From assembly GCF_003634045.1 (NCBI RefSeq), contig NZ_RBIM01000001.1, positions 1-64,000 of the forward strand: a stretch of 64,000 nt of DNA. The letters are read 5' to 3'. The position numbers and the translations under genes are program-made. The stretch comes from Maricaulis maris. Its GTDB lineage: Bacteria > Pseudomonadota > Alphaproteobacteria > Caulobacterales > Maricaulaceae. Shown one piece after another: positions 1-64,000 of this stretch (positions within the stretch are counted from its first letter, which is position 1; each line of letters opens with the position of its first letter). Under the pieces are notes generated by a model. That model worked only from the letters and a program-made list of their open reading frames with translations, searched no databases and was not told the origin of the DNA.

Positions 1-3000
1 TGATCTTCAATTGGATAGGGATTACCCACATTCGGGCCACTGCCGGTATTCGTTGTCGCCGTGTGGATATGAAAGCTGTCCCGCCAAGTGGTTGGGGTGA
101 ACTCAACAACCGTATCATCTGACCGGGTCACGAGCAGGCTGATCGCGTCTTTGAAACGGAAGTATTCATAGGAGTTGGACTCGACCGAAATCTCGTATCC
201 GATGGAGACTTCGAGCAACGACCCCGGCTTCACCGGTATCGCTTCAGTGGTCAGGGTCAGGGTGTGAAAATGACTCTCCTGGTTGACCGTGCCAGAGGCC
301 AGCGACACGAAGTCAAACTCATCAAGATAAACGGCCGAGCGCGTACCAAGCTGCCCATTAACGATGGAGCGCGCCGTAACCGTCTCCGCGACGATAGTAT
401 CAACAGCCAGACCGGGCGCGCCCAGCACGCCGGTTTCGGTGTCAAACGTGAAACGCTCTTCACCCTCGATTACAAGGAAGTCGAAGGCGAAGTTTGCTGT
501 CGCTGTCTCGCCATCGGAATGCGCCTGCATGCCGTTGATCTTGCCGCCCACATCCAGCGTGAACCCATAGGTCGCTTCCAGTCGGCCGTTCACATCGACC
601 AGTGCAGCAGCGTTGACAGACACCCCCGACGCGTTGTCCCCAATCGCGGCGTAGATAAGGTCCTCAGAGTCCGAAAGCGCGGTCTCTGCGTTCAGCTCGA
701 CTTCATTAACGCGGGCAATGGTGGCACGCGCGAGGATATCCTCCTCGGCATTCGTCTGGCGCGCATCGAGCGCGACAATGGCGGCCGCGTTGACCGCCAC
801 CCCATCCGTCCACGCGGTGTTTTCCGCAATGATGGCCGCCTCGGCATTGCCCAGCCGGACAACCGCGCCCTCGATCTCCACGAAGGCTGCCTCGGTTTCG
901 TCGGCGCGCACCTCGCGCTCGGCAGCATAGCCCGCAAAACCGGCCAGCACTTGTGCCGTCAAGCTGTCCAGCCCCCGCGACGCCGCGCGCAGACCTTCGG
1001 TCGCATCAACCTCGACTTCATTGACCCGATCATTGGTCGCGCGGGTGAGGATATCACCCTCGGCATTGGTCATGCGACCTTCGAGCGTGACGATGTCACC
1101 CGCATTGGCGCCGGTCTCGGATGCCCGCGTGGTCTCTTCCGTCGCCAGATCGGCCGCGACTGCCGCCACCGCGTCGGCATTGTCGCTCGCCTCACCTTCA
1201 ACCACGTCCATGCGGGCAGCGAGCAGCAACCGAGCCGCCGCCTCGGCCGCAACCGCGTCCGTCCACGCGGTGTTTTCCGCGATGATCGCGGCTTCGGCAT
1301 TGCCCAACCGGACAACCGCCCCCTCGATCTCCACGAAGGCTGCCTCGGTTTCGGCGGCGCGCACCTCGCGCTCGGCAACATAGCCCGCGAAGCCGGCCAG
1401 GACTTGCGCCGTCAAGCTGTCCAGCCCCCGCGACGCCGCGCGCAGGCCTTCGGTCGCATCAACCTCGACTTCATTGACCCGATCATTGGTCGCGCGGGCG
1501 AGGATATCACCCTCGGCATTGGTCATGCGACCATCCAGCGTGACGATGTCACCCGCATTGGCGCCGGTCTCGCTCGCCCGTGTGGTCTCTTCTGTCGCCA
1601 GGTCGGCCGCAACGGCTGCCACCGCGTCGGCATTGTCGCTCGCCTCGCCTTCAACCACGTCCATGCGTGCCGTGAGCAGCAGCCGAGCCGCCGCCTCGGC
1701 CGCAACCGCGTCCGTCCACGCGGTGTTTTCCGCAATGATCGCAGCCTCGGCATTGCCCAATCGGACAACCGCGCCCTCGATCTGGACGAAGGCGGTTTCG
1801 GTTTCGTCGGCGCGGAACTCGACCTCCGAGACCAGGCCGGTAAACCCGGCCAACATCTGCGCAAGGGTCGAAGACAGACGGCGCCGCTCGTGGTCGATAT
1901 CCGCCCGCGCCAGATCCAGCCGTGCATTGGCCTCGTCAAGCGAGACGCCCAAGCCCTCATCACCGTCGATGCGGTCGATCACCTCTTGCGCCAGGCCGTC
2001 GAGCGCGGCGTCTACGTCGGCGAGGACGGCGGCGGCCGGGCGCGAACCCAGCCCGACCCCGACATTGACGCTACCTGTCGCGATTATCTCGCCCGACACC
2101 GTCACCGCCGCAAGCGCGCGGGCGTCCGTCGACCTCACTCCGCTTTGGGAGATGTAGGCAACACGGGTCTCGACTTGAGCGCCAGGGGGGATACCTTCAA
2201 GCACCGCTCGGCCTTCGGCTGGGTCAATGTATCCCCATACCGTCCAGGCCGTGAACGCCTGCCATCCCCCTGCGCCGTCGCCGATGCGATAGCGATAGGT
2301 CACTTCGACCAACCGGACGCCTGGCGTTGTGACTTCACCGGCGACCTCTACTGCCGGCTGCGTTTCACCATTCTCGCCGTCAATCGTGATCGGCGTGGCA
2401 ACCCAATCAGCTTCAGGCGGTTGCGGGAAGGTGTACGGGTCGGCCGGTGTCAGGCTCGGCGGTGCCGGTGGCGTTGGGTCGAGGCCGAGCGCGAACGGGT
2501 GCTTCGAGTCTGTCTCGGATCTGAAGGTGAGCGTGACCACGGACGTGAGCGGGTCAAAGTCGCGCTTGAGGACGAGGCACTTCAAGCCGTCCAGGACGAA
2601 TTCCGGCTCGTCGATCGTGAAGGCGTCACCCGCCTTCAGCTCACGCATATAAGATTTCAGCGGGATGCGTCCGGTGATGCCTTCACGGCTGTCGCAGATG
2701 TCATAGACCGCGAGCTGCGAGGCTTGCACGCTATTATCAACAAAGACGTATTCGATGCCGCGCACGCGCTTGCCGCGATCCTCGGTCTGGTAAGCCGCGA
2801 CCGTCACCTCATCGATCGGCACCATCTCCCAGTCCTGTGCCTCCTGGACGCACTTCGGGACAATCGTGTTGATGCGGCTGAGGCGGGACGCGGCAGCGGA
2901 AATCTCGACCGGGCCCGCCGTGTCGCGAGCCGAAATCGTCGCGACCGATGTCTTGGGTGCGCCCCGCGTGACGCATGACAGCAACCCGCCATTCTGTGCG

Positions 3001-3950
3001 TACATGCCACCGGCTGATTGTAGGAAAGCCAGCAAGGTCTGGTGTTTGTCATCGGCCGAGGTCCACGCGGCCGACATTGTCCAGCCATTGGCATCCGCGA
3101 CGTTGGCCAACTCGACGAAGGCCGCGACATCGATGCGCGATGGTGCCATGCCCAACCCGCCAACCAGCTGGCCATTCTCGCGAAGACCGAGGGCGAAGGT
3201 CAGCGCGCCGACCGCGCCATTCCTCGTGTAGACCCATGTCGTCGGGTCATCGGCCCGGCAGCTGCCGGCACCGCCAGGATAGGTGGAGTCCTCGCGCGCG
3301 TCGTAGCCGAAGATGCCCTCAATGTCCTGGACGACCTTGGGCAGATCGGCGGGCCACCGCTCGCGCTTGGCATCCATCGCGGCCGTGATCATCGAGCACG
3401 CCTTGCCGGAAATCCGATGCGACGAATTCCATTGCGGCATCGGCGCGCCGCCTATCGTCGGATCGCTCAGCTGGCCGGGTGTTTGAAGCGCCGTGTCTGG
3501 CTGTGTGCCAAGGCGCAGGTCGCGCCAGAAGATATCCTTCCACGTCCCGGTCGTCTGGCGACCATAAGGCCCGCTGAACGAGCACACCTCGCCGTCGGCG
3601 CGGAAGGTGCCAAAGCTCTTGATCGGACCTGCGCCGGAGTAAACTGTCACCAGCGACTGATAACGATTGTCCGAACCCCAGGTGTCGCGGTGGACGATCT
3701 TGCCCGCCACACCGCGCTTACCCATCACGAACGGGATTGCGGCGTCCGGGTCGGCCGCCCATTCAGTCGGAGATCCGCCCGCACCGACCTGCGGCGCCAT
3801 GATCGCGGCGACACCGATGTTGACCGAGGTCGTCACGGCGAAAACCGTTGCCGCCTGGGCCAGCGTGGCCGTGCCGGCAGCAGACGCTGCGAAGGCCCCG
3901 CCGACATAGGTCACCACGGCGCCGATGGCTGCTGAGAACGGATCAGCCAT
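1..3950 (-). CDS. Phage tail tip / host-specificity protein (gpJ-like), 3' end outside window
   Basis: This is an open minus-strand frame of more than 1,316 codons, starting MADPFSAAIGAVVTYVGG at 3950 and overlapping the previous gene's stop as ATGGCTGA. The N-terminal part has a small hydrophobic Ala/Gly-rich segment, then a region resembling the base of tail-tip proteins. The middle holds a fibronectin-like stretch (about codons 500-600). From about codon 690 come Ala/Glu-rich, probably helical repeats, then a beta-rich region running off the window. Size and last position in the tail operon fit a gpJ/tip attachment protein that contacts the host receptor. The specific subfamily is not identified. 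Confidence 0.8.
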   Translation of the reverse strand, partial: MADPFSAAIGAVVTYVGGAFAASAAGTATLAQAATVFAVTTSVNIGVAAIMAPQVGAGGSPTEWAADPDAAIPFVMGKRGVAGKIVHRDTWGSDNRYQSLVTVYSGAGPIKSFGTFRADGEVCSFSGPYGRQTTGTWKDIFWRDLRLGTQPDTALQTPGQLSDPTIGGAPMPQWNSSHRISGKACSMITAAMDAKRERWPADLPKVVQDIEGIFGYDAREDSTYPGGAGSCRADDPTTWVYTRNGAVGALTFALGLRENGQLVGGLGMAPSRIDVAAFVELANVADANGWTMSAAWTSADDKHQTLLAFLQSAGGMYAQNGGLLSCVTRGAPKTSVATISARDTAGPVEISAAASRLSRINTIVPKCVQEAQDWEMVPIDEVTVAAYQTEDRGKRVRGIEYVFVDNSVQASQLAVYDICDSREGITGRIPLKSYMRELKAGDAFTIDEPEFVLDGLKCLVLKRDFDPLTSVVTLTFRSETDSKHPFALGLDPTPPAPPSLTPADPYTFPQPPEADWVATPITIDGENGETQPAVEVAGEVTTPGVRLVEVTYRYRIGDGAGGWQAFTAWTVWGYIDPAEGRAVLEGIPPGAQVETRVAYISQSGVRSTDARALAAVTVSGEIIATGSVNVGVGLGSRPAAAVLADVDAALDGLAQEVIDRIDGDEGLGVSLDEANARLDLARADIDHERRRLSSTLAQMLAGFTGLVSEVEFRADETETAFVQIEGAVVRLGNAEAAIIAENTAWTDAVAAEAAARLLLTARMDVVEGEASDNADAVAAVAADLATEETTRASETGANAGDIVTLDGRMTNAEGDILARATNDRVNEVEVDATEGLRAASRGLDSLTAQVLAGFAGYVAEREVRAAETEAAFVEIEGAVVRLGNAEAAIIAENTAWTDAVAAEAAARLLLAARMDVVEGEASDNADAVAAVAADLATEETTRASETGANAGDIVTLEGRMTNAEGDILTRATNDRVNEVEVDATEGLRAASRGLDSLTAQVLAGFAGYAAEREVRADETEAAFVEIEGAVVRLGNAEAAIIAENTAWTDGVAVNAAAIVALDARQTNAEEDILARATIARVNEVELNAETALSDSEDLIYAAIGDNASGVSVNAAALVDVNGRLEATYGFTLDVGGKINGMQAHSDGETATANFAFDFLVIEGEERFTFDTETGVLGAPGLAVDTIVAETVTARSIVNGQLGTRSAVYLDEFDFVSLASGTVNQESHFHTLTLTTEAIPVKPGSLLEVSIGYEISVESNSYEYFRFKDAISLLVTRSDDTVVEFTPTTWRDSFHIHTATTNTGSGPNVGNPYPIED
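705..1875 (-). repeat. Tandem 453-bp (151-codon) repeats inside the tail tip gene
   Basis: Three in-frame copies with a period of 453 bp are visible; for example the same CACGCGGTGTTTTCCGC segment begins at 811, 1264 and 1717. The two right-hand copies are nearly identical over their length. The left-hand copy keeps only its first part and then diverges. Each unit encodes a Glu/Ala-rich helical segment containing EGAVVRLGNAEAAIIAENTAW. The whole number of codons keeps the frame open, so copy number can change by recombination without disrupting the protein. Confidence 0.9.
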
Positions 3951-4368
3951 CGACCGGTACCCGCCACGCGGCTAGATACTGGGTCGGTTGAAGGACGACG
4001 AAATGGCCATCATTCAGGCCCAGCAGTCGGCCATTGCCCACATTGATCATCAGCGAGGCGCCAAACGGCTCCGGTGCTGGCAGCGCGACGATATCCGCCA
4101 GCCAGGCCCGCGCCGGCGCGATACGTGTCAGTCCGGCTTGATCAACACCCTCTGCCAGGCCCGGCAAGTCCAGCCTGCGCAGCGCCCGTATCGCCCCAGC
4201 TTCCGAACGATAACGAACGCCTTTCATCAACGGCAAACCGACGCCGAGTTGATGCAGGGTGAAGCCGACCAGCTTGGCACAGTCATGTCGGCCCCACGTC
4301 TGCGGTCGGCCGAAAAAGGTGTCGAGCGCCGCTTGGGCAGCGCGCTGACGTTTGGCTTGATGGCTCAT
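3943..4368 (-). CDS. DUF6950-like phage tail assembly protein
   Basis: This 141-residue protein has the motif TWGRHDCAKL near residues 24-33, typical of a small phage family (DUF6950) distantly like NlpC/P60 peptidases, with Cys and His close together. It sits directly before the tail tip gene, where siphophages often encode a tail-associated peptidase. Its start overlaps the upstream stop (ATGA) and its end overlaps the tail tip start, so translation is probably coupled. Peptidase activity is not established. Confidence 0.65.
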   Translation of the reverse strand: MSHQAKRQRAAQAALDTFFGRPQTWGRHDCAKLVGFTLHQLGVGLPLMKGVRYRSEAGAIRALRRLDLPGLAEGVDQAGLTRIAPARAWLADIVALPAPEPFGASLMINVGNGRLLGLNDGHFVVLQPTQYLAAWRVPVDG

Positions 4369-5012
4369 CGGACCACCACCCCACCATTGGTGACATTCCC
4401 ACCACCGCCTGAACCGCTGGCGATGCTCTTACGCGGTTCTGCGACTCGCCAAAAAACCTTGCCGGCAACCTTCGGGATATGGATCAAGCCATACTCGCCT
4501 GGCCAAACGGAGATATGAAACGCGTGCGACAGACGTTGATGCGCCGTCGGCTCCAGTTGCAGCTCGTCATCTGATCCACATTGCAGGATCACTTGCCGGT
4601 TCGCTTCGCCGACCTTGAGGTTGGCGAAGTCCAGACTGCCGATGAACAAACGCTCCGGAACGCCGATGGCCTGCCCGGTTTCGGGATCAACAGCGCCTTG
4701 CCAGACCCGCACTTGCGATCCTTGCGCGGCCGGCGCGGCCAGCGCCGCAACGGCCCCGTCCGAGGACGGAATGAGCGTGATTTGCGCGGAAACGGCCGTG
4801 GTCGCGACACCGTCTGTGATCGTGTCAACGCCACCCAGGACGCCATAGGTCACGTCGCGGGACGTAAAGCTCTGGGCTTCGCCATCGACCTCGAAAGCCA
4901 CCATTCCGCCATCAACCAGGCGAAGCGCCGCGTCGGGCAATTCGATCTCGACTGCGGTAAAATGGGTCGATATCGCGTTCGACCAGGCCGCTTTGAGAAG
5001 CGCGTCCATCAA
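4365..5012 (-). CDS. Phage tail protein of unknown family (distal tail module)
   Basis: This 215-residue protein has no recognised catalytic motif. It is beta-rich, with the segment RVWQGAVDPETGQAIG followed by LFIGSLDFANLKVGE, resembling proteins lying between tape measure and tip genes in alphaproteobacterial siphophages and gene transfer agents. It overlaps both neighbours by four bases. The C-terminus is Gly/Ser-rich (GSGGGGNVTNGG), possibly a flexible linker. A distal tail or hub component is likely from position only. Confidence 0.55.
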   Translation of the reverse strand: MMDALLKAAWSNAISTHFTAVEIELPDAALRLVDGGMVAFEVDGEAQSFTSRDVTYGVLGGVDTITDGVATTAVSAQITLIPSSDGAVAALAAPAAQGSQVRVWQGAVDPETGQAIGVPERLFIGSLDFANLKVGEANRQVILQCGSDDELQLEPTAHQRLSHAFHISVWPGEYGLIHIPKVAGKVFWRVAEPRKSIASGSGGGGNVTNGGVVVR

Positions 5013-5599
5013 TCGGTCTCCTCGATCGTGAAGGAGAGGCCGGAAACCATGACGGGTGCGCTGGCTTTGAACGCATCTTGAGGCAGTGTCACAAAGCCTT
5101 CAATGCGTGGATCTGCCAGCTCGGCCGTAGCACCATCCAGCGCGGCCGAGCGGATCATCGGGCGGACCGGAACAACCGCCCGACCGGTTCCGTCCGCCGT
5201 CACTGCCGCGCGTGCGCGGTAGAGGAAACGCTTGCCGCCGACGATCACGGGCATCCATTGGCCCTTGCGGATCGTATAGCCGACGGTCAGTCCGCGAACG
5301 GCGTAGCTGTTGCCAGTCTGCCCAGCGCCATCGATGACCGGATTGCCAGGATTTCCGACATCGAGACCAGGTTGCGGGATCGGCGCGGAGACACGCTCGT
5401 CCTCATCCTCCAGATCCGTCAGGTCCATCGCTTCGAGATAGCTGTGCGGCAACAGCTGATAAGAGATGGCCCAGCGGGTCCCCATGCGCTTGACCCGTGA
5501 AACCGGGCCACCGAACACAGGCTTTTGTTCGCGCCGGGCGGTGATCGGATAGGGCGTGATGCTGGCGATATCGAGATCTGCCGGAAGATCCAGGGTCAT
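5009..5599 (-). CDS. Phage tail protein, probable distal tail component
   Basis: This 196-residue protein begins MTLDLPADLDIASITPYPI and is rich in short beta segments. It directly follows the tape measure gene with a four-base overlap, which is the usual place for a distal tail protein. The segment VIVGGKRFLYRARAAVTADG looks like a structural beta-sandwich stretch. No enzyme motif is visible. The family name is not certain. Confidence 0.55.
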   Translation of the reverse strand: MTLDLPADLDIASITPYPITARREQKPVFGGPVSRVKRMGTRWAISYQLLPHSYLEAMDLTDLEDEDERVSAPIPQPGLDVGNPGNPVIDGAGQTGNSYAVRGLTVGYTIRKGQWMPVIVGGKRFLYRARAAVTADGTGRAVVPVRPMIRSAALDGATAELADPRIEGFVTLPQDAFKASAPVMVSGLSFTIEETD

Positions 5600-7755
5600 C
5601 CAAGCCTCCGCGACTGGTCATAGGACCGCTTCTCGGCCACTGCCTGCGACATCGAGTACGCGCCGCCGGCTGCTTGGGCGGCGATGGGTTCTGAAACCTT
5701 GCGCACGGCGGTGTCGAAATATTTGCTCTTGTCCACGGTGACGAGAAAGCCGCTGTTTTGCCGGCCATTGCCCATCGAGCGCAGCGCCGAGTTCGGCAGA
5801 ACCTTGGCGCCTTGGGACGTGCCGATCACCGGCTCTGGACCAGCTTCGCCGACGATGCCGAATTGGCCGGCCGGGATCATGCCGCCGTTCGCAAAGAAAC
5901 CAGCGAACACCTGTGAGATGAACCCGCCAATCCCGCCGCCACCACCCGCGCCAGCTCCTGTCGAGGCCATGGCATCGCGCGTCTGGAAGATGGCGTCGAC
6001 CAATTGGTCGAGCGACCGGTCGACCAAGCGGCTGATCACGCGCTCGACGGCGCTGCCGAAGGCCTCCCAGACGGTCATCCCCTGGCGCATACCTTCACGC
6101 ATGTCTTCGACAAAGCTGCGCGTCTGGGTCCGGAGAAAATCGATCCGTTCGCGCAAGGCGTCGGTCTCGTGCTCGGCACTCGCCATCTCGCGCGCCAACG
6201 CTTCGATCTCCTCACGCTGGGCCGGCGTCAATTTGATGTTGGCCCGCATCGCCTGGTTCAGAAGGTCGTGCTCATAGCGCAGCGCCGCAGCGGCCTGGTC
6301 GGTCAGCGACATCGCCTGTCGCTCGACCTCTTGCGCGGCGATGAATTCGCGGGCACCGCGAACAAGATTGCGATAGGGGTTTTCCACCGCCCGCTCACTG
6401 TCACCTTCGCGGGCATTGGCCCGATCGCGAGCGCGGGCAACCGCCCGGTCGCGCGTGCCTCGATAGAAGTCGCCCATCGGATCGGATTGCACGATGTCGG
6501 TGGCCTCGGCCGCTGCCTCCTGCAGAACCGTCGCGATCTCCCGGCCGATCTCACCCGGCAGCCCCACAAGGTCTTCCTTCAGGGCGTCGGCCATGCCCGT
6601 AAAAGGATTGACCAGTCGCCCCATAGACACTTGCCCAAGCGTGTCGATCTCGACCCAATCGGGCAGCATCTCGATCAGGGCGTTGATGCGGTCGATTGCG
6701 CCATTCACCATCGACTCGATGCCGGAGATCGTGCGGTTCGCGGCCGAAAGAACGACATCGCCGATAACCGCTGGCAGACGGCTCCAATTGTCAGCAATCA
6801 ATCGGAGAGCAGTACCCCAAACAACGGCCACCGACCGCGCCTCAGTTGCAACGCGCAGGACCACCAAACGGAAACCGTTGATCAGCACATTCCCGACGAT
6901 CCGTGTCCCTTCCACGATCCCGTCCCAAACTTGCCGGAAAACTCCGCCCAGCACGTCCAACGCGGGCTGAATGAAGGTCAGGACGCCATCGCCTATCGTC
7001 TGGAAAGCGGCGATCATGACATCGCCCATGGTGACGGAATACTTGGTCGTGTCGTCTATCGCGGCGGTCATGCCGGCGATGCCGGCTGCGGCGATTCCTG
7101 TAACCGCGATAAACGGCCAGAATTTTGCGACCGCGCTGGTCAGCATGTCGCCCATTTCGCGGAAGGCACGCGCCGCGCCGCCTTCACCCGGCCCGTAAAT
7201 CTGCGAGATCTGTGGCCCTTGCTGGATCAGCACCATCAAGGGGTTCATGCCCATCGCCAACGTCGTGAAGACGTCGTTCATTTGGAACATCAACAGGCGT
7301 TGCTGCATGGCCGTATTGCGGGTCGACCGGCCCAGCTGGTCCATCGCGCTGGCGCGGCCGCGCAGGGCGGCGATCGAGGCCAGCGCCTGTTGCCGCTCCC
7401 GGCTGATCGCCGCTGACATCTCATCGGCCGATATCGCGCCGACAGCGTGTGCCTGGCGCACCTCTGTCTGGGCCTGCCGGTACTGCCGGATTGCCGCATA
7501 GACCGGATTATAGCGCGCCCGCATATCATCCAGCGCGCTGCCATAGGCCGTGATGTCGGTGGCGCTACGCCGAAGGCCACCGGTTACGCCGGTCAGCTGC
7601 TCGATGCGCGCGGTCGTCAGCGCCGCCTTCGCCGAAGTCTCGTTGAACGAGGCTTGCACGCTTTGGGCACCGGCCTTGGCGTTGCGCATACCGCTCGCGA
7701 GGCCGGCGTCATTGGTCCGCAGATCCAGAAGGGCAACACCAAGGCGCTCAGCCAT
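5596..7755 (-). CDS. Phage tail tape measure protein
   Basis: A protein of about 719 residues with long Ala/Arg/Glu/Gln-rich helical stretches, a hydrophobic central region (about residues 230-260) and a Gly-rich segment (GAGAGGGGGIGGFISQVFAGFF) near residue 610, the usual composition of tape measure proteins that set tail length and are ejected on infection. The ATG at 7755 is preferred because AAGGAGG lies six bases before it; a second ATG three bases upstream is too close to that site and a further start at 7791 lacks support. It follows the tail assembly chaperone pair, as in lambda-like tails, but is short for the family, suggesting a short tail. Confidence 0.85.
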   Translation of the reverse strand: MAERLGVALLDLRTNDAGLASGMRNAKAGAQSVQASFNETSAKAALTTARIEQLTGVTGGLRRSATDITAYGSALDDMRARYNPVYAAIRQYRQAQTEVRQAHAVGAISADEMSAAISRERQQALASIAALRGRASAMDQLGRSTRNTAMQQRLLMFQMNDVFTTLAMGMNPLMVLIQQGPQISQIYGPGEGGAARAFREMGDMLTSAVAKFWPFIAVTGIAAAGIAGMTAAIDDTTKYSVTMGDVMIAAFQTIGDGVLTFIQPALDVLGGVFRQVWDGIVEGTRIVGNVLINGFRLVVLRVATEARSVAVVWGTALRLIADNWSRLPAVIGDVVLSAANRTISGIESMVNGAIDRINALIEMLPDWVEIDTLGQVSMGRLVNPFTGMADALKEDLVGLPGEIGREIATVLQEAAAEATDIVQSDPMGDFYRGTRDRAVARARDRANAREGDSERAVENPYRNLVRGAREFIAAQEVERQAMSLTDQAAAALRYEHDLLNQAMRANIKLTPAQREEIEALAREMASAEHETDALRERIDFLRTQTRSFVEDMREGMRQGMTVWEAFGSAVERVISRLVDRSLDQLVDAIFQTRDAMASTGAGAGGGGGIGGFISQVFAGFFANGGMIPAGQFGIVGEAGPEPVIGTSQGAKVLPNSALRSMGNGRQNSGFLVTVDKSKYFDTAVRKVSEPIAAQAAGGAYSMSQAVAEKRSYDQSRRLG

Positions 7756-8149
7756 CATGCGCCTCCTTCGCCCCTTGAACCGGCGGCACAACCGTCACGC
7801 CAATGCCCATCGCTTGCAGCGCGGCCGGCGATGCCTGCGCCGCGCGGACCGGGCGGCCGTAAGCGGCCCGCTCAAGGCGCGCGATCGAGCGGTGAAAATC
7901 GCCCTTCTCCAGCAGGCCGCTGCCCAGGGCTTGCGCCTGGACGGACCGCAGCGTCTCTTCGGCTTGCAGACGGGTAAGCATGGTGAAATAGGCCTTTACG
8001 TGCCGGACGGGCGCGCGGCGCCACCACCAGTCGGGAGACCCGCCAAAGAACCGCTGGAGCCGGATGATGGCTTCACCCCAGCCAATCCGCTCACCGCCCT
8101 CGCTGTCGCTCCTGCCAGCCCGGTCGCTTGACGCAGCAGAAGCCCGGTA
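7748..8149 (-). CDS. Tail assembly chaperone, C-terminal part expressed by -1 frameshift (T-like)
   Basis: In the -1 frame relative to the upstream gene the sequence is open from upstream of 8149 to the stop at 7748 and reads well as protein: GWGEAIIRLQRFFG, then SPDWWWRAPVRHVKAYFTM, then a helical C-terminus. Slipping at the T-run at 8149-8153 would give a fusion of about 97 + 133 residues. An independent start exists only at 7981 (77 residues) and would lose the Trp-rich part. By analogy with lambda G/GT this long form bridges tail tube and tape measure protein. Confidence 0.7.
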   Translation of the reverse strand, partial: YRASAASSDRAGRSDSEGGERIGWGEAIIRLQRFFGGSPDWWWRRAPVRHVKAYFTMLTRLQAEETLRSVQAQALGSGLLEKGDFHRSIARLERAAYGRPVRAAQASPAALQAMGIGVTVVPPVQGAKEAHDG

Positions 8150-8439
8150 AAAACCGACACGATCTGCATTCGCTGAAAGCCGGGGATCTTGTCGAACACC
8201 TCATCGGGGATCTCGACGAAGGCACGGTGCGCAACCTCATCGATCAGCTTGGCCATCTTCCTGTGGCTAGCCCTGTCATGCTTGGCGGAAAGCTCCCCGA
8301 TCAGCGCGCCATCGCGAGTGATCTCCTGGCACGCCTCGACCGACAATTCGTCGGGCGCGTAGATCTCGAAGTCTTCGCCATTGATCCTGATGAAGTCACG
8401 CTTGATGGGTTCAAGACTGAGGATTGCTTCGTCGGCCAT
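7996..8439 (-). CDS. Phage tail assembly chaperone, short form (G-like)
   Basis: This 147-residue frame starts MADEAILSLEPIKRDF and lies between the tail tube and tape measure genes, the fixed place of tail assembly chaperones. The first about 97 residues look like a normal folded protein. The last about 50 are low-complexity Gly/Ser/Ala (for example SGSSGSLAGLPTGGG) and appear to be an out-of-frame reading of the downstream chaperone domain. That pattern fits a programmed frameshift in which this is the product when no slip occurs. Confidence 0.75.
   Translation of the reverse strand: MADEAILSLEPIKRDFIRINGEDFEIYAPDELSVEACQEITRDGALIGELSAKHDRASHRKMAKLIDEVAHRAFVEIPDEVFDKIPGFQRMQIVSVFTGLLLRQATGLAGATARAVSGLAGVKPSSGSSGSLAGLPTGGGAARPSGT
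8149..8153 (-). promoter_or_regulatory. Candidate -1 ribosomal frameshift site in the tail chaperone gene
   Basis: On the minus strand the zero-frame codons are TCG GTT TTT ACC. A run of five T's lets the tRNA on TTT re-pair one base back, giving TAC CGG next. It is not a perfect X XXY YYZ heptamer, since the first half is GGT. It is the best slippery run upstream of the point (about 8085) where coding character moves to the -1 frame. Confidence 0.5.
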
Positions 8440-8638
8440 GGATACCTCCTTCGCCGGGGTGTTCGGTCAGTTGAATGCCAAGACGGGCGCAGACCCGCTC
8501 GATCTCGGCCTGGCGCGTTCGAACCGCCTTCAGGCCGTCCTTGTGTCGCCGCGCGGCGCGCTTGTGTTCCGCCGCCGCGCTGTCCAGTTGTCGGTGCTCT
8601 GCCGCCAGTGCTGCGGGGTCGATATGCGGCCCGGGCAT
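8411..8638 (-). CDS. Small charged phage protein between tail tube and chaperone genes
   Basis: This 75-residue protein begins MPGPHIDPAALAAEHRQLD and is rich in Ala, Arg, His and Glu, probably a helical coiled segment. Its ATG overlaps the stop of the tail tube gene (TAATG), and its 3' end overlaps the chaperone gene by 29 bases; both are signs of a genuine coupled gene. Function is unknown. A role in tail assembly is inferred from position only. Confidence 0.55.
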   Translation of the reverse strand: MPGPHIDPAALAAEHRQLDSAAAEHKRAARRHKDGLKAVRTRQAEIERVCARLGIQLTEHPGEGGIHGRRSNPQS

Positions 8639-9249
8639 TACTCTTCCAGTGGGGCTTGGTGCTGAATCACCAGCTGGCCAAAGCGCGCGGCGGCCGTCGC
8701 AGCGCTTGGGTCGACAAGCGCCATGTATTCGAACGCCAATCCGGCCGGATCACCCTTCTTGAAGACGGGTTCGGGCGAGGAGTTGAGGTAGCAGACCGGC
8801 ATCTGGTATTGCAGGTTCATGGCATCGCCATAGGGCGAGTACGCGCCGCGCAGGAGCAGCGCGTGAAGCGCCACGTCATGCCCGCGATAAAAGGGCAGCG
8901 CCTTTGAGCCGGCCGTCCCGACGCCGGCCGCCGTGGTGGCAACGGTGGTGCCGGCCAGCGCGAGCGAATATTGCTCCAGCTGCAGGTCGAACAAGGTAAA
9001 GCCGACCGTCAGCCCCTCATTCTCGCGAAAGGCTTTCTTGGCACCCGTCAGGCCGAGCGACTTGAACGCCTTCACGTCCTGACTGTGGGCAATTTTCACG
9101 CCCTGCTCGTCGTAATTCTCCGAGCCCGTCGCGCCAATCAGCGCCCACGGACCCGCTGGCGCGGCATCGATGGCGGGAAAGGCCGTGCCGACCGGCGCGA
9201 TATAGGCCTCGATCGGCCCGGCGATGATTTCAAACGGTGCGGTGTTCAT
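8638..9249 (-). CDS. Phage major tail tube protein
   Basis: A 203-residue protein starting MNTAPFEIIAGPIEAYIAPVG. Features such as ALIGATGSENYDEQGVKI and GLTVGFTLFDLQLEQYSLAL match the beta-sandwich tail tube proteins of siphophages, which form stacked hexameric rings around the tape measure. It lies immediately after the tail terminator gene and before the chaperones, the canonical order. No signal peptide or enzyme motif is present. Confidence 0.75.
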   Translation of the reverse strand: MNTAPFEIIAGPIEAYIAPVGTAFPAIDAAPAGPWALIGATGSENYDEQGVKIAHSQDVKAFKSLGLTGAKKAFRENEGLTVGFTLFDLQLEQYSLALAGTTVATTAAGVGTAGSKALPFYRGHDVALHALLLRGAYSPYGDAMNLQYQMPVCYLNSSPEPVFKKGDPAGLAFEYMALVDPSAATAAARFGQLVIQHQAPLEE

Positions 9250-9675
9250 CTAAACCTCGTTGAGGGCGTGATAGATCTGGAAAGATTGGAAGGCGTAGGG
9301 CCAGTCGGCGTCGCCATCGCGGCCGCTCGAAAACCCGCCCGCCGGCTGAATCCAGTGGATGAGGGCGCCGGCGACCGTCAGACGCTCGACATTGGTCAGC
9401 GCGCGCCGGCATTTGCGCCGCAGCGAATCCGCCTTTGAGGGCGTCGCGCCATAGGCGACCAGGTCAAAGCGTTGGGTGTCGTGCTGGACATTGCTGCCCT
9501 GGGCGCTGGACACGCCGCCCGATGGTCGGATGACTACGGCGGGGCGGGGCATGTGCCGGGCCTCATCTGGCGGCAGCTCGCCGCCGAACACGCGCGTGGT
9601 AAGAACGGCTGCCACCGGGGCATCCGCCTTCAAGACCGCCGTCACGGCGCCGATGATGTCCACGTCTTCAGCCAT
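9250..9675 (-). CDS. Phage tail completion/terminator protein (DUF3168-like)
   Basis: This 141-residue protein begins MAEDVDIIGAVTAVLKADAPV and contains the pattern of DUF3168-type tail terminator proteins: an N-terminal helix, a variable loop, then QRFDLVAYGATPSKADSLRRKCRRAL, and a C-terminal strand FQSFQIYHALNEV. Such proteins cap the tail tube at the head-proximal end. It abuts the tail tube gene. About 118 bases without an evident gene separate it from the upstream morphogenesis gene. Confidence 0.7.
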   Translation of the reverse strand: MAEDVDIIGAVTAVLKADAPVAAVLTTRVFGGELPPDEARHMPRPAVVIRPSGGVSSAQGSNVQHDTQRFDLVAYGATPSKADSLRRKCRRALTNVERLTVAGALIHWIQPAGGFSSGRDGDADWPYAFQSFQIYHALNEV

Positions 9676-9793
9676 GCCGCGAGACTAGGCATCAGTCACG
9701 GCCTGAAATATCGGCGCGGCTGCGCGGGCGAACTATATCGGGAAGGCCGGGCCACAATCTCTGGCGCGCGCCACCCGGTCAAGGGGCGACCAC

Positions 9794-10219
9794 CTAGAGG
9801 CGTTCATAGGCTTTGCGGATGTTGAGGGCGAGCTTGGGATATTCTGCGTCGGCCGCCGGGCGCAGATAGGGCCGCGCCGGGATCTTGACCTGACTGACTA
9901 GGCGCACGCTTCCATCGGACTGCGGGATGGTCAGGGCGGCACCATTCTTTGGCTTGATGATGCCGCCCAGCTCATGGATGCGGGCGTAGACGACATCCCG
10001 AACGCCCCAAGTGCCGCGCACGCCAGACTCTTCCCTGGCCGCGTAGTCGGTGATGTCGATGCCGCCTTCCAGCACACCGGTCCGGTTTTGCCAGGCATGG
10101 TTCAACTTGGCGCGCGCGGCCGCACTGCCCATCGTCTTGTTGACCCCGAGGATCTGCGCCTGGCGCATCTTCGACGTGACGGCATCGCCGAACCATTGCA
10201 GATCCTGGGAGGTCGCCAT
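9794..10219 (-). CDS. HK97 gp10 / Mu gpG-like virion morphogenesis protein
   Basis: This 141-residue protein ends with the signature of the neck protein family: RIHELGGIIKPKNGAAL followed by VKIPARPYLRPAADAEY. These proteins act at the head-tail junction. It lies two bases downstream of the methyltransferase stop and upstream of the tail terminator, which fits a head-tail completion role. Confidence 0.8.
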   Translation of the reverse strand: MATSQDLQWFGDAVTSKMRQAQILGVNKTMGSAAARAKLNHAWQNRTGVLEGGIDITDYAAREESGVRGTWGVRDVVYARIHELGGIIKPKNGAALTIPQSDGSVRLVSQVKIPARPYLRPAADAEYPKLALNIRKAYERL

Positions 10220-10221
10220 GC

Positions 10222-11028
10222 TTATCCTTTCGACTGGATGACCAGCTCGCCGGCCGGTCGGCCCGCGCCACCGGATATCGAATAGTTGACCGTCGCCGTC
10301 TCGATGTTGAAGCTAGCGAAGAGCGTGCGGATCTCCGGCCGGTCGTTGATCGACAGGATGAACCGGCCCTTGATTGACGCCAGCCGGTCGGCCAACTCGG
10401 CGAACTCGTCTCGCCCGAACATGCCGGCGCCATAATCCTCTTCATTCCCCCAGTACGGCGGGTCGAGATAGAAGAGTGTGTCGGCGCGATCATAGCGCTC
10501 GATCAACGCCTGCCAGGGCAGGTTCTCGATCACCACACCGGCCAGGCGTTCATGCACCTCCTCAAGCAATGGCGCGAGCGTGTTGAGGTTGAACCGGACA
10601 CCCCGGCCGACGCTCACGCCGAAATTTCGTCCGGCCACCTTGCCGCCGAAGGCCACCCGCTGGAGGTAGAGGAATCGCGCGGCCCGTTCCAGATCCGTGA
10701 GGGTCGCCGGGTCGCAGGCCTGGAGCCGTTCGAACTCACGTCGGCTGGTCACCTGAAAGCGCAGCGTGTCCATGAATTGCGGGTAGTGGCGCTGCAGGAT
10801 GCGAAACAGGTTGGCCACATCACCGGAGAAGTCGTTGATGACCTCACCGGCCGGCGCGCTCGTACGGCGCAGGAATATGCCGCCCATCCCCACAAACGGC
10901 TCGACATATGTCGCGTGAGGCGTCGCGGCGATCATGGCGCAGATCCGCTTGGCCAGGTTGCGCTTGCCGCCGATATAGGCGGACGGTGTTCGGGTCGGCC
11001 GTACCGGCCGCATACTGTCAGGTGTCAT
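10222..11028 (-). CDS. D12-class DNA adenine N6-methyltransferase (Dam-like)
   Basis: The protein has the ordered motifs of D12-class adenine methyltransferases: SAYIGGKRNLAKRI near the N-terminus, FVGMGGIFLR (SAM-binding motif I) and DPPYWG (catalytic motif IV). It would transfer methyl groups to adenine, probably to protect phage DNA from host restriction or adjust methylation-dependent control. The ATG at 11028 is chosen because GGAAGG lies six bases before it; an in-frame ATG at 11157 would add 43 residues unlike the family and has no ribosome binding site. The gene interrupts the head-tail connector operon, so it is probably a late acquisition. Confidence 0.9.
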   Translation of the reverse strand: MTPDSMRPVRPTRTPSAYIGGKRNLAKRICAMIAATPHATYVEPFVGMGGIFLRRTSAPAGEVINDFSGDVANLFRILQRHYPQFMDTLRFQVTSRREFERLQACDPATLTDLERAARFLYLQRVAFGGKVAGRNFGVSVGRGVRFNLNTLAPLLEEVHERLAGVVIENLPWQALIERYDRADTLFYLDPPYWGNEEDYGAGMFGRDEFAELADRLASIKGRFILSINDRPEIRTLFASFNIETATVNYSISGGAGRPAGELVIQSKG

Positions 11029-11175
11029 TCCAATCCTTCCGGAATCGTGAAAATCACCCTGCGCCCCGCAAGGGGCGGCGGATGAAGTATCTCCGGTGCT
11101 TGGTGGGGCGCTGACGCCAATCTGCAACCCCGCTGCCGAGACATTCGCCTCGGCCATCCGCTGACCAGTCTGCGC

Positions 11176-11364
11176 CTAGTCCATCCAGGCGAGCATCTCC
11201 TCTGACGTGCCCCAATCATCGGGGAAGCAGGCGAACTTGCGCTGGGGCGCGCCCTCGGCATTGACCAGGAACCGGTCGACCCAGTTGACCTCGGCTTCCG
11301 ACAGCTCGATGCAAATCGGTTGGTGGTCGCTGTCGAACCAGTCATCGCCGATCTTCACGCGCAT
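11176..11364 (-). CDS. Small phage protein of unknown function
   Basis: This 62-residue acidic protein begins MRVKIGDDWFDSDHQPICIELSE and ends DDWGTSEEMLAWMD. It is probably real because its ATG touches the last base of the upstream head-tail joining gene and the sequence has balanced composition. No motif is recognised. About 147 bases separate it from the methyltransferase start used here. Confidence 0.6.
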   Translation of the reverse strand: MRVKIGDDWFDSDHQPICIELSEAEVNWVDRFLVNAEGAPQRKFACFPDDWGTSEEMLAWMD

Positions 11365-11708
11365 CAGGCGACCCTCTTCAAGGCGGCTTCAAGGTGGGTG
11401 TGTTTGTGCTGGACCTGTCCTTCGACACGAAAGCGGCCGGCGAAGATCACGACGTCGCGCCGGTTGGTGATCCGGGCAATCTCGTCGCCCTCATTCACGT
11501 CGGCTCCCAGGGCGAACATGATGCGCATGTCCTCGATCAGGGCAGTCTTGTCGCCATCGACAACTTCGCGGGTTGAAGTTGACCAGGCCCAGCACCTCAC
11601 CGTGGCCAGCGCGATGAAGTCCGGCGCGACATCGTCGCCCCAGTCATCCTTGCCGACCGCCTGGTTGCGTTCGACATCGGCCAAATGCACGAGACGACCG
11701 GAAATCAT
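11364..11708 (-). CDS. Phage head-tail joining (head closure) protein
   Basis: This 114-residue protein starts MISGRLVHLADVERNQAVGKDDWG. The order 'R ... WGDD ... VRCWAWSTSTRE ... RIMFALGADVNEGDEI' resembles head closure/adaptor proteins of HK97-like phages, small beta-barrels that plug the portal after DNA packaging. Its position between the gp6-like connector and the gpG-like gene agrees. The family assignment rests on pattern and position. Confidence 0.6.
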   Translation of the reverse strand: MISGRLVHLADVERNQAVGKDDWGDDVAPDFIALATVRCWAWSTSTREVVDGDKTALIEDMRIMFALGADVNEGDEIARITNRRDVVIFAGRFRVEGQVQHKHTHLEAALKRVA

Positions 11709-11709
11709 G

Positions 11710-12039
11710 TCAGCTCTCCAGCCCGGCCAGCAGGCCGAGCATGTAGTTCATGACGTGCTCGCGGCTATTGCCGTCATCATCGAACAGCGACCCGCCCGAC
11801 TTCGTGCACAGATTGAGTACCTGCCATTCACCGCCGCACGGCAGGCAGAGGTCGTAATGGCGGGTAGTCGCGCTGGCCCCGAACAAAGGCCTGCGGCCAG
11901 CATGAACATGGACACGAACAATCCAGTCCCGGCCGGTCTTGTTGCGCAATTGCTGCAGCAGGCCGTTCGCGTCCTCATCGCCGTCGATCCGGCGTCCGGC
12001 AACGACCTTGTCTTCCGACAGATAAACAACCGCCGACAT
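11710..12039 (-). CDS. Hypothetical phage protein
   Basis: The start is placed at the ATG at 12039 (MSAVVYLSEDKVVAGRR) because it overlaps the stop of the upstream membrane protein as TGATG; an in-frame ATG 30 bases upstream is less likely. The 109-residue product contains RHYDLCLPCGGEWQVLNLC, with three cysteines, and ends in a hydrophobic MLGLLAGLES. No function is recognised. Its place in the connector block suggests a virion or assembly role. Confidence 0.6.
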   Translation of the reverse strand: MSAVVYLSEDKVVAGRRIDGDEDANGLLQQLRNKTGRDWIVRVHVHAGRRPLFGASATTRHYDLCLPCGGEWQVLNLCTKSGGSLFDDDGNSREHVMNYMLGLLAGLES

Positions 12040-12251
12040 CACCCACCCCGCATCGAAATCGGGAACCACGACAACAACCAGATTGCAGCGCCGATAATCA
12101 GGATCAGCGCTGCTAACGCTGAGGACAACGCATTGCCGATAAGCCGGCGCCCGCCTTCAGGGATTCGACGCCACAGCCAGTTCGGCAGGCCGGAGAGAAA
12201 GAGCCACAGGACAAGGAATGCGGCGCCCAGGATCAACAGGATCGGTAACAT
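12039..12251 (-). CDS. Small inner membrane protein with two transmembrane segments
   Basis: A protein of about 70 residues with an N-terminal hydrophobic helix (MLPILLILGAAFLVLWLFL), a basic loop (RRIPEGGRR) and a second hydrophobic helix (SALAALILIIGAAIWLL). The ATG at 12251 overlaps the stop of the preceding short frame (TGATG). Two-helix proteins of this size in phages can be holins, but this gene is far from the endolysin, so the role is open. Confidence 0.6.
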   Translation of the reverse strand: MLPILLILGAAFLVLWLFLSGLPNWLWRRIPEGGRRLIGNALSSALAALILIIGAAIWLLSWFPISMRGG

Positions 12252-12355
12252 CACGATCCGCCTTCACTGCGTCGGCCAAGCGTCAACAGCGCGATGGCGA
12301 GACCACAAGAGACGAAGGCCAGCAGGGCGACCAGAAAAAAGGAAAGCGGGTGCAT
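12251..12355 (-). CDS. Very short membrane peptide (34 residues)
   Basis: This short minus-strand frame encodes MHPLSFFLVALLAFVSCG followed by LAIALLTLGRRSEGGS. GAGG lies six bases before its ATG and its stop overlaps the next ATG as TGATG. The sequence is one hydrophobic helix with a cysteine and a basic tail, so it could be a membrane peptide or part of a lysis module. It is supported only by ribosome binding site, coupling and hydrophobic pattern. Confidence 0.45.
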   Translation of the reverse strand: MHPLSFFLVALLAFVSCGLAIALLTLGRRSEGGS

Positions 12356-12363
12356 CTTTTGCC

Positions 12364-12933
12364 TCAAGCCAGGAGAAAGCCGCCGCGCCGCTGCGCCAGG
12401 CTCTCAAGGATTTGCTCACGCTCGGTCGCAATATTGCCAGACAGCGTGAATGAGTGGTCGCCGGCGCGTTCCGACTTCAGCCCGCCACGATAGGACAGGT
12501 CGAGCTGGACCAGCTTGATCACCGCCTCGTCACGCGCGGCCGCTTCGCCGATCGGCGTGTAGGTGATCGTCACTAGTGGCGCCCAATGGCTGCGCCCGTT
12601 CGGGCCGCCGGTGAGGCGCTGCAAGGTTCGACCGCCGTGCAAAATGCGATAGTCCGTCGCGTCCAGCTCGATGTCGGTGGCCGCCAGCCCCGTATCGGCC
12701 GGATCCGACTCCGTGACGGTGATCGCCTCGCCGTCATCGATCGGACGCGCCAGGCGCAGCGTCTTGAGCGTGCGCGCCTCCGGATCAGTCGGGTCGGCCA
12801 TTTCAAGCGCGATCGGCCCGGCCGGACCGAAACGGGCGACAATCTCGGCCGTGACGCCGTCGATCATCGCCTGCAGCTCGGTATCCGACAGGTCCGACCC
12901 GGTGCGTTCTTTCACACGATCCAGAAGGGCCAT
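12364..12933 (-). CDS. Phage head-tail connector protein (gp6-like)
   Basis: A 189-residue protein beginning MALLDRVKERTGSDLSDTELQAMIDGVTAEI, the typical helical N-terminus of gp6/gp15-type connector proteins that form a ring below the portal. It lies two genes downstream of the major capsid gene, the normal place in HK97-like phages. The middle is beta-rich and the C-terminus is helical and Arg-rich. Function is inferred from fold pattern and gene order. Confidence 0.65.
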   Translation of the reverse strand: MALLDRVKERTGSDLSDTELQAMIDGVTAEIVARFGPAGPIALEMADPTDPEARTLKTLRLARPIDDGEAITVTESDPADTGLAATDIELDATDYRILHGGRTLQRLTGGPNGRSHWAPLVTITYTPIGEAAARDEAVIKLVQLDLSYRGGLKSERAGDHSFTLSGNIATEREQILESLAQRRGGFLLA

Positions 12934-12943
12934 TGAACCGTCC

Positions 12944-13456
12944 TCAGCCGGCGTTTTCGAGCTTGTTGATCTTCAGGCCACCCTGCGCACTGGCGGGCGG
13001 CTCATCAGGTGCGCCAGCCGCCACAATGGCTCGCGCTTGCGTCGTCCAGGACACCCAATCATTGGCGCTTGCGTTGGTTTCCAGCTCCGGCGGTGAGGCC
13101 GGGTCGATGGCTGCAAGGGCGCCGAAATTGTCGATACCGGCTGCGACGAGCGCCTTGGCCGTCGCCGCACCGACACCCTTCAGCTCGGTGAGATCGTCGA
13201 TCGCCGGGCCGCCAGACTTGTCCCCGTCCGGCTCCTTCGACTTGTCGCCGTCGGGCTTCTTGTCCTTGTTCGGGCGGACCGGGGCGGATTTGCCGCCCTG
13301 CCTACCCACAGCCCCGTCAACCAGGCCGAAGCGCTCGGCCGCGGAATCGGGGATTTCATCGTCCGGCGCGGCGTAGAGGAAGGCCGCATCCTTGTGGCCC
13401 TCGGCGACCAGGGCGTTTTTGGCGGCGGTCAAATACAGGCGTGCAGTGGCTTTCAT
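12944..13456 (-). CDS. Phage protein with helix-hairpin-helix domain
   Basis: This 170-residue protein has an N-terminal segment MKATARLYLTAAKNALVAEG, a charged low-complexity linker (KDKKPDGDKSKEPDGDKSGG, about residues 64-83), and a helix-hairpin-helix motif LTELKGVGAATAKALVAAGI (about residues 89-108). This motif usually binds DNA backbone non-specifically. A similar layout occurs in small proteins next to capsid genes in other phages. It may help organise DNA at the portal, but that is inference. Confidence 0.65.
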   Translation of the reverse strand: MKATARLYLTAAKNALVAEGHKDAAFLYAAPDDEIPDSAAERFGLVDGAVGRQGGKSAPVRPNKDKKPDGDKSKEPDGDKSGGPAIDDLTELKGVGAATAKALVAAGIDNFGALAAIDPASPPELETNASANDWVSWTTQARAIVAAGAPDEPPASAQGGLKINKLENAG

Positions 13457-13465
13457 GATCAGCTC

Positions 13466-13729
13466 CTATTCGCTCATCGCCCAAAGGACGTGCAGAAAGT
13501 CCCCGGTCGTGTCGGTGGTCGTATTCTCAACGACCCCGGCCTTGGTGGCGTGGATGGAAAACTCGGCGGTGCGGTCAGTGCGCGTTGGCGGCGAGCCGTC
13601 GACGATATGTTCAACCGACAGCAAAGTGTCGCCCGGCGTAAGATTGCCTTGGACCGCGTGTTCGCCAGCTGCGCCGCCAGGAATGAGGCAGCAGCCGGTT
13701 GGAACCGAAAATCCGGAAATGGTGGTCAT
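13466..13729 (-). CDS. Hypothetical phage head protein
   Basis: This 87-residue protein (MTTISGFSVPTGCCLIPGG onward) lies directly downstream of the major capsid gene. It is beta-rich with many Thr residues (VVENTTTDTTGDFLHVLW), which would suit a capsid decoration or stabilisation protein, but no family is recognised. A second ATG one codon upstream (13732) is equally possible. Confidence 0.5.
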   Translation of the reverse strand: MTTISGFSVPTGCCLIPGGAAGEHAVQGNLTPGDTLLSVEHIVDGSPPTRTDRTAEFSIHATKAGVVENTTTDTTGDFLHVLWAMSE

Positions 13730-13830
13730 CAAGCCCTCCCATGGGCAGGAGAATGGGGCGCGCCCTGAAGGCCTTGCGCCGGGAGCCTTGGCCGTACCGG
13801 ACGCCCCTCTCGCTGGGTATGAGGTGAAGC

Positions 13831-13852
13831 GGGCGCGACCGGGGTCGCGCCC
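13831..13852 (-). terminator. Hairpin just downstream of the capsid gene
   Basis: A perfect 10-bp inverted repeat GGGCGCGACC-GG-GGTCGCGCCC lies 15 bases past the capsid stop. No T-run follows on the minus strand, so it is more likely a partial attenuator or mRNA-stabilising hairpin that raises capsid over downstream expression than a full terminator. Confidence 0.55.
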
Positions 13853-13866
13853 GCCAGCAAGCCGGT

Positions 13867-15195
13867 CTAGAGGCCGGTGCAGGAGCAGAAGGCGGCGGGT
13901 CGGAAGAAGACGATGCCCATCCGCGTATCGGCCCGGATCGTCCGCTGACCCTTGGTGAACTGCGAGCCGACAAAGCCGACCTGGACGTCAACACCGCGCC
14001 GCTCGAAGAGCGAGACGAAAGCGGGGTTGAATGCCCCGACATAGCCCGTGCCGGCTGCATCGGCGTCGCACTGGACAACCGGCAGACCCCAAAGGCGTTC
14101 CGGCCCGGCTTCGCTCGGATTGCCCCAGATGTAGACGCCGTCGGCGGTGCGCATCAGACGCACGCCCTGCCAGTCAGTCGGGTTGATGACGTGATGGGTC
14201 GGGATCGCCCGGCCAGTGACGCGGATCTTGGTCATGGCCTTGTAGAAGACGTCCGGAACCGGATCGGCGCCCTTCGCCTGCGTCTGGATGCCGACGGTAT
14301 TCTTGAGGCCGCGCATGTTCGGCGTAGTGCCGTTGCCGACGAGGATCTGGCCGTCGAGCCGTTGACGGATGCCGAACACCAGGCGCGAGTTGATGTAGGA
14401 TTGCGACTGATCGACGTCCTCAAGCTGCTCGTCGGTGACCGGGATGCTCGTGCCGATCTTCACGATCGTGCCGTTCTTTTCGGTGAGAACGAACTCGGCC
14501 TCGCCATAGTCGCCACCCTCGGCCACCTCTGCAGCGCCGTGGTTACGGGTGGTTTCTTCCATGTACGGAATCGCCGCCTGACCCGTCCGGGCCATTGGGA
14601 CGATGTCCAGGAGCTGGACCGGACGCGTTGCTGCCTCGACAAAACCCGGCAGGCGGACGCTTTCCGGTGCCCAACCGGCCGACGTGGTCATCGCAGCCTT
14701 GGAGCCGATCGTGTTGATCGACAGACCCTTGGCCAGCATGTCGGACGGCAGATACTCGTCGAACTGCAGGGTAATGCCGTCCGGCGCGCCACGCTCGACC
14801 CAATCGCGATAGGCCTTCTCGTCCGAGACCATATCGCCCAGGGCCTTGAGCTGCTGGACAGCGGAGTCGGACCGGGCCTTGTCGCCGCCAGGCATTGGCA
14901 GGCCGCGCACCGCCTTTTCACGGTCCGAATGCGAAGAGGCCGCTTTCTCGGCCGCCTCCAGCGCCTCGACTGCGGTGGCCGCCTCGTCCAGCTCGGCATT
15001 CTTCTCATTGATGCGCTTGACGACGTCGATCGTCGAATGCGCTTTCGCGTCCATGCCAAGCGAGGCCTGAAGCGTCTCCTTGGCGACTTTCTGGAAGTCG
15101 TACTGACCATCGCTGGTCTTGGCTTCGGTGAAGACGGTGCCGAGCGACGCCTGAAGGGCGGCGAACTTGTCGCGGGCGGCAGTGAGGGTGGTCAT
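13867..15195 (-). CDS. HK97-type major capsid protein
   Basis: A 442-residue protein. The N-terminal ~120 residues are a charged, Ala/Glu-rich delta-like scaffold (LDEAATAVEALEAAEKAASS) probably removed by the adjacent protease. The rest carries HK97-fold segments: TSAGWAPESVRLPGFVEAAT, DIVPMARTGQAAIPYMEET (E-loop region), VGNGTTPNMRGLKN, and ending RADTRMGIVFFRPAAFC. GGGAG precedes the ATG. It lies downstream of the protease with an unusual ~620-bp gap between them. Capsid shells of this family are icosahedral. Confidence 0.92.
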   Translation of the reverse strand: MTTLTAARDKFAALQASLGTVFTEAKTSDGQYDFQKVAKETLQASLGMDAKAHSTIDVVKRINEKNAELDEAATAVEALEAAEKAASSHSDREKAVRGLPMPGGDKARSDSAVQQLKALGDMVSDEKAYRDWVERGAPDGITLQFDEYLPSDMLAKGLSINTIGSKAAMTTSAGWAPESVRLPGFVEAATRPVQLLDIVPMARTGQAAIPYMEETTRNHGAAEVAEGGDYGEAEFVLTEKNGTIVKIGTSIPVTDEQLEDVDQSQSYINSRLVFGIRQRLDGQILVGNGTTPNMRGLKNTVGIQTQAKGADPVPDVFYKAMTKIRVTGRAIPTHHVINPTDWQGVRLMRTADGVYIWGNPSEAGPERLWGLPVVQCDADAAGTGYVGAFNPAFVSLFERRGVDVQVGFVGSQFTKGQRTIRADTRMGIVFFRPAAFCSCTGL

Positions 15196-15636
15196 GGGTC
15201 AATACTCCCGTTGATTGGTCGCCGCAGCCCGCGCGGCCTGTCAGATAGCGGTGAATGACGGGTGCAGCCGGCGCGGCCCGTTCAGGTCGAGAGCAAAGCT
15301 ATTGGGAGGGGAGGTTCGGACCTATCCGCGCAGCCGCGCGGGGCAGTGAGCTGCCGAGATCCGGTGCCAACCGTTCTGGCCGATATTTACCGCGGAATCC
15401 AGCTTGCCGGCACGCCGAAGTGAATTCGCACCGACAAGGCGGCCCAAGATTGGCCCTAAATAGGCACTTTGAACGCGCTGGGCCGCGATTCAGGGCTTGG
15501 AATGTACCAGCGCCGCCGCACGGCCAGCCAAGGCGCTCTGTGCCCGCCAGAATCGCAGCGCGCAAAATGAAGGAAAGTCACGGGAGTATGGATCGGTGGC
15601 GGGGCGACGTCGGTGATCAACCTGGCGCCGCCCGCC
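15196..15636 (-). other. Non-coding spacer upstream of the capsid gene
   Basis: About 440 bases with no convincing gene in an otherwise tightly packed operon. The only visible structure is a 6-bp hairpin CCGCGC-AGCC-GCGCGG at 15326-15341 and the leader with GGGAG before the capsid ATG. A minus-strand frame at 15299-15565 is Arg/Pro/Gly-rich and not credible. The spacer may hold a capsid promoter or RNA element; no clear -35/-10 pair is visible. Confidence 0.5.
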
Positions 15637-15643
15637 AACCTCA

Positions 15644-15674
15644 AACCGCGCTCTACCAATTGAGCTACAGACAG
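15644..15674 (-). tRNA. tRNA 5' half (acceptor strand, D-arm, start of anticodon arm)
   Basis: Minus strand: acceptor strand CTGTCTG (15674-15668), TA, D-stem GCTC / GAGC around loop AATTGGTA (15665-15650), G26 and anticodon strand CGGTT (15648-15644), then TGAGGTT. No matching 3' half follows. Instead the acceptor strand pairs six of seven positions with CAGACAA at 15717-15711, which lies upstream in the transcript, and CGGTT pairs four of five with AACCC at 15744-15740. It is either the second piece of a permuted tRNA or a truncated remnant. Confidence 0.55.
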
Positions 15675-15709
15675 CGCCAAGGGACGCATGCGCCGGGGCA
15701 TGAAGCCGA

Positions 15710-15776
15710 CTTGTCTGACCGGGATCGAACCGGCGTCTCGGGTTCGCGGTGCTCTACCAGGCTGAGCTACCAATCG
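15710..15776 (-). tRNA. Chimaeric tRNA-like element without an anticodon loop
   Basis: Minus strand: CGATTGG (15776-15770), TA, D-arm GCTC-AGCCTGGTA-GAGC (15767-15751), A, CCGCG (15749-15745), immediately followed by AACCC (15744-15740), variable loop GAGAC, T-arm GCCGG-TTCGATC-CCGGT (15734-15718), acceptor strand CAGACAA and G (15717-15710). D and T arms are canonical, but its own acceptor strands do not pair, its anticodon strands do not pair and there is no loop. It therefore reads as the 5' half of one tRNA fused to the 3' half of another. Confidence 0.6.
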
Positions 15777-15811
15777 GGCGGGATTCGAACCCGCGCCCTC
15801 CGCGTCTCGAA
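15770..15811 (-). tRNA. tRNA 3' half (anticodon loop end, T-arm, acceptor strand)
   Basis: Minus strand: loop-like TTCGAGA (15811-15805), anticodon strand CGCGG (15804-15800), variable AGGGC, T-arm GCGGG-TTCGAAT-CCCGC (15794-15778), acceptor CCGATTG (15777-15771) and G. There is no 5' half upstream, because that sequence is the end of the protease gene, whose stop is at 15812. CGCGG pairs perfectly with CCGCG at 15749-15745. CCGATTG can pair with CGATTGG of the next element with two wobbles, but the two strands share the same bases. Confidence 0.55.
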
Positions 15812-16561
15812 CTATAGAGTGCGCGCCCAGCGCCTGAACGCATCCCGTGTTTCGAACGCGGCCGCCAGCCGCTCACCCTCGGCACGGGCCTTGGCCTCGG
15901 CATCGTCCGGATCGGCTCGGCCGGTCTCCAGCACCGCTTCAAGCCGGGCCTTCAACTCGCCCAACTGGGCGAGACGCTCGGCGCCGAGCTGGCGCCCGTC
16001 TCCCTCACGCGCCGCCTTCACGCCCTCGGCGCGCTCGACCAGGTCATCGAGATCCGCGATGGCTTGGTCGATCTGATCGGCGAAGGTGCCGCGTGACTTC
16101 ATGCCCAAGGTGCCGGTGCCCGCGCCGGCACCGCGAACCACTGGCGAGACCTCGTGAACGTCCAGCTTCTTTAGGACACGCACAACCTCGCCGCCGCGAA
16201 GCTCCTGGCGGGCATCCATCACGCCATAGCCGTAGGACCATTCCTGCGACGGCACACCTTTGGCCAAATCAAACTTGAGGTGAGAGTGCCAGTCCCGGCC
16301 ATCGGCCGTGTCGAGGTTGAGGTGCAACTCGGCGAACGCAACCCCCTTGTCCTCGTAGACTCGCGCCTTGCCGAGCGGCAGGGCCTTTCTATTGTGGGCC
16401 GGAAGGATCGGCACCCATTGGCCGCCTTCCTTCCATCCGAACGCACCCTCCTCATAGGCGTCGCCGTCGTAGTCGACCGCCGACAGGGTTGCAATTCGGG
16501 CCAAGCCATGGCCCGCGTCGTCCATCTTCTCGACAATCAGGCTCTTGATCTCGGTTTTCAT
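15812..16561 (-). CDS. HK97 family prohead protease (peptidase U35)
   Basis: A 249-residue protein beginning MKTEIKSLIVEKMDDAGHGLARI. The catalytic His lies in PILPAHNRKALPLG (about residue 56) and the Ser in GVPSQEWSYGYGVMDA (about residue 107), the usual order in this family. The C-terminal third is Ala/Glu-rich and helical, a scaffold-like extension. It cleaves the capsid N-terminus during maturation. It lies three bases downstream of the portal gene stop and ends inside the start of a tRNA-like cluster. Confidence 0.9.
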   Translation of the reverse strand: MKTEIKSLIVEKMDDAGHGLARIATLSAVDYDGDAYEEGAFGWKEGGQWVPILPAHNRKALPLGKARVYEDKGVAFAELHLNLDTADGRDWHSHLKFDLAKGVPSQEWSYGYGVMDARQELRGGEVVRVLKKLDVHEVSPVVRGAGAGTGTLGMKSRGTFADQIDQAIADLDDLVERAEGVKAAREGDGRQLGAERLAQLGELKARLEAVLETGRADPDDAEAKARAEGERLAAAFETRDAFRRWARTL

Positions 16562-16564
16562 GGG

Positions 16565-18649
16565 TCAGTCCTCCTCATCGTCCAAGCCGAAGTGCGGCGC
16601 AAAGGACAGGGTTCCGTTGGGATGCTCCGCGTCGGCCATCTCACGCGCTTCTGTCGCGCTGACGATCGAGCCGTTGCGGGCCATGTGGCTGGGCAGTGAC
16701 CGGCCCGGCCCGAGACGGCCGTCGATCACCATGAATTGTTCGACGCCGGCAGCGCGGCCGCGCTCGATCGTCGAAATGTTCTGGGCGTACTTGGTTTCCG
16801 TGCGGGCAATCGTCCGTGCCCGCGTCTCGGCCGAGCCCCACGGCCCGGCTTCAACCTCGCCGGCAATGCGGGCGACCAGCTGAGTCACGCCTTCGCCAGC
16901 GGCGCGGCCTTCGGCAAGCGCCTCGTACAGCGCTCGGCGCGTCTGGTCCGAGATGTCGATAAGGCCTGCCCGGCGACCACCGGCCGCCACGATCGCCCGC
17001 GCCACCGGATCGGGCAGACGCCCGGACAGGCCGGCCAGCTCGCCGGCCTCGGCAATCGTTCGCGCGACTTCCAGGAAGTGCCGCTCGAGCAGTCGCCGGA
17101 AAGTGGTCTCGTGGGCCGGAATGCCCAGAGCTTCGAGGATCTGCTCGATCAACAGCTCGTCGGCTTTCTCACCGTCGGCCGGGCGGGCCTTGGCAATGGT
17201 CGGATCGGCGTCGAGGAAGGGTTGCGCGGCCTCTCGGACGGCCTCGCCAAGACCCACGAAGAAGGCTTTGAGCAAGCCCTCGACCTTGGCGATCTGACCC
17301 TTCTCTGCGCGGGCGATGATACGGGCATAGGCAGACGCCCGTTCCATCGCCTGCGCGCTGGCGCGAGCCTTTTCGCCCTGTGCTTTTGGCGGGGCGAGCG
17401 CGCGGGGCGGTGCGCCGGCCGGAACTTCCAGAACGGCCATCGGGCGCAGATAGATGCGATGCGTATCGTCCACCGGCAGGCCCCAGGCCTCGCGGGCTTC
17501 CGACACCAGGGCGGCGCCGCTGTTCACCCGCTTCGCCCACCGCTCCGTCTCGCGGTCTTCGTGGTCAGCCAGGGCGATCACTTCCGATGTGTCGTGCGTG
17601 ACCCGCAGACCGACCGTATTGCCGAAGTCCGGCAGTAGCGACCGGCTCAGCTCGTCTGCCAGCATTCGGCAATACGGCAGCACGCCATTGTGCCAGGCGA
17701 GTTTGAGCAGCGACTCCATGGTCGCGCCGACTTTTGTCTGTTGCAGGCCGGCGCCGAACCCGACGACAGCGGCCGGCACGCCCAGGGCGGCGCAGATCCG
17801 CTCTTCGGCCACGTCACGCGCGCCGTCCATGTTCATCTGCTGTGGGTTGAAGCCGAACTGGTGAACATCGGTCGGCGCGCCCATAACCAGCGGGTCACCG
17901 CGCTTGTCACCGCCGAAGGACTGCTTGAACCAGACTTTGGTGGCCTCGACATCCTCGGCCGTCGGCAGGGCGCCGGCCTTCGGTGCGATCACCACGCCCG
18001 GCACGCCCATATTGCGCAGGAGTGCCGCGACGAAGTTGCTCGCTTCGAGATCCATGAAGATCTCGCGCAGCACGCCGCCGATCGGCGACAGGCCCTTGCG
18101 CGGATTGCTGGGATTGATGCCATGGCGAAAATGCACGACATCGTCCGGCGCGATAATGATCGGCTCCAGCCCGCTGCCGGGCGTGTATTTGTAGTGGGTC
18201 AGAAAGCTCAATCCGTCGCGCGACCCCAACGGCTCGATCATCCAGTGAGGCACGTACCAGAGCTGCACCGGCCGACCGGCCCGGTTGCGCAGCTTCACCC
18301 AATAGGCATTGCCGTCAAAACAGAAGGAGAAGATCGTCGCCATCCACAGCGCCATGTCACCGTAGAACGGGTTTGGGTTCGCCACGAGTTTGACCAGGTC
18401 GTGATCGGCGAGATCCTCCTCGACGCCATCGCGGCGTGTCCGCTTCACGGTCAGCCGCGCCTCCGGCAAGGCCCGCGCGATCCATTGCACGGGCGCCGTG
18501 AACACCGAGGCGTCCAGCCCGTCTCCGACCTCTTTGCGGTAGTCGATCCTGGTTCGACGCATCAGGCGAATCGGACCAGCTCCGGTGTCGGGCACATGCC
18601 GCATCAGCGACAGGGTCGCGTCGAAAGCGGCTTTGAGAGCTTTAAGCAT
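16565..18649 (-). CDS. Phage portal protein fused to a Mu gpF-like minor head domain
   Basis: A 694-residue protein. The first ~430 residues are an HK97-type portal (DDVVHFRHGINPSNPRKGLSPIG; ALGVPAAVVGFGAGLQQTKVGATMESLLKLAWHNGVLPYC), forming the dodecameric ring for DNA passage. The C-terminal ~250 residues match MuF-type minor head proteins, ending with ARTIARTETKYAQNISTIERG, then DGRLGPGRSLPSHMARNG and HPNGTLSFAPHFG. In Mu, portal and MuF are separate genes. The start overlaps the terminase stop by eight bases. Confidence 0.88.
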   Translation of the reverse strand: MLKALKAAFDATLSLMRHVPDTGAGPIRLMRRTRIDYRKEVGDGLDASVFTAPVQWIARALPEARLTVKRTRRDGVEEDLADHDLVKLVANPNPFYGDMALWMATIFSFCFDGNAYWVKLRNRAGRPVQLWYVPHWMIEPLGSRDGLSFLTHYKYTPGSGLEPIIIAPDDVVHFRHGINPSNPRKGLSPIGGVLREIFMDLEASNFVAALLRNMGVPGVVIAPKAGALPTAEDVEATKVWFKQSFGGDKRGDPLVMGAPTDVHQFGFNPQQMNMDGARDVAEERICAALGVPAAVVGFGAGLQQTKVGATMESLLKLAWHNGVLPYCRMLADELSRSLLPDFGNTVGLRVTHDTSEVIALADHEDRETERWAKRVNSGAALVSEAREAWGLPVDDTHRIYLRPMAVLEVPAGAPPRALAPPKAQGEKARASAQAMERASAYARIIARAEKGQIAKVEGLLKAFFVGLGEAVREAAQPFLDADPTIAKARPADGEKADELLIEQILEALGIPAHETTFRRLLERHFLEVARTIAEAGELAGLSGRLPDPVARAIVAAGGRRAGLIDISDQTRRALYEALAEGRAAGEGVTQLVARIAGEVEAGPWGSAETRARTIARTETKYAQNISTIERGRAAGVEQFMVIDGRLGPGRSLPSHMARNGSIVSATEAREMADAEHPNGTLSFAPHFGLDDEED

Positions 18650-20258
18650 CGAGCGGTATCCAATTCGCTTCAGGGTTGGCGCGGCCTGGCTGCATCTCGC
18701 CGGCCTCGGTCAGAGGCCGCCAGCGGGGCGCATCGCCGCCGAACGTCGCCGCGAAGAAGTTGAGGGTCGCCACCGCCGAGTCCGCGTGGCGTTTGCCACC
18801 GTCCGAGCCTTCGGTGCGAACATGGCGCGGGATCTTCGCAACGCCGCCGACGATCTTGAATTGCCGTAGGTCGTTGCGGACATCGAGGTCGGCCGGCAGC
18901 AGAATGGTCTTGTCTTCGAAGGCGGCCCGGAAGCGCGGCGTGTATTCGCGCAGCCACTCATCGGACGGCATCAGCTCGACGATGCGGCTCGGCCCGAATT
19001 TCTGCCGGGCCTCCTGGGCGAGCACCATGCCGTTGCCGTTGGCATCCAGCACGCCGGACGCGAACGCGCCGACATACTGGACGAGCCAGAACAGGGCCTG
19101 CTTTTGCTGGTCGTAGGGACAAGTGCGCAGCTCCAGGATCAGCGGAACATGACGTTTCAGATCCTGGCCGACGAAGCCGATCGGGTAGGAGCTTCGATCC
19201 TGGCGCATGGCGAAGTCGCCACCGAGATGCCACGTCAGGCCCTGGTCGCGGAAGCGGTCCAGCGCCGGCGCAACCTGCTCGTTGAGGAAGACGGCCATCT
19301 CGCCGCGACGGGCGGCTTCGGGCATGTCAACGAAGCCCTCAAAGGGTGGCTCCCACCGCACGACCTTGTATTCGGCCGTACTGCAGGCTTCGATCCATGC
19401 CAGCGGCAACAGTACGCCGTCGCCTTCGCGCGGAATCGCGTCCAGCTCCTCGCGCATCGCCTCTGCCCGGCTGCCGTAAGCCTTCCGGACGCGGCGATAC
19501 CATTCTTCCTTGCCCTCCGGCGACGCCTCCCAACCGCGCACCAGGCAGACACGTTCATACAGCCCGTTCGCAACCGCATCGTCGAACGTGATGCGATGAA
19601 TCGAGTAGTCGTAGAGGCCCTGGTGAATTTCCTTGATCAGCTCATTGAACGGGTTGAGGGCACCGTTGTGCGTTGAGATGATCCGGATCGTGCCGCCCCA
19701 AATCAGCAGGGCGTTGCACGCGTCAATCACGGCCGCGACGTTGCGGTGAAACGCTGCCTCATCGATCACGACGCGCCCTTGAAGGCCGCGAATATTGGCC
19801 GGGTTGCTGGACAGGCCGACGATCTGGTTGCCAGACGCGAAGCGGATGCGATAGGCGGCGATGTCCTTGCTGGACCCGTCCTCTTGCACATCCGTGAAGA
19901 CAAACTCCTCAACGTCCAGCAGCTCTTTGGCCACGGTCTTTGCGAACCGGGCGGCGACCGCCACAAACTCCAGACCCTTGTCCTTCGTGTCGCCGACGTA
20001 ATAGGTGTGATCACCGCCTGCACTTTTCGCCGCCATGGCGATCAGCGTTGAGTCCAGAGCTTCGGCAAAGGTGATGCCTGTCCGGCGTCCCTTCTCGCCG
20101 AGCTTGAGCGGCGATTGATCGGCTATCCAGGCGCGCTGGTGTTCCATCAGGATGCCGTCGGCCAACGGGTCCAGTCCCTCTGGCGGCATCATGCCGGGAA
20201 AAACGTCATCAATCGGCGAGCGCGGAACGTCCTGGTCGATGGTTGGCGGCTCGCTCAT
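18642..20258 (-). CDS. Phage terminase large subunit (Mu gp28-like)
   Basis: A 538-residue packaging motor protein. LMEHQRAWIADQSPLKLGEKGRRTGIT (about residues 38-64) contains the adenine-binding and Walker A-like segment. GRVVIDEAAFHRN is the Walker B region, and RIISTHNGALNPF resembles the coupling motif. The C-terminal half should be the RNase H-like nuclease (HLGGDFAMRQDRSSYPIGFV; GVLDANGNGMVLAQEA). It lies between the gp27-like gene and the portal gene as in Mu. In Mu-like phages this motor packages from within the integrated genome and takes flanking host DNA. Confidence 0.88.
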   Translation of the reverse strand: MSEPPTIDQDVPRSPIDDVFPGMMPPEGLDPLADGILMEHQRAWIADQSPLKLGEKGRRTGITFAEALDSTLIAMAAKSAGGDHTYYVGDTKDKGLEFVAVAARFAKTVAKELLDVEEFVFTDVQEDGSSKDIAAYRIRFASGNQIVGLSSNPANIRGLQGRVVIDEAAFHRNVAAVIDACNALLIWGGTIRIISTHNGALNPFNELIKEIHQGLYDYSIHRITFDDAVANGLYERVCLVRGWEASPEGKEEWYRRVRKAYGSRAEAMREELDAIPREGDGVLLPLAWIEACSTAEYKVVRWEPPFEGFVDMPEAARRGEMAVFLNEQVAPALDRFRDQGLTWHLGGDFAMRQDRSSYPIGFVGQDLKRHVPLILELRTCPYDQQKQALFWLVQYVGAFASGVLDANGNGMVLAQEARQKFGPSRIVELMPSDEWLREYTPRFRAAFEDKTILLPADLDVRNDLRQFKIVGGVAKIPRHVRTEGSDGGKRHADSAVATLNFFAATFGGDAPRWRPLTEAGEMQPGRANPEANWIPLDA

Positions 20259-20851
20259 GAAGCGCGAACTCCGAGGAACTCACGCCGCAGCTGGGCGATC
20301 CGGTCGGCCGACAGGCCAGCTTCGCGCGCAATCACTTCGGCGCGATCAGCGCCATCCTCGACGCGCTCATTGAACTCATCCTGCAGCTGGCGGCGATAGT
20401 CGGCCGACGCCTTCTGCGCGCTGGTCAGGGACTGTGTCGCCCGTGCCAGCTCCATCACGTCCTTGGTGCCCAGATTGCCGCCCTCGGCGATCCGGAACGC
20501 CGCCATCTTCAGCATCTCGGACAGGGCGATTGTCATCTTGTCCGAGCTGTCGACGCCCAGCATGTCAGCCAACTCGACCGAGATCCGGCGCGTCTCGTCC
20601 AACTGGCGAAACTGGGTGGCCTTGCGCACCGAGTATCGGGAAAAGGCGCTCTTGCTGATCGAGCCGATGCCTTTGTCCGCGAGGCGCGCGTTGAACTCCT
20701 CGAGCAGGTCGATCTGCAGGCGGCGACCTTCGCGCAGCTCCTCGTTCAGCCACAGGATGTCGCCATCGGCTTCATCGGGCAGCAGGTCCAGCGTCGATAG
20801 CCGGCCACGACCTTGACGGCGCTGCCTCTTGGTGCGGCTGCGGCGGGCCAT
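20255..20851 (-). CDS. DUF3486 family protein (Mu gp27-like, probable small terminase)
   Basis: A 198-residue basic protein beginning with an Arg/Lys-rich tail (MARRSRTKRQRRQGRG) and continuing STLDLLPDEADGDILWLNEELREG, then ISKSAFSRYSVR, the hallmark of the gp27/DUF3486 family. It is largely helical. By position before the large terminase gene, with a four-base overlap, it probably serves as the DNA-recognising small terminase subunit. Confidence 0.85.
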   Translation of the reverse strand: MARRSRTKRQRRQGRGRLSTLDLLPDEADGDILWLNEELREGRRLQIDLLEEFNARLADKGIGSISKSAFSRYSVRKATQFRQLDETRRISVELADMLGVDSSDKMTIALSEMLKMAAFRIAEGGNLGTKDVMELARATQSLTSAQKASADYRRQLQDEFNERVEDGADRAEVIAREAGLSADRIAQLRREFLGVRAS

Positions 20852-20853
20852 GA

Positions 20854-21150
20854 TCAGGCCTCCAGGCCGGGGCGGCGGACAAAGTCGAGGAAGGCCCGAC
20901 GCTCGACATGGTCCAGCCCGGCCTGCGCCAGATCCGCAACCACAACGGTGCCGACTTCAGTCAGCTTGACCGCGCCCATCTCTTCGAGCTTGCGCAGTTG
21001 CGCCCGCACCCACTCGCGTGAGCGGGTGTGGCCGAAAATCTGCAGCACATGGCCGAGCATGGTCTCGCTCAACCTGTTGTCGTTCTGGCTCGCCAATTCC
21101 TTGAGAATGACAAGGCGTGCGTCTTCGACCAGGTGCTCTTCGAATGCCAT
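20854..21150 (-). CDS. Mu gp26-like (VpaChn25_0724 family) phage protein
   Basis: A 98-residue protein with the family pattern EDARLVILKELASQNDNRL, REWVRAQLRKLEEMGAV, GTVVVADLAQAGLDHVERR. The shape resembles a winged helix. The ATG at 21150 is used because the upstream GTG (21159) sits on top of the ribosome binding site GGAG. Gene order gp25-26-27-28 is conserved with Mu. Function is unknown, possibly packaging. Confidence 0.8.
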   Translation of the reverse strand: MAFEEHLVEDARLVILKELASQNDNRLSETMLGHVLQIFGHTRSREWVRAQLRKLEEMGAVKLTEVGTVVVADLAQAGLDHVERRAFLDFVRRPGLEA

Positions 21151-21151
21151 T

Positions 21152-21472
21152 TCACCCACGCTCCTTCAGCAGGTATTCCTCAATTCGGCGAACCGCGCGG
21201 CTCGTTCCCTGGCCGCTTTCTTCAATCCGGCCCAGCCGACCATTCAATTCGCTGATCGCGAGCTTGACCTCGGCCACATCTTCCTTGGTTGGCAGATGTT
21301 TCAGCTCGACTTCCACGGCCTGGATACGCCGGTCGTGGTCGGCCAGGGCGGCGCCGTGTTCGTCCAGTTTCGCCCCGTTGGCGCGGCCGGTCGCGGTGAG
21401 CCACGTGTAGACAATCGACCCGATCGACAGCAGCGTGGCGAGAACGCCAGCCCATCCCTTCACCTCATCCAT
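21152..21472 (-). CDS. DUF2730 family protein (Mu gp25-like)
   Basis: About 106 residues: an N-terminal membrane helix (WAGVLATLLSIGSIVYTWL) followed by a coiled coil (VELKHLPTKEDVAEVKLAIS, then GRLGRIEESGQGTSRAVRRI). ATG at 21472 is preferred, with GGGGAG upstream; ATG at 21502 is possible. The combination of one membrane helix and a soluble coiled coil is typical of gp25. Its role is unknown. Confidence 0.75.
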   Translation of the reverse strand: MDEVKGWAGVLATLLSIGSIVYTWLTATGRANGAKLDEHGAALADHDRRIQAVEVELKHLPTKEDVAEVKLAISELNGRLGRIEESGQGTSRAVRRIEEYLLKERG

Positions 21473-21684
21473 CGGCGTGCATTCTCCCCGTCCTGCGCAC
21501 AATCAAGGCAATTCTTCGCGGCCGGATAGGCAGCGCGCCGGGCTGGCGAAATCGCCTCCCCGCAATTCTTGCAGTCATCACAGCCATCGCCATCAAGGGC
21601 GGCGCTGATGCGTCGGACGGCAAGGTCACGTTCGGCAGCGACCTTCGCCTCGGCGCGTTCGATTTCGGCGTCGCTCGGCCCCAT
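21460..21684 (-). CDS. TraR/DksA-type zinc finger phage protein
   Basis: A 74-residue protein: helical N-terminus MGPSDAEIERAEAKVAAERD, then a C4 zinc finger CDDCKNCGEAISPARRAAYP ending CLDC. This is the DksA/TraR signature, a short form that binds RNA polymerase through the secondary channel in relatives. The ATG at 21684 has GGGAGA five bases upstream; longer readings up to 21867 run through Arg/Leu-rich non-coding sequence. Many Mu-like phages carry this gene beside the lysis genes. Confidence 0.85.
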   Translation of the reverse strand: MGPSDAEIERAEAKVAAERDLAVRRISAALDGDGCDDCKNCGEAISPARRAAYPAAKNCLDCAQDGENARRWMR

Positions 21685-21763
21685 CACACTCTCCCCTTGA
21701 GTGGGTGACAAAACTTGTCGCGCGAGGCGGTTGAGGGTAAGGCAATCACAGCGTCCAGTCGCA

Positions 21764-22525
21764 TCAGGTGCGGCGCCTCCGCACGATGAGGACCGCAATA
21801 GCGATAAGGACCAGACCGGCCGCGATACCCGCAAACGCAAGGCCATAACCCTGCACCGGATCGGCAATCGACGTCGGTGTCGATACCGGCGCGATTGCGC
21901 CCGCCGCTACCAAACCCGCCGCACCGACCGTCCCGACTACTCCGGCGACCGCGACATCGCCCTTGGTCTCCACAGGCTCGACAGGCGGCGAGCCTTCGGC
22001 GAACGCGCCCGCACCGAACCGTCGCCGGCACTCGGCCAGGGCCGCGCGCACATCATCAACGCTGACGTGCGCGTTCTGGCCGCCATAATATCCCACGCCG
22101 GCCATCGTCGGCAGGCTCGCCCATTCGCGTGCCAGGGCATTGACGAAGTCATTCTCGGAGAGGGTCTTGGCGAGGAAACGGTCCATGCCACGCCCGATCA
22201 AGAGCTGAACGGCCAGGCGATCCTGCATGAAGTTGTCGAAAAGGTCCGAGCCGTTCAGGCCATGATCACGCCGAAGCGCCCGCAGCGTCGTGCGGACGAT
22301 CTGATAGCGCCCGAGCGCGGACGACTGCCACTTGTTGTCGGGGTGGCCGAGCATGGACGTCTGGAGGTTGTCGATCTCGTCCAGGGTCATGCCGCAAAGA
22401 AAGCGGTCACCGCTCGTATAGCGGCCATAACCGAGGGTCTCGTTATAGCCCTCGCGTCGGTCGGTCCCTTCGGAGCGACCGATCAGGTCCAGCAACGGTC
22501 GGTAAAGCGTGAAGATTTCAGACAT
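21764..22525 (-). CDS. Endolysin: lambda R-like transglycosylase (GH104) with C-terminal membrane anchor
   Basis: A 253-residue protein. The N-terminal ~165 residues match lambda-R type lytic transglycosylases: LIGRSEGTDRREGYNETLG with the catalytic Glu, then HPDNKWQSSALGRYQIVRTTL and QDRLAVQLLIGRG. The C-terminal ~90 residues hold two hydrophobic helices (VAGVVGTVGAAGLVAAGAIA; LAFAGIAAGLVLIAIAVLIV) and end RRRRT. The start is 22525 (MSEIFTLYRPLL); upstream codons are out of character. No separate holin is evident nearby, so the membrane part may control release. It lies just downstream of the Mor-like activator gene. Confidence 0.85.
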   Translation of the reverse strand: MSEIFTLYRPLLDLIGRSEGTDRREGYNETLGYGRYTSGDRFLCGMTLDEIDNLQTSMLGHPDNKWQSSALGRYQIVRTTLRALRRDHGLNGSDLFDNFMQDRLAVQLLIGRGMDRFLAKTLSENDFVNALAREWASLPTMAGVGYYGGQNAHVSVDDVRAALAECRRRFGAGAFAEGSPPVEPVETKGDVAVAGVVGTVGAAGLVAAGAIAPVSTPTSIADPVQGYGLAFAGIAAGLVLIAIAVLIVRRRRT

Positions 22526-22657
22526 TGCTGGAGGCCGTCCCTGCCTTGTTGCCGAAACCCTCCCCGGCCAGCTGGGCCGAAGGAGGGCGATACGGTGGCA
22601 AATCTGGCAGCTACAGCGATCCGCGTTCATACGCGCGGATGCGCGGGCAAGGCCCGG

Positions 22658-23014
22658 CTAGAAAAGTTGGGGTTGTTGGTGGGTCTCGCGAGGGCCGAGC
22701 CATTTGCGCACGGTCGCGACATCGGCGCGAACCGTGCGGGCGATCTCGGCATAGCTCGCGCCGCGTGCTTCCATCGACCGGGCAATCCATTGTCGGGCCA
22801 ACGGAACTTTGTAGTATCCCGCGCCCATCGCGTCCGCAAGCTTCTCCACCCGGTCAGCTCCGATCGTGCGAGCCGCAAGGCTGCGCGGACTCGATTTGAT
22901 TGGCAAGTAGATGTCCGACCCACCAAGGGCGAGAAAGAAGCGTTCGGCTTCCTCCGCGCCCAGGGCATCGACATAAGGCTGCAGATTGGCCGGGACTTGT
23001 TCGGCGTCTCTCAT
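22658..23014 (-). CDS. Mor/C-family late transcription activator
   Basis: A 118-residue protein with the layout of Mu Mor: an N-terminal dimerisation part (YVDALGAEEAERFFLALGG), the short strand motif SDIYLP, and a C-terminal helix-turn-helix (VPLARQWIARSMEARGASYA, then IARTVRADVATVRKWL). Mor activates middle/late promoters in the lytic cycle. Its location after gp16 and before the lysis gene matches Mu. Confidence 0.8.
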   Translation of the reverse strand: MRDAEQVPANLQPYVDALGAEEAERFFLALGGSDIYLPIKSSPRSLAARTIGADRVEKLADAMGAGYYKVPLARQWIARSMEARGASYAEIARTVRADVATVRKWLGPRETHQQPQLF

Positions 23015-23018
23015 GCTC

Positions 23019-23231
23019 TCAGCTCACTTCTCTGCCGACAGGTGCCGGCGTTCTCGTTTCAAGGCGCAAGGCCTCGGCCGTGAGAGCCTTCAGGCGGGCG
23101 ATCAGCTCGACGCGCTTGTGGCTCATTGGGGGAAGCCGCTTGATCCGGTCCATCAAGGCCGTCCGGTCTGCGGCTATCGCTGCCAACGGCACGTCCTGAC
23201 GCCATGTCAGAAGGGGCGCGCCGCTGGCCAT
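23019..23231 (-). CDS. Small basic phage protein of unknown function
   Basis: A 70-residue protein starting MASGAPLLTWRQDVPLAAIA. It is helical and basic (RIKRLPPMSHKRVELIARLK). Its ATG lies three bases after the gp16-like stop and its stop four bases before the Mor-like start, which supports a real gene. Longer readings of the same frame up to 23531 are antisense-like and rejected. No family is recognised. Confidence 0.6.
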   Translation of the reverse strand: MASGAPLLTWRQDVPLAAIAADRTALMDRIKRLPPMSHKRVELIARLKALTAEALRLETRTPAPVGREVS

Positions 23232-23233
23232 GG

Positions 23234-23905
23234 TCAGGCCGCTCGCTTCAAGTCGCGGAGCAATCGCCCCAGCTCGTTCATGACGGCGTGCCATTCGGTG
23301 TCGATCACCGTGGCGGGCGTCCCGTACTTGCGCGATTGCATCCACAGCGTCAGCGTCTGATTGCGAGCGGTCAGATCGGCCTGCGTCGGCACATATGTCG
23401 GCATGTTCTTCGCCATCTCCTGTTTCAGGATGGCGAATTGCGCCAAGGCGATCCGATAGCCGGGTCGGCACGCCCAAGCTTCGGCATGCCGGCCGGGGTT
23501 CCATTCCACCCCGGCCTCGCGCGCCATCCACGCCTTGAGCGCTTCAATCGCCTTGGCCGCATCGTCCGGTTCGTGCAGGAAGCGGACATGGTCGATGCCG
23601 GTTTGCCGCCGGACGAAGGCGACAAGCGCCGAGTCCTTCCGGTCGCGGACCAGACCAAGGTTCCAGCCCGCGATCCAGAGCGCCTGCAGCTTCTTCGCGT
23701 AAGGCCCTTCAAGCCCCCCTTTACGGGCCGTTGAACCCGTCCCGAAGCCCATCTCGCGGAAGCGGGCCAGCACACGGTGCCGGTCGCCCTCGGACATGTC
23801 CTTGGCAGACGTCTTGCCGGTGACCTGTTGGAGGACGCTGCGATAGCTGTCCTCGTCCAGGCCGAGCTGCTTCTTAGCCACGTGCATGGCGGCGATCGCG
23901 CTCAT
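23234..23905 (-). CDS. GemA / Mu gp16-like regulatory protein
   Basis: A 223-residue protein with the typical start IAAMHVAKKQLGLDEDSYRS, then VLQQVTGKTSAKDMSEGDRH, followed by KKLQALWIAGWNLGLVRDR. In Mu this early protein (GemA) modulates host gene expression and DNA supercoiling. ATG at 23905 overlaps the upstream stop as ATGA. The extra 55 codons possible upstream overlap the zinc finger gene and are not used. Confidence 0.85.
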   Translation of the reverse strand: MSAIAAMHVAKKQLGLDEDSYRSVLQQVTGKTSAKDMSEGDRHRVLARFREMGFGTGSTARKGGLEGPYAKKLQALWIAGWNLGLVRDRKDSALVAFVRRQTGIDHVRFLHEPDDAAKAIEALKAWMAREAGVEWNPGRHAEAWACRPGYRIALAQFAILKQEMAKNMPTYVPTQADLTARNQTLTLWMQSRKYGTPATVIDTEWHAVMNELGRLLRDLKRAA

Positions 23906-24114
23906 GAGTCCCGCCCCCTTGATTGTGGGATGACAAACTCCGGGCCTTGCTCGCTGACACCGACGGACGATGCCGATACCGCCCCGCCAACGAAGTCGGA
24001 CGGGTGCTCGGCCTCCATGTGCATTTTCAGCCCCTTCTTGCCGCGCAGGCGGCGGCCACAGATCGGGCACAGCGTGCGGGCGCCCGATCTTCTGCCGTGA
24101 CGCTTCGTTGTCAT
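23902..24114 (-). CDS. Small C2H2 zinc finger phage protein
   Basis: A 70-residue protein with a classic C2H2 finger: CPICGRRLRGKKGLKMHMEAEH (two Cys, two His, about residues 16-37), preceded by the basic segment MTTKRHGRRSGARTL. It probably binds nucleic acid. It overlaps both neighbours by four bases (ATGA), in the early operon. Bacterial C2H2 fingers of this type are uncommon but known in phages. Confidence 0.75.
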   Translation of the reverse strand: MTTKRHGRRSGARTLCPICGRRLRGKKGLKMHMEAEHPSDFVGGAVSASSVGVSEQGPEFVIPQSRGRDS

Positions 24115-24413
24115 GACGACAGCCCTCCGCCGGTGGTGATGTGGGTCATCGACGGATCGCCCAGATAGGCCTTGCCGGCTGCATCGCGGCGACAGGGGTC
24201 ACACATGCGATTGTGTGGGCCGTCCGACATGAAGGGGCGCTCGCAGGTCAGACAGGGCCGCTCGCTGCGACGTCCTTTGCGGATCAGGCTGTCGGCCCGT
24301 GTGATCGCTTCCTGCCGGCAGTCATAGAGGCCGGATACCCGCTCGCCGCGACCGTTGAACACGGCGTATTGGTGACGCCCCGCCGTCTGGACGGTGTAAT
24401 CGGGAGTGCTCAT
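24111..24413 (-). CDS. Small zinc-ribbon phage protein
   Basis: A 100-residue protein starting MSTPDYTVQTAGRHQYAVF. It has two Cys pairs, CLTC (residues 54-57) and CDPC (71-74), spaced as in a zinc ribbon, inside a basic segment. It overlaps the next gene by four bases and its upstream neighbour similarly. Function is unknown, probably nucleic-acid binding or regulatory. Confidence 0.65.
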   Translation of the reverse strand: MSTPDYTVQTAGRHQYAVFNGRGERVSGLYDCRQEAITRADSLIRKGRRSERPCLTCERPFMSDGPHNRMCDPCRRDAAGKAYLGDPSMTHITTGGGLSS

Positions 24414-24958
24414 GACGCCCCCCGCTCATCAACGCAGGCCGGATTGGCGGTAAGCCAGGCCTTGGCCGCAAGACGGGCACAGGCGAGCTGGAAGCGGGGC
24501 TTCCAGCCATAGTCTTCGGTGCCGTAGTAATCACTGACACATTCTGCCTCCGCAAGGGCCGCTGGAATCGCGTGCTCGTTGCCTGCGACGATCTGATCCA
24601 GAAGCTCGGCGAAGCCGCCTGTTGGCTCGCCATACTCTTCGGCTTCCCGCTCAAACTCCTTCACTTGAGCGCGGGTCTGATCGACATCCAGCACCATCTG
24701 GACGTCAGTCTTCCCGAGCTGGTAGGTGTCGTCGTCGCCCGACAGCCAATCCATGGCGGAGCGCATGGACTGGAAAGCATGGTAGTGGACAAAGGTGATG
24801 CTCCCTATGTCACCGCCGATGAACACATGACCCGGTACCCAGCACACAAAGAACCAGTATGGCTGCTGGTCCGGTGTCGAGAAGCGAAAGCAGGTAGACT
24901 GATCGGTCTGCACCACATGGCCGGCGCAGCTCTCGATGGCGCGTTCTTGAGGAGTCAT
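24410..24958 (-). CDS. Hypothetical phage early protein
   Basis: A 182-residue acidic protein with many aromatic residues (YWFFVCWVPGHVFIGGDIGS) and a helical C-terminus (FQLACARLAAKAWLTANPAC). No motif is recognised. It overlaps the DUF3164 gene and the zinc-ribbon gene by four bases each, so it belongs to the early operon. Confidence 0.6.
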   Translation of the reverse strand: MTPQERAIESCAGHVVQTDQSTCFRFSTPDQQPYWFFVCWVPGHVFIGGDIGSITFVHYHAFQSMRSAMDWLSGDDDTYQLGKTDVQMVLDVDQTRAQVKEFEREAEEYGEPTGGFAELLDQIVAGNEHAIPAALAEAECVSDYYGTEDYGWKPRFQLACARLAAKAWLTANPACVDERGAS

Positions 24959-25617
24959 GACGCACCGCCTTTCGCCTTGGCCATGTCGATCGTCACTGCT
25001 TCCCAGGGCGCGTCTGGCGCCGGGCGCTGATAGAAGCGCAGGTAGGTCTTGGACCCGGTCACGCGCATCGCTTCCCGGATCGCTTCCATCGCCCGCAGCC
25101 AGCGAGGGTCCTCGATCGCCAGGCGCAGCAGCATGAAAATCTCGCCGCGATTGACCTGGTCGGGCCGGTCAGTGTTGAAAGCCCGCGTCACGATGGCGCG
25201 AAGCTCCGGCCGGCTGTCCGCCGCCCATTCATTCAGGCACTCGTCAATCAGCTGCTTGGCGATCTGCAACTGCGGGCCGAAGTCGATGTGGTCGGCGACC
25301 GAGACCGAGACTTTCATCAGGCCGTCAAAGCTCTGATAGGTCCGGTTGCCCTTCTTGCCGCCGCGCGTAGAGCCGTATTCCTGCTCCAGCAGCGCGTCGA
25401 ACTCGCCCAGGTCAGTGAAGGTGTGCCCGCGGAATCGGGCAATTTGCGCCGACAAATCGCGGGCATGCCCCATGATCTTGCGGAGCATCTCGTCTTCCAG
25501 CTTGTGAGCAGGCTTGATCGCCTCGACCGGGACCAGGCTGCCCTTCGCGTCGCGCATATAGCGGCTGCCATTCACGATGGTCTCGCCGGGCGCGGGCAGT
25601 GTGTTGAGTTGCGACAT
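24955..25617 (-). CDS. DUF3164 family phage early protein
   Basis: A 220-residue protein with the family pattern: NGSRYMRDAKGSLVPVEAIK near the start, FDALLEQEYGSTRGGKKGN, TYQSFDGLMKVSVSVADHID and VNRGEIFMLLRLAIEDPRW. DUF3164 proteins are frequent in the early region of Mu-like phages, following MuB. The biochemical role is unknown. Confidence 0.85.
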   Translation of the reverse strand: MSQLNTLPAPGETIVNGSRYMRDAKGSLVPVEAIKPAHKLEDEMLRKIMGHARDLSAQIARFRGHTFTDLGEFDALLEQEYGSTRGGKKGNRTYQSFDGLMKVSVSVADHIDFGPQLQIAKQLIDECLNEWAADSRPELRAIVTRAFNTDRPDQVNRGEIFMLLRLAIEDPRWLRAMEAIREAMRVTGSKTYLRFYQRPAPDAPWEAVTIDMAKAKGGAS

Positions 25618-25631
25618 CAGAACAATTCCTT

Positions 25632-25961
25632 TTATTGCATGTGAAATCTGTTGAATGGAATGCTGGCGCGCCGGTCGGCCTGATAGGCGCGGAGCATGTT
25701 GGCGAACCCCTCAGCGGCCTTCCTGTGAAGGTCGCTGATCGCACCGACCTTCACGTCCGGGTCACGAAGGTCGCCGCCTTTGGGAACGACGCAAAAGACG
25801 CCGTCGGGAATGAGGGAATTGACCAGAACCGGGATCGCCAGTGCCCAGGACTTGCCGCACTGCAGGGCATGCCGGTTTTCCACTTCGGCCCATCGGTCGA
25901 GCCGCGTGGACATCGCCATTACGCCGGACTCCGCAGTGTGAATTTCCACGTCGTGAACCAT
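25632..25961 (-). CDS. Hypothetical phage early protein (paralogue of the next gene)
   Basis: A 109-residue protein. Its segment IPDGVFCVVPKGGDLRDPDV, followed by a helical stretch HRKAAEGFANMLRAY, matches the neighbouring gene's IPEGVICVVPSGATLTDRRV and its following helix. The two therefore arose by duplication. No function is recognised. Starts at 25961 or at either of two internal ATGs (codons 15, 17) are possible. Confidence 0.6.
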   Translation of the reverse strand: MVHDVEIHTAESGVMAMSTRLDRWAEVENRHALQCGKSWALAIPVLVNSLIPDGVFCVVPKGGDLRDPDVKVGAISDLHRKAAEGFANMLRAYQADRRASIPFNRFHMQ

Positions 25962-26239
25962 CAGAGGACCTCCTCGTCAGGTAGGGAAAAATGGAAGCCG
26001 GGCTTGCCGTCCCGCATTGCTGCCAACTGGAAGGCCAGGCGGCGCGCGGCCGGCAGGAAGCACGGATCGATCGCCGATATCCGGACGCGTCGATCTGTCA
26101 GGGTCGCGCCGGATGGCACGACGCAAATCACGCCTTCCGGGATGGCCGGATTGCTCATGACATCGACGCCCCAAACCGAGCCGGCAGGCACCGGCTCGAC
26201 GGCGCTGTTCGTGCCAAGATGGCTTATGCCTTCGTGCAT
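25961..26239 (-). CDS. Hypothetical phage early protein (paralogue of the previous gene)
   Basis: A 92-residue protein sharing the core IPEGVICVVPSGATL with its downstream neighbour. GGAGGG lies seven bases before the ATG at 26239, which overlaps the end of the upstream gene by 16 bases. It shares one base with the next gene's start. Function is unknown; the retained duplicate suggests that both copies are used. Confidence 0.6.
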   Translation of the reverse strand: MHEGISHLGTNSAVEPVPAGSVWGVDVMSNPAIPEGVICVVPSGATLTDRRVRISAIDPCFLPAARRLAFQLAAMRDGKPGFHFSLPDEEVL

Positions 26240-26568
26240 GACGGTCCCTCCTGCCAGGCTGCGGAGAGGGCGAGCAGCGCTGCGATCACGCTTTGGATCG
26301 ACGCGGCCTCGTTGTGGGTATTCACGTCCTCAGACAGCCGACGGCCGGCCCGGATTGCGGCCTCGATCGTCAAATCGAGCCCGGTCACGCTCCCGGACGC
26401 AACAGCCTGGTCGCCAGGCTCGACAACCCGCTCTTCGCGAGCCTTTTCGTTCCACCTGAGCTTGGAGACCTCGTTCTCCAATTCCAGCGCCAAGCGCTGA
26501 AGCTTGTCGATGTCGTCGCGAACCATGGCGATGCGGTCCGACATCATGTGTGTCATGCCGTCAGCCAT
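26224..26568 (-). CDS. Hypothetical phage early protein with coiled coil
   Basis: A 114-residue protein. The N-terminal half is a predicted coiled coil (VRDDIDKLQRLALELENEVS), and the C-terminal half is helical and Ala-rich. Its ATG at 26568 overlaps the MuB stop as TGATG. No family is recognised. Its place right after MuB suggests an early replication or regulatory role. Confidence 0.55.
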   Translation of the reverse strand: MADGMTHMMSDRIAMVRDDIDKLQRLALELENEVSKLRWNEKAREERVVEPGDQAVASGSVTGLDLTIEAAIRAGRRLSEDVNTHNEAASIQSVIAALLALSAAWQEGPSCTKA

Positions 26569-27545
26569 CACGCAGTCTCCACGTCGCGATTGGCCCAGGC
26601 CGACTTGAGGTCGGCGAGCGTGACGGCGCGGCCGCGCCCTTCGGCGGTCAGCCGGGCAAGCTTGATCGTCATGTCGATCTGTCCGAGCGCGCCCGGCTTG
26701 AGGCCGACACCGGTCAGGAACTCCACCTGCTTCGGGTCAGTGACGCCCCAAGCCGATACGAAGGCGGTCAAGTCTTCCTTGCTCGGCTTGTCACGGCGAA
26801 TGCGGCGGAAAACGCGGCGGCGCAACTGGCCGTACTGGTCGCCTTGGCCCCAGCTCGCGAAACGCCCATAGGTCTCGCGGTTGCCGACCAGGGCGATGCC
26901 GCAGCGGTAGTTGTCGACGAAGCACCGCAGCTGGTTGATCGCCTCGTCTGACAGGTTCTGCGCTTCGTCGATGATCAGGAGGGTGCCGTCGCCGACCCGT
27001 TCAACGCGCTTGCCGATCGCCCGGACCAGCTTGCCGGAGGATTTCTCTTCAACGCCAATCTCCGCCGCGATCTCGGCCAGCATGTTGTGGATCGACCGCG
27101 TGTGCGGTGTCATGGTGACGAGGAAGGTGTTGGCCCGCGTCTCGACATAGCGGCGGGCCGCCATCGTCTTGCCGTTGCCGGCGTCGGCCGTAATCATCAC
27201 CATCGCCGGCATCACTTGCGCGATCGCCAGTGTCGACATGACAGACTGGGCGAAACCGAGATCAAGAAAGTCCGGCGAGACGGGTACGCTCGCCGCCAAT
27301 TCCTCGACCGCGTCGGCCTGGTCGAGCCAGTTGCGGATTTTCCCGCTGATCGCCTCATAGCTGCCGGCGTACTTGCCGCTGAGGTATTGGCTGAGCGTGC
27401 CCTGGGCAATGCCGCTGCGGCGCGACACCTCAGCCTTCGACCAGCCGCGTGCGTCGGCCAAATCATTCACACGTTTGACCAGGTCGGCCCAACCCTCTCG
27501 GTCGGCGATCGCCACCGGGGTGGTTGTGATTGAAGTATCTACCAT
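26568..27545 (-). CDS. MuB-like transposition target-selection ATPase
   Basis: A 325-residue protein. Residues ~20-75 form a helix-turn-helix (WSKAEVSRRSGIAQGTLSQY) like the N-terminal DNA-binding domain of Mu B. The AAA ATPase domain has Walker A ADAGNGKT (~120-127) and Walker B LLIIDEAQ (~189-196), followed by a sensor-like segment IALVGNRETYGRF. MuB binds target DNA and stimulates the transposase. It follows the transposase gene after a strong hairpin. Confidence 0.92.
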   Translation of the reverse strand: MVDTSITTTPVAIADREGWADLVKRVNDLADARGWSKAEVSRRSGIAQGTLSQYLSGKYAGSYEAISGKIRNWLDQADAVEELAASVPVSPDFLDLGFAQSVMSTLAIAQVMPAMVMITADAGNGKTMAARRYVETRANTFLVTMTPHTRSIHNMLAEIAAEIGVEEKSSGKLVRAIGKRVERVGDGTLLIIDEAQNLSDEAINQLRCFVDNYRCGIALVGNRETYGRFASWGQGDQYGQLRRRVFRRIRRDKPSKEDLTAFVSAWGVTDPKQVEFLTGVGLKPGALGQIDMTIKLARLTAEGRGRAVTLADLKSAWANRDVETA

Positions 27546-27587
27546 GTACGTCTCTCCGTCTTGCTATGGATGGCTTTCGCCGTTCAG

Positions 27588-27619
27588 CCCTCCGGCGTCC
27601 GTGCCTGGACGCCGGAGGG
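27588..27619 (-). terminator. Strong hairpin between transposase and MuB genes
   Basis: A perfect 13-bp inverted repeat (arms 27588-27600 and 27607-27619, loop of six) begins eight bases after the transposase stop. There is no T-run after it, so it may act as an attenuator or processing/stability element setting transposase to MuB ratio. Confidence 0.6.
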
Positions 27620-27626
27620 AATTTCG

Positions 27627-29558
27627 TCAGTCGCTCGCCAGTCGCCGGGTCATCATTCCGACCACGTTCACGAAGGCGGCCTCGTCCTCATCAGTCCATT
27701 CCGCCCGGTCTTCATTCGGCACGGGGCGTTGATCGGCGGACGCCAGGCGCGTCACGGCCGGATAAATCGGGTCATCAGGTGTGTCGGCGGAGGGCGGCGC
27801 GTAGAGACGCGCCAACTCTTCCGGCGTCATCGTCACGTGCATTTTGGCCAGCTCTCTTTGCTTCCTCAGGAAGTCGCGGCGCGCCCGTTCATGGCGTCCG
27901 GCGGCCTCGGCATCGAGGAAGTTGACCGCTTCGACCGCCTGGGCGTCGCAAAGTTTGACGCCATCCATGGCGAACACTTCGACCGGGCGGGCCAAATCGT
28001 CCGGATCGAACCGGACACAGACCTTCTTGCCGGCGTGCTCGACCATCGCCTCTGACCAGTACCGGTTGCCCATCAGATGAATCTCGCCGGATGGCTTGCG
28101 GGCGGTGATGGCTTCCGCCATCAGCAGCCACAGGGCGCGCTGTGCCGGCGCGGCGCGGCGAACGACCGTCGCCGGCTCATTCATTGACGCCTCGAACGTC
28201 TCGTCGAAGCTGCGGCCGCGTGTGGTGCTAGTATTGCGCCCGGTGCGCGCGTTGTGCTCCAGCAGGCAGCCATGGGCCGCGCGGCGGAAAGTCTCATAAT
28301 CAACAGCACGCGCGCCGTAGTTGTCGGGCTTGGTTGTCGGGCTATTGCCGGTATAGGCGCCATGAAACATGGGATGGCGCGCGATGTCGTCGCAGAGGTC
28401 GCGGAACGCCCGCTCGATCGGTTTGGACTGGCCGGAATACGGCTTGGCCCAGTGAACCTTGACGCCCAGCAGGGTGAGAAGCCCGTCCGGCTCGTCATCA
28501 CGGATCTTGAAGCGGAAGCGGCTCTTTTGCCCGCCCGTGATCCACTTCGAGGCAAACGATCGACCGTTGTCCAGGACGATGTGTTCCGGGATGCCAAACC
28601 GTTCGATCATGTCGCCGATGGCGAGCCGCACCGCGACCTTGTTCTCGGTCTCATCGATCCGCCAGCCGACGAACTTGCCGGAGTAGACGTCCTGCAGGGC
28701 GGTCAGGACCGGGCGGAAGACCTTGCCATCCGGCTTCTTCACCATCACGTCAAAGCGGTGGCCGTCCATGTTCACCACCTGCATCGCGTGCAGACCGTCC
28801 TTCACGCGCAGCTGCGCGGGATAGAGCGCCTTGGCGATTTCCCGGCCTTCGCGGCGGGTCGCCACCACGCTCTGCTCGACCTCGGCCGCAAGACGCCGGC
28901 GCATGGCGCGGCTCGATGGAATGGGCGACCAGCCTTTGGCTTCGGCCAGTTTCTTCAAGCGGCGGAAACAGGCGTTGAAGCTGGGCTTCTCCGGCCGCAG
29001 GAAGTCGGCCTTGATCGTGGCGAGCGCCTCGGGATGACATGGCCCAAACTGCGCCGTCGGCCGGTAGCCAGGCGCCAGCGTCGGAAGCCAGTCTTGATGT
29101 GGCACGTCCCGAACCGATGCCCACCACCGGCTCAATGATCGGGCCGACACGGACGAGGCCATAGCCTGCTCCGCTATAGCGTCGCCTTTTGTGGCGCCAC
29201 CCTTGACGCGCGCAATGACAGCCTCGACGGCGGCCAGCCGGTCGGCGGCCATGTCGCGATTGGTCTGTGAGGATCGATTGAACGTGTCCCACAGCGCTCC
29301 GGTGCGCGTCTCGGCTTCGGTCACAAGGGATTGCGTGCGGATCATCGCTTGGGCTTCCGAGCGCATCAGCGCGCCGCGCACGGCCTCCGGCCAAAGCGAG
29401 ATGTGGTATTCCCATCCGCGCTTGCCCTGCCGCGCCTTGCCTTCAAGGTCTCGCCAGCCCGAACGCACGATGAGCTTGTTCCAGCCCACCTTGGTCGTCA
29501 CGGTCGCGTTCGACACGTCCAGCTCCAACACGTCGGAGACAGTGAACCACTCACGCAT
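27627..29558 (-). CDS. MuA-like DDE transposase
   Basis: A 643-residue protein. The N-terminus (MREWFTVSDVLEL) has the winged-helix enhancer-binding form, followed by helical end-binding domains. The catalytic core has D265 (VVNMDGHRF), D330 (HIVLDNGRSF) and E382 (SKPIERAFRDL), the correct order and spacing for the DDE triad. The C-terminal part binds MuB in relatives. It performs integration and replicative transposition of the phage. It overlaps the Ner-like gene by eight bases. Confidence 0.95.
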   Translation of the reverse strand: MREWFTVSDVLELDVSNATVTTKVGWNKLIVRSGWRDLEGKARQGKRGWEYHISLWPEAVRGALMRSEAQAMIRTQSLVTEAETRTGALWDTFNRSSQTNRDMAADRLAAVEAVIARVKGGATKGDAIAEQAMASSVSARSLSRWWASVRDVPHQDWLPTLAPGYRPTAQFGPCHPEALATIKADFLRPEKPSFNACFRRLKKLAEAKGWSPIPSSRAMRRRLAAEVEQSVVATRREGREIAKALYPAQLRVKDGLHAMQVVNMDGHRFDVMVKKPDGKVFRPVLTALQDVYSGKFVGWRIDETENKVAVRLAIGDMIERFGIPEHIVLDNGRSFASKWITGGQKSRFRFKIRDDEPDGLLTLLGVKVHWAKPYSGQSKPIERAFRDLCDDIARHPMFHGAYTGNSPTTKPDNYGARAVDYETFRRAAHGCLLEHNARTGRNTSTTRGRSFDETFEASMNEPATVVRRAAPAQRALWLLMAEAITARKPSGEIHLMGNRYWSEAMVEHAGKKVCVRFDPDDLARPVEVFAMDGVKLCDAQAVEAVNFLDAEAAGRHERARRDFLRKQRELAKMHVTMTPEELARLYAPPSADTPDDPIYPAVTRLASADQRPVPNEDRAEWTDEDEAAFVNVVGMMTRRLASD

Positions 29559-29844
29559 GCTGATCCGACCTCCTGTCCTGGGACATGAGATCGCGCGCCG
29601 TCGATAGCAGAGTCGCGGCGTCCGAATCGGCCGGTGCTACGACGCCACGCTTTAATCCGAGAACAACGGCCACTCGGTGGCTATTGCCTCGTGTACACGC
29701 GCTTTCACCGTTCAGAACCCGGTGAACCGTCGCCGGGTCCACGCCCAAATCTTGGGCGAATTGGCGGATGCTCACACCGGCGTAATCAAACGCCGCTCTG
29801 GCGTCAGCTCGCGTGGCAGGAGAATTCATTGGGTTGGGCGACAT
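29551..29844 (-). CDS. Ner-like DNA-binding protein
   Basis: A protein of about 97 residues. The helix-turn-helix VSIRQFAQDLGVDPATVHRV lies near residues 24-43 and is followed by LNGESACTRGNSHRVAVVLG. Position, first gene of the early operon and divergent from the repressor, matches Mu ner, which limits early transcription. The ATG at 29844 is chosen to leave the intergenic operator free; no strong ribosome binding site is seen, and the ATG at 29829 is an alternative. Confidence 0.7.
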   Translation of the reverse strand: MSPNPMNSPATRADARAAFDYAGVSIRQFAQDLGVDPATVHRVLNGESACTRGNSHRVAVVLGLKRGVVAPADSDAATLLSTARDLMSQDRRSDQHA

Positions 29845-29866
29845 AATGCGATACGATTGCTCAATG

Positions 29867-29882
29867 GTGCAGTTATCTGCAC
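29867..29882. promoter_or_regulatory. Candidate operator between repressor and early operon
   Basis: A palindrome GTGCAG-TTAT-CTGCAC lies midway between the divergent repressor and Ner-like genes, with a further half-site TGCTGCACA at 29894-29902. On the minus strand TTGACA occurs just before it (around 29910), a possible -35 for the early operon, though a good -10 is not evident. Confidence 0.5.
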
Positions 29883-29928
29883 TCTGATGACGTTTGCTGC
29901 ACATGTCAACGCGAATAGGTGATGATTT

Positions 29929-30555
29929 ATGTCCATTGGGAGCAGGCTCAAAGACGAACGCGGCCGTCTTGGCATGAGCCAAGAGGCATTCGCGCGAGCC
30001 GCTGGTGTGTCCAAACGCACCCTTATAGAATGGGAAAAGGGCGCCACGTTTCCGTCGGCCGCTGCGCTTCAGTCTCTTGGTGAGGTTGGAGCTGATGTGC
30101 TCTTTGTGGTCACGGGGTCGCGCCAGGGGGCATCAACAGGAATCGCTGAGAGCGAAGCGTTGGCCGCCGTCGTCACTGCGGAAGCAGAGTTGGAGGCCTC
30201 GCGGGAGCTGGTGCCAGAGTTGGCCGCGACGATCGTCAGTGTCTCAAGGGACGATAATATTGACGATAAACTGCGTGCCAGGGCGGATCTCGTGATCCGA
30301 TTTGCATTCAGAGGCACCGAGGCTGCGAAGGAGGCGGAGGCTCGGCAACGCGAACGGAACCAGCGACACCAGGGCGAGCTAGCATGGGCGAACATGATCG
30401 TCTCGAACGCCTGTGAGGCAATTCAATGGGCACCACCGCAGCAAGTCTTGAGTCATCTCGTCAATCTGGTCCGCATCTACAAGATTGACCCTGAGTATAT
30501 CGCTGTGTTGCTGGCGGACTTGGCGAGCACTAGCAAGATGCCGGATCGCGACTAA
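29929..30555 (+). CDS. XRE-family phage repressor
   Basis: A 208-residue protein and one of only two rightward phage genes. The N-terminal XRE helix-turn-helix is GSRLKDERGRLGMSQEAFAR, then AAGVSKRTLIEWEKGATFP. The remainder is helical with an Ala/Glu-rich linker and probably mediates oligomerisation. It is divergent from the early operon, as the Mu c repressor is, and probably maintains lysogeny by binding the intervening palindrome. No peptidase motif for RecA-stimulated cleavage is visible. Confidence 0.8.
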   Translation: MSIGSRLKDERGRLGMSQEAFARAAGVSKRTLIEWEKGATFPSAAALQSLGEVGADVLFVVTGSRQGASTGIAESEALAAVVTAEAELEASRELVPELAATIVSVSRDDNIDDKLRARADLVIRFAFRGTEAAKEAEARQRERNQRHQGELAWANMIVSNACEAIQWAPPQQVLSHLVNLVRIYKIDPEYIAVLLADLASTSKMPDRD

Positions 30556-30629
30556 AAATTGCATATCTCGCTGGGCGTTGGCATAGTCAGACGCCCTCAA
30601 TGCCTTGAATGAAGAGAAGGGGAATAACG

Positions 30630-30944
30630 GTGACACCAGAACAATATATGATGATCGACACTCGCGTAGCGGCTGAGAGCAAGAGCAGCGGCACTGCATT
30701 TCTGCTCTGGTTCTTCTTGGGCGTTTTCGGCGCCCACAGGTTCTACCTTGGCCGCCCTGGCACTGCCCTCCTGATGATACTCGCGTGGGTCTTATTCATT
30801 GTCCCTGGGTTCGTGTGGTGGGTCGTGGATGCCTTCCTGATTTCTGGGATGATCAAAACGGACAACAACCGGCTTCGGGCACGCCTCCAGTCAGACTTTT
30901 CCATGATGAACAGCGCTCGGCAGCCTTCGGCTCAAAGCGCGTAA
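30630..30944 (+). CDS. TM2 domain membrane protein
   Basis: A protein of about 104 residues with two hydrophobic helices (FLLWFFLGVFGAHRFYLG; LLMILAWVLFIVPGFVWW) and the TM2 signature 'GxFGAHRFYLG ... WWxxDxFLI'. The GTG at 30630 is preferred because AAGGGG lies upstream; an ATG at 30609 has no ribosome binding site. It sits between the repressor and the phage end, a usual place for lysogenic conversion genes; it may alter the lysogen's envelope. Confidence 0.75.
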   Translation: MTPEQYMMIDTRVAAESKSSGTAFLLWFFLGVFGAHRFYLGRPGTALLMILAWVLFIVPGFVWWVVDAFLISGMIKTDNNRLRARLQSDFSMMNSARQPSAQSA

Positions 30945-31456
30945 TTCGATCCTTGGAAGCGCGTTTTAACACCGCTCGAATGGACCCTGATGGCCGTCAC
31001 TCCGGCGGCTATCAGTTTACTCGTTGCCATCACAACCATTTGCCCGGAATTGCCTATTGGCATTGGCTATCTGACGAATCTGGCTCCTAGTAATCCGTGG
31101 TAACCTGGCGACCCATTTCCGGTAAACTCGGCCGTGCGCGGAAATGGCGGTTCTCTGCAACTCTAAAACGCCTTGAAAGCTTTGTAGGCCTAGGATTTGA
31201 ACGATTTCTCCGGGGCAAATCGTTGTTTTGAAGGCTCACCGAGCGCTATTCGGCTTCGCCGCTGATGACCAACTTTTTCGCCAATCACGGCGTCACGACG
31301 AGTTCCCGTCCTTCTCTGCTTGTCCCCGCTCGATCCCATTGATATTACGCGGCGAACCGCATGCGCCCCGAAGTCCCCGGATAATCCCGCCTAATTGACA
31401 AACCCTACGTCACACAACAACCGATAATCCGCCCGTCTTGAACAGGGGAGGACGTG
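30945..31456. other. Probable phage left end and junction with host chromosome
   Basis: About 500 bases without a convincing gene. Three copies of a CCATTTnCCG-like motif occur: CCATTTGCCCGG at 31036-31047, CCATTTCCGG at 31113-31122, and the inverse at 31137-31147. They are candidate transposase-binding sites. A weak hairpin AACGATTT...AAATCGTT at 31200-31224 is followed by GTTTT on the plus strand. The exact end, expected to be a CA dinucleotide on the plus strand, cannot be fixed because the other phage end is outside the window. Confidence 0.4.
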
Positions 31457-31816
31457 ATGCGGTGGTTGCGGGCATTCTTGATAGTGGCGTGTGTCGGGCT
31501 GGTCGCGGCCTGCAATACGATAACCGGCGGGCCGCTGGTCCGGCCGGGTGAGCCGACCGGTGTGCTCGAGATATCGAATGGCTCGCGTCATACGCTGACA
31601 GCGGTGTTGATCTCGGATTGCTCGGCGATGAGCTATGGCCTCAATCGCCTGCCCTCGGGCGTGACCATCCCGCCGGGACGGTCCTATCGCTTCACCGTGT
31701 CGGCCGGGTGCTGGGATGTCGATGCCGGCCTCGCCTATGGCACGACGCTGCACGAGGCCCGCTTTCGCACCCAGGTCCGGCAAGGACGGCTGACCCGTCA
31801 CATCATACGCGGCTGA
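31457..31816 (+). CDS. Small outer-membrane or periplasmic lipoprotein
   Basis: A 119-residue protein. The signal MRWLRAFLIVACVGLVAAC is followed by Asn, with lipobox VAAC giving lipidation at Cys19. The rest is small and beta-rich (NGSRHTLTAVLISDC; PGRSYRFTVSAGCWD). GGGAGG precedes the ATG at 31457. It is the first chromosomal-looking gene next to the prophage. Function is unknown. Confidence 0.7.
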   Translation: MRWLRAFLIVACVGLVAACNTITGGPLVRPGEPTGVLEISNGSRHTLTAVLISDCSAMSYGLNRLPSGVTIPPGRSYRFTVSAGCWDVDAGLAYGTTLHEARFRTQVRQGRLTRHIIRG

Positions 31817-31840
31817 TCTGGCGGCCGATGGCATGAAAAC

Positions 31841-31866
31841 GGGCGCCGGAGATGTCTCCGGCGCCC
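31841..31866. terminator. Bidirectional terminator hairpin
   Basis: A perfect inverted repeat GGGCGCCGGAGA-TG-TCTCCGGCGCCC lies between the convergent lipoprotein and M16 peptidase genes. AAAA lies on the left and CATTT on the right, so it can serve both strands, mainly the minus-strand peptidase gene. Confidence 0.7.
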
Positions 31867-31905
31867 GCCTCATTTGTGGAACGGGTGTGAGCCGTGGCCG
31901 ACGGG

Positions 31906-34638
31906 TTACTGACCCATGCGGCGGACTTCCACCTCACCCATGTCGAGGGCCCGGATACCGGCTTCGATCTCGGCGGCATCGCCGATGATCAGCCAGACCA
32001 GCTGTTCGGGGTGAACGACTTCCTGGGCCGCAGCGCGGACTGTCTCCAGATCGAGCGCGTGATAACGCGCGGTGATCGTGGCCGGATAGTTCCAGTCCCG
32101 GCCCAGATTGGCGCTGTTGGCCAGCGAGTTGCGAACCGCAGCCGAGGTCTCGAACTGACCCGGCAGCGAGCGGGTCGAGTTGTTGACGGACCGCTGCAGC
32201 TCCTCGGCCGTGGCCGGGTTGGTCGAGGTGAACTCGTCAAACTCGCGCAGGAGTTCGGCGAGCGAGTCCGAAGTGCGGTCGGTCTGGACCGGCGCATAGA
32301 CCATCCAGGGCCGCTGGCCGCGGGCACCCCAGAGCAGGGTCTGGGCACCGTAGGACCAACCCTTGTCCTCACGCAGGTTCATGTTGACCCGGGCGGTGAA
32401 GGAGCCGCCGATGGCGTCATTCATGGCCGCGTAGACTTCCGGGTTGTCGACTGAGCCGGACGGGCCGATCAGGCCGGCCAGGATCAGCGATTGCGGCGAG
32501 TTCGGGCGATCAATGATGATCACACGGGCGCCGTCGGCATTGCTGGCCTCGGTCAGGTTTTTCTGCGGCAGCGGCGCGTCGGGTGCGCGCCAGCCACGGA
32601 AGGCCCGCTCGAGGATCGGCGTCACCTCGTCCAGTGTCGTATCGCCGACAATGAACAGGGTGGCGTTGTCCGGACGCAACCAGGCTTGCTGATGGGCCAG
32701 AAGGTCAGCACGCGTGAAGCCGGTGACCGCTTCCGGTGTGCCCGATCCGGTGAAGGGCACCGAATAGGCGTGGCCCTCGCCGAACATTTCCGGCGGCAGC
32801 ATGCGCAGGGCGATGGCGATCGGATTGGCCATTTCCTGCTGGATGCCGTTCAGCGTCTGGGCGCGGACCCGGTCGATGTCCTCGTCCCGGAAGCTGGGAT
32901 CGGTGATGACCGTGGCCATCAGCTCGACCGACGGTCGCAGGTTCGAAGTGAGGGCCGACAGGGTCACCGAGGAGGTGTCCAGGCCGGCACCCGTGTTGAG
33001 ATTGGCGCCCAGGCTTTCGGCCCGTGCGGCAATGTCGGTGGCATCCATCCGGCCGGCGCCTTCATCCAGCATGTTCATGGTGAAGCTGGCGAGACCCAAT
33101 TGACCGCCTTCGACACTGTCGGCTGCATAGCCGGCATCGAAGACCATCTGCATCTCGACCACCGGGACGGCGTCGCGGCGCACAAAGACGATATCGACAC
33201 CGTTCGACAGTTCGGCGGTCTCAACCGACGGCCAGACCAGTTCCGGTGTCGAGTCGACCACCGGCAGGGCCGAGCGGTCGGCATCGGTTTCAACGCTGGC
33301 ATACTGGCCAAACGGCAACACGGTGATTTCATGCGAGCCGGTGGTCAGCCAGTCATTGGCCGTCGCGGTGACCTGGTCGGCGTCGGCATTGTTGAGACGC
33401 TCCAGCTGGGTGCGCCAGAAGCCGGGATCACCGGCATAGAGCGCGCCTTCGGCGAGGGTGACGGCCTTGCCGCCAAAGCCGCCAATCTGTTCCAGACCGC
33501 GCACGACACCGGCATTGATGCGGGTGCGGGCGGCGGCCAGCTCGTCATCGGTTGGACCTTCGGCGAGCAGTTCGGCGACGATTTCGTCGATCCGGGCCGA
33601 AGCCGCTTCGACGTCCTCACCCGGATTGAGTGTGACTTCGATATGGAACTGGCTGGCCAGCTGATGGGCTTCAACATAGGCGACGGCCCGGGTTGCAACC
33701 TGGCGACCGAAGACGAAGTCCTGATACAGGCGCGAGGTGCGTCCGCCGCCGAGTACGGTGGCGAAGAGTTGCAGGTCATTGCGCTGCTCGGTGATGCGGC
33801 CGGGCACGACCCAGGTGCGGTATATGCGCGCTTGCGGCACGTCGTCATAGAGCACTTCGGTGGTGTCGTAGCGGCGCTCCGGGATCCACTCATTGATGCG
33901 ATTCAGCGGTGGTCCGACCGGGGCGTCACCGAAATAGCGCTCGACCAGGGGACGGGCTTCTTCGGCATTGATGTCGCCAGCCAGGACCAGGACGGCATTG
34001 GTGGCGCCGTAATATTGCAGGAACCATTCACGCACATCGTCCAGCGAGGCGGCGTCCAGATCGTCCATCGACCCGATCGTGGAGTGGGCGTAGGGATGGC
34101 CTTCCGGGAAGAGGGCGCGCAGCTGGGAATACTCGACCATCCCATAGGGCTGGTTGTCGCCCTGGCGCTTCTCGTTCTGGACCACGCCGCGCTGCTCGTC
34201 GAGACGCTCCTGGTCAATGGCGCCAAGCATGTGGGTCATCCGGTCGGATTCCATCCACAGCGCCATTTCAAGGGCTGGCGTCGGCACGGTCTGGAAATAA
34301 TTGGTGCGGTCGAACCAGGTGGTGCCGTTCATGCCGGTTGCACCGACCTGTTCGAACGGACCGAAATACTCGTCATTATAGTTTTCCGACCCGTTGAACA
34401 TCAGGTGTTCGAACAGGTGGGCAAAGCCGGTCCGGCCCTCCGGCTCGGCGCCGGATCCGACACCATACCAGATCGAGACCGCGACGATCGGTGCCTTGCG
34501 GTCCTCATGGACAACAACGGTCAGGCCGTTCTCGAGTTCGAATTGTTCAAATGGAATGTCGACGTCCGGGACCTGGGCGCTGGCCAGTCCTGTCCATGAC
34601 AGGGCCGCCGCGAGGGTCACCGCAAGAATGCGTGGCAT
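31906..34638 (-). CDS. M16 family zinc metallopeptidase (secreted)
   Basis: A 910-residue protein with signal peptide MPRILAVTLAAALSWTGLASA. The N-terminal M16 domain has the inverted zinc motif HLFEHLMF (HxxEH) in GRTGFAHLFEHLMFNGSENY, with the further Glu ligand about 75 residues on. A second, non-catalytic M16 domain follows (about residues 470-900), giving the two-lobed clamp of pitrilysin/insulinase-type enzymes that degrade peptides. ATG at 34638 with GGGAG upstream is used; the 28-codon upstream extension has no signal character. A second M16 gene lies at 46376. Confidence 0.9.
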   Translation of the reverse strand: MPRILAVTLAAALSWTGLASAQVPDVDIPFEQFELENGLTVVVHEDRKAPIVAVSIWYGVGSGAEPEGRTGFAHLFEHLMFNGSENYNDEYFGPFEQVGATGMNGTTWFDRTNYFQTVPTPALEMALWMESDRMTHMLGAIDQERLDEQRGVVQNEKRQGDNQPYGMVEYSQLRALFPEGHPYAHSTIGSMDDLDAASLDDVREWFLQYYGATNAVLVLAGDINAEEARPLVERYFGDAPVGPPLNRINEWIPERRYDTTEVLYDDVPQARIYRTWVVPGRITEQRNDLQLFATVLGGGRTSRLYQDFVFGRQVATRAVAYVEAHQLASQFHIEVTLNPGEDVEAASARIDEIVAELLAEGPTDDELAAARTRINAGVVRGLEQIGGFGGKAVTLAEGALYAGDPGFWRTQLERLNNADADQVTATANDWLTTGSHEITVLPFGQYASVETDADRSALPVVDSTPELVWPSVETAELSNGVDIVFVRRDAVPVVEMQMVFDAGYAADSVEGGQLGLASFTMNMLDEGAGRMDATDIAARAESLGANLNTGAGLDTSSVTLSALTSNLRPSVELMATVITDPSFRDEDIDRVRAQTLNGIQQEMANPIAIALRMLPPEMFGEGHAYSVPFTGSGTPEAVTGFTRADLLAHQQAWLRPDNATLFIVGDTTLDEVTPILERAFRGWRAPDAPLPQKNLTEASNADGARVIIIDRPNSPQSLILAGLIGPSGSVDNPEVYAAMNDAIGGSFTARVNMNLREDKGWSYGAQTLLWGARGQRPWMVYAPVQTDRTSDSLAELLREFDEFTSTNPATAEELQRSVNNSTRSLPGQFETSAAVRNSLANSANLGRDWNYPATITARYHALDLETVRAAAQEVVHPEQLVWLIIGDAAEIEAGIRALDMGEVEVRRMGQ

Positions 34639-34747
34639 GAATGTCTCCCACCTCTGCTTCGTGTTGTGCACAACGTGACGCTGCAGGGCGTGGAGTTTAA
34701 CTAAATTTCCTGTAATGGACACGGCGCCCCGGGCATGCTTGCCCGAC

Positions 34748-35095
34748 TCAGGCCTTCTTCACGAACTCGGTCTTCAACCCCATCTGGCCGACACCGTCGA
34801 TGCGGCAGTCGATATCGTGATCGCCGTCGACGAGCCGGATATTCTTGACCTTGGTTCCGACTTTCACGACCTGGCTCGTGCCCTTGATCTTGAGATCCTT
34901 GATCACGGTGACGGTGTCGCCATCGGCCAGCTCGGCGCCATTGGCATCGCGCCAGACCTTCGTCGCCTCGCCATCGCCCGCATTGGCCGGCGCATCGGCC
35001 GACCATTCATGGGCACATTCCGGACAGACCAGCAGCGCCCCGTCCTCATAGGTCCATTGACAGTCGCATTGCGGGCAGGGCGGGAGTTCGGCCAT
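34748..35095 (-). CDS. yjdM: YjdM/PhnA family zinc-ribbon protein
   Basis: A 115-residue protein. The N-terminal zinc ribbon is [21 protein letters not shown] and the C-terminal domain is a small beta barrel ([20 protein letters not shown], then [19 protein letters not shown]). This is the PhnA (YjdM) family, often annotated as alkylphosphonate utilisation protein although its role is unclear. It is a stand-alone gene here with no phosphonate genes nearby. Confidence 0.9.
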
Positions 35096-35184
35096 GGCAG
35101 GCGTCCTCGGCAGCGGTCCGGGAGAGGGCAGTGCGTCTGTTAAACGCGCCCGCCCCTCATCCGTCCAGTCGCCAATCGCAGAGC

Positions 35185-35712
35185 CTATTGATCCGACTGC
35201 GCCGCCATCTGGTCGAACCAGCCCTGATATATCGGCGCGACATGTGCCCCGTAATACAGAAGTTCCGGCGTGTCATGGCGCAGGGCGAGGTGGGATTGGG
35301 TGAAGGCCGTCGCCATCGGCAGGTCGTGGCTCGGCATGCCATGAGCGGCTTCCAGCGCAGCCCGCAACCCAACTGCCTCCTCGGCTTCGGTCAGCACCCA
35401 GACGAAGGCGAGCGCGTCATCGGCGAAGACGAATTCAGCCTCGCGTGGCGCGCCGGCATGATCGAGACCGGTGCAATCGGCCTGGATGTGACTGGTCCGG
35501 GCGATCGGCATTTGTTCGAGCGGCAACTCCCGAAGGGTGACCGTGTCGCAGGCAGCATCGAGCAGCGGCTGGAGGGTCTCCAGGTCCTGACCGAACAGGG
35601 CGGCAGCGGGTGCGCGTTCCGGTCCGGTTGCGGTCGGGCTTTCGGCGTGGGCGCCGGCGCTCAGGGCGGCGCAGGTGATCAGCGCGATGGCAAGGGCGGG
35701 GTGGTGTGTCAT
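35185..35712 (-). CDS. Hypothetical secreted protein
   Basis: A 175-residue protein with signal peptide [23 protein letters not shown]. The mature part has two Cys ([20 protein letters not shown]) that could form a disulfide. AAGGA is seven bases before the ATG at 35712. No family is recognised; a periplasmic location is likely. Confidence 0.65.
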
Positions 35713-35795
35713 GGCGGGGTCCTTCACTCGTTTTGATGAACCCCCGTCCTGCCCATCGGTTCGACACGGGTCGTCCCGGATCAGGATATGGGACG

Positions 35796-36845
35796 TCAGG
35801 CGTCGGCTTCGCGCGCCTGTCCGGCCCGCGCGAAGGACCGGCTCGGGGTCTCGCCGCGCTGTTCCCGGTAGAAGCGGTTGAAGGCCGATTTGGAATTGAA
35901 TCCGGCCTCGAAAGCGAGCGCCAGGAGCGTGTCGCCGGCGCGGGCGGGGTCGGCCATCATTGCGTCGACCGCATCGATCCGCAGCCCGTTCACATAGGCG
36001 GAGAAACTGCCGCCGCTGCCGGCATTCACCGCGCGCGACACATCCCGCGTATTGCCGCCGGCGATGCGGGCGATATCGGCCAGCGACAGGCGCGGCTCAC
36101 GCCATAATTCCTGACGGCGCACGATGTCGTCGATGCGGGCGAAATCGGCCAGCGCGTCGGCATCGTCCGGCTTTGAGGCTGCTCCGGCCCGACCGGCGTC
36201 CAGTCCGCGCGGCGACAGGGCCCCCCGGTCGCGGACATGACTGCGGGTGCGCCAGGCGAGCACAGTCAAAAGTGCTGTTACAGCGACAAGGACCAGCGCC
36301 AGCCCGGCATCATCGAACACCGACAGCCCCGCCGGGAAGGTGGAGCGGGCAATGTCGAAGATGGCGATGGCCACGAAGGCGTAAAAGGCATGACCGACCC
36401 AGCGCAGGCTGACCCGATCGTCATCGGCGCGAACCTGTCGGGTCAGCAGTCCGTGTTCGCGCAAGGCCAGGAAGGTGGCGACGAGATAGCCGATCAGCAG
36501 CGGCAATCCGGCCAGCTGCGGCCACGGATCGGACGGCCGGATGATGATCACGGTCAGGGCCGGCATCAGGTGAACCAGGTCGCGCCAGCTAGGCCGCGCC
36601 TGGCGATAGCAAAGCCCACGTACGAACAGCCACAGGCCCGGCCCGTAAAGCAGGCCGAAGGCGCTGGTGATATTGGCCTGTGGCGGCAATTGCGCCTGTT
36701 CGGTGACCAGGTTGGCCAGCATGTGTGCAGCGAAGGCGAGGCATAGAAGGGCAAGGCTTGGCGAGATGCGGCGGAGCAGGAGATAGGCAGTCAGCACGCC
36801 GGCATGATACGCCGCCAGCAACTGCACCGCCGCGATCAGGCTCAT
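35796..36845 (-). CDS. Membrane-bound AraC-family transcriptional regulator
   Basis: A 349-residue protein. The N-terminal ~220 residues hold about seven hydrophobic helices (for example LAGLPLLIGYLVATFLAL). The C-terminal ~110 residues are an AraC-type double helix-turn-helix (PRLSLADIARIAGGNTRDVS; LLALAFEAGFNSKSAFNRFY). This class senses through the membrane part and binds DNA from the inner face. ATG at 36845 is used. It lies next to a small membrane protein gene on the same strand. Confidence 0.85.
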   Translation of the reverse strand: MSLIAAVQLLAAYHAGVLTAYLLLRRISPSLALLCLAFAAHMLANLVTEQAQLPPQANITSAFGLLYGPGLWLFVRGLCYRQARPSWRDLVHLMPALTVIIIRPSDPWPQLAGLPLLIGYLVATFLALREHGLLTRQVRADDDRVSLRWVGHAFYAFVAIAIFDIARSTFPAGLSVFDDAGLALVLVAVTALLTVLAWRTRSHVRDRGALSPRGLDAGRAGAASKPDDADALADFARIDDIVRRQELWREPRLSLADIARIAGGNTRDVSRAVNAGSGGSFSAYVNGLRIDAVDAMMADPARAGDTLLALAFEAGFNSKSAFNRFYREQRGETPSRSFARAGQAREADA

Positions 36846-36849
36846 CGCG

Positions 36850-37167
36850 TCAGCCTCCGCCCTGGATCGCCTGGACCACACCCATCACCACGCCGACATT
36901 GAAACCGATGCCGAGCGTGGTCACGGTGGCGGCCAGTGCGGCGACGAGGGCCAGCATCATGGCGCGCAGCGGCATCATCATGACGGCGCGGACCCGTTCC
37001 GGCCCGGCCCAGCGTGGGCGGTTGAGTTTCTCGACGAGGTCGACAAAACCGCCGCGCCACAGCGACACCGTCAGGAAGATCCAGATCACCGCCCAGACAA
37101 GCGGCGCGATCTTCAAGGCCAAGCCCATGCCGGGCAGGTCGAGCAGGGCCTGGATGTCTTCGAACAT
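36850..37167 (-). CDS. Small inner membrane protein
   Basis: A 105-residue protein with hydrophobic helices at about residues 16-38 (LALKIAPLVWAVIWIFLTVS) and 66-95 (PLRAMMLALVAALAATVTTL). Four bases separate its stop from the membrane AraC regulator start, so the two are probably co-transcribed. Function is unknown. Confidence 0.6.
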   Translation of the reverse strand: MFEDIQALLDLPGMGLALKIAPLVWAVIWIFLTVSLWRGGFVDLVEKLNRPRWAGPERVRAVMMMPLRAMMLALVAALAATVTTLGIGFNVGVVMGVVQAIQGGG

Positions 37168-37340
37168 GTGGGGTCACTCCGGCGCACATTCCTCATTAGC
37201 CTTTACACCCGTCGCGCGCTACATGCGCAATGAACGCTGTGGCCCGCTGCACATGATGCGAATGGCTGCGGCAGGCGCGACGGATCGGGGTGGCCCGTTC
37301 GTGTCACAACAGGGACAGGCTCGGGGGCAGGTTGACGGGA

Positions 37341-38831
37341 ATGATGTCGATGAAGCGGATTTGGATCGGTGTGATCGGTCTTGTAGTGCTGGCTGCGGCC
37401 GGCTGGTGGTGGATGTCGCAGGGGTCACAGGCCGCCGGCGAGATGGTGATCGAGACAGAAACGGTCAGCGAGGGCGAGGTGCGCCGCATCGTCTCGGCCT
37501 CGGGTGCCGTACGGGCACTGGTCACGGTCGAGGTCGGCTCGCAGCTGTCCGGCCAGATCGAAGCGCTCTATGTCGATTTCAACGACACCGTCGAGGCCGG
37601 GCAGGTCATCGCCCAGCTCAATCCGGAGACCTACCAGACGCGTATCCGGGAGGCCGAGGCCAATCGCGCCACGGCCGCCGCGACACTGGCCCTGCAGCGC
37701 GCCAACCGCCTGACCGCCGAAGCCAATGCGCGCTCCGCGCAACAGGAATATGATCGTATCCAGGCGCTGTTCGACCGCGGTATCTCGGCCCAGGCCGCGC
37801 TCGAAAACGCCCTGACCGCACACGAGGCGGCGCAGGCCAATCTCGCCGTATCCGACGCCCAGATACGCAACGCACAAGCGGTGCTGGCGCAGCGTGACGC
37901 CACCCTGGAAGGCGTTCAGATTGATCTCGAACGCACCACGATCCGGGCGCCGATCAATGGCATCGTCGTTGATCGCGCCGTCGATGAAGGCCAGACGGTG
38001 GCGGCCAGCCTGTCGGCCCCGACCCTGTTCACCATCGCCCAGGATTTGGGCCAGGTGCAGATCGATGCCCAGGTCGACGAGGCCGATATCGGCCAGATCG
38101 CCGAGGGGCAGCCGGTCTCCTTCACGGTTGATGCCTATCCGGGTCTCGACCTGACCGGCGTCGTCGACCAGATACGCCTGGCACCGCAAACCCTCAACAA
38201 TGTGGTCACCTACACGGTGGTGATCTCGGCCGCCAATCCGGGCCAGCGCCTGCTGCCCGGCATGACGGCGAATATGGACATCATCACCGGCGAGCGCACC
38301 GACGTGCTGACCGTGCCCAATTCGGCCCTGCGTTTCCGTCCCTCGCCGGCCCTGGAAAGCCGGACCCGACCGGTTGAGGCCGGTGGCGCCGGCGGCGGCG
38401 GACGGGGTGGGGCCGGTCGCGGTGGCCCCGGTGGCGGCCGCGGTGGCAATCCGATGGGCCAGATGGCTGACCAGCTCGAACTCACCCCGGATCAGGTCGA
38501 ACGGGCCGGTGCCATTTTCCGTCAGGTTTTCGGTCGCATGGCCGCGGCGGCCCAGGCCGGCGAGGCGCCGGACCGCGAAGCCGCCCAAGCGGAGATCATG
38601 CGCGAGCTGCAGGGTGTTTTCACACCGGAGCAAATGGCCCGCTATCGCGACATCCAGCGCGAAGCGCGCGAAACCCGCTCCGTGACGGTCTGGGTGCTCG
38701 AGGCGGATGGTATGCTGGTTGAGCGGCGTATCCGCGTCGGCATCAATGACACCCAGCAGACCGAAGTGGTCGGCGGTGAACTGGAGGCCGGCGACGCCAT
38801 CATCACGCGGGCCCGCGAGGTTCGCGAGTAA
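37341..38831 (+). CDS. macA: MacA-like periplasmic adaptor (HlyD/RND adaptor family)
   Basis: A 496-residue protein. Residues 1-30 are a membrane anchor (RIWIGVIGLVVLAAAGWWW). The barrel-sandwich/lipoyl domain is split by a coiled coil (ALVTVEVGSQLSGQIEALYV ... RTTIRAPINGIVVDRAVDEG), and beta-barrel domains follow. Unusually, a Gly/Arg-rich linker (about residues 347-371) and a helical segment with LTPDQVERAGAIFRQVFGRM and FTPEQMARYRDI (about 373-450) are inserted before the last domain. It ends one base into the ATPase gene, forming an operon for a tripartite exporter. Confidence 0.88.
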   Translation: MMSMKRIWIGVIGLVVLAAAGWWWMSQGSQAAGEMVIETETVSEGEVRRIVSASGAVRALVTVEVGSQLSGQIEALYVDFNDTVEAGQVIAQLNPETYQTRIREAEANRATAAATLALQRANRLTAEANARSAQQEYDRIQALFDRGISAQAALENALTAHEAAQANLAVSDAQIRNAQAVLAQRDATLEGVQIDLERTTIRAPINGIVVDRAVDEGQTVAASLSAPTLFTIAQDLGQVQIDAQVDEADIGQIAEGQPVSFTVDAYPGLDLTGVVDQIRLAPQTLNNVVTYTVVISAANPGQRLLPGMTANMDIITGERTDVLTVPNSALRFRPSPALESRTRPVEAGGAGGGGRGGAGRGGPGGGRGGNPMGQMADQLELTPDQVERAGAIFRQVFGRMAAAAQAGEAPDREAAQAEIMRELQGVFTPEQMARYRDIQREARETRSVTVWVLEADGMLVERRIRVGINDTQQTEVVGGELEAGDAIITRAREVRE

Positions 38832-39511
38832 TGCCGGCGCTGATCGAATGCCGCGATCTGGTCAAGACCTACACAATGGGCGATCAGGTCGTGCACGCCC
38901 TCAACGGGGTCTCGCTCGATATCGAAGCGGGCGAATATGTCGCCATCATGGGGACGTCCGGATCCGGCAAATCGACCCTGATGAACCTGCTCGGAGCGCT
39001 CGACCAGCCAAGCTCGGGCGAGTTGCGGATTGCCGGCGAGAATGTGCGGGCGCTGGGGCCGGACGCGGTGTCGCGCTTTCGCAATCGCACGATCGGCTTC
39101 GTCTTCCAGCAATTCAATCTTCTGCCGCGGACCAGCGCCGTCGAGAATGCCGGCCTGCCGCTGATCTATTCCGGCCTGCCACATGGCGAACGGGTGGCCC
39201 GGGCCATGAAGCGGTTGCAACAGGTCGGGTTGGGTGACCGGACCGACCATCATCCGGCGCAATTATCCGGCGGTCAGCAACAGCGCGTCGCCATCGCCCG
39301 GGCATTGGTCAATGATCCGAAAATCCTGCTCGCCGATGAGCCGACCGGCGCGCTCGACACCAAGACGTCCGAGGACATCATGGCGATCTTCGACCAGCTC
39401 AACCGCGAGGGCATCACGGTTATCCTCGTGACTCACGAGCAGGAAGTGGCCGATCATGCCCGCCGCCAGATCGTGTTTCGGGACGGTGTCATCGTGGAGG
39501 ATCGCTCATGA
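38831..39511 (+). CDS. MacB-type ABC transporter ATPase
   Basis: A 226-residue nucleotide-binding protein with Walker A GTSGSGKST, Q-loop FVFQQFNLLP, signature LSGGQQQRVAIARAL, Walker B ILLADEPTGALD and switch His in VTHEQEVADHARRQIVFRDG. This is the LolD/MacB/FtsE class. It energises export of a macrolide-, lipoprotein- or toxin-like substrate with the adjacent permease and adaptor. Four-base overlaps bind the three genes into an operon. Here ATPase and permease are separate, unlike E. coli MacB. Confidence 0.92.
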   Translation: MPALIECRDLVKTYTMGDQVVHALNGVSLDIEAGEYVAIMGTSGSGKSTLMNLLGALDQPSSGELRIAGENVRALGPDAVSRFRNRTIGFVFQQFNLLPRTSAVENAGLPLIYSGLPHGERVARAMKRLQQVGLGDRTDHHPAQLSGGQQQRVAIARALVNDPKILLADEPTGALDTKTSEDIMAIFDQLNREGITVILVTHEQEVADHARRQIVFRDGVIVEDRS

Positions 39512-40743
39512 ATGCCTTTGCTTCACTGCGGGTCGCACTGACGGCCTTGCGTATCAACGCCCTGCGCAGTGCGCTGGCCATGCTCGGCGTCATCATCGGC
39601 GTCGCCTCGGTGATCGTGCTGGTCTCGATCAGCGAGGGAACGAAGCAGGCGGTCGAGGCGCAAATCGCCAGTTTTGGCGCCAATCTCCTGATCATCCGGC
39701 CCGGCTCGTCCACGTTCGGCGGCCGCCGCGGCGGTGCCGGCTCCGCCGATCCGTTGACCGATGGCGATGTGCTGGCCATCCGCGAAGAGGTTGCCGGCCT
39801 GTCCGGCGTGTCCGGCGAAGTCTCCGCAAGCACCACCCTCGTGTTCGGCGGCATCAACTGGACCTCGCGTATCCAGGGCGTGAACCCGGACTATTTCACC
39901 GCCCGCGGCTGGATCATCGATGAGGGGCGAGCTTTCTCCGGCGCCGAGGATATCGCGGGCCGGCGCTATGTCCTAGTCGGCCAGACCATTATCGAAGAGC
40001 TGTTCGACGGCGCCAACCCGATCGGCCAGTCCATCCGTATCGGTGCCCAGCCGTTTGAAGTCATTGGTACGCTCGCGGCCAAGGGCGAGAGTTCTTGGGG
40101 GCAGGACCAGGACGATGTTGTGTTCGCACCGCTCTCAACCGTGCGCCAGCGCTTCGGCGCCGGCATGAGCGTGACGGTGCGCGACGCGGTGTCCACCATC
40201 TATGCCGATATCGCGCCGGGGGAATCGACCTCCCGCGTGATCGCCGACATTGAGGATCTCCTGCGCATCCGCCGCGATATCCAGCCCGGCGCCGAGGATG
40301 ATTTCGCGGTCGGTTCGCTGGCCGAATTCATCCGAGCCCGCAATGAAACCGAGAGCCAGCTCGGCCTGCTGCTCGCGGTGGGGGCCGGGATTGTGCTGCT
40401 GGTCGGCGGCATCGGGATCATGAATATCATGCTGGTCTCGGTGACCGAGCGCACCCGCGAGATCGGCTTGCGCCTGGCTGTCGGGGCGCGTCGCGCCGAT
40501 GTCCGCAACCAATTCCTGATCGAGAGCATCGTGCTGTGCGTGATCGGTGGCCTGGCCGGACTGGTGGTCGGGGTTGGCGGGACGCTGATCTATGCCGAGG
40601 TCGGCCAGCTCGAGATCGCGATTGACCCGGTGATTGTGGCCATCGCCATCGGCGCATCGGCCTTTGTCGGTGTCTTCTTCGGCCTTTATCCGGCCCATCG
40701 CGCTTCGCGCCTCAACCCGATCGACGCGCTGCGCTTCGAATGA
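39508..40743 (+). CDS. macB: MacB-type ABC transporter permease (FtsX family)
   Basis: A 411-residue protein. One N-terminal membrane helix (NALRSALAMLGVIIGVASVI), a periplasmic MacB-PCD domain (about residues 50-270) and three C-terminal helices (AVGAGIVLLVGGIGIMNIML; LCVIGGLAGLVVGVGGTLIY; VIVAIAIGASAFVGVFFGLY) form the mechanotransmission fold. It transfers ATP-driven movement to the periplasmic adaptor. The ATG overlaps the ATPase stop. Confidence 0.92.
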   Translation: MNAFASLRVALTALRINALRSALAMLGVIIGVASVIVLVSISEGTKQAVEAQIASFGANLLIIRPGSSTFGGRRGGAGSADPLTDGDVLAIREEVAGLSGVSGEVSASTTLVFGGINWTSRIQGVNPDYFTARGWIIDEGRAFSGAEDIAGRRYVLVGQTIIEELFDGANPIGQSIRIGAQPFEVIGTLAAKGESSWGQDQDDVVFAPLSTVRQRFGAGMSVTVRDAVSTIYADIAPGESTSRVIADIEDLLRIRRDIQPGAEDDFAVGSLAEFIRARNETESQLGLLLAVGAGIVLLVGGIGIMNIMLVSVTERTREIGLRLAVGARRADVRNQFLIESIVLCVIGGLAGLVVGVGGTLIYAEVGQLEIAIDPVIVAIAIGASAFVGVFFGLYPAHRASRLNPIDALRFE

Positions 40744-40755
40744 CCCGGACCGGCG

Positions 40756-43700
40756 TCAGCTGGTATCGCCGCGTGGTTTGGGGGGCGTGTTCGGCAGGTC
40801 GAAGATGAAGCGGGCGCCCTTCTCCGGTTCCGACTCGACGCGGATCGTCCCGCCGAGGCGTTCGACCGCCTGACGCACCACGGCAAGGCCGATGCCGGTG
40901 CCTTCATACTGTTCGCGCGTGTGCAGGCGCTGGAAGGGCGCGAAAATCTTTTCGGCAAAACGCATGTCCAGCCCGATACCGTTGTCGGCGACGGTGAAGC
41001 ACCAACCGGTTTCGGTTTCGCGGGCTGACAGCGAAATCTCCGGATCCGCGTCGCCGCGATATTTGACGGCGTTCGAGATCAGGTTTTGAAGGATCTGGGT
41101 CAGCAGCACGCGGTCGGACTCGATCACCGGCAGCTCCCGGGCCGTGATCCGGGCCTTGTTCTCGGTGATCGCAGTTTCCAGCTGGTCGGTAATTTCATTG
41201 ACCAGCGCACCGGTATCGACGGTGGCGAGGTTCAGGGGCTGGCTCGACAGTTTGGAGTAGGACAGGAGCTCGTTGATCAGACGCTGCATGCGCTGGGCGG
41301 CATCGGCGAGGAAGTCGAGACTGCGCACGCCATCTTCATCCAGCTTGTCGGAATAGCGCCGCTTCACCAGCGAGGAGAAGGCTGCGACCTTGCGCAGCGG
41401 CTCCTGCAGATCGTGCGAGGCGACCGTGGCGAAACGGTCGAGCTCGCGATTGGTGCGTTCCAGCTGTTCATTGATGGCGCGCAGCTCCGACACGTCGGTG
41501 AGAATGGCATAGCTGCGCAGCGGCTTGCCTTCGGAATCCCGCTCCAGGAAGGACGACAACAGGACATCGATCGGCTCGCCCGTCTTGCGGATGAAGCGAT
41601 AGGGTGTGTTGATGTTCTCGCCGACGCGGAACAGTTTCGGCAGCTCCACCTCGACGGCACGTTTGCGCGATTCCGGGTCGAGGAAGTCCACTGATTTGCG
41701 ACCGATCACCTCAGCTCGTTTGTAACCGAGATGGGTCAGCCAGAAATCGCTGACCTCGACGATGAACCCGTCATTGTCGATGGTGTGCATCATGGCCGGC
41801 GTGGCGCGGTAGATGCGTTCGAAGCGGGCACGCTCCTCGCTCATCATGGTTTCCAGGCGCCGGGTGGCATCGATATTCCACAGCACCCCGGACGCGGCGA
41901 TGGCCTTGCCGTCACCGGCCCGCTCGACGATGCGGCCGGTCGAGCGGTGCCAGACATAATCGCCATTCCAGTCGCGCAGACGATATTGGTCGTCGGCCTG
42001 CACATTGTCGGTCGCGAGAATATGGGCAATCGCCGCATCGACACCCGCCATGTCGGCCGGGTGGATGCGTTCGCGCCATTCCGTCAGCGATATCGTGCGG
42101 GCTTCATCGGTGCCGAACAGTTCAGCAACAATGGTGCCGCGCAGATTGATCGTGCGAGCGACAAGGTCGATGCGCCAGGTCCCCAGGGCCGCCGCCGTGA
42201 CCGCCTGGAAGAGTTGTTGTTCACGATCCGCCAGTGCTTCCTGCGTCGACAGGCGTTCGGAGATATCGGCAACGAATCCGGTCGCCACCGAGGGCAGACC
42301 GTCCTTGTCGCGCTCGGAGATGCGGCCACGATTATGGATGCGGATCCAGCCGGCGGCCTCGGATTGATAGCGCAGGACGATATCGATCGAGTCGCGCTCG
42401 CCGGTTCGCAGGGCCCTGAAAGCGTCGCGGGCGAGATCAAGATCGTCGCGGTGGATGCGTTCTTCCCAATCGTCATAGGTGACGCGGGCATCGCCTGCTG
42501 GCAGACCCATCATGGCGGCGATGATGGCACTGACTTCGGCGACCCGGGTCTTCAGATTCATCCGCCAGGCGCCTTCACCGGCCGCCACAAGGGCTTCGCG
42601 CAAGCGCCGGTCGCTCTCGGCGAGGGCGCGTTCGAGCCGGCGTTCCTCGGTGATATTGCTGACGATGCCGGCAGCACGCGCGGCGCGGCCATCCGACGTC
42701 CATTCGACGATCCGGCCGCGTGACTGCAACCAGACTTCCGAACTGTCCGGGCCGATGACGCGGAACCGACCAAGGCTGTGACTGGCGCCGGCGCTCGGTT
42801 CGTCGCGTGTTTGTCCGGTGAAGCGACCGAAACGGCCGCGGGCGATCGGCTCGGCATCGGTGGGCAGGAGGGCGAACCAGTCGTCGAGTGAGACCGTGCT
42901 GCCGTCCTCCCGCTCGAGCAGGCGGGACAGCAGGCCGGAAATGCGCAGCTGCCCGCGTTCAATGTCGAGGCTCCAGGCGCCGTCATTGGCGCCTTCGAGG
43001 CCTTCGCGCATCAGGCGTTCGGTCTCGACCAGCTTGCGTTCCAGCAGTTTGCGCTCGGTGATGTCGACCAGGACGCCGGCGGCAACCCGGTTCCCGCTGT
43101 CGGCCTTGACGCTGCCGCGGGATCGCAGCCAGGTCCAGCTGTCGGTGCGGGCATCCCACAGTCGATACTCTGCCTCCAGCATGTCACGACTGCCATCGGC
43201 AAGACCTTGGACCTGGCGCGTCATCTCGGCCCGGTCATCCTTGTGAATGCTGTCGAGCCAGGTTTTTGAGTCGATTTCCTGTGGCTCGTCATCCAGGCCC
43301 AACATCGCCCGGATCGGACCGATTGGCGTGACGCGGCGATTGACCGGGTCCATCTCCCAAACGCCGCTCGAGCCCGACTCGATGGCGTCCGCCAATTGCC
43401 GCTCACGCGCCGCGAGCTTGTCCTCCAACGCCTGTCGCTCGGTCGTGTCTGCGACCACGCCGGAGATCCGGAGGGCATGACCTTCGCGGGTGAATTCGGT
43501 GACCTTGCCGCGCATGTGCAGCCAGCGCCATTCGCCGTCGGCGCGCTGGGCCTTGAAGACAATATCGAGTGACTGGGTCGGGTGGGTGCGCAGTGTCTCG
43601 ATCGCATGCGACAGCCGCTCGCGATCCTCCGGCGCCGTGATCTCGAGCCAACGTTCAAGCGAGATCGTGGCGTCGGCGCTGATGATGCCGAGGAATTCAT

Positions 43701-44226
43701 TGATGAAGCCGCGCGTCGAGCCGAGCCGGGTGACCAGGTTGAGCGAAAACGCGCCCTCATTCGCCGAAGCGAGCGCCGCGCGCAGCTGGATGTCGCTCGC
43801 TTCGAGCTTGGCTTTCAGTGACAATTCGGCCGTGACGTCGCGGATGAAGAGCAGAGTGCCCGTGCCGTAAGCCCCTTGGCCGGCAGCCCGCACCGCCACG
43901 GTCTCGCCATCGAATACGCGGCTGTTTCGGGTGCGGTATCGTGCCGTGAACCGGCCCTCGGTCATGCCGTCGGGAATGTTGAAATGCTCGTTTTCAAGCC
44001 GGTCATAGGTGCGGGCATCGGCAAAGACGATCTGTGCCCGCTTGCCCGACAGGTCGGCCCGGTCATAGCCGAGCAGGTCGGAGGCCGCGGCATTGACGGC
44101 GGAAATGGCGCCGCGAGCGTCCAGTTCCAGGATGGCCAGTGGTGAACTGGCGAACAGGGCGCGTTGCATGTCGGACGACCTTGCGGTCATGGTGGCGCTG
44201 CTCCCACGCTGCGTGTCATCGGTCAC
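40756..44226 (-). CDS. Orphan multi-PAS sensor histidine kinase
   Basis: A 1156-residue soluble protein. About seven PAS modules run from residue 20 to ~890: a first PAS (SSPLAILELDARGAISAVNA), five PAS_3-like repeats each starting with a helix such as ASDIQLRAALASANEGAFSL, and a last PAS (TPAMMHTIDNDGFIVEVSDF). HisKA follows (VASHDLQEPLRKVAAFSSLV, phospho-His) and HATPase (LQNLISNAVKYRGD; FTVADNGIGLD; YEGTGIGLAVVRQAVERLGG). No membrane segments and no adjacent response regulator. The architecture resembles bacteriophytochrome-like kinases that dimerise and sense redox or small ligands. Confidence 0.9.
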   Translation of the reverse strand: MTDDTQRGSSATMTARSSDMQRALFASSPLAILELDARGAISAVNAAASDLLGYDRADLSGKRAQIVFADARTYDRLENEHFNIPDGMTEGRFTARYRTRNSRVFDGETVAVRAAGQGAYGTGTLLFIRDVTAELSLKAKLEASDIQLRAALASANEGAFSLNLVTRLGSTRGFINEFLGIISADATISLERWLEITAPEDRERLSHAIETLRTHPTQSLDIVFKAQRADGEWRWLHMRGKVTEFTREGHALRISGVVADTTERQALEDKLAARERQLADAIESGSSGVWEMDPVNRRVTPIGPIRAMLGLDDEPQEIDSKTWLDSIHKDDRAEMTRQVQGLADGSRDMLEAEYRLWDARTDSWTWLRSRGSVKADSGNRVAAGVLVDITERKLLERKLVETERLMREGLEGANDGAWSLDIERGQLRISGLLSRLLEREDGSTVSLDDWFALLPTDAEPIARGRFGRFTGQTRDEPSAGASHSLGRFRVIGPDSSEVWLQSRGRIVEWTSDGRAARAAGIVSNITEERRLERALAESDRRLREALVAAGEGAWRMNLKTRVAEVSAIIAAMMGLPAGDARVTYDDWEERIHRDDLDLARDAFRALRTGERDSIDIVLRYQSEAAGWIRIHNRGRISERDKDGLPSVATGFVADISERLSTQEALADREQQLFQAVTAAALGTWRIDLVARTINLRGTIVAELFGTDEARTISLTEWRERIHPADMAGVDAAIAHILATDNVQADDQYRLRDWNGDYVWHRSTGRIVERAGDGKAIAASGVLWNIDATRRLETMMSEERARFERIYRATPAMMHTIDNDGFIVEVSDFWLTHLGYKRAEVIGRKSVDFLDPESRKRAVEVELPKLFRVGENINTPYRFIRKTGEPIDVLLSSFLERDSEGKPLRSYAILTDVSELRAINEQLERTNRELDRFATVASHDLQEPLRKVAAFSSLVKRRYSDKLDEDGVRSLDFLADAAQRMQRLINELLSYSKLSSQPLNLATVDTGALVNEITDQLETAITENKARITARELPVIESDRVLLTQILQNLISNAVKYRGDADPEISLSARETETGWCFTVADNGIGLDMRFAEKIFAPFQRLHTREQYEGTGIGLAVVRQAVERLGGTIRVESEPEKGARFIFDLPNTPPKPRGDTS

Positions 44227-44430
44227 AACATCCCCGACGCCGGTCCGGCAGTTTGCGCGCGTCCGGTGCGGATTGAAAAGGACTGATTTGGCGGAAACTT
44301 AGCATTTGCGCAGGCGGGCCGCCACGCAAAGACATTGCACGTCACGGGCAGTTGGGCATGAGAACGAGGCTGGCCTTGCGCCATTGTGTCGATATGCTCC
44401 TCCGTCACCGAGTATTTGGGGAGTATTATT

Positions 44431-46290
44431 GTGCCCAAGACGCAAGAGCACACGTCCGGTTCGGCGCCGATCCTTCGGGTGTCCGATCTCAATGTCGATT
44501 TCCAGACCCCGGACGGGGTGGTCGAGGCCGTCCAGGGCGTTTCCCTGGAAATCAATGCCGGCGAATGCCTCGCGGTGGTCGGCGAGTCGGGTTCCGGCAA
44601 GAGCCAGACTTTCCTGGCCGCGATGGGGCTTCTGGCCTCCAACGGCAAGGCGACCGGCTCGATCAAATACCGTGATGCCGAGATTCTCGGCCTGTCGGCC
44701 AGCAAACTCAATCGCGTTCGCGGCCGCTCGATGACGATGATTTTCCAGGACCCGCTGACCTCGCTGACGCCGCACATGACGGTCGGCGACCAGATGCAGG
44801 AAGTTCTGGGCATTCACATGAAAATGCGCGGCAAGGCGGCCGAGGCGCGGACTTTGGAATGGCTCAACCGGGTTCGTATTCCCGAAGCCAAGCGCCGCCT
44901 CGCGCAATATCCGCACGAGCTGTCCGGCGGCATGCGCCAGCGTGTCATGATCGCCATGTCGATGCTGTGCGAGCCGGACCTGCTGATCTGCGACGAGCCG
45001 ACCACGGCGCTTGATGTGACTGTTCAGGCCGAAGTGCTCGATATCATGGATGAGCTGAAGCGTGAGACCGGCGCCGCCCTGGCCCTGATCACCCACGACA
45101 TGGGGGTCGTCGCCCGCATGGCCGATCGTGCCCAGGTGATGAAGCATGGCGTCTATGTCGAAGGCGGCAAGATCGAGGATATCTTCGCCAATCCGCAACA
45201 CGACTATACCCGCATGCTGCTCGACGCGATGCCACGCCTGGACCGTCCTGACCGGCCGGGCCACACGGCGTTGAAACCGGTTGCCGGCGATGCCGATGCC
45301 GATCCGCTGCTGTCGGTCGACAATGTGAAGGTCCAATTCCCGATCCAGGTCTCCGGCGGACTTCGCCCGACCTACAAGACGCTGCGTGCGGTCGACGGGA
45401 TCAGCTTTGATCTCCAGCCCGGTGAAACGCTGGGTGTTGTCGGCGAATCCGGGTGCGGCAAGTCGACCCTGGCCCGCGCCGTGCTGCGCCTGGTTCCCGC
45501 CCAGGAAGGGACCGTGTCGTGGATCGGCCGCGATCTGCTCGGTCTCAAGCGCGACGCGCTGCGCAAATCCCGCGAGGATTTCCAGATCGTTTTCCAGGAC
45601 CCGCTCGCCTCGCTCGATCCGCGGATGACGATCGGTGCCTCGATCGAGGAGCCGATGCTGACCTTCCGCAAGTCGATGCGGCGCAAGGAACGCGAGGTGA
45701 TGGTCAAGGAGATGATGGAGAAGGTCGGTCTCGACCCGAACATGATCAACCGCTATCCGCACGAGCTGTCCGGCGGCCAGAACCAGCGGGTCGGCATTGC
45801 CCGCGCCATGATCCTGCGTCCCAAGCTGGTGATCTGCGACGAGGCCGTGTCGGCGCTTGACGTGTCGATCCAGGCCCAGATTGTCGAGCTTCTGATCAAG
45901 CTGCAGCAGGAGATGGACCTGTCGATGATCTTCATCTCGCACGACCTTTCGGTGGTGCGCGAGATCTCGCACCGGGTGATGGTGCTCTATCTCGGCCGGG
46001 TCGTTGAACTGGCTGATCGTGACCAGATCTATGAAGACGCCCGCCACCCCTACACCCAGGCGCTGATCTCGGCCGTGCCGGTTCCGGACCCTGTCGTCGA
46101 GAAGGCGCGGGTTCGCGTCAAACTGGACGGCGAATTGCCGTCGCCGATGGACACGCGGGCCCAGCTGCGCTTCATGAAATCGCGGTTGGTGGACGATCCG
46201 GACGCCGAGCAGTATCGCCCGCAATTGGTTGAAATTGCCGATGGTCACTGGGTCGCCGAGCATGATCCTTTCGAGCGCGTCTCGGGCTGA
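44431..46290 (+). CDS. Fused ABC transporter ATPase, peptide/YejF type
   Basis: A 619-residue protein with two full nucleotide-binding domains. NBD1: [40 protein letters not shown]2: [37 protein letters not shown]. The NBD1 Walker A has Gln in place of the usual Ser/Thr. The oligopeptide-transporter C-terminal segment is at the end. The GTG at 44431 has GGGGAG eight bases before; an in-frame GTG 45 bases upstream is unlikely. No permease or binding-protein genes are adjacent. Confidence 0.85.
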
Positions 46291-46375
46291 TCGGCCGGCT
46301 TGCCGCTAATTCACTCGACAGCCGCTCCGTGGCCACTAGGTTCCGGATCGAACACAGAGCCTTGGGAGAGATGTG

Positions 46376-49240
46376 ATGACGGTTGGACGTGGTTGGAGAC
46401 TGGGCATTGCGGCGCTGGCGCTGACGTTCGGACTGGCTGCCTGTCAGCCGGCCCGGGAGGATCCGGTCGGTGCTGTCGACCTTCCCACCGACTATGCCTT
46501 CGTGCACGACGTCACCGATCTTCCGGCCGACCCGGACATCATTTACGGCCAGCTCGACAATGGCCTGCGTTATGCGGTCCGGGCCAACCAGACGCCGCCC
46601 AATGTCGCCTCGGTCCGCATGGTCTTCAATATGGGCTCGCTCGGCGAGGCCGATGACCAGCGCGGTCTGGCACACTTCATCGAACACATGGCTTTCAACG
46701 GCTCGACCGAGGTGCCCGAGGGCGAGATGGTGCCGCTGCTGGAGCGCCATGGTCTGCAGTTCGGCCCCGATACCAATGCCTTCACCGGCTATGAGACCGT
46801 CGGTTATCAGCTCGACCTGCCCGATGCCGGCGAAGACGCGCTGGACACCGCGCTCTTCCTGATGCGTCAGACGGCGAGTGAATTGCTGCTCGATCCGGAC
46901 GCGATTGACCGCGAGCGCGGCGTTGTCCTGTCCGAGGAGCGTGTCCGCAACACGCCGATCCGGCGCTGGAACAACGCGCTGTGGCGCTTCCGCCTGCCCG
47001 ACACGCTGGTTCCCGACCGCGATGCCATCGGAACGACCGAAGTGGTTGAGACGGCACAGCGCGAGCGTTTCGTCGATTATTACGAGAATTTCTACACGCC
47101 CGAGCGGGGCATGGTGGTCGTGGTTGGCGATATCGACCCGGAGGCGGTGGTTGCCCGGATCGAAGCCGGCTTTGCCGACTGGGCCGGGATCGAGGATCCG
47201 CGGGCTGATCCCGATATCGGTTCGGTGAGCGCCGACCGCCCGATTTCGGCCGGCTATTTCCATGATCCCGAACTCTACACCATCTTCACCGTCGACGCCG
47301 TGCGGCCGCACCAGCCGGTGCTGGACAGTGCGGCCACCCGCTTCGACAATAATCTGGCCAATATCGGCGATGCCATTCTGGGGCGTCGTTTCGCGACCCT
47401 GACCAGTTCCGGCAACTCACCCCTGATCCAGGCAGCGGCCAATCGCGGCACGGATTTCGGCGTTGCCGATCGCGCCTCCGTACTGGCCATTGTGCGGCCG
47501 GATCGCTGGGAAGAGGGGGTCACCACCGTCGAGCAGGAATTGCGTCGGGCGCTGGAGCATGGCTTCACGCAGGCCGAGCTGGACGAGCAGATCGCGAACA
47601 TGCACACCGGCCTGCGCGATGCGGCTGAGCAGGCCGGGACGCGGCAGACCGCCAACCTGTCCGACCAGATCTGGTCGAGCTGGCGTTCCGATCAGGTGTT
47701 GACCACGCCGCAATCCATGCTCGAGCGGTTTGAGGCAAGCTTGCCGCAGGTAACGCCGGAGGCGGTCAGTGCCACTTTCCGGACCCGATGGGACGGTGTC
47801 GAGCCGCTGCTTTTCCTCGCCACCTCGATCGAGATGGAGGATGCCCAATCCCGTCTGATCGAAACCTGGCAGGCCAGTGCCGCCGAACCCGTCGAGGCAC
47901 CGGAAGATCACGGCGCACTGAGCTTTGCCTATACCGATTTCGGCGCCGCCGGCGTCATCGCCTCGCGCGAGGAAATCGCCGATCTTGGGCTGGTCCGCCT
48001 GCAGTTTGAAAACGGCGTTGCGGTGACCTTCAAGCCGACCGATTTCGAAGACCGCACCGTGCGGGTCCGTCTCGATTTCGGTCGCGGCGAGCTAGAGCCG
48101 CGGGCGATGCCGGCGGTTGATATCATTGCCGGCTCCGTCTTCACCGCGTCCGGTCTGGGCGCGCATTCCGCCGACGATCTCGGCCGCGTGCTGGCCGGTC
48201 GAAATATCGGCTACAGTTTCAATGTCGGGGATGACAGTTTCAGCTTCAACACGGCGACCACGCCGGGGGATCTGCGCATCCAGATGGACCTGCTGACGGC
48301 CTTCATCACTGATCCGGGTTGGCGTCAGGAAGGGCTGGACCAGTTCCGTGCCGTGATTCCGGAAATCCGCCGCAATTCCTATTCCACGCCGGGCGGCGTG
48401 ATGTCGGCGGAAGTGTCGCGTCTGATTCGCTCCGGTGATGAACGCTACGGCCTGCCCGATCCGGAACAGGTCGCCGGTGTCGACATGGCGGCGATCGAGG
48501 CCTTCCTGTCGCCGGCCCTGGAGCAGGCGCCGATCGAAGTGACCATTGTGGGTGATGTCTCCGAGGCGGCGCTCATCGAGGCGCTCGCCCCGACGCTGGG
48601 CGCCTTGCCGGCCCGGGCCGGCAGCTGGCCCGATTATGACGAGGCCCGCACCATCGTCTTCCCGGATGCCGTCGCCGACCCGGTCGTGTTGCACCATAAC
48701 GGTCCGGCCGATCAGGCCCGCGCCAATGTCTACTGGCCGACCTTTGACGACAGTGATCCGGCCCGGACCCGCGCCATGGCCCTGCTCAATGCGGTGTTTG
48801 ATCTCAAGCTGACCGAACGCCTGCGCGAACGCGAAGGACTGACCTATTCGGCCTCCAACGCGGCGTCGGAGTCGGATGTCTATCCCGACTATGGCTATCT
48901 CTATGTCGGTGCCGATGTCCGCATCGAGACCGTCGACCAGACCTATGCCGCGATCAATGAGTTGGCGGCGGACCTCGCCTCCGGTGCGATCAGCGAGGAC
49001 GAAGTCCTGCGGGCGCGCCGCCCGATGCTCGAGCAGATCGAGAATGCGATGGAAAACAATGCCGCCTGGATGAGCTGGCTGTCCCAGTCCTGGACCCATC
49101 CCGAGCGCCTTGACCGGATTCGCACGATCCGAACCGACTATGAGGCCGTGACGCAGGCTCAACTTGTCGAGCTGGCTGCCACCTACCTCTCGCCCGAGCG
49201 CAGCTGGCGTGTCACCATCCTGCCGCGCGACGCCGAATAA
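46376..49240 (+). CDS. M16 family metallopeptidase, lipoprotein
   Basis: A 954-residue protein with lipoprotein signal MTVGRGWRLGIAALALTFG then LAAC. The zinc motif is HFIEHMAFNG in RGLAHFIEHMAFNGSTEVPE, and the downstream Glu ligand region is VVLSEERVRNTPIRR. Two halves of M16 fold are recognisable, the second starting near residue 530. It degrades peptides in the periplasm. ATG at 46376 with GGGAGAG upstream is used. An FKBP isomerase gene follows 24 bases later and is probably co-transcribed. Confidence 0.9.
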   Translation: MTVGRGWRLGIAALALTFGLAACQPAREDPVGAVDLPTDYAFVHDVTDLPADPDIIYGQLDNGLRYAVRANQTPPNVASVRMVFNMGSLGEADDQRGLAHFIEHMAFNGSTEVPEGEMVPLLERHGLQFGPDTNAFTGYETVGYQLDLPDAGEDALDTALFLMRQTASELLLDPDAIDRERGVVLSEERVRNTPIRRWNNALWRFRLPDTLVPDRDAIGTTEVVETAQRERFVDYYENFYTPERGMVVVVGDIDPEAVVARIEAGFADWAGIEDPRADPDIGSVSADRPISAGYFHDPELYTIFTVDAVRPHQPVLDSAATRFDNNLANIGDAILGRRFATLTSSGNSPLIQAAANRGTDFGVADRASVLAIVRPDRWEEGVTTVEQELRRALEHGFTQAELDEQIANMHTGLRDAAEQAGTRQTANLSDQIWSSWRSDQVLTTPQSMLERFEASLPQVTPEAVSATFRTRWDGVEPLLFLATSIEMEDAQSRLIETWQASAAEPVEAPEDHGALSFAYTDFGAAGVIASREEIADLGLVRLQFENGVAVTFKPTDFEDRTVRVRLDFGRGELEPRAMPAVDIIAGSVFTASGLGAHSADDLGRVLAGRNIGYSFNVGDDSFSFNTATTPGDLRIQMDLLTAFITDPGWRQEGLDQFRAVIPEIRRNSYSTPGGVMSAEVSRLIRSGDERYGLPDPEQVAGVDMAAIEAFLSPALEQAPIEVTIVGDVSEAALIEALAPTLGALPARAGSWPDYDEARTIVFPDAVADPVVLHHNGPADQARANVYWPTFDDSDPARTRAMALLNAVFDLKLTERLREREGLTYSASNAASESDVYPDYGYLYVGADVRIETVDQTYAAINELAADLASGAISEDEVLRARRPMLEQIENAMENNAAWMSWLSQSWTHPERLDRIRTIRTDYEAVTQAQLVELAATYLSPERSWRVTILPRDAE

Positions 49241-49264
49241 CATCCAGCTGACAGGACAGATTTC

Positions 49265-49969
49265 ATGACCCGTTTTGCCCTTGCCGCGACCTGCTGCGCC
49301 CTGGCGCTGTCGGCCTGTTCCGACCCGGCCGCGTCGTCTTCCAATGCCAATTCAAGCGAGACCATGACCACTCAATCCACCAATGCCGACACGATTGCGA
49401 CCGGCGATGAAGCCGCGCTGCGCGCCCGCCTCGCACTGGCCGAACGGGTTGTGCCCAATCTGGACCAGCTGATCGCCCGCCAACTGGTTGTCGATTCTGC
49501 CCGTGCGTGTCCGGTCGATGACGGCGTCACCATTCCGCTTGCCGATCTGCCCGAAGATGCAACCGATCCGGCCGCCAATGGCGCCCTGGCCGAAGACTAT
49601 CTCGGCAATATCGTCAGCGAACCGTGTGTGTTCCAGCTGCCGTCGGGACTGGCTTTCCGCATCCGTACCGCCTCCGACGACGGCGCCAGCCCGATGCGCG
49701 GCGACATGGTGACCGTCAATTATCGCGGGCAATTGCTCAATGGCGAAGAGTTCGACAGCTCGTGGACGCGCGGCGAGCCCGCCACCTTCCCGTCCGACCG
49801 CCTGATCGCCGGCTGGGTCGAAGCCCTGCCGCTGATGCGGGTCGGCGAGCGCTGGGAACTCTTCATCCATCCCGACCTGGCCTATGGCATGCGCGGTACG
49901 CCGGGCGGCCCGATCGGCCCCAACATGGCGCTGGTCTTCGAGCTGGAATTGCTCGACCTGCCGGGCTGA
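49265..49969 (+). CDS. FKBP-type peptidyl-prolyl isomerase lipoprotein
   Basis: A 234-residue protein with lipoprotein signal MTRFALAATCCALALSAC (lipobox LSAC, Cys18). A Ser/Asn/Thr-rich linker follows. The C-terminal FKBP domain has DMVTVNYRGQLLNGEEFDSS, SDRLIAGWVEALPLMRVGER and AYGMRGTPGGPIGPNMALVF, the usual binding-pocket order. It aids periplasmic protein folding. It sits directly behind the M16 peptidase. Confidence 0.9.
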   Translation: MTRFALAATCCALALSACSDPAASSSNANSSETMTTQSTNADTIATGDEAALRARLALAERVVPNLDQLIARQLVVDSARACPVDDGVTIPLADLPEDATDPAANGALAEDYLGNIVSEPCVFQLPSGLAFRIRTASDDGASPMRGDMVTVNYRGQLLNGEEFDSSWTRGEPATFPSDRLIAGWVEALPLMRVGERWELFIHPDLAYGMRGTPGGPIGPNMALVFELELLDLPG

Positions 49970-50012
49970 TCCGGCGTCCGGAATTTGACTGAAACGGCCT
50001 GCCGCCTGTCGC

Positions 50013-51572
50013 CTACCGCGACAGGCGCAGGTTTGTCAGGTCACCGGCAATCATTTCGAAGGCATCTTCCAGCGCCTCCGATGAGGGCGAGTCGAAATAC
50101 AGGCTCGGATTGCTGGCACAGCCGCGCATCAGGTCACGGGTCGAGCTGGAATTGACCTGGAAGGTTATCGTGTAGACGCGGATGCCCTGGGCCTTGGCAT
50201 AATCACAGGCGTCCTCCAGACGGTCATCGAGGCGGTTGCCCAACGTGCTGCTGCTCGACGAGGTCGTGCCGAGCCGGCCATGCGCCGAGAAGCCATAGGC
50301 CGAGTAGTCCGACCGCAGATCGGTTGACCGGCCGGTCATGACATTGTCGCCGTCGGTCAGGATCACCATCGCCTTGATGATTTCGCGATCATCATAGGCA
50401 GTGCCCTCGGTGAAGGGTTCCTGCGGTGACAGGACACGAATGCCCCAGCCCACGCCTTGCGGGATATTGGTGGTGCCGTTCGCCTCCATGTCGTCGATGG
50501 CGTTCAGCAGGCGGGAGCGGTTCGAGGTCAGGGGCGTGATCGGTGTGGTCGTGCAGGCGCTGTTCGGACCGCCACCGCTGGGGCGGCCATTGTCATACTT
50601 CAGCAGGTTGATCAGGCGACCCAACAGGCTGGATGTAATGCCATCGTCCAAATAGTCATTGCTGTAGTCCCGGTCATTGTCCGGCTCGTCGGGGGCGAAG
50701 AAGGGCACAAAGAGCGTTTCCGGATTGCCGACCGATGGCGGGGTGTCGTCAATGTCCATCGGGATGGCGCGCGCTTCGACGCAGCCCTCCCATTCGGTGT
50801 TCCGCAGATCGTCAAACAAGTCCCAATGATTGATCAGGACTTCTTCGGTGGTGCATCGCCGCCGTCGGCCCCGACCGGTGCAGGTCTCGACCTCGACGGT
50901 GCTGCCGCCGGCCCATTCGGCGTGGAGCGGCGAGGCCGCCAGCGGGTCGAGCCACCAGGCGCGCTCGTAATTCGTGCCGACATTCACCGTCGCCGCAAAG
51001 GGGACGAGGCCGATCTTGACGTCCTCGGGCTCATCGGCGGCGTCAAACAGGATTTCGGTGAGAAGCTCGGCGCTGTCGCGAAGATTGCGGATCTTGGAGC
51101 CGCCCATCGAGCCCGTATTGTCGAGCACCATGACCAGTTCAAGGCGCTGGCGGGCGCGCTGGACTTCGCTCTCCCAGTGCACAGTGATGTAATCGATCCC
51201 CGCCATGCCGAGCATGGTGGTCTGGACCCGGGCCTCGCCCGTCACGGTGACCGTGTCGGTGACATCATCGACACTGACATTGATGTTCTGGACCACGCCA
51301 AGCTCGCGGCCGGGATAATTGGCGGCGATGAAATCATTGGCGATCTGCGTTGCCTGGGCATTCGACAGCGAGGTGTTGACCCCGACAGCAAGTGCCGCCG
51401 CATCGAGCGCCTGGGCGAGGCGCGAGCGGGCATTCATCGACTGGCTGAGATCAACCGCGCCGCCCGACAGCAGGGCAACCGGGACCAGGGACAGCGCAAA
51501 AATCGTCGCGACATTGCCGCGCGTTTCGCGGCAGAAGCGGGAGCAATGGTTGAACAGGCCTTGGAAAGGCAT
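50013..51572 (-). CDS. TadG-like pilus/envelope protein with vWA domain (copy 1)
   Basis: A 519-residue protein. The N-terminal TadE/TadG segment has CRETRGNVATIFALSLVPVA and LLSGGAVDLSQSMNARSRLA, with one membrane helix near residues 22-41. A von Willebrand A domain has MIDAS start MVLDNTGSMGGSKI (D151) and a later VILTDGDN. The C-terminus ends in MIAGDLTNLRLSR, the same as its neighbour. TadG-type proteins accompany Flp/Tad pili, but no other tad genes are in the window. Confidence 0.85.
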   Translation of the reverse strand: MPFQGLFNHCSRFCRETRGNVATIFALSLVPVALLSGGAVDLSQSMNARSRLAQALDAAALAVGVNTSLSNAQATQIANDFIAANYPGRELGVVQNINVSVDDVTDTVTVTGEARVQTTMLGMAGIDYITVHWESEVQRARQRLELVMVLDNTGSMGGSKIRNLRDSAELLTEILFDAADEPEDVKIGLVPFAATVNVGTNYERAWWLDPLAASPLHAEWAGGSTVEVETCTGRGRRRRCTTEEVLINHWDLFDDLRNTEWEGCVEARAIPMDIDDTPPSVGNPETLFVPFFAPDEPDNDRDYSNDYLDDGITSSLLGRLINLLKYDNGRPSGGGPNSACTTTPITPLTSNRSRLLNAIDDMEANGTTNIPQGVGWGIRVLSPQEPFTEGTAYDDREIIKAMVILTDGDNVMTGRSTDLRSDYSAYGFSAHGRLGTTSSSSSTLGNRLDDRLEDACDYAKAQGIRVYTITFQVNSSSTRDLMRGCASNPSLYFDSPSSEALEDAFEMIAGDLTNLRLSR

Positions 51573-51665
51573 CGCAGGGATCCAATACAGAATTCGCTAA
51601 AATCTTATCGGATCGGGATTAAGGGGGCGTTATAAGGCACGGTTATTCAGTGGTTAATCCCGGAC

Positions 51666-53168
51666 CTATCTCGACAGGCGCAGATTGGTGAGATCGCCGG
51701 CGATCATCTCGAAGGCCGAGCGCAGGGCGGTGTCGGACGGGCTGTCATAATACAGGCTGGGGTGGGTGGCGCAGTCGCGCATCATGTCGCGGGTCGAACT
51801 CGACGAGACCTGGAAGGTGATCGTATAGACGCGGATGCCGAGTGATTTGGCGTATTCGCAGGCCGCTTCGGTGCGGTCGTCCAGCGCGTTGCGGATCGTA
51901 TTGTCCGAGCGCGACTGGATGCCCAGCCGTCCGTCGCGCATGAAGCCATAGCCGGAATAGTTCGAATAGTTCGGATTGTTCCGGCCATCGAGATAATTCT
52001 CGCCATCGGTCAGCACCACCATCGCCTTGATCGTGTCGTCCTCGTCGAAGCCGACGCCCTCGGTGAACGGCATGCCGGGCGACAGGACCCGCACGCCCCA
52101 GCTGACCCCGATCGGGATATTGGTCGTGCCGTTGGCGATCATGTCCTCGATCGCGTCGTCGATGGTCGAGCGTTGATTGGTCAGTGGCGTGATCGGGCGT
52201 GCGGTGCAGCCCCATTGCGGGCCGCGGCTCGACGAATTGATCGAGGCGTTGGTGTATTTTGGCGTGTTGCGCATCCGCGCCCGCTCATTCGAGCCACCCA
52301 TCCCGTCATTGAGATAGGAGTTCGAATAGCTGGCATTATTGGCGTAATTGGACTCGTCCGGGGCAAAATAGGGGAGGAAGAGCGTCTGCGGGTCGGACGT
52401 TGTGGGCAATGTGTCCTCGACATCATGCGGGATGGCGCGTGCCTCGACACAGCCTTCCCACGCGCGGTTCTGTATACTGTCATAGAGGTCCCAGCGATTG
52501 GCCGACGGGTCGAAATTCTCCGAATGCAGGGGTGACTGCGCGTCCGGATCCAGCCACCAGGCGCGGTCATATTGGGTGCCGACATTCACCGTCGCCGAGA
52601 AGGGGACCAGTCCGATCTTCAGCCGGTCGGCATCGGCGCCGTCAAACAGGATGTCGGTCAGGAGCAGGCCGGCCGAGCGCAGGCTGGAGATTTTCGAGCC
52701 GCCCATCGAGCCGGTATTGTCGAGCACCATCACCAGTTCCAGCGAAGACCGGGCGCGTTGCACCTCGCTCTCCCAGTGCACGGTGATGTGTTCAATGCCG
52801 ATCAGGCCGAGAATGATCGTCTCGACCCGGCTTTCGGCGCGCACGGTGACGCGGTCATTGTCCTGGTCGAGATGGACGGTGAGGTTCTGGATCGCGCCGA
52901 TCTCGCGGTCGGGATAATTCGCATCGACGAAATCGAGGGCCAGGGCGGTCGCTTCATTCTCGCTGATCGAAGTGCGCACGCCGACCGCCAGCGCCGCCGC
53001 GTCGAGCGCGCGTGACAGGCGGGCGCGGGCATTGAGCGCCTGGTTGATGTCCACCGCCCCGCCGGACAGGACGGTGATCGGGACCAGCAGGAGCGAGAAT
53101 AGTATCGCGATATTGCCGCGGCGATTGCGCGGGAAGTCGCCGAGGCGTCTGAAGAAGTGTCGCAACAT
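51666..53168 (-). CDS. TadG-like pilus/envelope protein with vWA domain (copy 2)
   Basis: A 500-residue paralogue of the gene at 50013. It shares the TadG segment (RRGNIAILFSLLLVPITVLS; GGAVDINQALNARARLSRAL), the vWA start MVLDNTGSMGGSKI and the C-terminus MIAGDLTNLRLSR. The middle has several insertions of Asn/Ser/Tyr-rich loops. ATG at 53168 is used; an in-frame ATG at 53186 is possible. The two copies are in tandem, 93 bases apart, on the same strand. Confidence 0.85.
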   Translation of the reverse strand: MLRHFFRRLGDFPRNRRGNIAILFSLLLVPITVLSGGAVDINQALNARARLSRALDAAALAVGVRTSISENEATALALDFVDANYPDREIGAIQNLTVHLDQDNDRVTVRAESRVETIILGLIGIEHITVHWESEVQRARSSLELVMVLDNTGSMGGSKISSLRSAGLLLTDILFDGADADRLKIGLVPFSATVNVGTQYDRAWWLDPDAQSPLHSENFDPSANRWDLYDSIQNRAWEGCVEARAIPHDVEDTLPTTSDPQTLFLPYFAPDESNYANNASYSNSYLNDGMGGSNERARMRNTPKYTNASINSSSRGPQWGCTARPITPLTNQRSTIDDAIEDMIANGTTNIPIGVSWGVRVLSPGMPFTEGVGFDEDDTIKAMVVLTDGENYLDGRNNPNYSNYSGYGFMRDGRLGIQSRSDNTIRNALDDRTEAACEYAKSLGIRVYTITFQVSSSSTRDMMRDCATHPSLYYDSPSDTALRSAFEMIAGDLTNLRLSR

Positions 53169-53296
53169 GTCGCGGTCTGGTCCCATTGTGAGCAAGGGAC
53201 AGGGTGAACCAGCAGGCCGGACAAGCGGAGCGGTGTTTGATAACGCTGTAAAAAACCTCATAACACTGTCAGCCAAATACGGATCAGATTGTTCCC

Positions 53297-54466
53297 ATGC
53301 CCGCTTCTGCCCATCTCGATACCGCCATCGCCGAACTGCGCGATCTCGTCGCTTTCGACACCACCTCGCGCAATTCCAACCTGCCGCTGATCGACCATGT
53401 CGAGGCCAAGCTCCTGGCCCTCGGCGCGGTCTGCGAGCGCATCCCCAATGAAGACGGCACCAAGGCCAACCTGCATGCCCGTTTCGGGCCGGCGGTCGAT
53501 GGCGGTGTCGTCCTGTCCGGTCATACCGATGTGGTGCCGGTCGATGGCCAGCCCTGGACGTCCGATCCCTGGGTGCTGACCGACAAGGGTGATGGCCGGC
53601 TCTATGGTCGCGGCACCTGCGACATGAAGGGCTTCTCCGCCTGCATTTTGGCGCTGGCCCCGAAAATCGCCGCGGCAAGCCTCAAGACGCCGATCCATAT
53701 CGCGCTTTCCTTTGACGAGGAGGTCGGGTGTCTCGGTGCGCCGGCGCTGATCGACCGGATCATGGAGGGCCCGGTCAAACCCGCCATGGTCGTGGTGGGC
53801 GAGCCTACCGACATGCAAGTCGTCACCGCCCATAAGGGCCTGTTCTCGCTGACCGTGACAGTGCGTGGCCGCGAAGCCCATTCCTCACTGGTCCGCGATG
53901 GCGCCTGTGCCATCACCCATGCGGTGCCGCTGATGCAGTACCTGGTCGATGAGGCTGGAAAAATGGAGGCGTCGGCCCCGGCCGACAGCCCGTTCAACCC
54001 GCCCCATGGCACGCTGACCATTGGCGAGATCAAGGGCGGAACGGCACTCAATATCCTGGCGCTCGAGTGTGAGTTCGGCACGCTGATGCGGCCCTGCCCG
54101 TGGGACGACCCGCACGCAATTGCCGACGGTCTGCGGGAGCGGGCGGCCGGGATCGAGGCGGCGATGAGACAATCCGCACCGGACGCCGCGATCGAGATCA
54201 CGGTGCGTTCCGACGTGCCCGCCTTCGCGCCGGAAAATGACGGGGCTGCCGAGCGCCTTGCCCGCCAGCTCACCGGCGACAATTCCACCCGCGTGGTCTC
54301 CTACGGCACCGAGGCCGGCCAGTTCCAGGCGGCGGGTCTTTCCGTCGTTGTCTGCGGCCCCGGTTCGATCAACCAGGCACATCAGCCGGACGAGTTCGTG
54401 GCGATCGATCAGCTGGCCGCCTGTTGTGAATTTCTTGAGAAAATGGTGCGGAAAATGGAGGCCTGA
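53297..54466 (+). CDS. argE: Acetylornithine deacetylase
   Basis: A 389-residue M20 family metallohydrolase. Zinc ligands are in VVLSGHTDVVPVDG (His), RGTCDMKGF (Asp) and LSFDEEVGCLG (Glu-Glu), with a dimerisation domain in the middle and final His in INQAHQPDEFVAI. It removes the acetyl group from N-acetylornithine in arginine synthesis. Substrate assignment within M20 rests on overall similarity. It is divergent from the TadG-like pair. Confidence 0.85.
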   Translation: MPASAHLDTAIAELRDLVAFDTTSRNSNLPLIDHVEAKLLALGAVCERIPNEDGTKANLHARFGPAVDGGVVLSGHTDVVPVDGQPWTSDPWVLTDKGDGRLYGRGTCDMKGFSACILALAPKIAAASLKTPIHIALSFDEEVGCLGAPALIDRIMEGPVKPAMVVVGEPTDMQVVTAHKGLFSLTVTVRGREAHSSLVRDGACAITHAVPLMQYLVDEAGKMEASAPADSPFNPPHGTLTIGEIKGGTALNILALECEFGTLMRPCPWDDPHAIADGLRERAAGIEAAMRQSAPDAAIEITVRSDVPAFAPENDGAAERLARQLTGDNSTRVVSYGTEAGQFQAAGLSVVVCGPGSINQAHQPDEFVAIDQLAACCEFLEKMVRKMEA

Positions 54467-54486
54467 CATCGCGGCCGGGGACAGCC

Positions 54487-54891
54487 ATGAGTTACCGTTA
54501 CACCTTTGACACGGAGATCAATGCCTTCCGGATCCGGTTCGAAGGCCGGGTCGATATGGAAGAGATCCTGAAGTCGGATCGGGAGATAATCGGTGAGCCG
54601 CAATGGGCCGACTCGCGCCGTATCCTGACGCATCTCGATATTGATGCCGATCTGAGCGCCCTGACCCTGCAGAAATATCTCAAGGTCGCCATGCCCTATA
54701 TGGATGCGACCCGTGATATCCGCGGCCGGGGAACGCGAGAAGCCTGGGTCATCCCGGCGCGCTGGAACTCGCCGATCATCCAGGTCTGGGAGCAATTGCC
54801 CCACAAGGACGAGCATCACGCTTTCGCGGTCTTCGACACCGAACCGGAAGCGTTGGCTTGGCTGCTGCAGTCGGTGGTACAGGCCCGTTAG
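54487..54891 (+). CDS. STAS/SpoIIAA-like hypothetical protein
   Basis: A 134-residue protein starting MSYRYTFDTEINAFRIRFEG with alternating strands and helices (RILTHLDIDADLSALTLQKY; EAWVIPARWNSPIIQVWEQL). The pattern resembles small SpoIIAA-like/STAS-fold proteins common in alphaproteobacteria. Twenty bases separate it from argE, so it may be co-transcribed. Function is unknown. Confidence 0.6.
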   Translation: MSYRYTFDTEINAFRIRFEGRVDMEEILKSDREIIGEPQWADSRRILTHLDIDADLSALTLQKYLKVAMPYMDATRDIRGRGTREAWVIPARWNSPIIQVWEQLPHKDEHHAFAVFDTEPEALAWLLQSVVQAR

Positions 54892-54987
54892 GCCGAGCCC
54901 GAAAATCCGGGCCCCGTGAGGCGCCGTTTTCGTACTAGAGCCCGACCCAATTCGGGGGGCGCATGTTTCTCGGGGGCCATTCCACAA

Positions 54988-55448
54988 CCGTCATCCTGAC
55001 GCACGTCAGGACCCAGTGGGGCGGTTGGCCTGGCGTCCGGATTTTGACGGAATGGCGGTGTGTGGGAAGGCTCGGGATCAAAAGGGCGGCAATCTCAATC
55101 CATCGGTGCCCACATCTGGATGGTGTCGTAGAGATCATCCCAGTCCGGATTGGTGGCTTCGATCAATTCGAGCTTCCAAGACCGCCGCCAGTTTTTCAGG
55201 CGCTTTTCACGCTCAATGGCGAAGCCGAAATCTTCGTGAAACTCGTACCAGACCAGTCGGTGGACCCCATATTTGCGCGTGAAGGCAGAACCCTTGCCGT
55301 CGCGATGCAGCATCACCCGCATGGCGATATTGCCGGTGACACCGATGTAAAGCGTTCCGTTTCGCTGGCTCGCCAGTATGTAGACACAGGGGTGTTTCGC
55401 CATCCAAGCCTCAGCCGGTCTGGGTCCTGACTTTCGTCAGGATGACGG
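54988..55448. mobile_element. Putative GIY-YIG element with palindromic inverted ends
   Basis: A 461-bp segment bounded by 29-bp inverted repeats (54988-55016 and 55420-55448) that differ at only two positions in their centres. Each begins CCGTCATCCTGACG on the outside, and each contains an internal stem (CCTGAC...GTCAGG), as in REP-like repeats. The only gene inside is the GIY-YIG nuclease, which nearly fills the element. Two gene-less copies with the same ends follow. It is proposed as an autonomous element. Confidence 0.6.
55095..55403 (-). CDS. GIY-YIG nuclease family protein (UPF0213-like)
   Basis: A 102-residue protein with the GIY-YIG core CVYILASQRNGTLYIGVTGN, then the catalytic Arg in AMRVMLHR and Glu in FAIEREKRLKNWRR. 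It is the single-domain UrvC/Slx1-like form with no DNA-binding extension. Its coding sequence ends and starts close to flanking inverted repeats (16 bases from the right one). It is likely to cut DNA; whether it acts on the repeats is unknown. Confidence 0.88.
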   Translation of the reverse strand: MAKHPCVYILASQRNGTLYIGVTGNIAMRVMLHRDGKGSAFTRKYGVHRLVWYEFHEDFGFAIEREKRLKNWRRSWKLELIEATNPDWDDLYDTIQMWAPMD

Positions 55449-55874
55449 CTGGTGGTGTCGGCAAACTGTGACCGATGTCACGCCTTCACAACATTATGGC
55501 TCACAAATCACCGTCATCCTGACGCACGTCAGGACCCAGTGGGGCGGTGCCGCCAGGTGGTGGTGTTCGCCGGCGTGAAGGCGGATTTATGTCTCGGGTA
55601 GATGGCGGACCGTTTGATGGAATCGTGCCGGTCTGGGTCCTGACTTTCGTCAGGATGACGGCTGGCGGTGGCGGCAGGCTGTGACCGATGTCACGCCTTC
55701 ACAACATTATGGCTCAGCAAACACCGTCATCCTGACGCACGTCAGGACCCAGTGGGGCGGTGGGGCCAGGTGGTGGTGTTCGCCGGCGTGAAGGCGGATT
55801 TATGTCTCGGGCAGATGGCGGACCGTTTGATGGAATCGCGCCGGTCTGGGTCCTGACTTTCGTCAGGATGACGG
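55449..55874. repeat. 213-bp tandem duplication with two MITE-like elements
   Basis: Two units (55449-55661 and 55662-55874) have a period of exactly 213 bp. Each has a 62-base spacer (CACGCCTTCACAACATTATG inside) followed by a 151-bp element (55511-55661; 55724-55874) with the same palindromic inverted ends as the GIY-YIG element but no gene. The near identity indicates recent duplication. Confidence 0.85.
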
Positions 55875-55893
55875 TAGAGGGTCGCGCGCGCAC

Positions 55894-55924
55894 AAAAAAA
55901 AGGGCGCCGCAGCGGGCGCCCTTT
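55894..55924 (-). terminator. Rho-independent terminator of the sulfolipid gene
   Basis: On the minus strand, a perfect 10-bp stem (arms 55915-55924 and 55899-55908, loop of six) is followed by a run of eight T's (55901-55894). It lies 20 bases after the sqdB stop. Confidence 0.9.
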
Positions 55925-55944
55925 GATCGTGGCGTCAGACTCGC

Positions 55945-57153
55945 CTACTCCGCCGCCGTCTCCGCCGGCTTGGCGATGGCCGCGTCCTCACGCCCCTTGC
56001 CCCAATAGGAAATGCAGGGGATTTTCGAGTTGTCGCAGCGGTCCGCATATTTGCGGGCGATGTCGGTGACTTCTTCCATCAGCCCGTCGGCGAGCGTGGT
56101 CGGGTTCAGGCCCAGCTGGAGGAAGGTGTTGTTCTCGACATGCAGGTCGTTTTCGTCCGCCTCATTGCGCGGATTGGGGACGAGCTGCATCTCGGCGCCG
56201 GCCAGGTCGCAGATCATCTTGGCCAGGTCGCGGACCCGGTGGGTCTCGGTCATCTGGTTGAGGATATGGACCTTGTCGCCCGGCTTGGGCGGGTTCTCGA
56301 CCGCCAGCTGGATGCAGCGCACCGTGTCCTGGATATGGATGAAGGCGCGCGTCTGGCCGCCCGTACCGTGCACGGTCATCGGATAGTTCACCGCCGCCTG
56401 CATCAGGAAGCGGTTGAGCACCGTTCCGTAATCGCCGTCATAGTCGAAGCGGTTGATCAGGCGCTCATCGCGCTTGGTCTCTTCGGTCTGGGTGCCCCAG
56501 ACAATGCCCTGGTGGAGATCGGTGATCTTCACCTTGTCGTTCTTGTTGTAGAAATGGAAGAAGAGCTGATCCTGGGTCTTGGTCATGTGATAGATCGAAC
56601 CCGGATTGGCCGGATAGAGGATTTCCTGATCCTTCAGGCCCTCATCGGTCTCGATCTTCACCTTCAGATAGCCCTCGGGAATCTTCATCCCGGCCGTGCC
56701 ATAGCCATAGACGCCCATCGTGCCGAGGTGGACGAGGTGGATGTCGCGGCCGGTCTCGACGATCGCAGCGAGTACGTCATTGGTGGCGTTGAGATTATTG
56801 TCGACCGTATAGCGCTTGTGGCGGGCCGATTTCATCGAATAGGGGGCCGCCCGCTGTTCCGCGAAATGGATGATCGTGTCGGGCTGTTCGGCCTCGATCA
56901 GATCGACGAGTTCCTGATAGTCCTTGCCGACATTCATGTTCACGAAGCCGATGTCGCGCCCCGACACCTCTTTCCACGCGGCCAGGCGTTCCGACATCGG
57001 ACGGATCGGTGTCAGGCTTTCGACTTCCAGCTCGATATCGATCTTGCGGCGCGAGAGATTGTCGACGATGACGACGTCATGGCCGAGATTGGAAAGGTGG
57101 AGTGCGGTCGGCCATCCGCAGAAGCCGTCTCCGCCCAGAACGATTACTTTCAT
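55945..57153 (-). CDS. sqdB: UDP-sulfoquinovose synthase
   Basis: A 402-residue short-chain dehydrogenase/epimerase. The NAD-binding motif is [19 protein letters not shown] and the SQD1-specific segments are [29 protein letters not shown] and [20 protein letters not shown] (YxxxK-like). It makes UDP-sulfoquinovose from UDP-glucose and sulfite for the sulfolipid SQDG. No sqdX/sqdC partner is next to it. The gene has its own terminator. Confidence 0.93.
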
Positions 57154-57530
57154 GCGACGTCTGCCCTTGACGTTAAATCCCTAGGTTTTTTGTTCTCGCA
57201 GTGAGGGGCTGGCATGGCAAGGGGTGGTCTGCTGTCCAGCTGATCGCGTCATGCGGGCAAGCTTGGCTCGACCGGCGCGAGCTGCTTGGTGCAAGCGGTA
57301 GCGTTATCATCAATGGTTGGTGCGAGAATGCGGCATTTTCGGCATGATGCTTGCGTGTTGACTTAAAAAAGCGATGAAATGGGCGGCGCAGTCGTGATTT
57401 GTAAAAAATTCCGTCCCTTGCTGTTTTGCGGCACCGCATCGGTGGACTAGGGCCTCAAAGGCCGCTAAATCCGCGCCAACTTCTTCCGGACGAGCCCTGC
57501 GTCCGGTCGATCTGACAAGGAGAGATGAGC
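57154..57530. other. Intergenic region between sqdB and gap
   Basis: About 375 bases between two divergent genes, so it should contain both promoters. TTGACTTAAAAAAGC at 57359-57373 gives a possible -35 for gap but no clear -10. The segment is less GC-rich than the surroundings. AAGGAG lies before the gap start. No gene or RNA is recognised. Confidence 0.4.
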
Positions 57531-58541
57531 ATGGCCCTTCGGGTTGCGATTACCGGTTTTGGTCGTATTGGCCGTCTGGCGTTGCGCGCGGTTCTGGAGA
57601 ACAAGCGCTGGGACGAGGTCGAGATTGTCGCGATCAATGACAGTTCCACCCCCGAAACCAATGCCCACCTCCTGACCTATGACAGTGTCCACGGCCGCTA
57701 TCCCGGCGAGATCAAGGTCGGTGATGACTGGATCGATGCCGGTTTCGGCAAGATCCAGAAAGTCTCCAACCGCAATCCGGCCGAGCTGCCCTGGGGTGAT
57801 ATGGGCGTCGATATCGTCATGGAATGCACCGGGGCCTTCAACTCGAAAGAGGCCGCGATGGCCCATATCGAGGCAGGCGCCAAACGCGTCCTGTGCTCGG
57901 CTCCGGCCAAGAATGCCGACAAGACCATCGTCTATGGCGTCAATCACGACCAGCTGACCGCCGACGACATCATCGTCTCCAACGCCTCATGCACGACCAA
58001 TGGCCTGGCCCCGGTCGCCAAGGTGCTAAATGACGCCGTCGGCATCGAGCGTGGCCACATGACCACCATCCACGCCTATACCGGCGACCAGCCGACGCTG
58101 GACCGCAATCACAAGGATTTGCACCGCGCCCGCGCCGCCGCCATGTCGATGGTCCCGACCTCGACCGGGGCCGCCAAGGCTGTCGGCCTGGTCCTGCCGG
58201 AACTGGTCGGCAAGCTCGATGGCGCCGCCGTGCGCGTGCCGACCCCGAATGTGTCGCTGATCGATCTCGTCTTCACGCCGGGCCGCGCCACGACAGCGCA
58301 AGAGCTGGCTGAAGCCGTCAAGGCCGCCGCTGACGGTCCGATGAAGGGCGTGCTGGGTTATGACAGCCTGCCGCTGGTCTCGATCGATTATAATCACGAC
58401 AGCCGTTCCTCGATCGTGGCCCTCGACAAGATCAAGGTCATCGACGAGCGCCTGGCCCGGGTCATGACCTGGTATGACAATGAGTGGGGCTTTGCTTGCC
58501 GCATGGTCGACACCACCGTCGCCATGGGCAAATTCCTGTAG
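57531..58541 (+). CDS. gap: Glyceraldehyde-3-phosphate dehydrogenase, type I
   Basis: A 336-residue enzyme of glycolysis/gluconeogenesis. The Rossmann motif is ITGFGRIGRLALRAVLE, catalytic Cys is in SNASCTTNGLAPVAKVL, and the phosphate-binding and C-terminal motifs are HAYTGDQ and WYDNEWGFACRMVD. The first codon is taken as the ATG at 57531 because AAGGAG lies eight bases before it; the ATG at 57525 is too close. It forms an operon with pgk 23 bases downstream. Confidence 0.95.
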   Translation: MALRVAITGFGRIGRLALRAVLENKRWDEVEIVAINDSSTPETNAHLLTYDSVHGRYPGEIKVGDDWIDAGFGKIQKVSNRNPAELPWGDMGVDIVMECTGAFNSKEAAMAHIEAGAKRVLCSAPAKNADKTIVYGVNHDQLTADDIIVSNASCTTNGLAPVAKVLNDAVGIERGHMTTIHAYTGDQPTLDRNHKDLHRARAAAMSMVPTSTGAAKAVGLVLPELVGKLDGAAVRVPTPNVSLIDLVFTPGRATTAQELAEAVKAAADGPMKGVLGYDSLPLVSIDYNHDSRSSIVALDKIKVIDERLARVMTWYDNEWGFACRMVDTTVAMGKFL

Positions 58542-58564
58542 TTCGAGCGCCAAGAGGCTCCGTC

Positions 58565-59776
58565 ATGACCACGATCCGCCGCATCCAGGATGCCGATGTC
58601 CAGGGCAAGCGCGTGCTTGTCCGGGTTGATTTCAACGTGCCGATGAAGGACGGGCAGGTCAGTGACGCGACGCGTCTGGAATCGGCCCTGCCGACGATTG
58701 ACCATCTTGTCGAGCGCGGCGCGAAAGTGATCCTGATGGCCCATTTCGGTCGTCCCAAGGGACAGCGCGTTGCGGAGATGTCGCTGGAGCCGGTCTGCCA
58801 GCCGCTGGCGGATCTGATGGGTGTCGAGCTCAGCTTTGTGGACGATGTCGCGGGTGACGATGCCGCCGCGGCTGTCGCCGGCCTGTCCGATGGCGATGTC
58901 CTGTTGTTGCAGAATACGCGCTATGAGCCGGGCGAAGAGAAAAATGAGGCCGGTTTTGCCAAGGCGCTTGCCGCACTCGGTGACATTTACGTCAATGACG
59001 CCTTCTCCGCCGCGCACCGCGCCCATGCGTCGACAGAAGGCGTAACCCATCACCTGCCGTCCTATGCCGGTCTGGCCCTGCAGCGTGAGATCGACCATCT
59101 GGTCGCGGCGCTGGAAAGCCCGAAACGTCCGGTCATCGCCCTGGTGGGCGGCGCCAAGGTCTCGACCAAGATCGACCTGCTGCAAAACCTGGTGAAGAAG
59201 GTCGACACGCTCTTCGTCGGTGGTGGGATGGCCAACACCCTGCTGCACGCTCAGGGCATCAAGATCGGTGCCAGCCTGTGCGAGAAGGACCTCGTCGACA
59301 CCGCCCGCGCCATCCTGGCGGCGGCCGAGGAAAGCGGCTGCAAGCTGATGCTGCCGAGCGATGTGGTGCTGGCAAAGGAATTCAAACCCAATCCGGAGAC
59401 CCGCTTGGCCGCCGTCACCGATGTTGCTGACGACGAGATGATCCTCGATTGCGGTCCGGCCACCGTGGTCGCGCTCGGCCAGGCGATCGACAAGTCGGCA
59501 ACGCTGATCTGGAACGGACCACTCGGCGCCTTCGAGACGCCGCCTTTTGATACCGCGACGGTCGAGGCAGCCCGCCACGCCGCCCGCGCCGCCGTCGAAG
59601 GCGAGCTGATTGCCGTGGCCGGCGGTGGCGACACGGTCGCCGCCATGAACCAGGCTGGTGTCGCCGGTGATTTCACCTTCATCTCGACCGCCGGGGGTGC
59701 TTTCCTGGAGTGGATGGAAGGCAAGACGCTGCCGGGTGTGGCCGCCGTCATGGGGACGCCAGAACTGGTCGCGTGA
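58565..59776 (+). CDS. pgk: Phosphoglycerate kinase
   Basis: A 403-residue kinase. N-terminal motif VQGKRVLVRVDFNVPMKDG, substrate site ILMAHFGRPKG, YVNDAFSAAHRAHAST, and nucleotide-binding segments ALVGGAKVSTKIDLL and GGGDTVAAMNQAG. It converts 1,3-bisphosphoglycerate and ADP to 3-phosphoglycerate and ATP. ATG at 58565 is used; readings from 58484 overlap the gap gene. Confidence 0.95.
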   Translation: MTTIRRIQDADVQGKRVLVRVDFNVPMKDGQVSDATRLESALPTIDHLVERGAKVILMAHFGRPKGQRVAEMSLEPVCQPLADLMGVELSFVDDVAGDDAAAAVAGLSDGDVLLLQNTRYEPGEEKNEAGFAKALAALGDIYVNDAFSAAHRAHASTEGVTHHLPSYAGLALQREIDHLVAALESPKRPVIALVGGAKVSTKIDLLQNLVKKVDTLFVGGGMANTLLHAQGIKIGASLCEKDLVDTARAILAAAEESGCKLMLPSDVVLAKEFKPNPETRLAAVTDVADDEMILDCGPATVVALGQAIDKSATLIWNGPLGAFETPPFDTATVEAARHAARAAVEGELIAVAGGGDTVAAMNQAGVAGDFTFISTAGGAFLEWMEGKTLPGVAAVMGTPELVA

Positions 59777-59952
59777 CGCGGCGGGATGACTTGCCGCATA
59801 TCGGATGGTATCGGTAACATGAAAAGTCGGGCGCGGCGCGAAAATCCGCGCCTGACCGGTGGGAATTCACGCCGTCCCGCGCTAAAAGGGCGGCGTTGGA
59901 ACGGGCAGGCGGGCGCCTGCCGCAATATGCTTGAACAGCTGGGGGTATCCTG

Positions 59953-60990
59953 ATGGATCTCGATCAACTCAACGAAATCGCCTGCGCCATGGTGGCCCCG
60001 GGCAAGGGTATTCTGGCCGCTGACGAGTCGACCGGCACGATCGGCAAGCGCTTTGCCTCGATCGGTCTGGACAACACGCCGGACAATCGCCGCGACTGGC
60101 GTGACATGCTGTTCCGCACCGAGCCGGCCATGAGCAAGCACATTTCCGGCGTCATCCTCTATGATGAAACCATCCGCCAGAGCGCCAAGGACGGCACCGC
60201 TCTGACCAAGCTGATCACCGATGCCGGCTCGATCCCGGGCATCAAGGTCGATATGGGTGCCAAGCCGCTGGCCGGTGCCGAGGGCGAAACCATCACCGAG
60301 GGCCTCGACGGTCTGCGCGATCGCCTGGCTGATTATTACGAGCTGGGCGCCCGCTTCGCCAAATGGCGCGCCGTGGTCAATATCGGCGGTGGCAGCGATG
60401 ACAGCGTGCCGAGCCAGTATTGCATCAACACCAACATGCACGCCCTGGCCCGCTATGCCGCCCTGTGCCAGGAAGCCAATATCGTCCCGATCGTCGAGCC
60501 GGAAGTCATCATGGATGGCGATCACTCGATCGAGCGCTGCTATGAAGTCACCGAGTTTGCGCTGAAGACGCTTTACCGCGAGCTGTTCGATCAGGGCGTC
60601 GTGCTGGAAGGCACGATCCTGAAGCCGAACATGGTCATCTCCGGTACCACCAATGATGATCGCGCCAGCCGCGAGGAAGTCGCCGACATGACGGTCCAGT
60701 GCCTGGCCAATTGCGTGCCGGCGGCGGTGCCCGGCATCGCCTTCCTGTCCGGCGGTCAGTCCGACGAGGAAGCCACCGATCATCTCTCGATCATGAATGA
60801 GGCCTATGACCTGCCCTGGCCGATGACCTTCTCCTACGGCCGCGCCCTGCAGGCCGCCCCGCTGAAAGCCTGGGCCGGCAAGGCGGAAAATTACGCGGCT
60901 GCCCAGGCCGCCTTCAACCATCGCGCCCGCATGAACGGCCTCGCCTCGCTGGGCGAGTACAAGCCGGAGATGGAAAAAGAGACGGCTTAG
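59953..60990 (+). CDS. Class I fructose-bisphosphate aldolase
   Basis: A 345-residue aldolase of the eukaryote-like class I type: MVAPGKGILAADESTGTIGK, the segment RDMLFRTEPAMSKHISGVIL, PIVEPEVIMDGDHSIERCYE, and the Schiff-base Lys in LEGTILKPNMVISGTTND. It cleaves fructose-1,6-bisphosphate without a metal ion. It lies 176 bases after pgk, probably with its own promoter. Its gap-pgk-fba order is typical of alphaproteobacteria, but the metal-dependent class II enzyme is more common in bacteria. Confidence 0.95.
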   Translation: MDLDQLNEIACAMVAPGKGILAADESTGTIGKRFASIGLDNTPDNRRDWRDMLFRTEPAMSKHISGVILYDETIRQSAKDGTALTKLITDAGSIPGIKVDMGAKPLAGAEGETITEGLDGLRDRLADYYELGARFAKWRAVVNIGGGSDDSVPSQYCINTNMHALARYAALCQEANIVPIVEPEVIMDGDHSIERCYEVTEFALKTLYRELFDQGVVLEGTILKPNMVISGTTNDDRASREEVADMTVQCLANCVPAAVPGIAFLSGGQSDEEATDHLSIMNEAYDLPWPMTFSYGRALQAAPLKAWAGKAENYAAAQAAFNHRARMNGLASLGEYKPEMEKETA

Positions 60991-61020
60991 GTCACGACCT
61001 CCCAGACCGACGCACAACAA

Positions 61021-61050
61021 AAAACCCCCGGCCGTCTGGCTGGGGGTTTT
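61021..61050. terminator. Bidirectional terminator
   Basis: Inverted repeat AAAACCCCC (61021-61029) with GGGGGTTTT (61042-61050), with further GCC/GGC pairing inside. A's on the left and T's on the right allow action for the aldolase gene (plus) and the secreted protein gene (minus). Confidence 0.9.
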
Positions 61051-61072
61051 CCGTTCCGGATATCCGGTTGGC

Positions 61073-61537
61073 TTAGCCGCCGAGCTCGGAGATGTGGAGC
61101 GTCGAGGAAGCGAGGTCGGAATTGGTGCCGTAGGTGCCGATCCAGATGTCGTACTGGCCGGACATCGGGCTGCCCCAGGCGAGCGACGGGTTCAGGCCGT
61201 TGCTGTCGTCATTGCAATACCAGGAACCGTCCGGTGCGTTGACCACGAGCGTGGTGTCGGCGTTGGAATAGGCGCTGATGTAGAGCGGCAGCGAGCCGGC
61301 ATTGAAGTTCAGGCGGAAGTCCGGAGCGTTGGCGATCATGCCGGCGCAGGAGGAGGACAGGTTGGACGCCTGGATGGTGCCGCCCGCGGTGATCGACGTG
61401 GTGTACGGATCCGGGGTGAAGCCCGAGTTCAACGACACCGAGCCGAAGGTCGGCGGCTGCGACCAGTCCTGGGCAGCGGCCAGGCCGGCGAAGGACGCGG
61501 CAGCGATGCCGGCGGCGAGAATGGTTTTGAAAGACAT
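61073..61537 (-). CDS. Secreted PPC-like domain protein
   Basis: A 154-residue protein with signal MSFKTILAAGIAAASFAGLA ending in AAAQ. The mature part is a beta-sandwich with FNAGSLPLYISAYSNADTTL, APDGSWYCNDDSNGLNPSLA and SGQYDIWIGTYG, which match the pre-peptidase C-terminal-like domains common in secreted alphaproteobacterial proteins. Two Cys may form a disulfide. AAGGGG precedes the ATG at 61537. Function is unknown; extracellular or periplasmic. Confidence 0.75.
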   Translation of the reverse strand: MSFKTILAAGIAAASFAGLAAAQDWSQPPTFGSVSLNSGFTPDPYTTSITAGGTIQASNLSSSCAGMIANAPDFRLNFNAGSLPLYISAYSNADTTLVVNAPDGSWYCNDDSNGLNPSLAWGSPMSGQYDIWIGTYGTNSDLASSTLHISELGG

Positions 61538-61705
61538 GTGAAAAATCCCCTTTTTAAGACACGCAGACATCACGCCTACCCGTGTTGCGCGTCACCCTTG
61601 TATAAACTGGATGAAAGGAAGATGAATGACCCGATTGGGTGATGTTCATCTCCGATTGTCGCGGCGCCATTGTGCCGGTCGCGCAGGCCTGCCAAAAGGC
61701 GTCGC

Positions 61706-62323
61706 ATGAGCGAACTTTACCTGATCACCCCGCCGCGCATTGATGCGCACTTCCTTGCAAGGCTGGAAACCGCCCTGGATGCCGGTCCGGTGTCGGCCCT
61801 GCAGATACGTCTCAAGGATCATGACGAGGCGGATATCCGCCGTCTCGCGCCGGATCTCATTCGGGCGGCCCAGACGCGCGGCGTTGCTGCCATCCTCAAT
61901 GACAGTCCCGAACTGGCCGACCAACTCGGCTGCGACGGTGTCCATATCGGTCAGTCCGATGGCCGGGTGAAGGATGCGCGCGCGATCATGGGCAAGGAGC
62001 GGAGCGTGGGCGTGACCTGCCATGCCAGCCGTCACCTGGCGATGGTCGCGGGTGAGGCAGGGGCGGATTATGTCGCGTTCGGTGCCTTTTATCCGACCGC
62101 GACCAAGGCAACCGACCATGTCGCGACGCCGGACATCCTGACCTGGTGGGTGGAATTGTTTGAGCTGCCCTGTGTCGCCATTGGCGGCATCACCGCCGAC
62201 AACGCCGCGCCGCTGATAGCGGCCGGCGCCGACTTCCTCGCCGTCTCGGCCGGCATCTGGGCGCACCCGGACGGGCCGGCGGCGGCCGTCAGGGCCTTTG
62301 CGGCGCTGACCGGCGAGGCCTGA
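61706..62323 (+). CDS. thiE: Thiamine phosphate synthase
   Basis: A 205-residue TIM-barrel protein starting [20 protein letters not shown]. Typical segments: [69 protein letters not shown] and [20 protein letters not shown]. It joins the pyrimidine and thiazole moieties of thiamine. ATG at 61706 is used rather than 61670, whose extra residues are basic and unlike the family. The gene is separate from other thi genes. Confidence 0.9.
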
Positions 62324-62416
62324 CGGGATGATCGCGGCCGGCCGCCGGATTACATTTCACCCAGCAAACGCAGTGCAGGCTTGACGGTGCCGCAATCGAC
62401 GCGCTCTAGAAGGGGC

Positions 62417-63628
62417 ATGATCGCTTCCAACCACACCGCCCTTCTTGCCGCGCTCACCATCAGCGCCTCCCTGTTGCTTGCCGCCGTGCCAGCCCACGCC
62501 CAGGACGTGGTCGCGCCGGAGCCGGTGCTTACCGAAGACGCGCCGACCGAAGACACGTCGCCCGCGATGGTCTTCCCGCGCGAACTCATCCTGTTGCCCG
62601 AAGACGTCCAGAGTGCTGCGGTCGAGGGGCTGGAAGCGGACAACGCTGAAATTCCTTCCGGAATGGGCGGCGCCGAGGCGGCTTGGTATCGGGCCCAGAT
62701 TGCCTATCTCGGTGAAGACTGGGCCTCGGCCCGCAATTATGCCGCGACCGCGGCTGCCGGCGGCATTGTCGATGCCGCGCTTCTTTCGGGCATCATGACG
62801 CGCAATGGCGAGGGTGGCCCGGTTGATCTGACGGCGGCCGCGCGCTGGTTCACACGTGCCGCGGACCGCGACGATCCGGTCGCGCTCTATAATCTCGGGC
62901 AACTGGCGGCGCTCGGGGATGAGTCGCTGGCGCTTGGTCAGCCTGAGCCCTGGTTCGAGCGCGCCGCCCGGGCCGGTCATATCCCGGCCATGGTTGCGCA
63001 TGCGGTGACGCTGAAAAACTCGCCCGTGCCCCAGGACGCCATCGCCGCCCGCGAGTGGGCTGGCCGCGCCGCCCAGCAGGGCTCGGCGGAAGGCATGTAC
63101 CAGCTCGCCCAATTGCTCGACGAGGGTTTGGGCGGTGCGCGTGACGCGGCGGGCGCCCGGGTCTGGTATGAACGTGCCGCCAATCAGCGCCACGCCGAAG
63201 CCGCCTTCCAGGCTGGCATGATGTGGGTCGACGGCGAGGGCGGGGCGCAGGATGATGTGACCGGCCGGAACTGGATGCGCATCGCCGCCGAAAGTGGTTA
63301 CGCGCCAGCCCAGGGCCAATACGGTCTGATGATGTATCAGGGTCGCGGCGGCGATACGGATCCGGAATTGGCCGCCTACTGGTTTTCGCGCGGCGCCCGT
63401 GGCGGTGATGCCGAGAGCCAATTCCTCTACGCATTCGTGTTGGCGCGCGGCGAGGGCGTGTCACAGGATCTTGAGCTGGCCTATCGCTGGTCCTTGCTGG
63501 CGGCGACTGATCATCTCGGCGCGCCGGTGCATGATCGTGACCGCGACCGGCTCGAGGCCGGGCTGGCAAGCGCCCTGCCACCGGATGTCCGCCAGCGGAT
63601 ACGGGCTGAATTCGACGCGCTGCGCTGA
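62417..63628 (+). CDS. Secreted Sel1-repeat (TPR-like) protein
   Basis: A 403-residue protein with signal peptide ending AAVPAHAQ. From about residue 90 there are about six to eight Sel1-like repeats (for example DLTAAARWFTRAADRDDPVA; ARVWYERAANQRHAEAAFQA; LAAYWFSRGARGGDAESQFL) of 36 residues, forming a superhelical protein-binding surface. It is probably periplasmic. ATG at 62417 is used. It lies between thiE and efp. Confidence 0.85.
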   Translation: MIASNHTALLAALTISASLLLAAVPAHAQDVVAPEPVLTEDAPTEDTSPAMVFPRELILLPEDVQSAAVEGLEADNAEIPSGMGGAEAAWYRAQIAYLGEDWASARNYAATAAAGGIVDAALLSGIMTRNGEGGPVDLTAAARWFTRAADRDDPVALYNLGQLAALGDESLALGQPEPWFERAARAGHIPAMVAHAVTLKNSPVPQDAIAAREWAGRAAQQGSAEGMYQLAQLLDEGLGGARDAAGARVWYERAANQRHAEAAFQAGMMWVDGEGGAQDDVTGRNWMRIAAESGYAPAQGQYGLMMYQGRGGDTDPELAAYWFSRGARGGDAESQFLYAFVLARGEGVSQDLELAYRWSLLAATDHLGAPVHDRDRDRLEAGLASALPPDVRQRIRAEFDALR

Positions 63629-63766
63629 CGGTTTGGCGCGCCCCGGCGTCGGGCCGGTGCCGCGCGGCTTGCCGTTCCGCATGCCCGCTGATAGGAGAGC
63701 GCCACTTTGCGGCGCGCGCGCGCCGACGCGAAATATGGGCCGCATTGGCGCGGCAACAGGTGAGTT

Positions 63767-64000
63767 ATGAAAATCAACGGTAACGAAATCCGCCCCGGCA
63801 ATGTCCTGATGCACCAGGATACGCTGTGGGTCGCGGTCAAGACGGATCACGTCAAGCCGGGCAAGGGCGGCGCTTTCGCCCAGGTCGAGCTGAAAAACCT
63901 CCTCGACGGTCGCAAGCTCAACGAACGCTTCCGCGCCGCCGACAAGGTCGAGCGCGTGCGCCTTGAGCAGAAGGATCACACCTTCCTGTTCGCCAGCGAT
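63767..64000 (+). CDS. efp: Elongation factor P (5' part, runs off window)
   Basis: The first 78 codons are present: [20 protein letters not shown], then [20 protein letters not shown]. The conserved tip Lys is K33 in KPGKGGAF, the site of lysylation by EpmA/EpmB in relatives. EF-P rescues ribosomes stalled at polyproline. The C-terminal OB domains lie past the window edge. Confidence 0.93.

Follow-up and report, generated by a model that had tools for sequence, protein, structure and literature searches.

The 175 nt that follow the prohead protease gene of a phage in the Maricaulis maris genome probably specify an Rsr-independent, phage-borne tandem mimic of the tRNA elbow, of the Y-RNA effector type, which is without the Ro60/Rsr-binding half and would bind a host factor. 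The element occupies positions 15811–15637 on the reverse strand of the window (the whole stretch of 64,000 nt that was analyzed, positions 1 to 64,000 of contig NZ_RBIM01000001.1), and its arms, read directly from the sequence, follow one another in the order T-arm, D-arm, T-arm, D-arm. Each T-arm pairs with the D-arm after it, i.e. in permuted order. This observation is confirmed as real, chance being excluded by a test of pairing across phages and by the conservation of the element in a related phage contig (L011). The sequences support a module that would run from a closing helix through a variable loop, T-arm, acceptor-like hairpin and D-arm to the other strand of the closing helix, and that would thus be a tRNA core with an open anticodon stem and a closed acceptor.

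Organization and conservation of the element

An earlier note, made from the letters alone, had assigned the element to a Mu-like phage. This label stands for the transposition genes, a transposase (phrog_310) and a DNA transposition protein (phrog_296) that are MuA/MuB-like; the head genes match Peptidase_S78, Phage_capsid and Phage_portal. The placement between the prohead protease and capsid genes holds; the gap is now sized at 616 nt (15811–15196), and the element takes up its first 175 nt. The parts of the element and its neighbors are listed below from the upstream to the downstream gene.

15812–16561, reverse strand: head maturation (prohead) protease, the upstream gene (PF04586, phrog_80)
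15800–15804, reverse strand: A1, 5' strand of the module-1 closing (anticodon-stem-like) helix, CGCGG, 5/5 with B1 at the tRNA-geometry offset
15778–15794, reverse strand: T1, T-arm GCGGG-TTCGAAT-CCCGC, stem 5/5 with a canonical T-loop, within the YrlA match at 15802–15747
15770–15777, reverse strand: truncated acceptor hairpin of module 1, CC-GATT-GG, by direct reading; the acceptor helix covaries in relatives
15751–15769, reverse strand: D1, D-arm TA-GCTC-AGCCTGGTA-GAGC, stem 4/4
15745–15749, reverse strand: B1, 3' strand of the module-1 closing helix, CCGCG, pairing with A1
15741–15744, reverse strand: A2, 5' strand of the module-2 closing helix, AACC, which abuts B1 and pairs 4/4 with GGTT 15647–15644
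15718–15734, reverse strand: T2, T-arm GCCGG-TTCGATC-CCGGT, stem 5/5 including one G-U
15711–15717, reverse strand: acceptor-like strand of module 2, CAGACAA, 6/7 with 15674–15668
15675–15710, reverse strand: loop closing the module-2 acceptor, 36 nt, with small internal hairpins in the constrained fold and one change relative to L011
15668–15674, reverse strand: acceptor-like strand of module 2, CTGTCTG, pairing with CAGACAA 15717–15711
15650–15667, reverse strand: D2, D-arm TA-GCTC-AATTGGTA-GAGC, by direct reading
15644–15647, reverse strand: B2, 3' strand of the module-2 closing helix, GGTT, pairing with A2
15595–15640, reverse strand: GC-rich hairpin directly past the element, with no clear U-run (downstream 80 nt, z −1.86 against 100 base shuffles)
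13867–15195, reverse strand: major capsid protein, the downstream gene (PF05065, phrog_10)

The letters and coordinates given in the earlier note check against the sequence. Its pairings of CGCGG (15804–15800) with CCGCG (15749–15745), 5/5, and of CAGACAA (15717–15711) with CTGTCTG (15674–15668), 6/7, were verified. The third, worded there as 4/5, is AACC (15744–15741) with GGTT (15647–15644), 4/4, and the acceptor strands of module 2 are 36 nt apart rather than 35. The module-2 closing stem is short and has two possible registers, the alternative one, by direct reading, being of 3 bp. The acceptor of module 1 has 2–3 bp and that of module 2 pairs at 6/7 positions.

Because the element is on the coding strand of the head operon, with the protease stop 5 nt ahead of the aligned element, co-transcription with the late mRNA would be the simplest arrangement. 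A DNA methyltransferase gene (phrog_56) is located at 10222–11157 on the reverse strand, inside the phage late region.

The related contig L011, whose capsid is 89% identical, retains the element at 171 of 175 positions with no gaps. The rest of the gap is identical at 259 of 375 positions (69.1%), with 90 gap columns, and the flanking DNA is identical at 90.7% (protease; third codon positions 78%) and 83.5% (capsid; third codon positions 63%). The four changes in the element are neutral to the fold, the one at 15712 turning an A-U into a G-U pair. A protein-coding reading was considered and rejected: one of the three frames of the window is open throughout the element, and that frame breaks shortly after the element in L011. 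The more distant L012 and L013 have an open reading frame at the same protease–capsid site instead of the RNA, and other relatives have other content there. This suggests that the site is a cargo site. Apparent open reading frames at the site were seen in L012 (about 4280–4620), L013, L019 and L022; the one in L012 is, by its look, presumably DUF4031-like. A GC-rich palindromic motif (about CCCGCGCnCnnGCGCGGATG) was noticed by eye upstream of the capsid gene, at about 15343–15313 of the window, and similar motifs recur in the capsid leaders of L005, L006, L009, L011, L012 and L014; it may be a conserved leader RNA element.

Model matches and pairing across phage elements

ARAGORN detects 0 tRNA and 0 tmRNA genes in the window, and no Rfam model matches the window at its gathering threshold. 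The best match at a loose threshold is YrlA (RF02553), at 15802–15747 with 39.6 bits (cut-off 69), over model positions 23–85 only, which comprise the tRNA-like module of YrlA and nothing else; in a test for the YrlA basal stem at module 1, model positions 1–22 and 86–114 were unmatched. The full-length YrlA match of module 2 is insignificant (16.2 bits, E 2.4), and the entire module 2 (15746–15642) scores 44.8 bits with model R1. The two-piece permuted tmRNA of Alphaproteobacteria likewise has a permuted tRNA-like end, but the tmRNA model matches only an 18-nt T-arm stretch of the window (14.1 bits), and a permuted tmRNA was rejected on this match and the ARAGORN result.

YrlA-type partial matches were found in 11 of 101 genomes, the window's own included. 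Five of the 11 are ordinary tandem tRNAs (G068, G088, G094, G096, G027), and five have Rsr beside true Y RNAs. A partial YrlA match alone is thus not diagnostic, because tandem tRNAs also match that part of the model, and modules were therefore sought with a T-to-D distance too short for neighboring tRNAs. Model R1 matched 378 of 385 genomes, which is no census, as the matches are mostly tandem tRNAs judging by their length, with part of them checked; among 15 genomes fetched (14 from R1 matches plus G244), G489, G428, G460 and G759 proved to be tandem tRNAs. Other matches in relatives consist mainly of a D-arm stretch, and all 10 of the 10 loci checked (own genome included) lie inside tRNA-Pro(CGG). 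A DNA search for the gap in annotated phages returned nothing.

Scans of viral contigs for the short T-to-D distance gave 17 and 37 overlapping stretches that reduce to 35 unique modules. The 28 with a full T-stem were kept, selection being by the letters of the T-loop and D-arm alone. In these 28 modules, which are not 28 independent cases since some are related and they include the window's own IMG/VR copy and a near copy (L102), the closing stem at the fixed position of the tRNA anticodon stem is paired at 98 of 140 positions. Shuffles average 56.5 with a maximum of 77, and none of 20,000 permutations reaches 98. The stem is perfect in nine modules and has four or more pairs in 17. Partners cross-matched between loci average 1.96 of 5, and the seven modules that have no full T-stem show no excess (15/35). 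Among 398 genomes of the order, the only other match to the short-distance pattern is in G244, with TROVE on the same contig.

An alignment of 19 of the 28 modules, picked after seeing the stems (alignment A1, leaving out L102, L116, L126, L128, L138, L115, L134, L112 and L118), has 89% of its cells paired and a covariation of 0.486, compared to 0.132 when shuffled. Changes on both sides occur at 12 of 18 pairs, and at all five closing and all four acceptor pairs. A variable-loop G, which we take to be tRNA position 46, is invariant (19/19) and would, as expected, fit a tRNA tertiary core. The covariation that had been proposed as a check of the cross-piece pairs is therefore present across related elements; the close relative L011 provides only the four changes.

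Single-sequence folding is less favorable. The free fold of the element differs from the permuted one, with a minimum free energy of −62.6 kcal/mol versus −55.3 kcal/mol when the permuted pairs are imposed, and shuffles do no worse in 150 of 200 cases (z +0.66). The element of contig L188 folds weakly better than its shuffles (z −1.62). Adverse folding energies can arise when tertiary contacts are unmodelled.

Tandem elements were sought with the pattern D-arm, 15–23 nt, T-arm, D-arm; an ordinary tRNA needs, by count, about 26 nt at that spacing. The pattern matched 47 viral stretches, and the set comprises 41 unique rows (39 viral, the window and genome G747). Both closing stems are 4/4, register slip allowed, in 13 of the 41 rows: the window, L098, L113, L132, L172/G747, L187, L188, L192, L194, L197, L198, L222 and L224. 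L097 has closing stems of 4 and 3, and the remaining rows include ordinary tRNAs. At the fixed offset, module 2 is paired at 115 of 170 positions (34 of 41 rows usable), compared with a shuffled mean of 70.5 and maximum of 93. Module 1 shows no excess at the strict tRNA offset (53/120 versus a shuffled mean of 51.3); in a register-flexible 4-bp test it is 4/4 in 15 of 24, with 0 of 3000 shuffles. The permuted combination of A2 with B2 is 4/4 in 26 of 34 rows, compared with 9 of 34 for the ordinary-order combination of A2 with B1, whose summed pairing somewhat exceeds that of shuffles (two tests, 81 and 29 of 3000). The ordinary-order combination of D1 with T2 scores 23.4 bits with RF00005 in the window, below the cut-off of 29, and is above the Rfam tRNA cut-off in L113, L188, L192 and L224 (33–35 bits). 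Both modules of L188, L098, L192 and L197 match YrlA below its cut-off. Two double elements were compared with named phages by BLAST, which gave partial matches only, many of them to annotated tRNAs. In an alignment of 13 double elements (alignment A3, leaving out the near copy L011, L198, L133 and L196), the linker between the modules is short and contains AA, by eye, in 9 of 13. Of 385 genomes of the class, only G747 matches the strict form of the pattern, and its match is a true double element; the acceptor loop of the window is too long for this pattern.

These data bear on whether the element is a degraded or deletion-joined tRNA array, as the earlier note had offered in the alternative. 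Its pieces do resemble tRNA halves, a 23-nt stretch of D1 is identical to the D-arm region of tRNA-Pro(CGG) of the host and of the nine relatives checked, and some related elements sit in phage tRNA clusters. The covarying closing and acceptor helices and the conservation of the 175 nt beyond that of the flanking genes contradict an array. Ordinary tRNAs at the site in relatives, which would favor it, are absent: all 40 of the fetched stretches that surround related capsid genes (some of them short contigs) yield 0 tRNA genes with ARAGORN, L011 has the element, and L012 and L013 have an open reading frame. The strict pattern is found in one of 385 genomes, so ordinary tRNA genes (expected in all, uncounted) do not yield it. 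We consider a tRNA array highly improbable.

The same degree of improbability applies to a permuted tRNA gene of the kind found in algae and archaea, with a transcript that would be joined into a circle at its anticodon end and cut at the acceptor. In such genes, as in the element, the 3' half precedes the 5' half, and the permuted-order pairing agrees with such a gene. However, none of the 14 double elements has U at position 33 after module 1, the only module scored. Acceptor length is arbitrary across these elements, and the acceptor of window module 1 is limited to 2–3 bp. BHB splicing machinery is not known in bacteria. Passages of PMC3978253 describe the known permuted tRNAs as maturing by BHB splicing. 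The earlier interpretation as permuted tRNA halves is therefore retained for the pairing and given up for the tRNA gene. Decoding by the element is most unlikely, because it has neither a canonical anticodon loop nor a free acceptor end.

The genomic contexts of the double elements are varied. In L188, which has a different head module, the element lies 12 nt after the protease stop and ahead of head genes (phrog_328, followed by phrog_1731 and phrog_371). In L192 it is between the major head protein and the adaptor, beside tRNAs; in L172 upstream of the portal; in L132 after two tRNAs and ahead of the terminase; and in L098 and L100 near lysis genes. These varied contexts (head, lysis, terminase, tRNA clusters) weaken a capsid-specific role. 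They also bear on the possibility that the element acts only in cis, as a tRNA-like barrier or an RNase P type cleavage site between the protease and capsid messages. The position of the window element on the same strand just past the protease stop, and that of L188, are as expected for such a role, and 9 of 14 double elements have, no more than 140 nt upstream, the end of an open frame of at least 90 codons. Downstream hairpins with z of −1.8 or lower are present in 7 of 14 (window, L011, L098, L132, L187, L194 and L197); the hairpin past the element is kept in L011 with different letters (z −3.53). On the other hand, L113, L172, L188, L192, L222 and L224 have little or no downstream hairpin signal (z −0.71 to +1.66), other copies lie near lysis, terminase, portal or tRNA genes, and the short module-1 acceptors would seem poor RNase P substrates. 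A role restricted to cis is thus possible, but rather doubtful.

Relation to Y RNAs and the Ro60/Rsr partner

The topology of the module is that of YrlA, in which the T-arm is also ahead of the D-arm, with an acceptor-like hairpin between the two and a closing helix where the anticodon stem would be. The element differs from YrlA in its score below the curated cut-off (39.6 versus 69 bits), in that no Rsr-binding basal stem was found, in its two abutting modules, and in that no Rsr gene was found in the host genome. Phages with Y RNA and Ro60, such as Gordonia phage Boopy and Xanthomonas phage 10KY502B, encode modules of the same fold together with a Ro-like protein; none was found for the phage of the window or its host.

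The topology itself is therefore already known from bacterial Y RNAs, and the statement in the earlier note that no phage example is established overlooks YrlA-type Y RNAs of the same topology, which have been reported in phages. Putative Y RNAs and an Rsr-like protein in a Listeria phage, and Y RNAs in mycobacteriophages, are mentioned in passages of PMC12282133, YrlA in one Mycolicibacterium prophage in those of PMC8190616, and TROVE proteins in some jumbo phages in those of PMC7824862. No tandem, Rsr-free form was found in the titles, abstract openings and passages covered, with Chen 2014, Sim and Wolin 2018 and Sim 2020 lying outside this coverage. The unusual part is the tandem form without an Rsr stem or Rsr gene.

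A PF05731 (TROVE) search of the host genome (G000) gave no match. PF05731 alone misses some Rsr genes (G517, G714), and these two, which are outside profile A2 (the Rsr of five relatives), are recovered by that profile as positive controls with E < 1e-190. Profile A2 finds none in G000, G747 and 20 viral records (17 distinct phages at most), an absence that can be taken as firm for the two complete genomes, G000 and G747, alone, as many viral records are possibly fragments. The window lacks the flanks GGCGAATGC..ACTACAT and TTGTCGCC that related alphaproteobacterial Y RNAs have. Eleven relatives were examined, and five of them, two of the same genus, have Rsr adjoining YrlA arrays. TROVE is present in 7 of 23 viral records from the first scans, all of 77–145 kb, among them L133, a 120-kb phage record with a T-D-T-D stretch whose closing stems are only 3/4. 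In the double-pattern set, it is present in 1 of 26 handles (L208, 238 kb). Phage modules with Ro60 exist, and the window is in the set where none was found.

Several of these phage loci are of interest in their own right. In Xanthomonas phage 10KY502B (L229, OQ622092), three YrlA-like modules at 1036–1566 lie beside a Ro60 homologue (TROVE, vWA_Ro60), and one of them overlaps a feature annotated as tRNA-Thr. In Gordonia phage Boopy (L227, MK894436), the position of a module at 1495–1564 coincides in part with a tRNA-Leu annotation, which may be wrong, and a 'Ro-like RNA binding protein' is encoded nearby. Mycobacterium phage Rey (L226, NC_041971) has an unannotated single permuted module with a 7-bp acceptor at 1997–2074, in a tRNA cluster. 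In L095, L099, L104, L107, L109, L116, L119 and L131, several of which are contigs rich in tRNAs, the modules seem by eye to lie inside an outer stem with TTCAGCAA-like and CCTGTT-like ends, and are perhaps another Y-RNA-like class.

The element might still be an ordinary phage Y RNA of the YrlA type, with a diverged basal stem and with Rsr/Ro60 supplied by other hosts or by a co-infecting phage. The shared module topology, the Rsr genes adjoining YrlA arrays in the relatives, TROVE on the contig of G244 and in the records with candidate modules, and the Ro60 homologue of 10KY502B are in its favor. The negative TROVE and profile A2 searches, the missing flanks and the YrlA match that stops at model positions 23–85 argue against it, and we regard it as unlikely.

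Possible role of a tandem tRNA-elbow mimic

The Rsr-independent tandem mimic favored here would, by analogy with YrlA, offer its tRNA elbows for recognition by a host factor of the tRNA-elbow or PNPase type. Since the modules abut, their closing helices could stack into a rod with two elbows. For YrlA, passages of PMC8394870 and PMC7790460 describe PNPase binding, modification by DusA/TruB and the idea of a nuclease decoy; inhibition of an anticodon nuclease by a Y RNA domain is a suggestion made in PMC7790460. The element may serve as a trans-acting decoy, or may in cis protect the protease and capsid mRNAs or direct their processing.

Taken further, these elements could form a distinct class of phage RNA: a back-to-front dimer of tRNA elbows joined at the closing helices, serving as a Ro60/Rsr-free decoy or handle for host readers of the tRNA elbow (PNPase, tRNA enzymes, tRNA-cutting defense nucleases), and spread as a cargo cassette among the late operons of otherwise unrelated phages. 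We put this forward only tentatively. Bacterial Y RNAs are described as tethers of Ro60. If true, an Rsr-free tandem in phages would mean that the half which mimics tRNA is functional by itself, and would offer a small, genetically tractable system for finding the partner of the tRNA mimic. Permuted modules may also be a cause of odd tRNA annotations at such phage sites, and the element itself is a possible non-coding cassette for counter-defense or mRNA processing.
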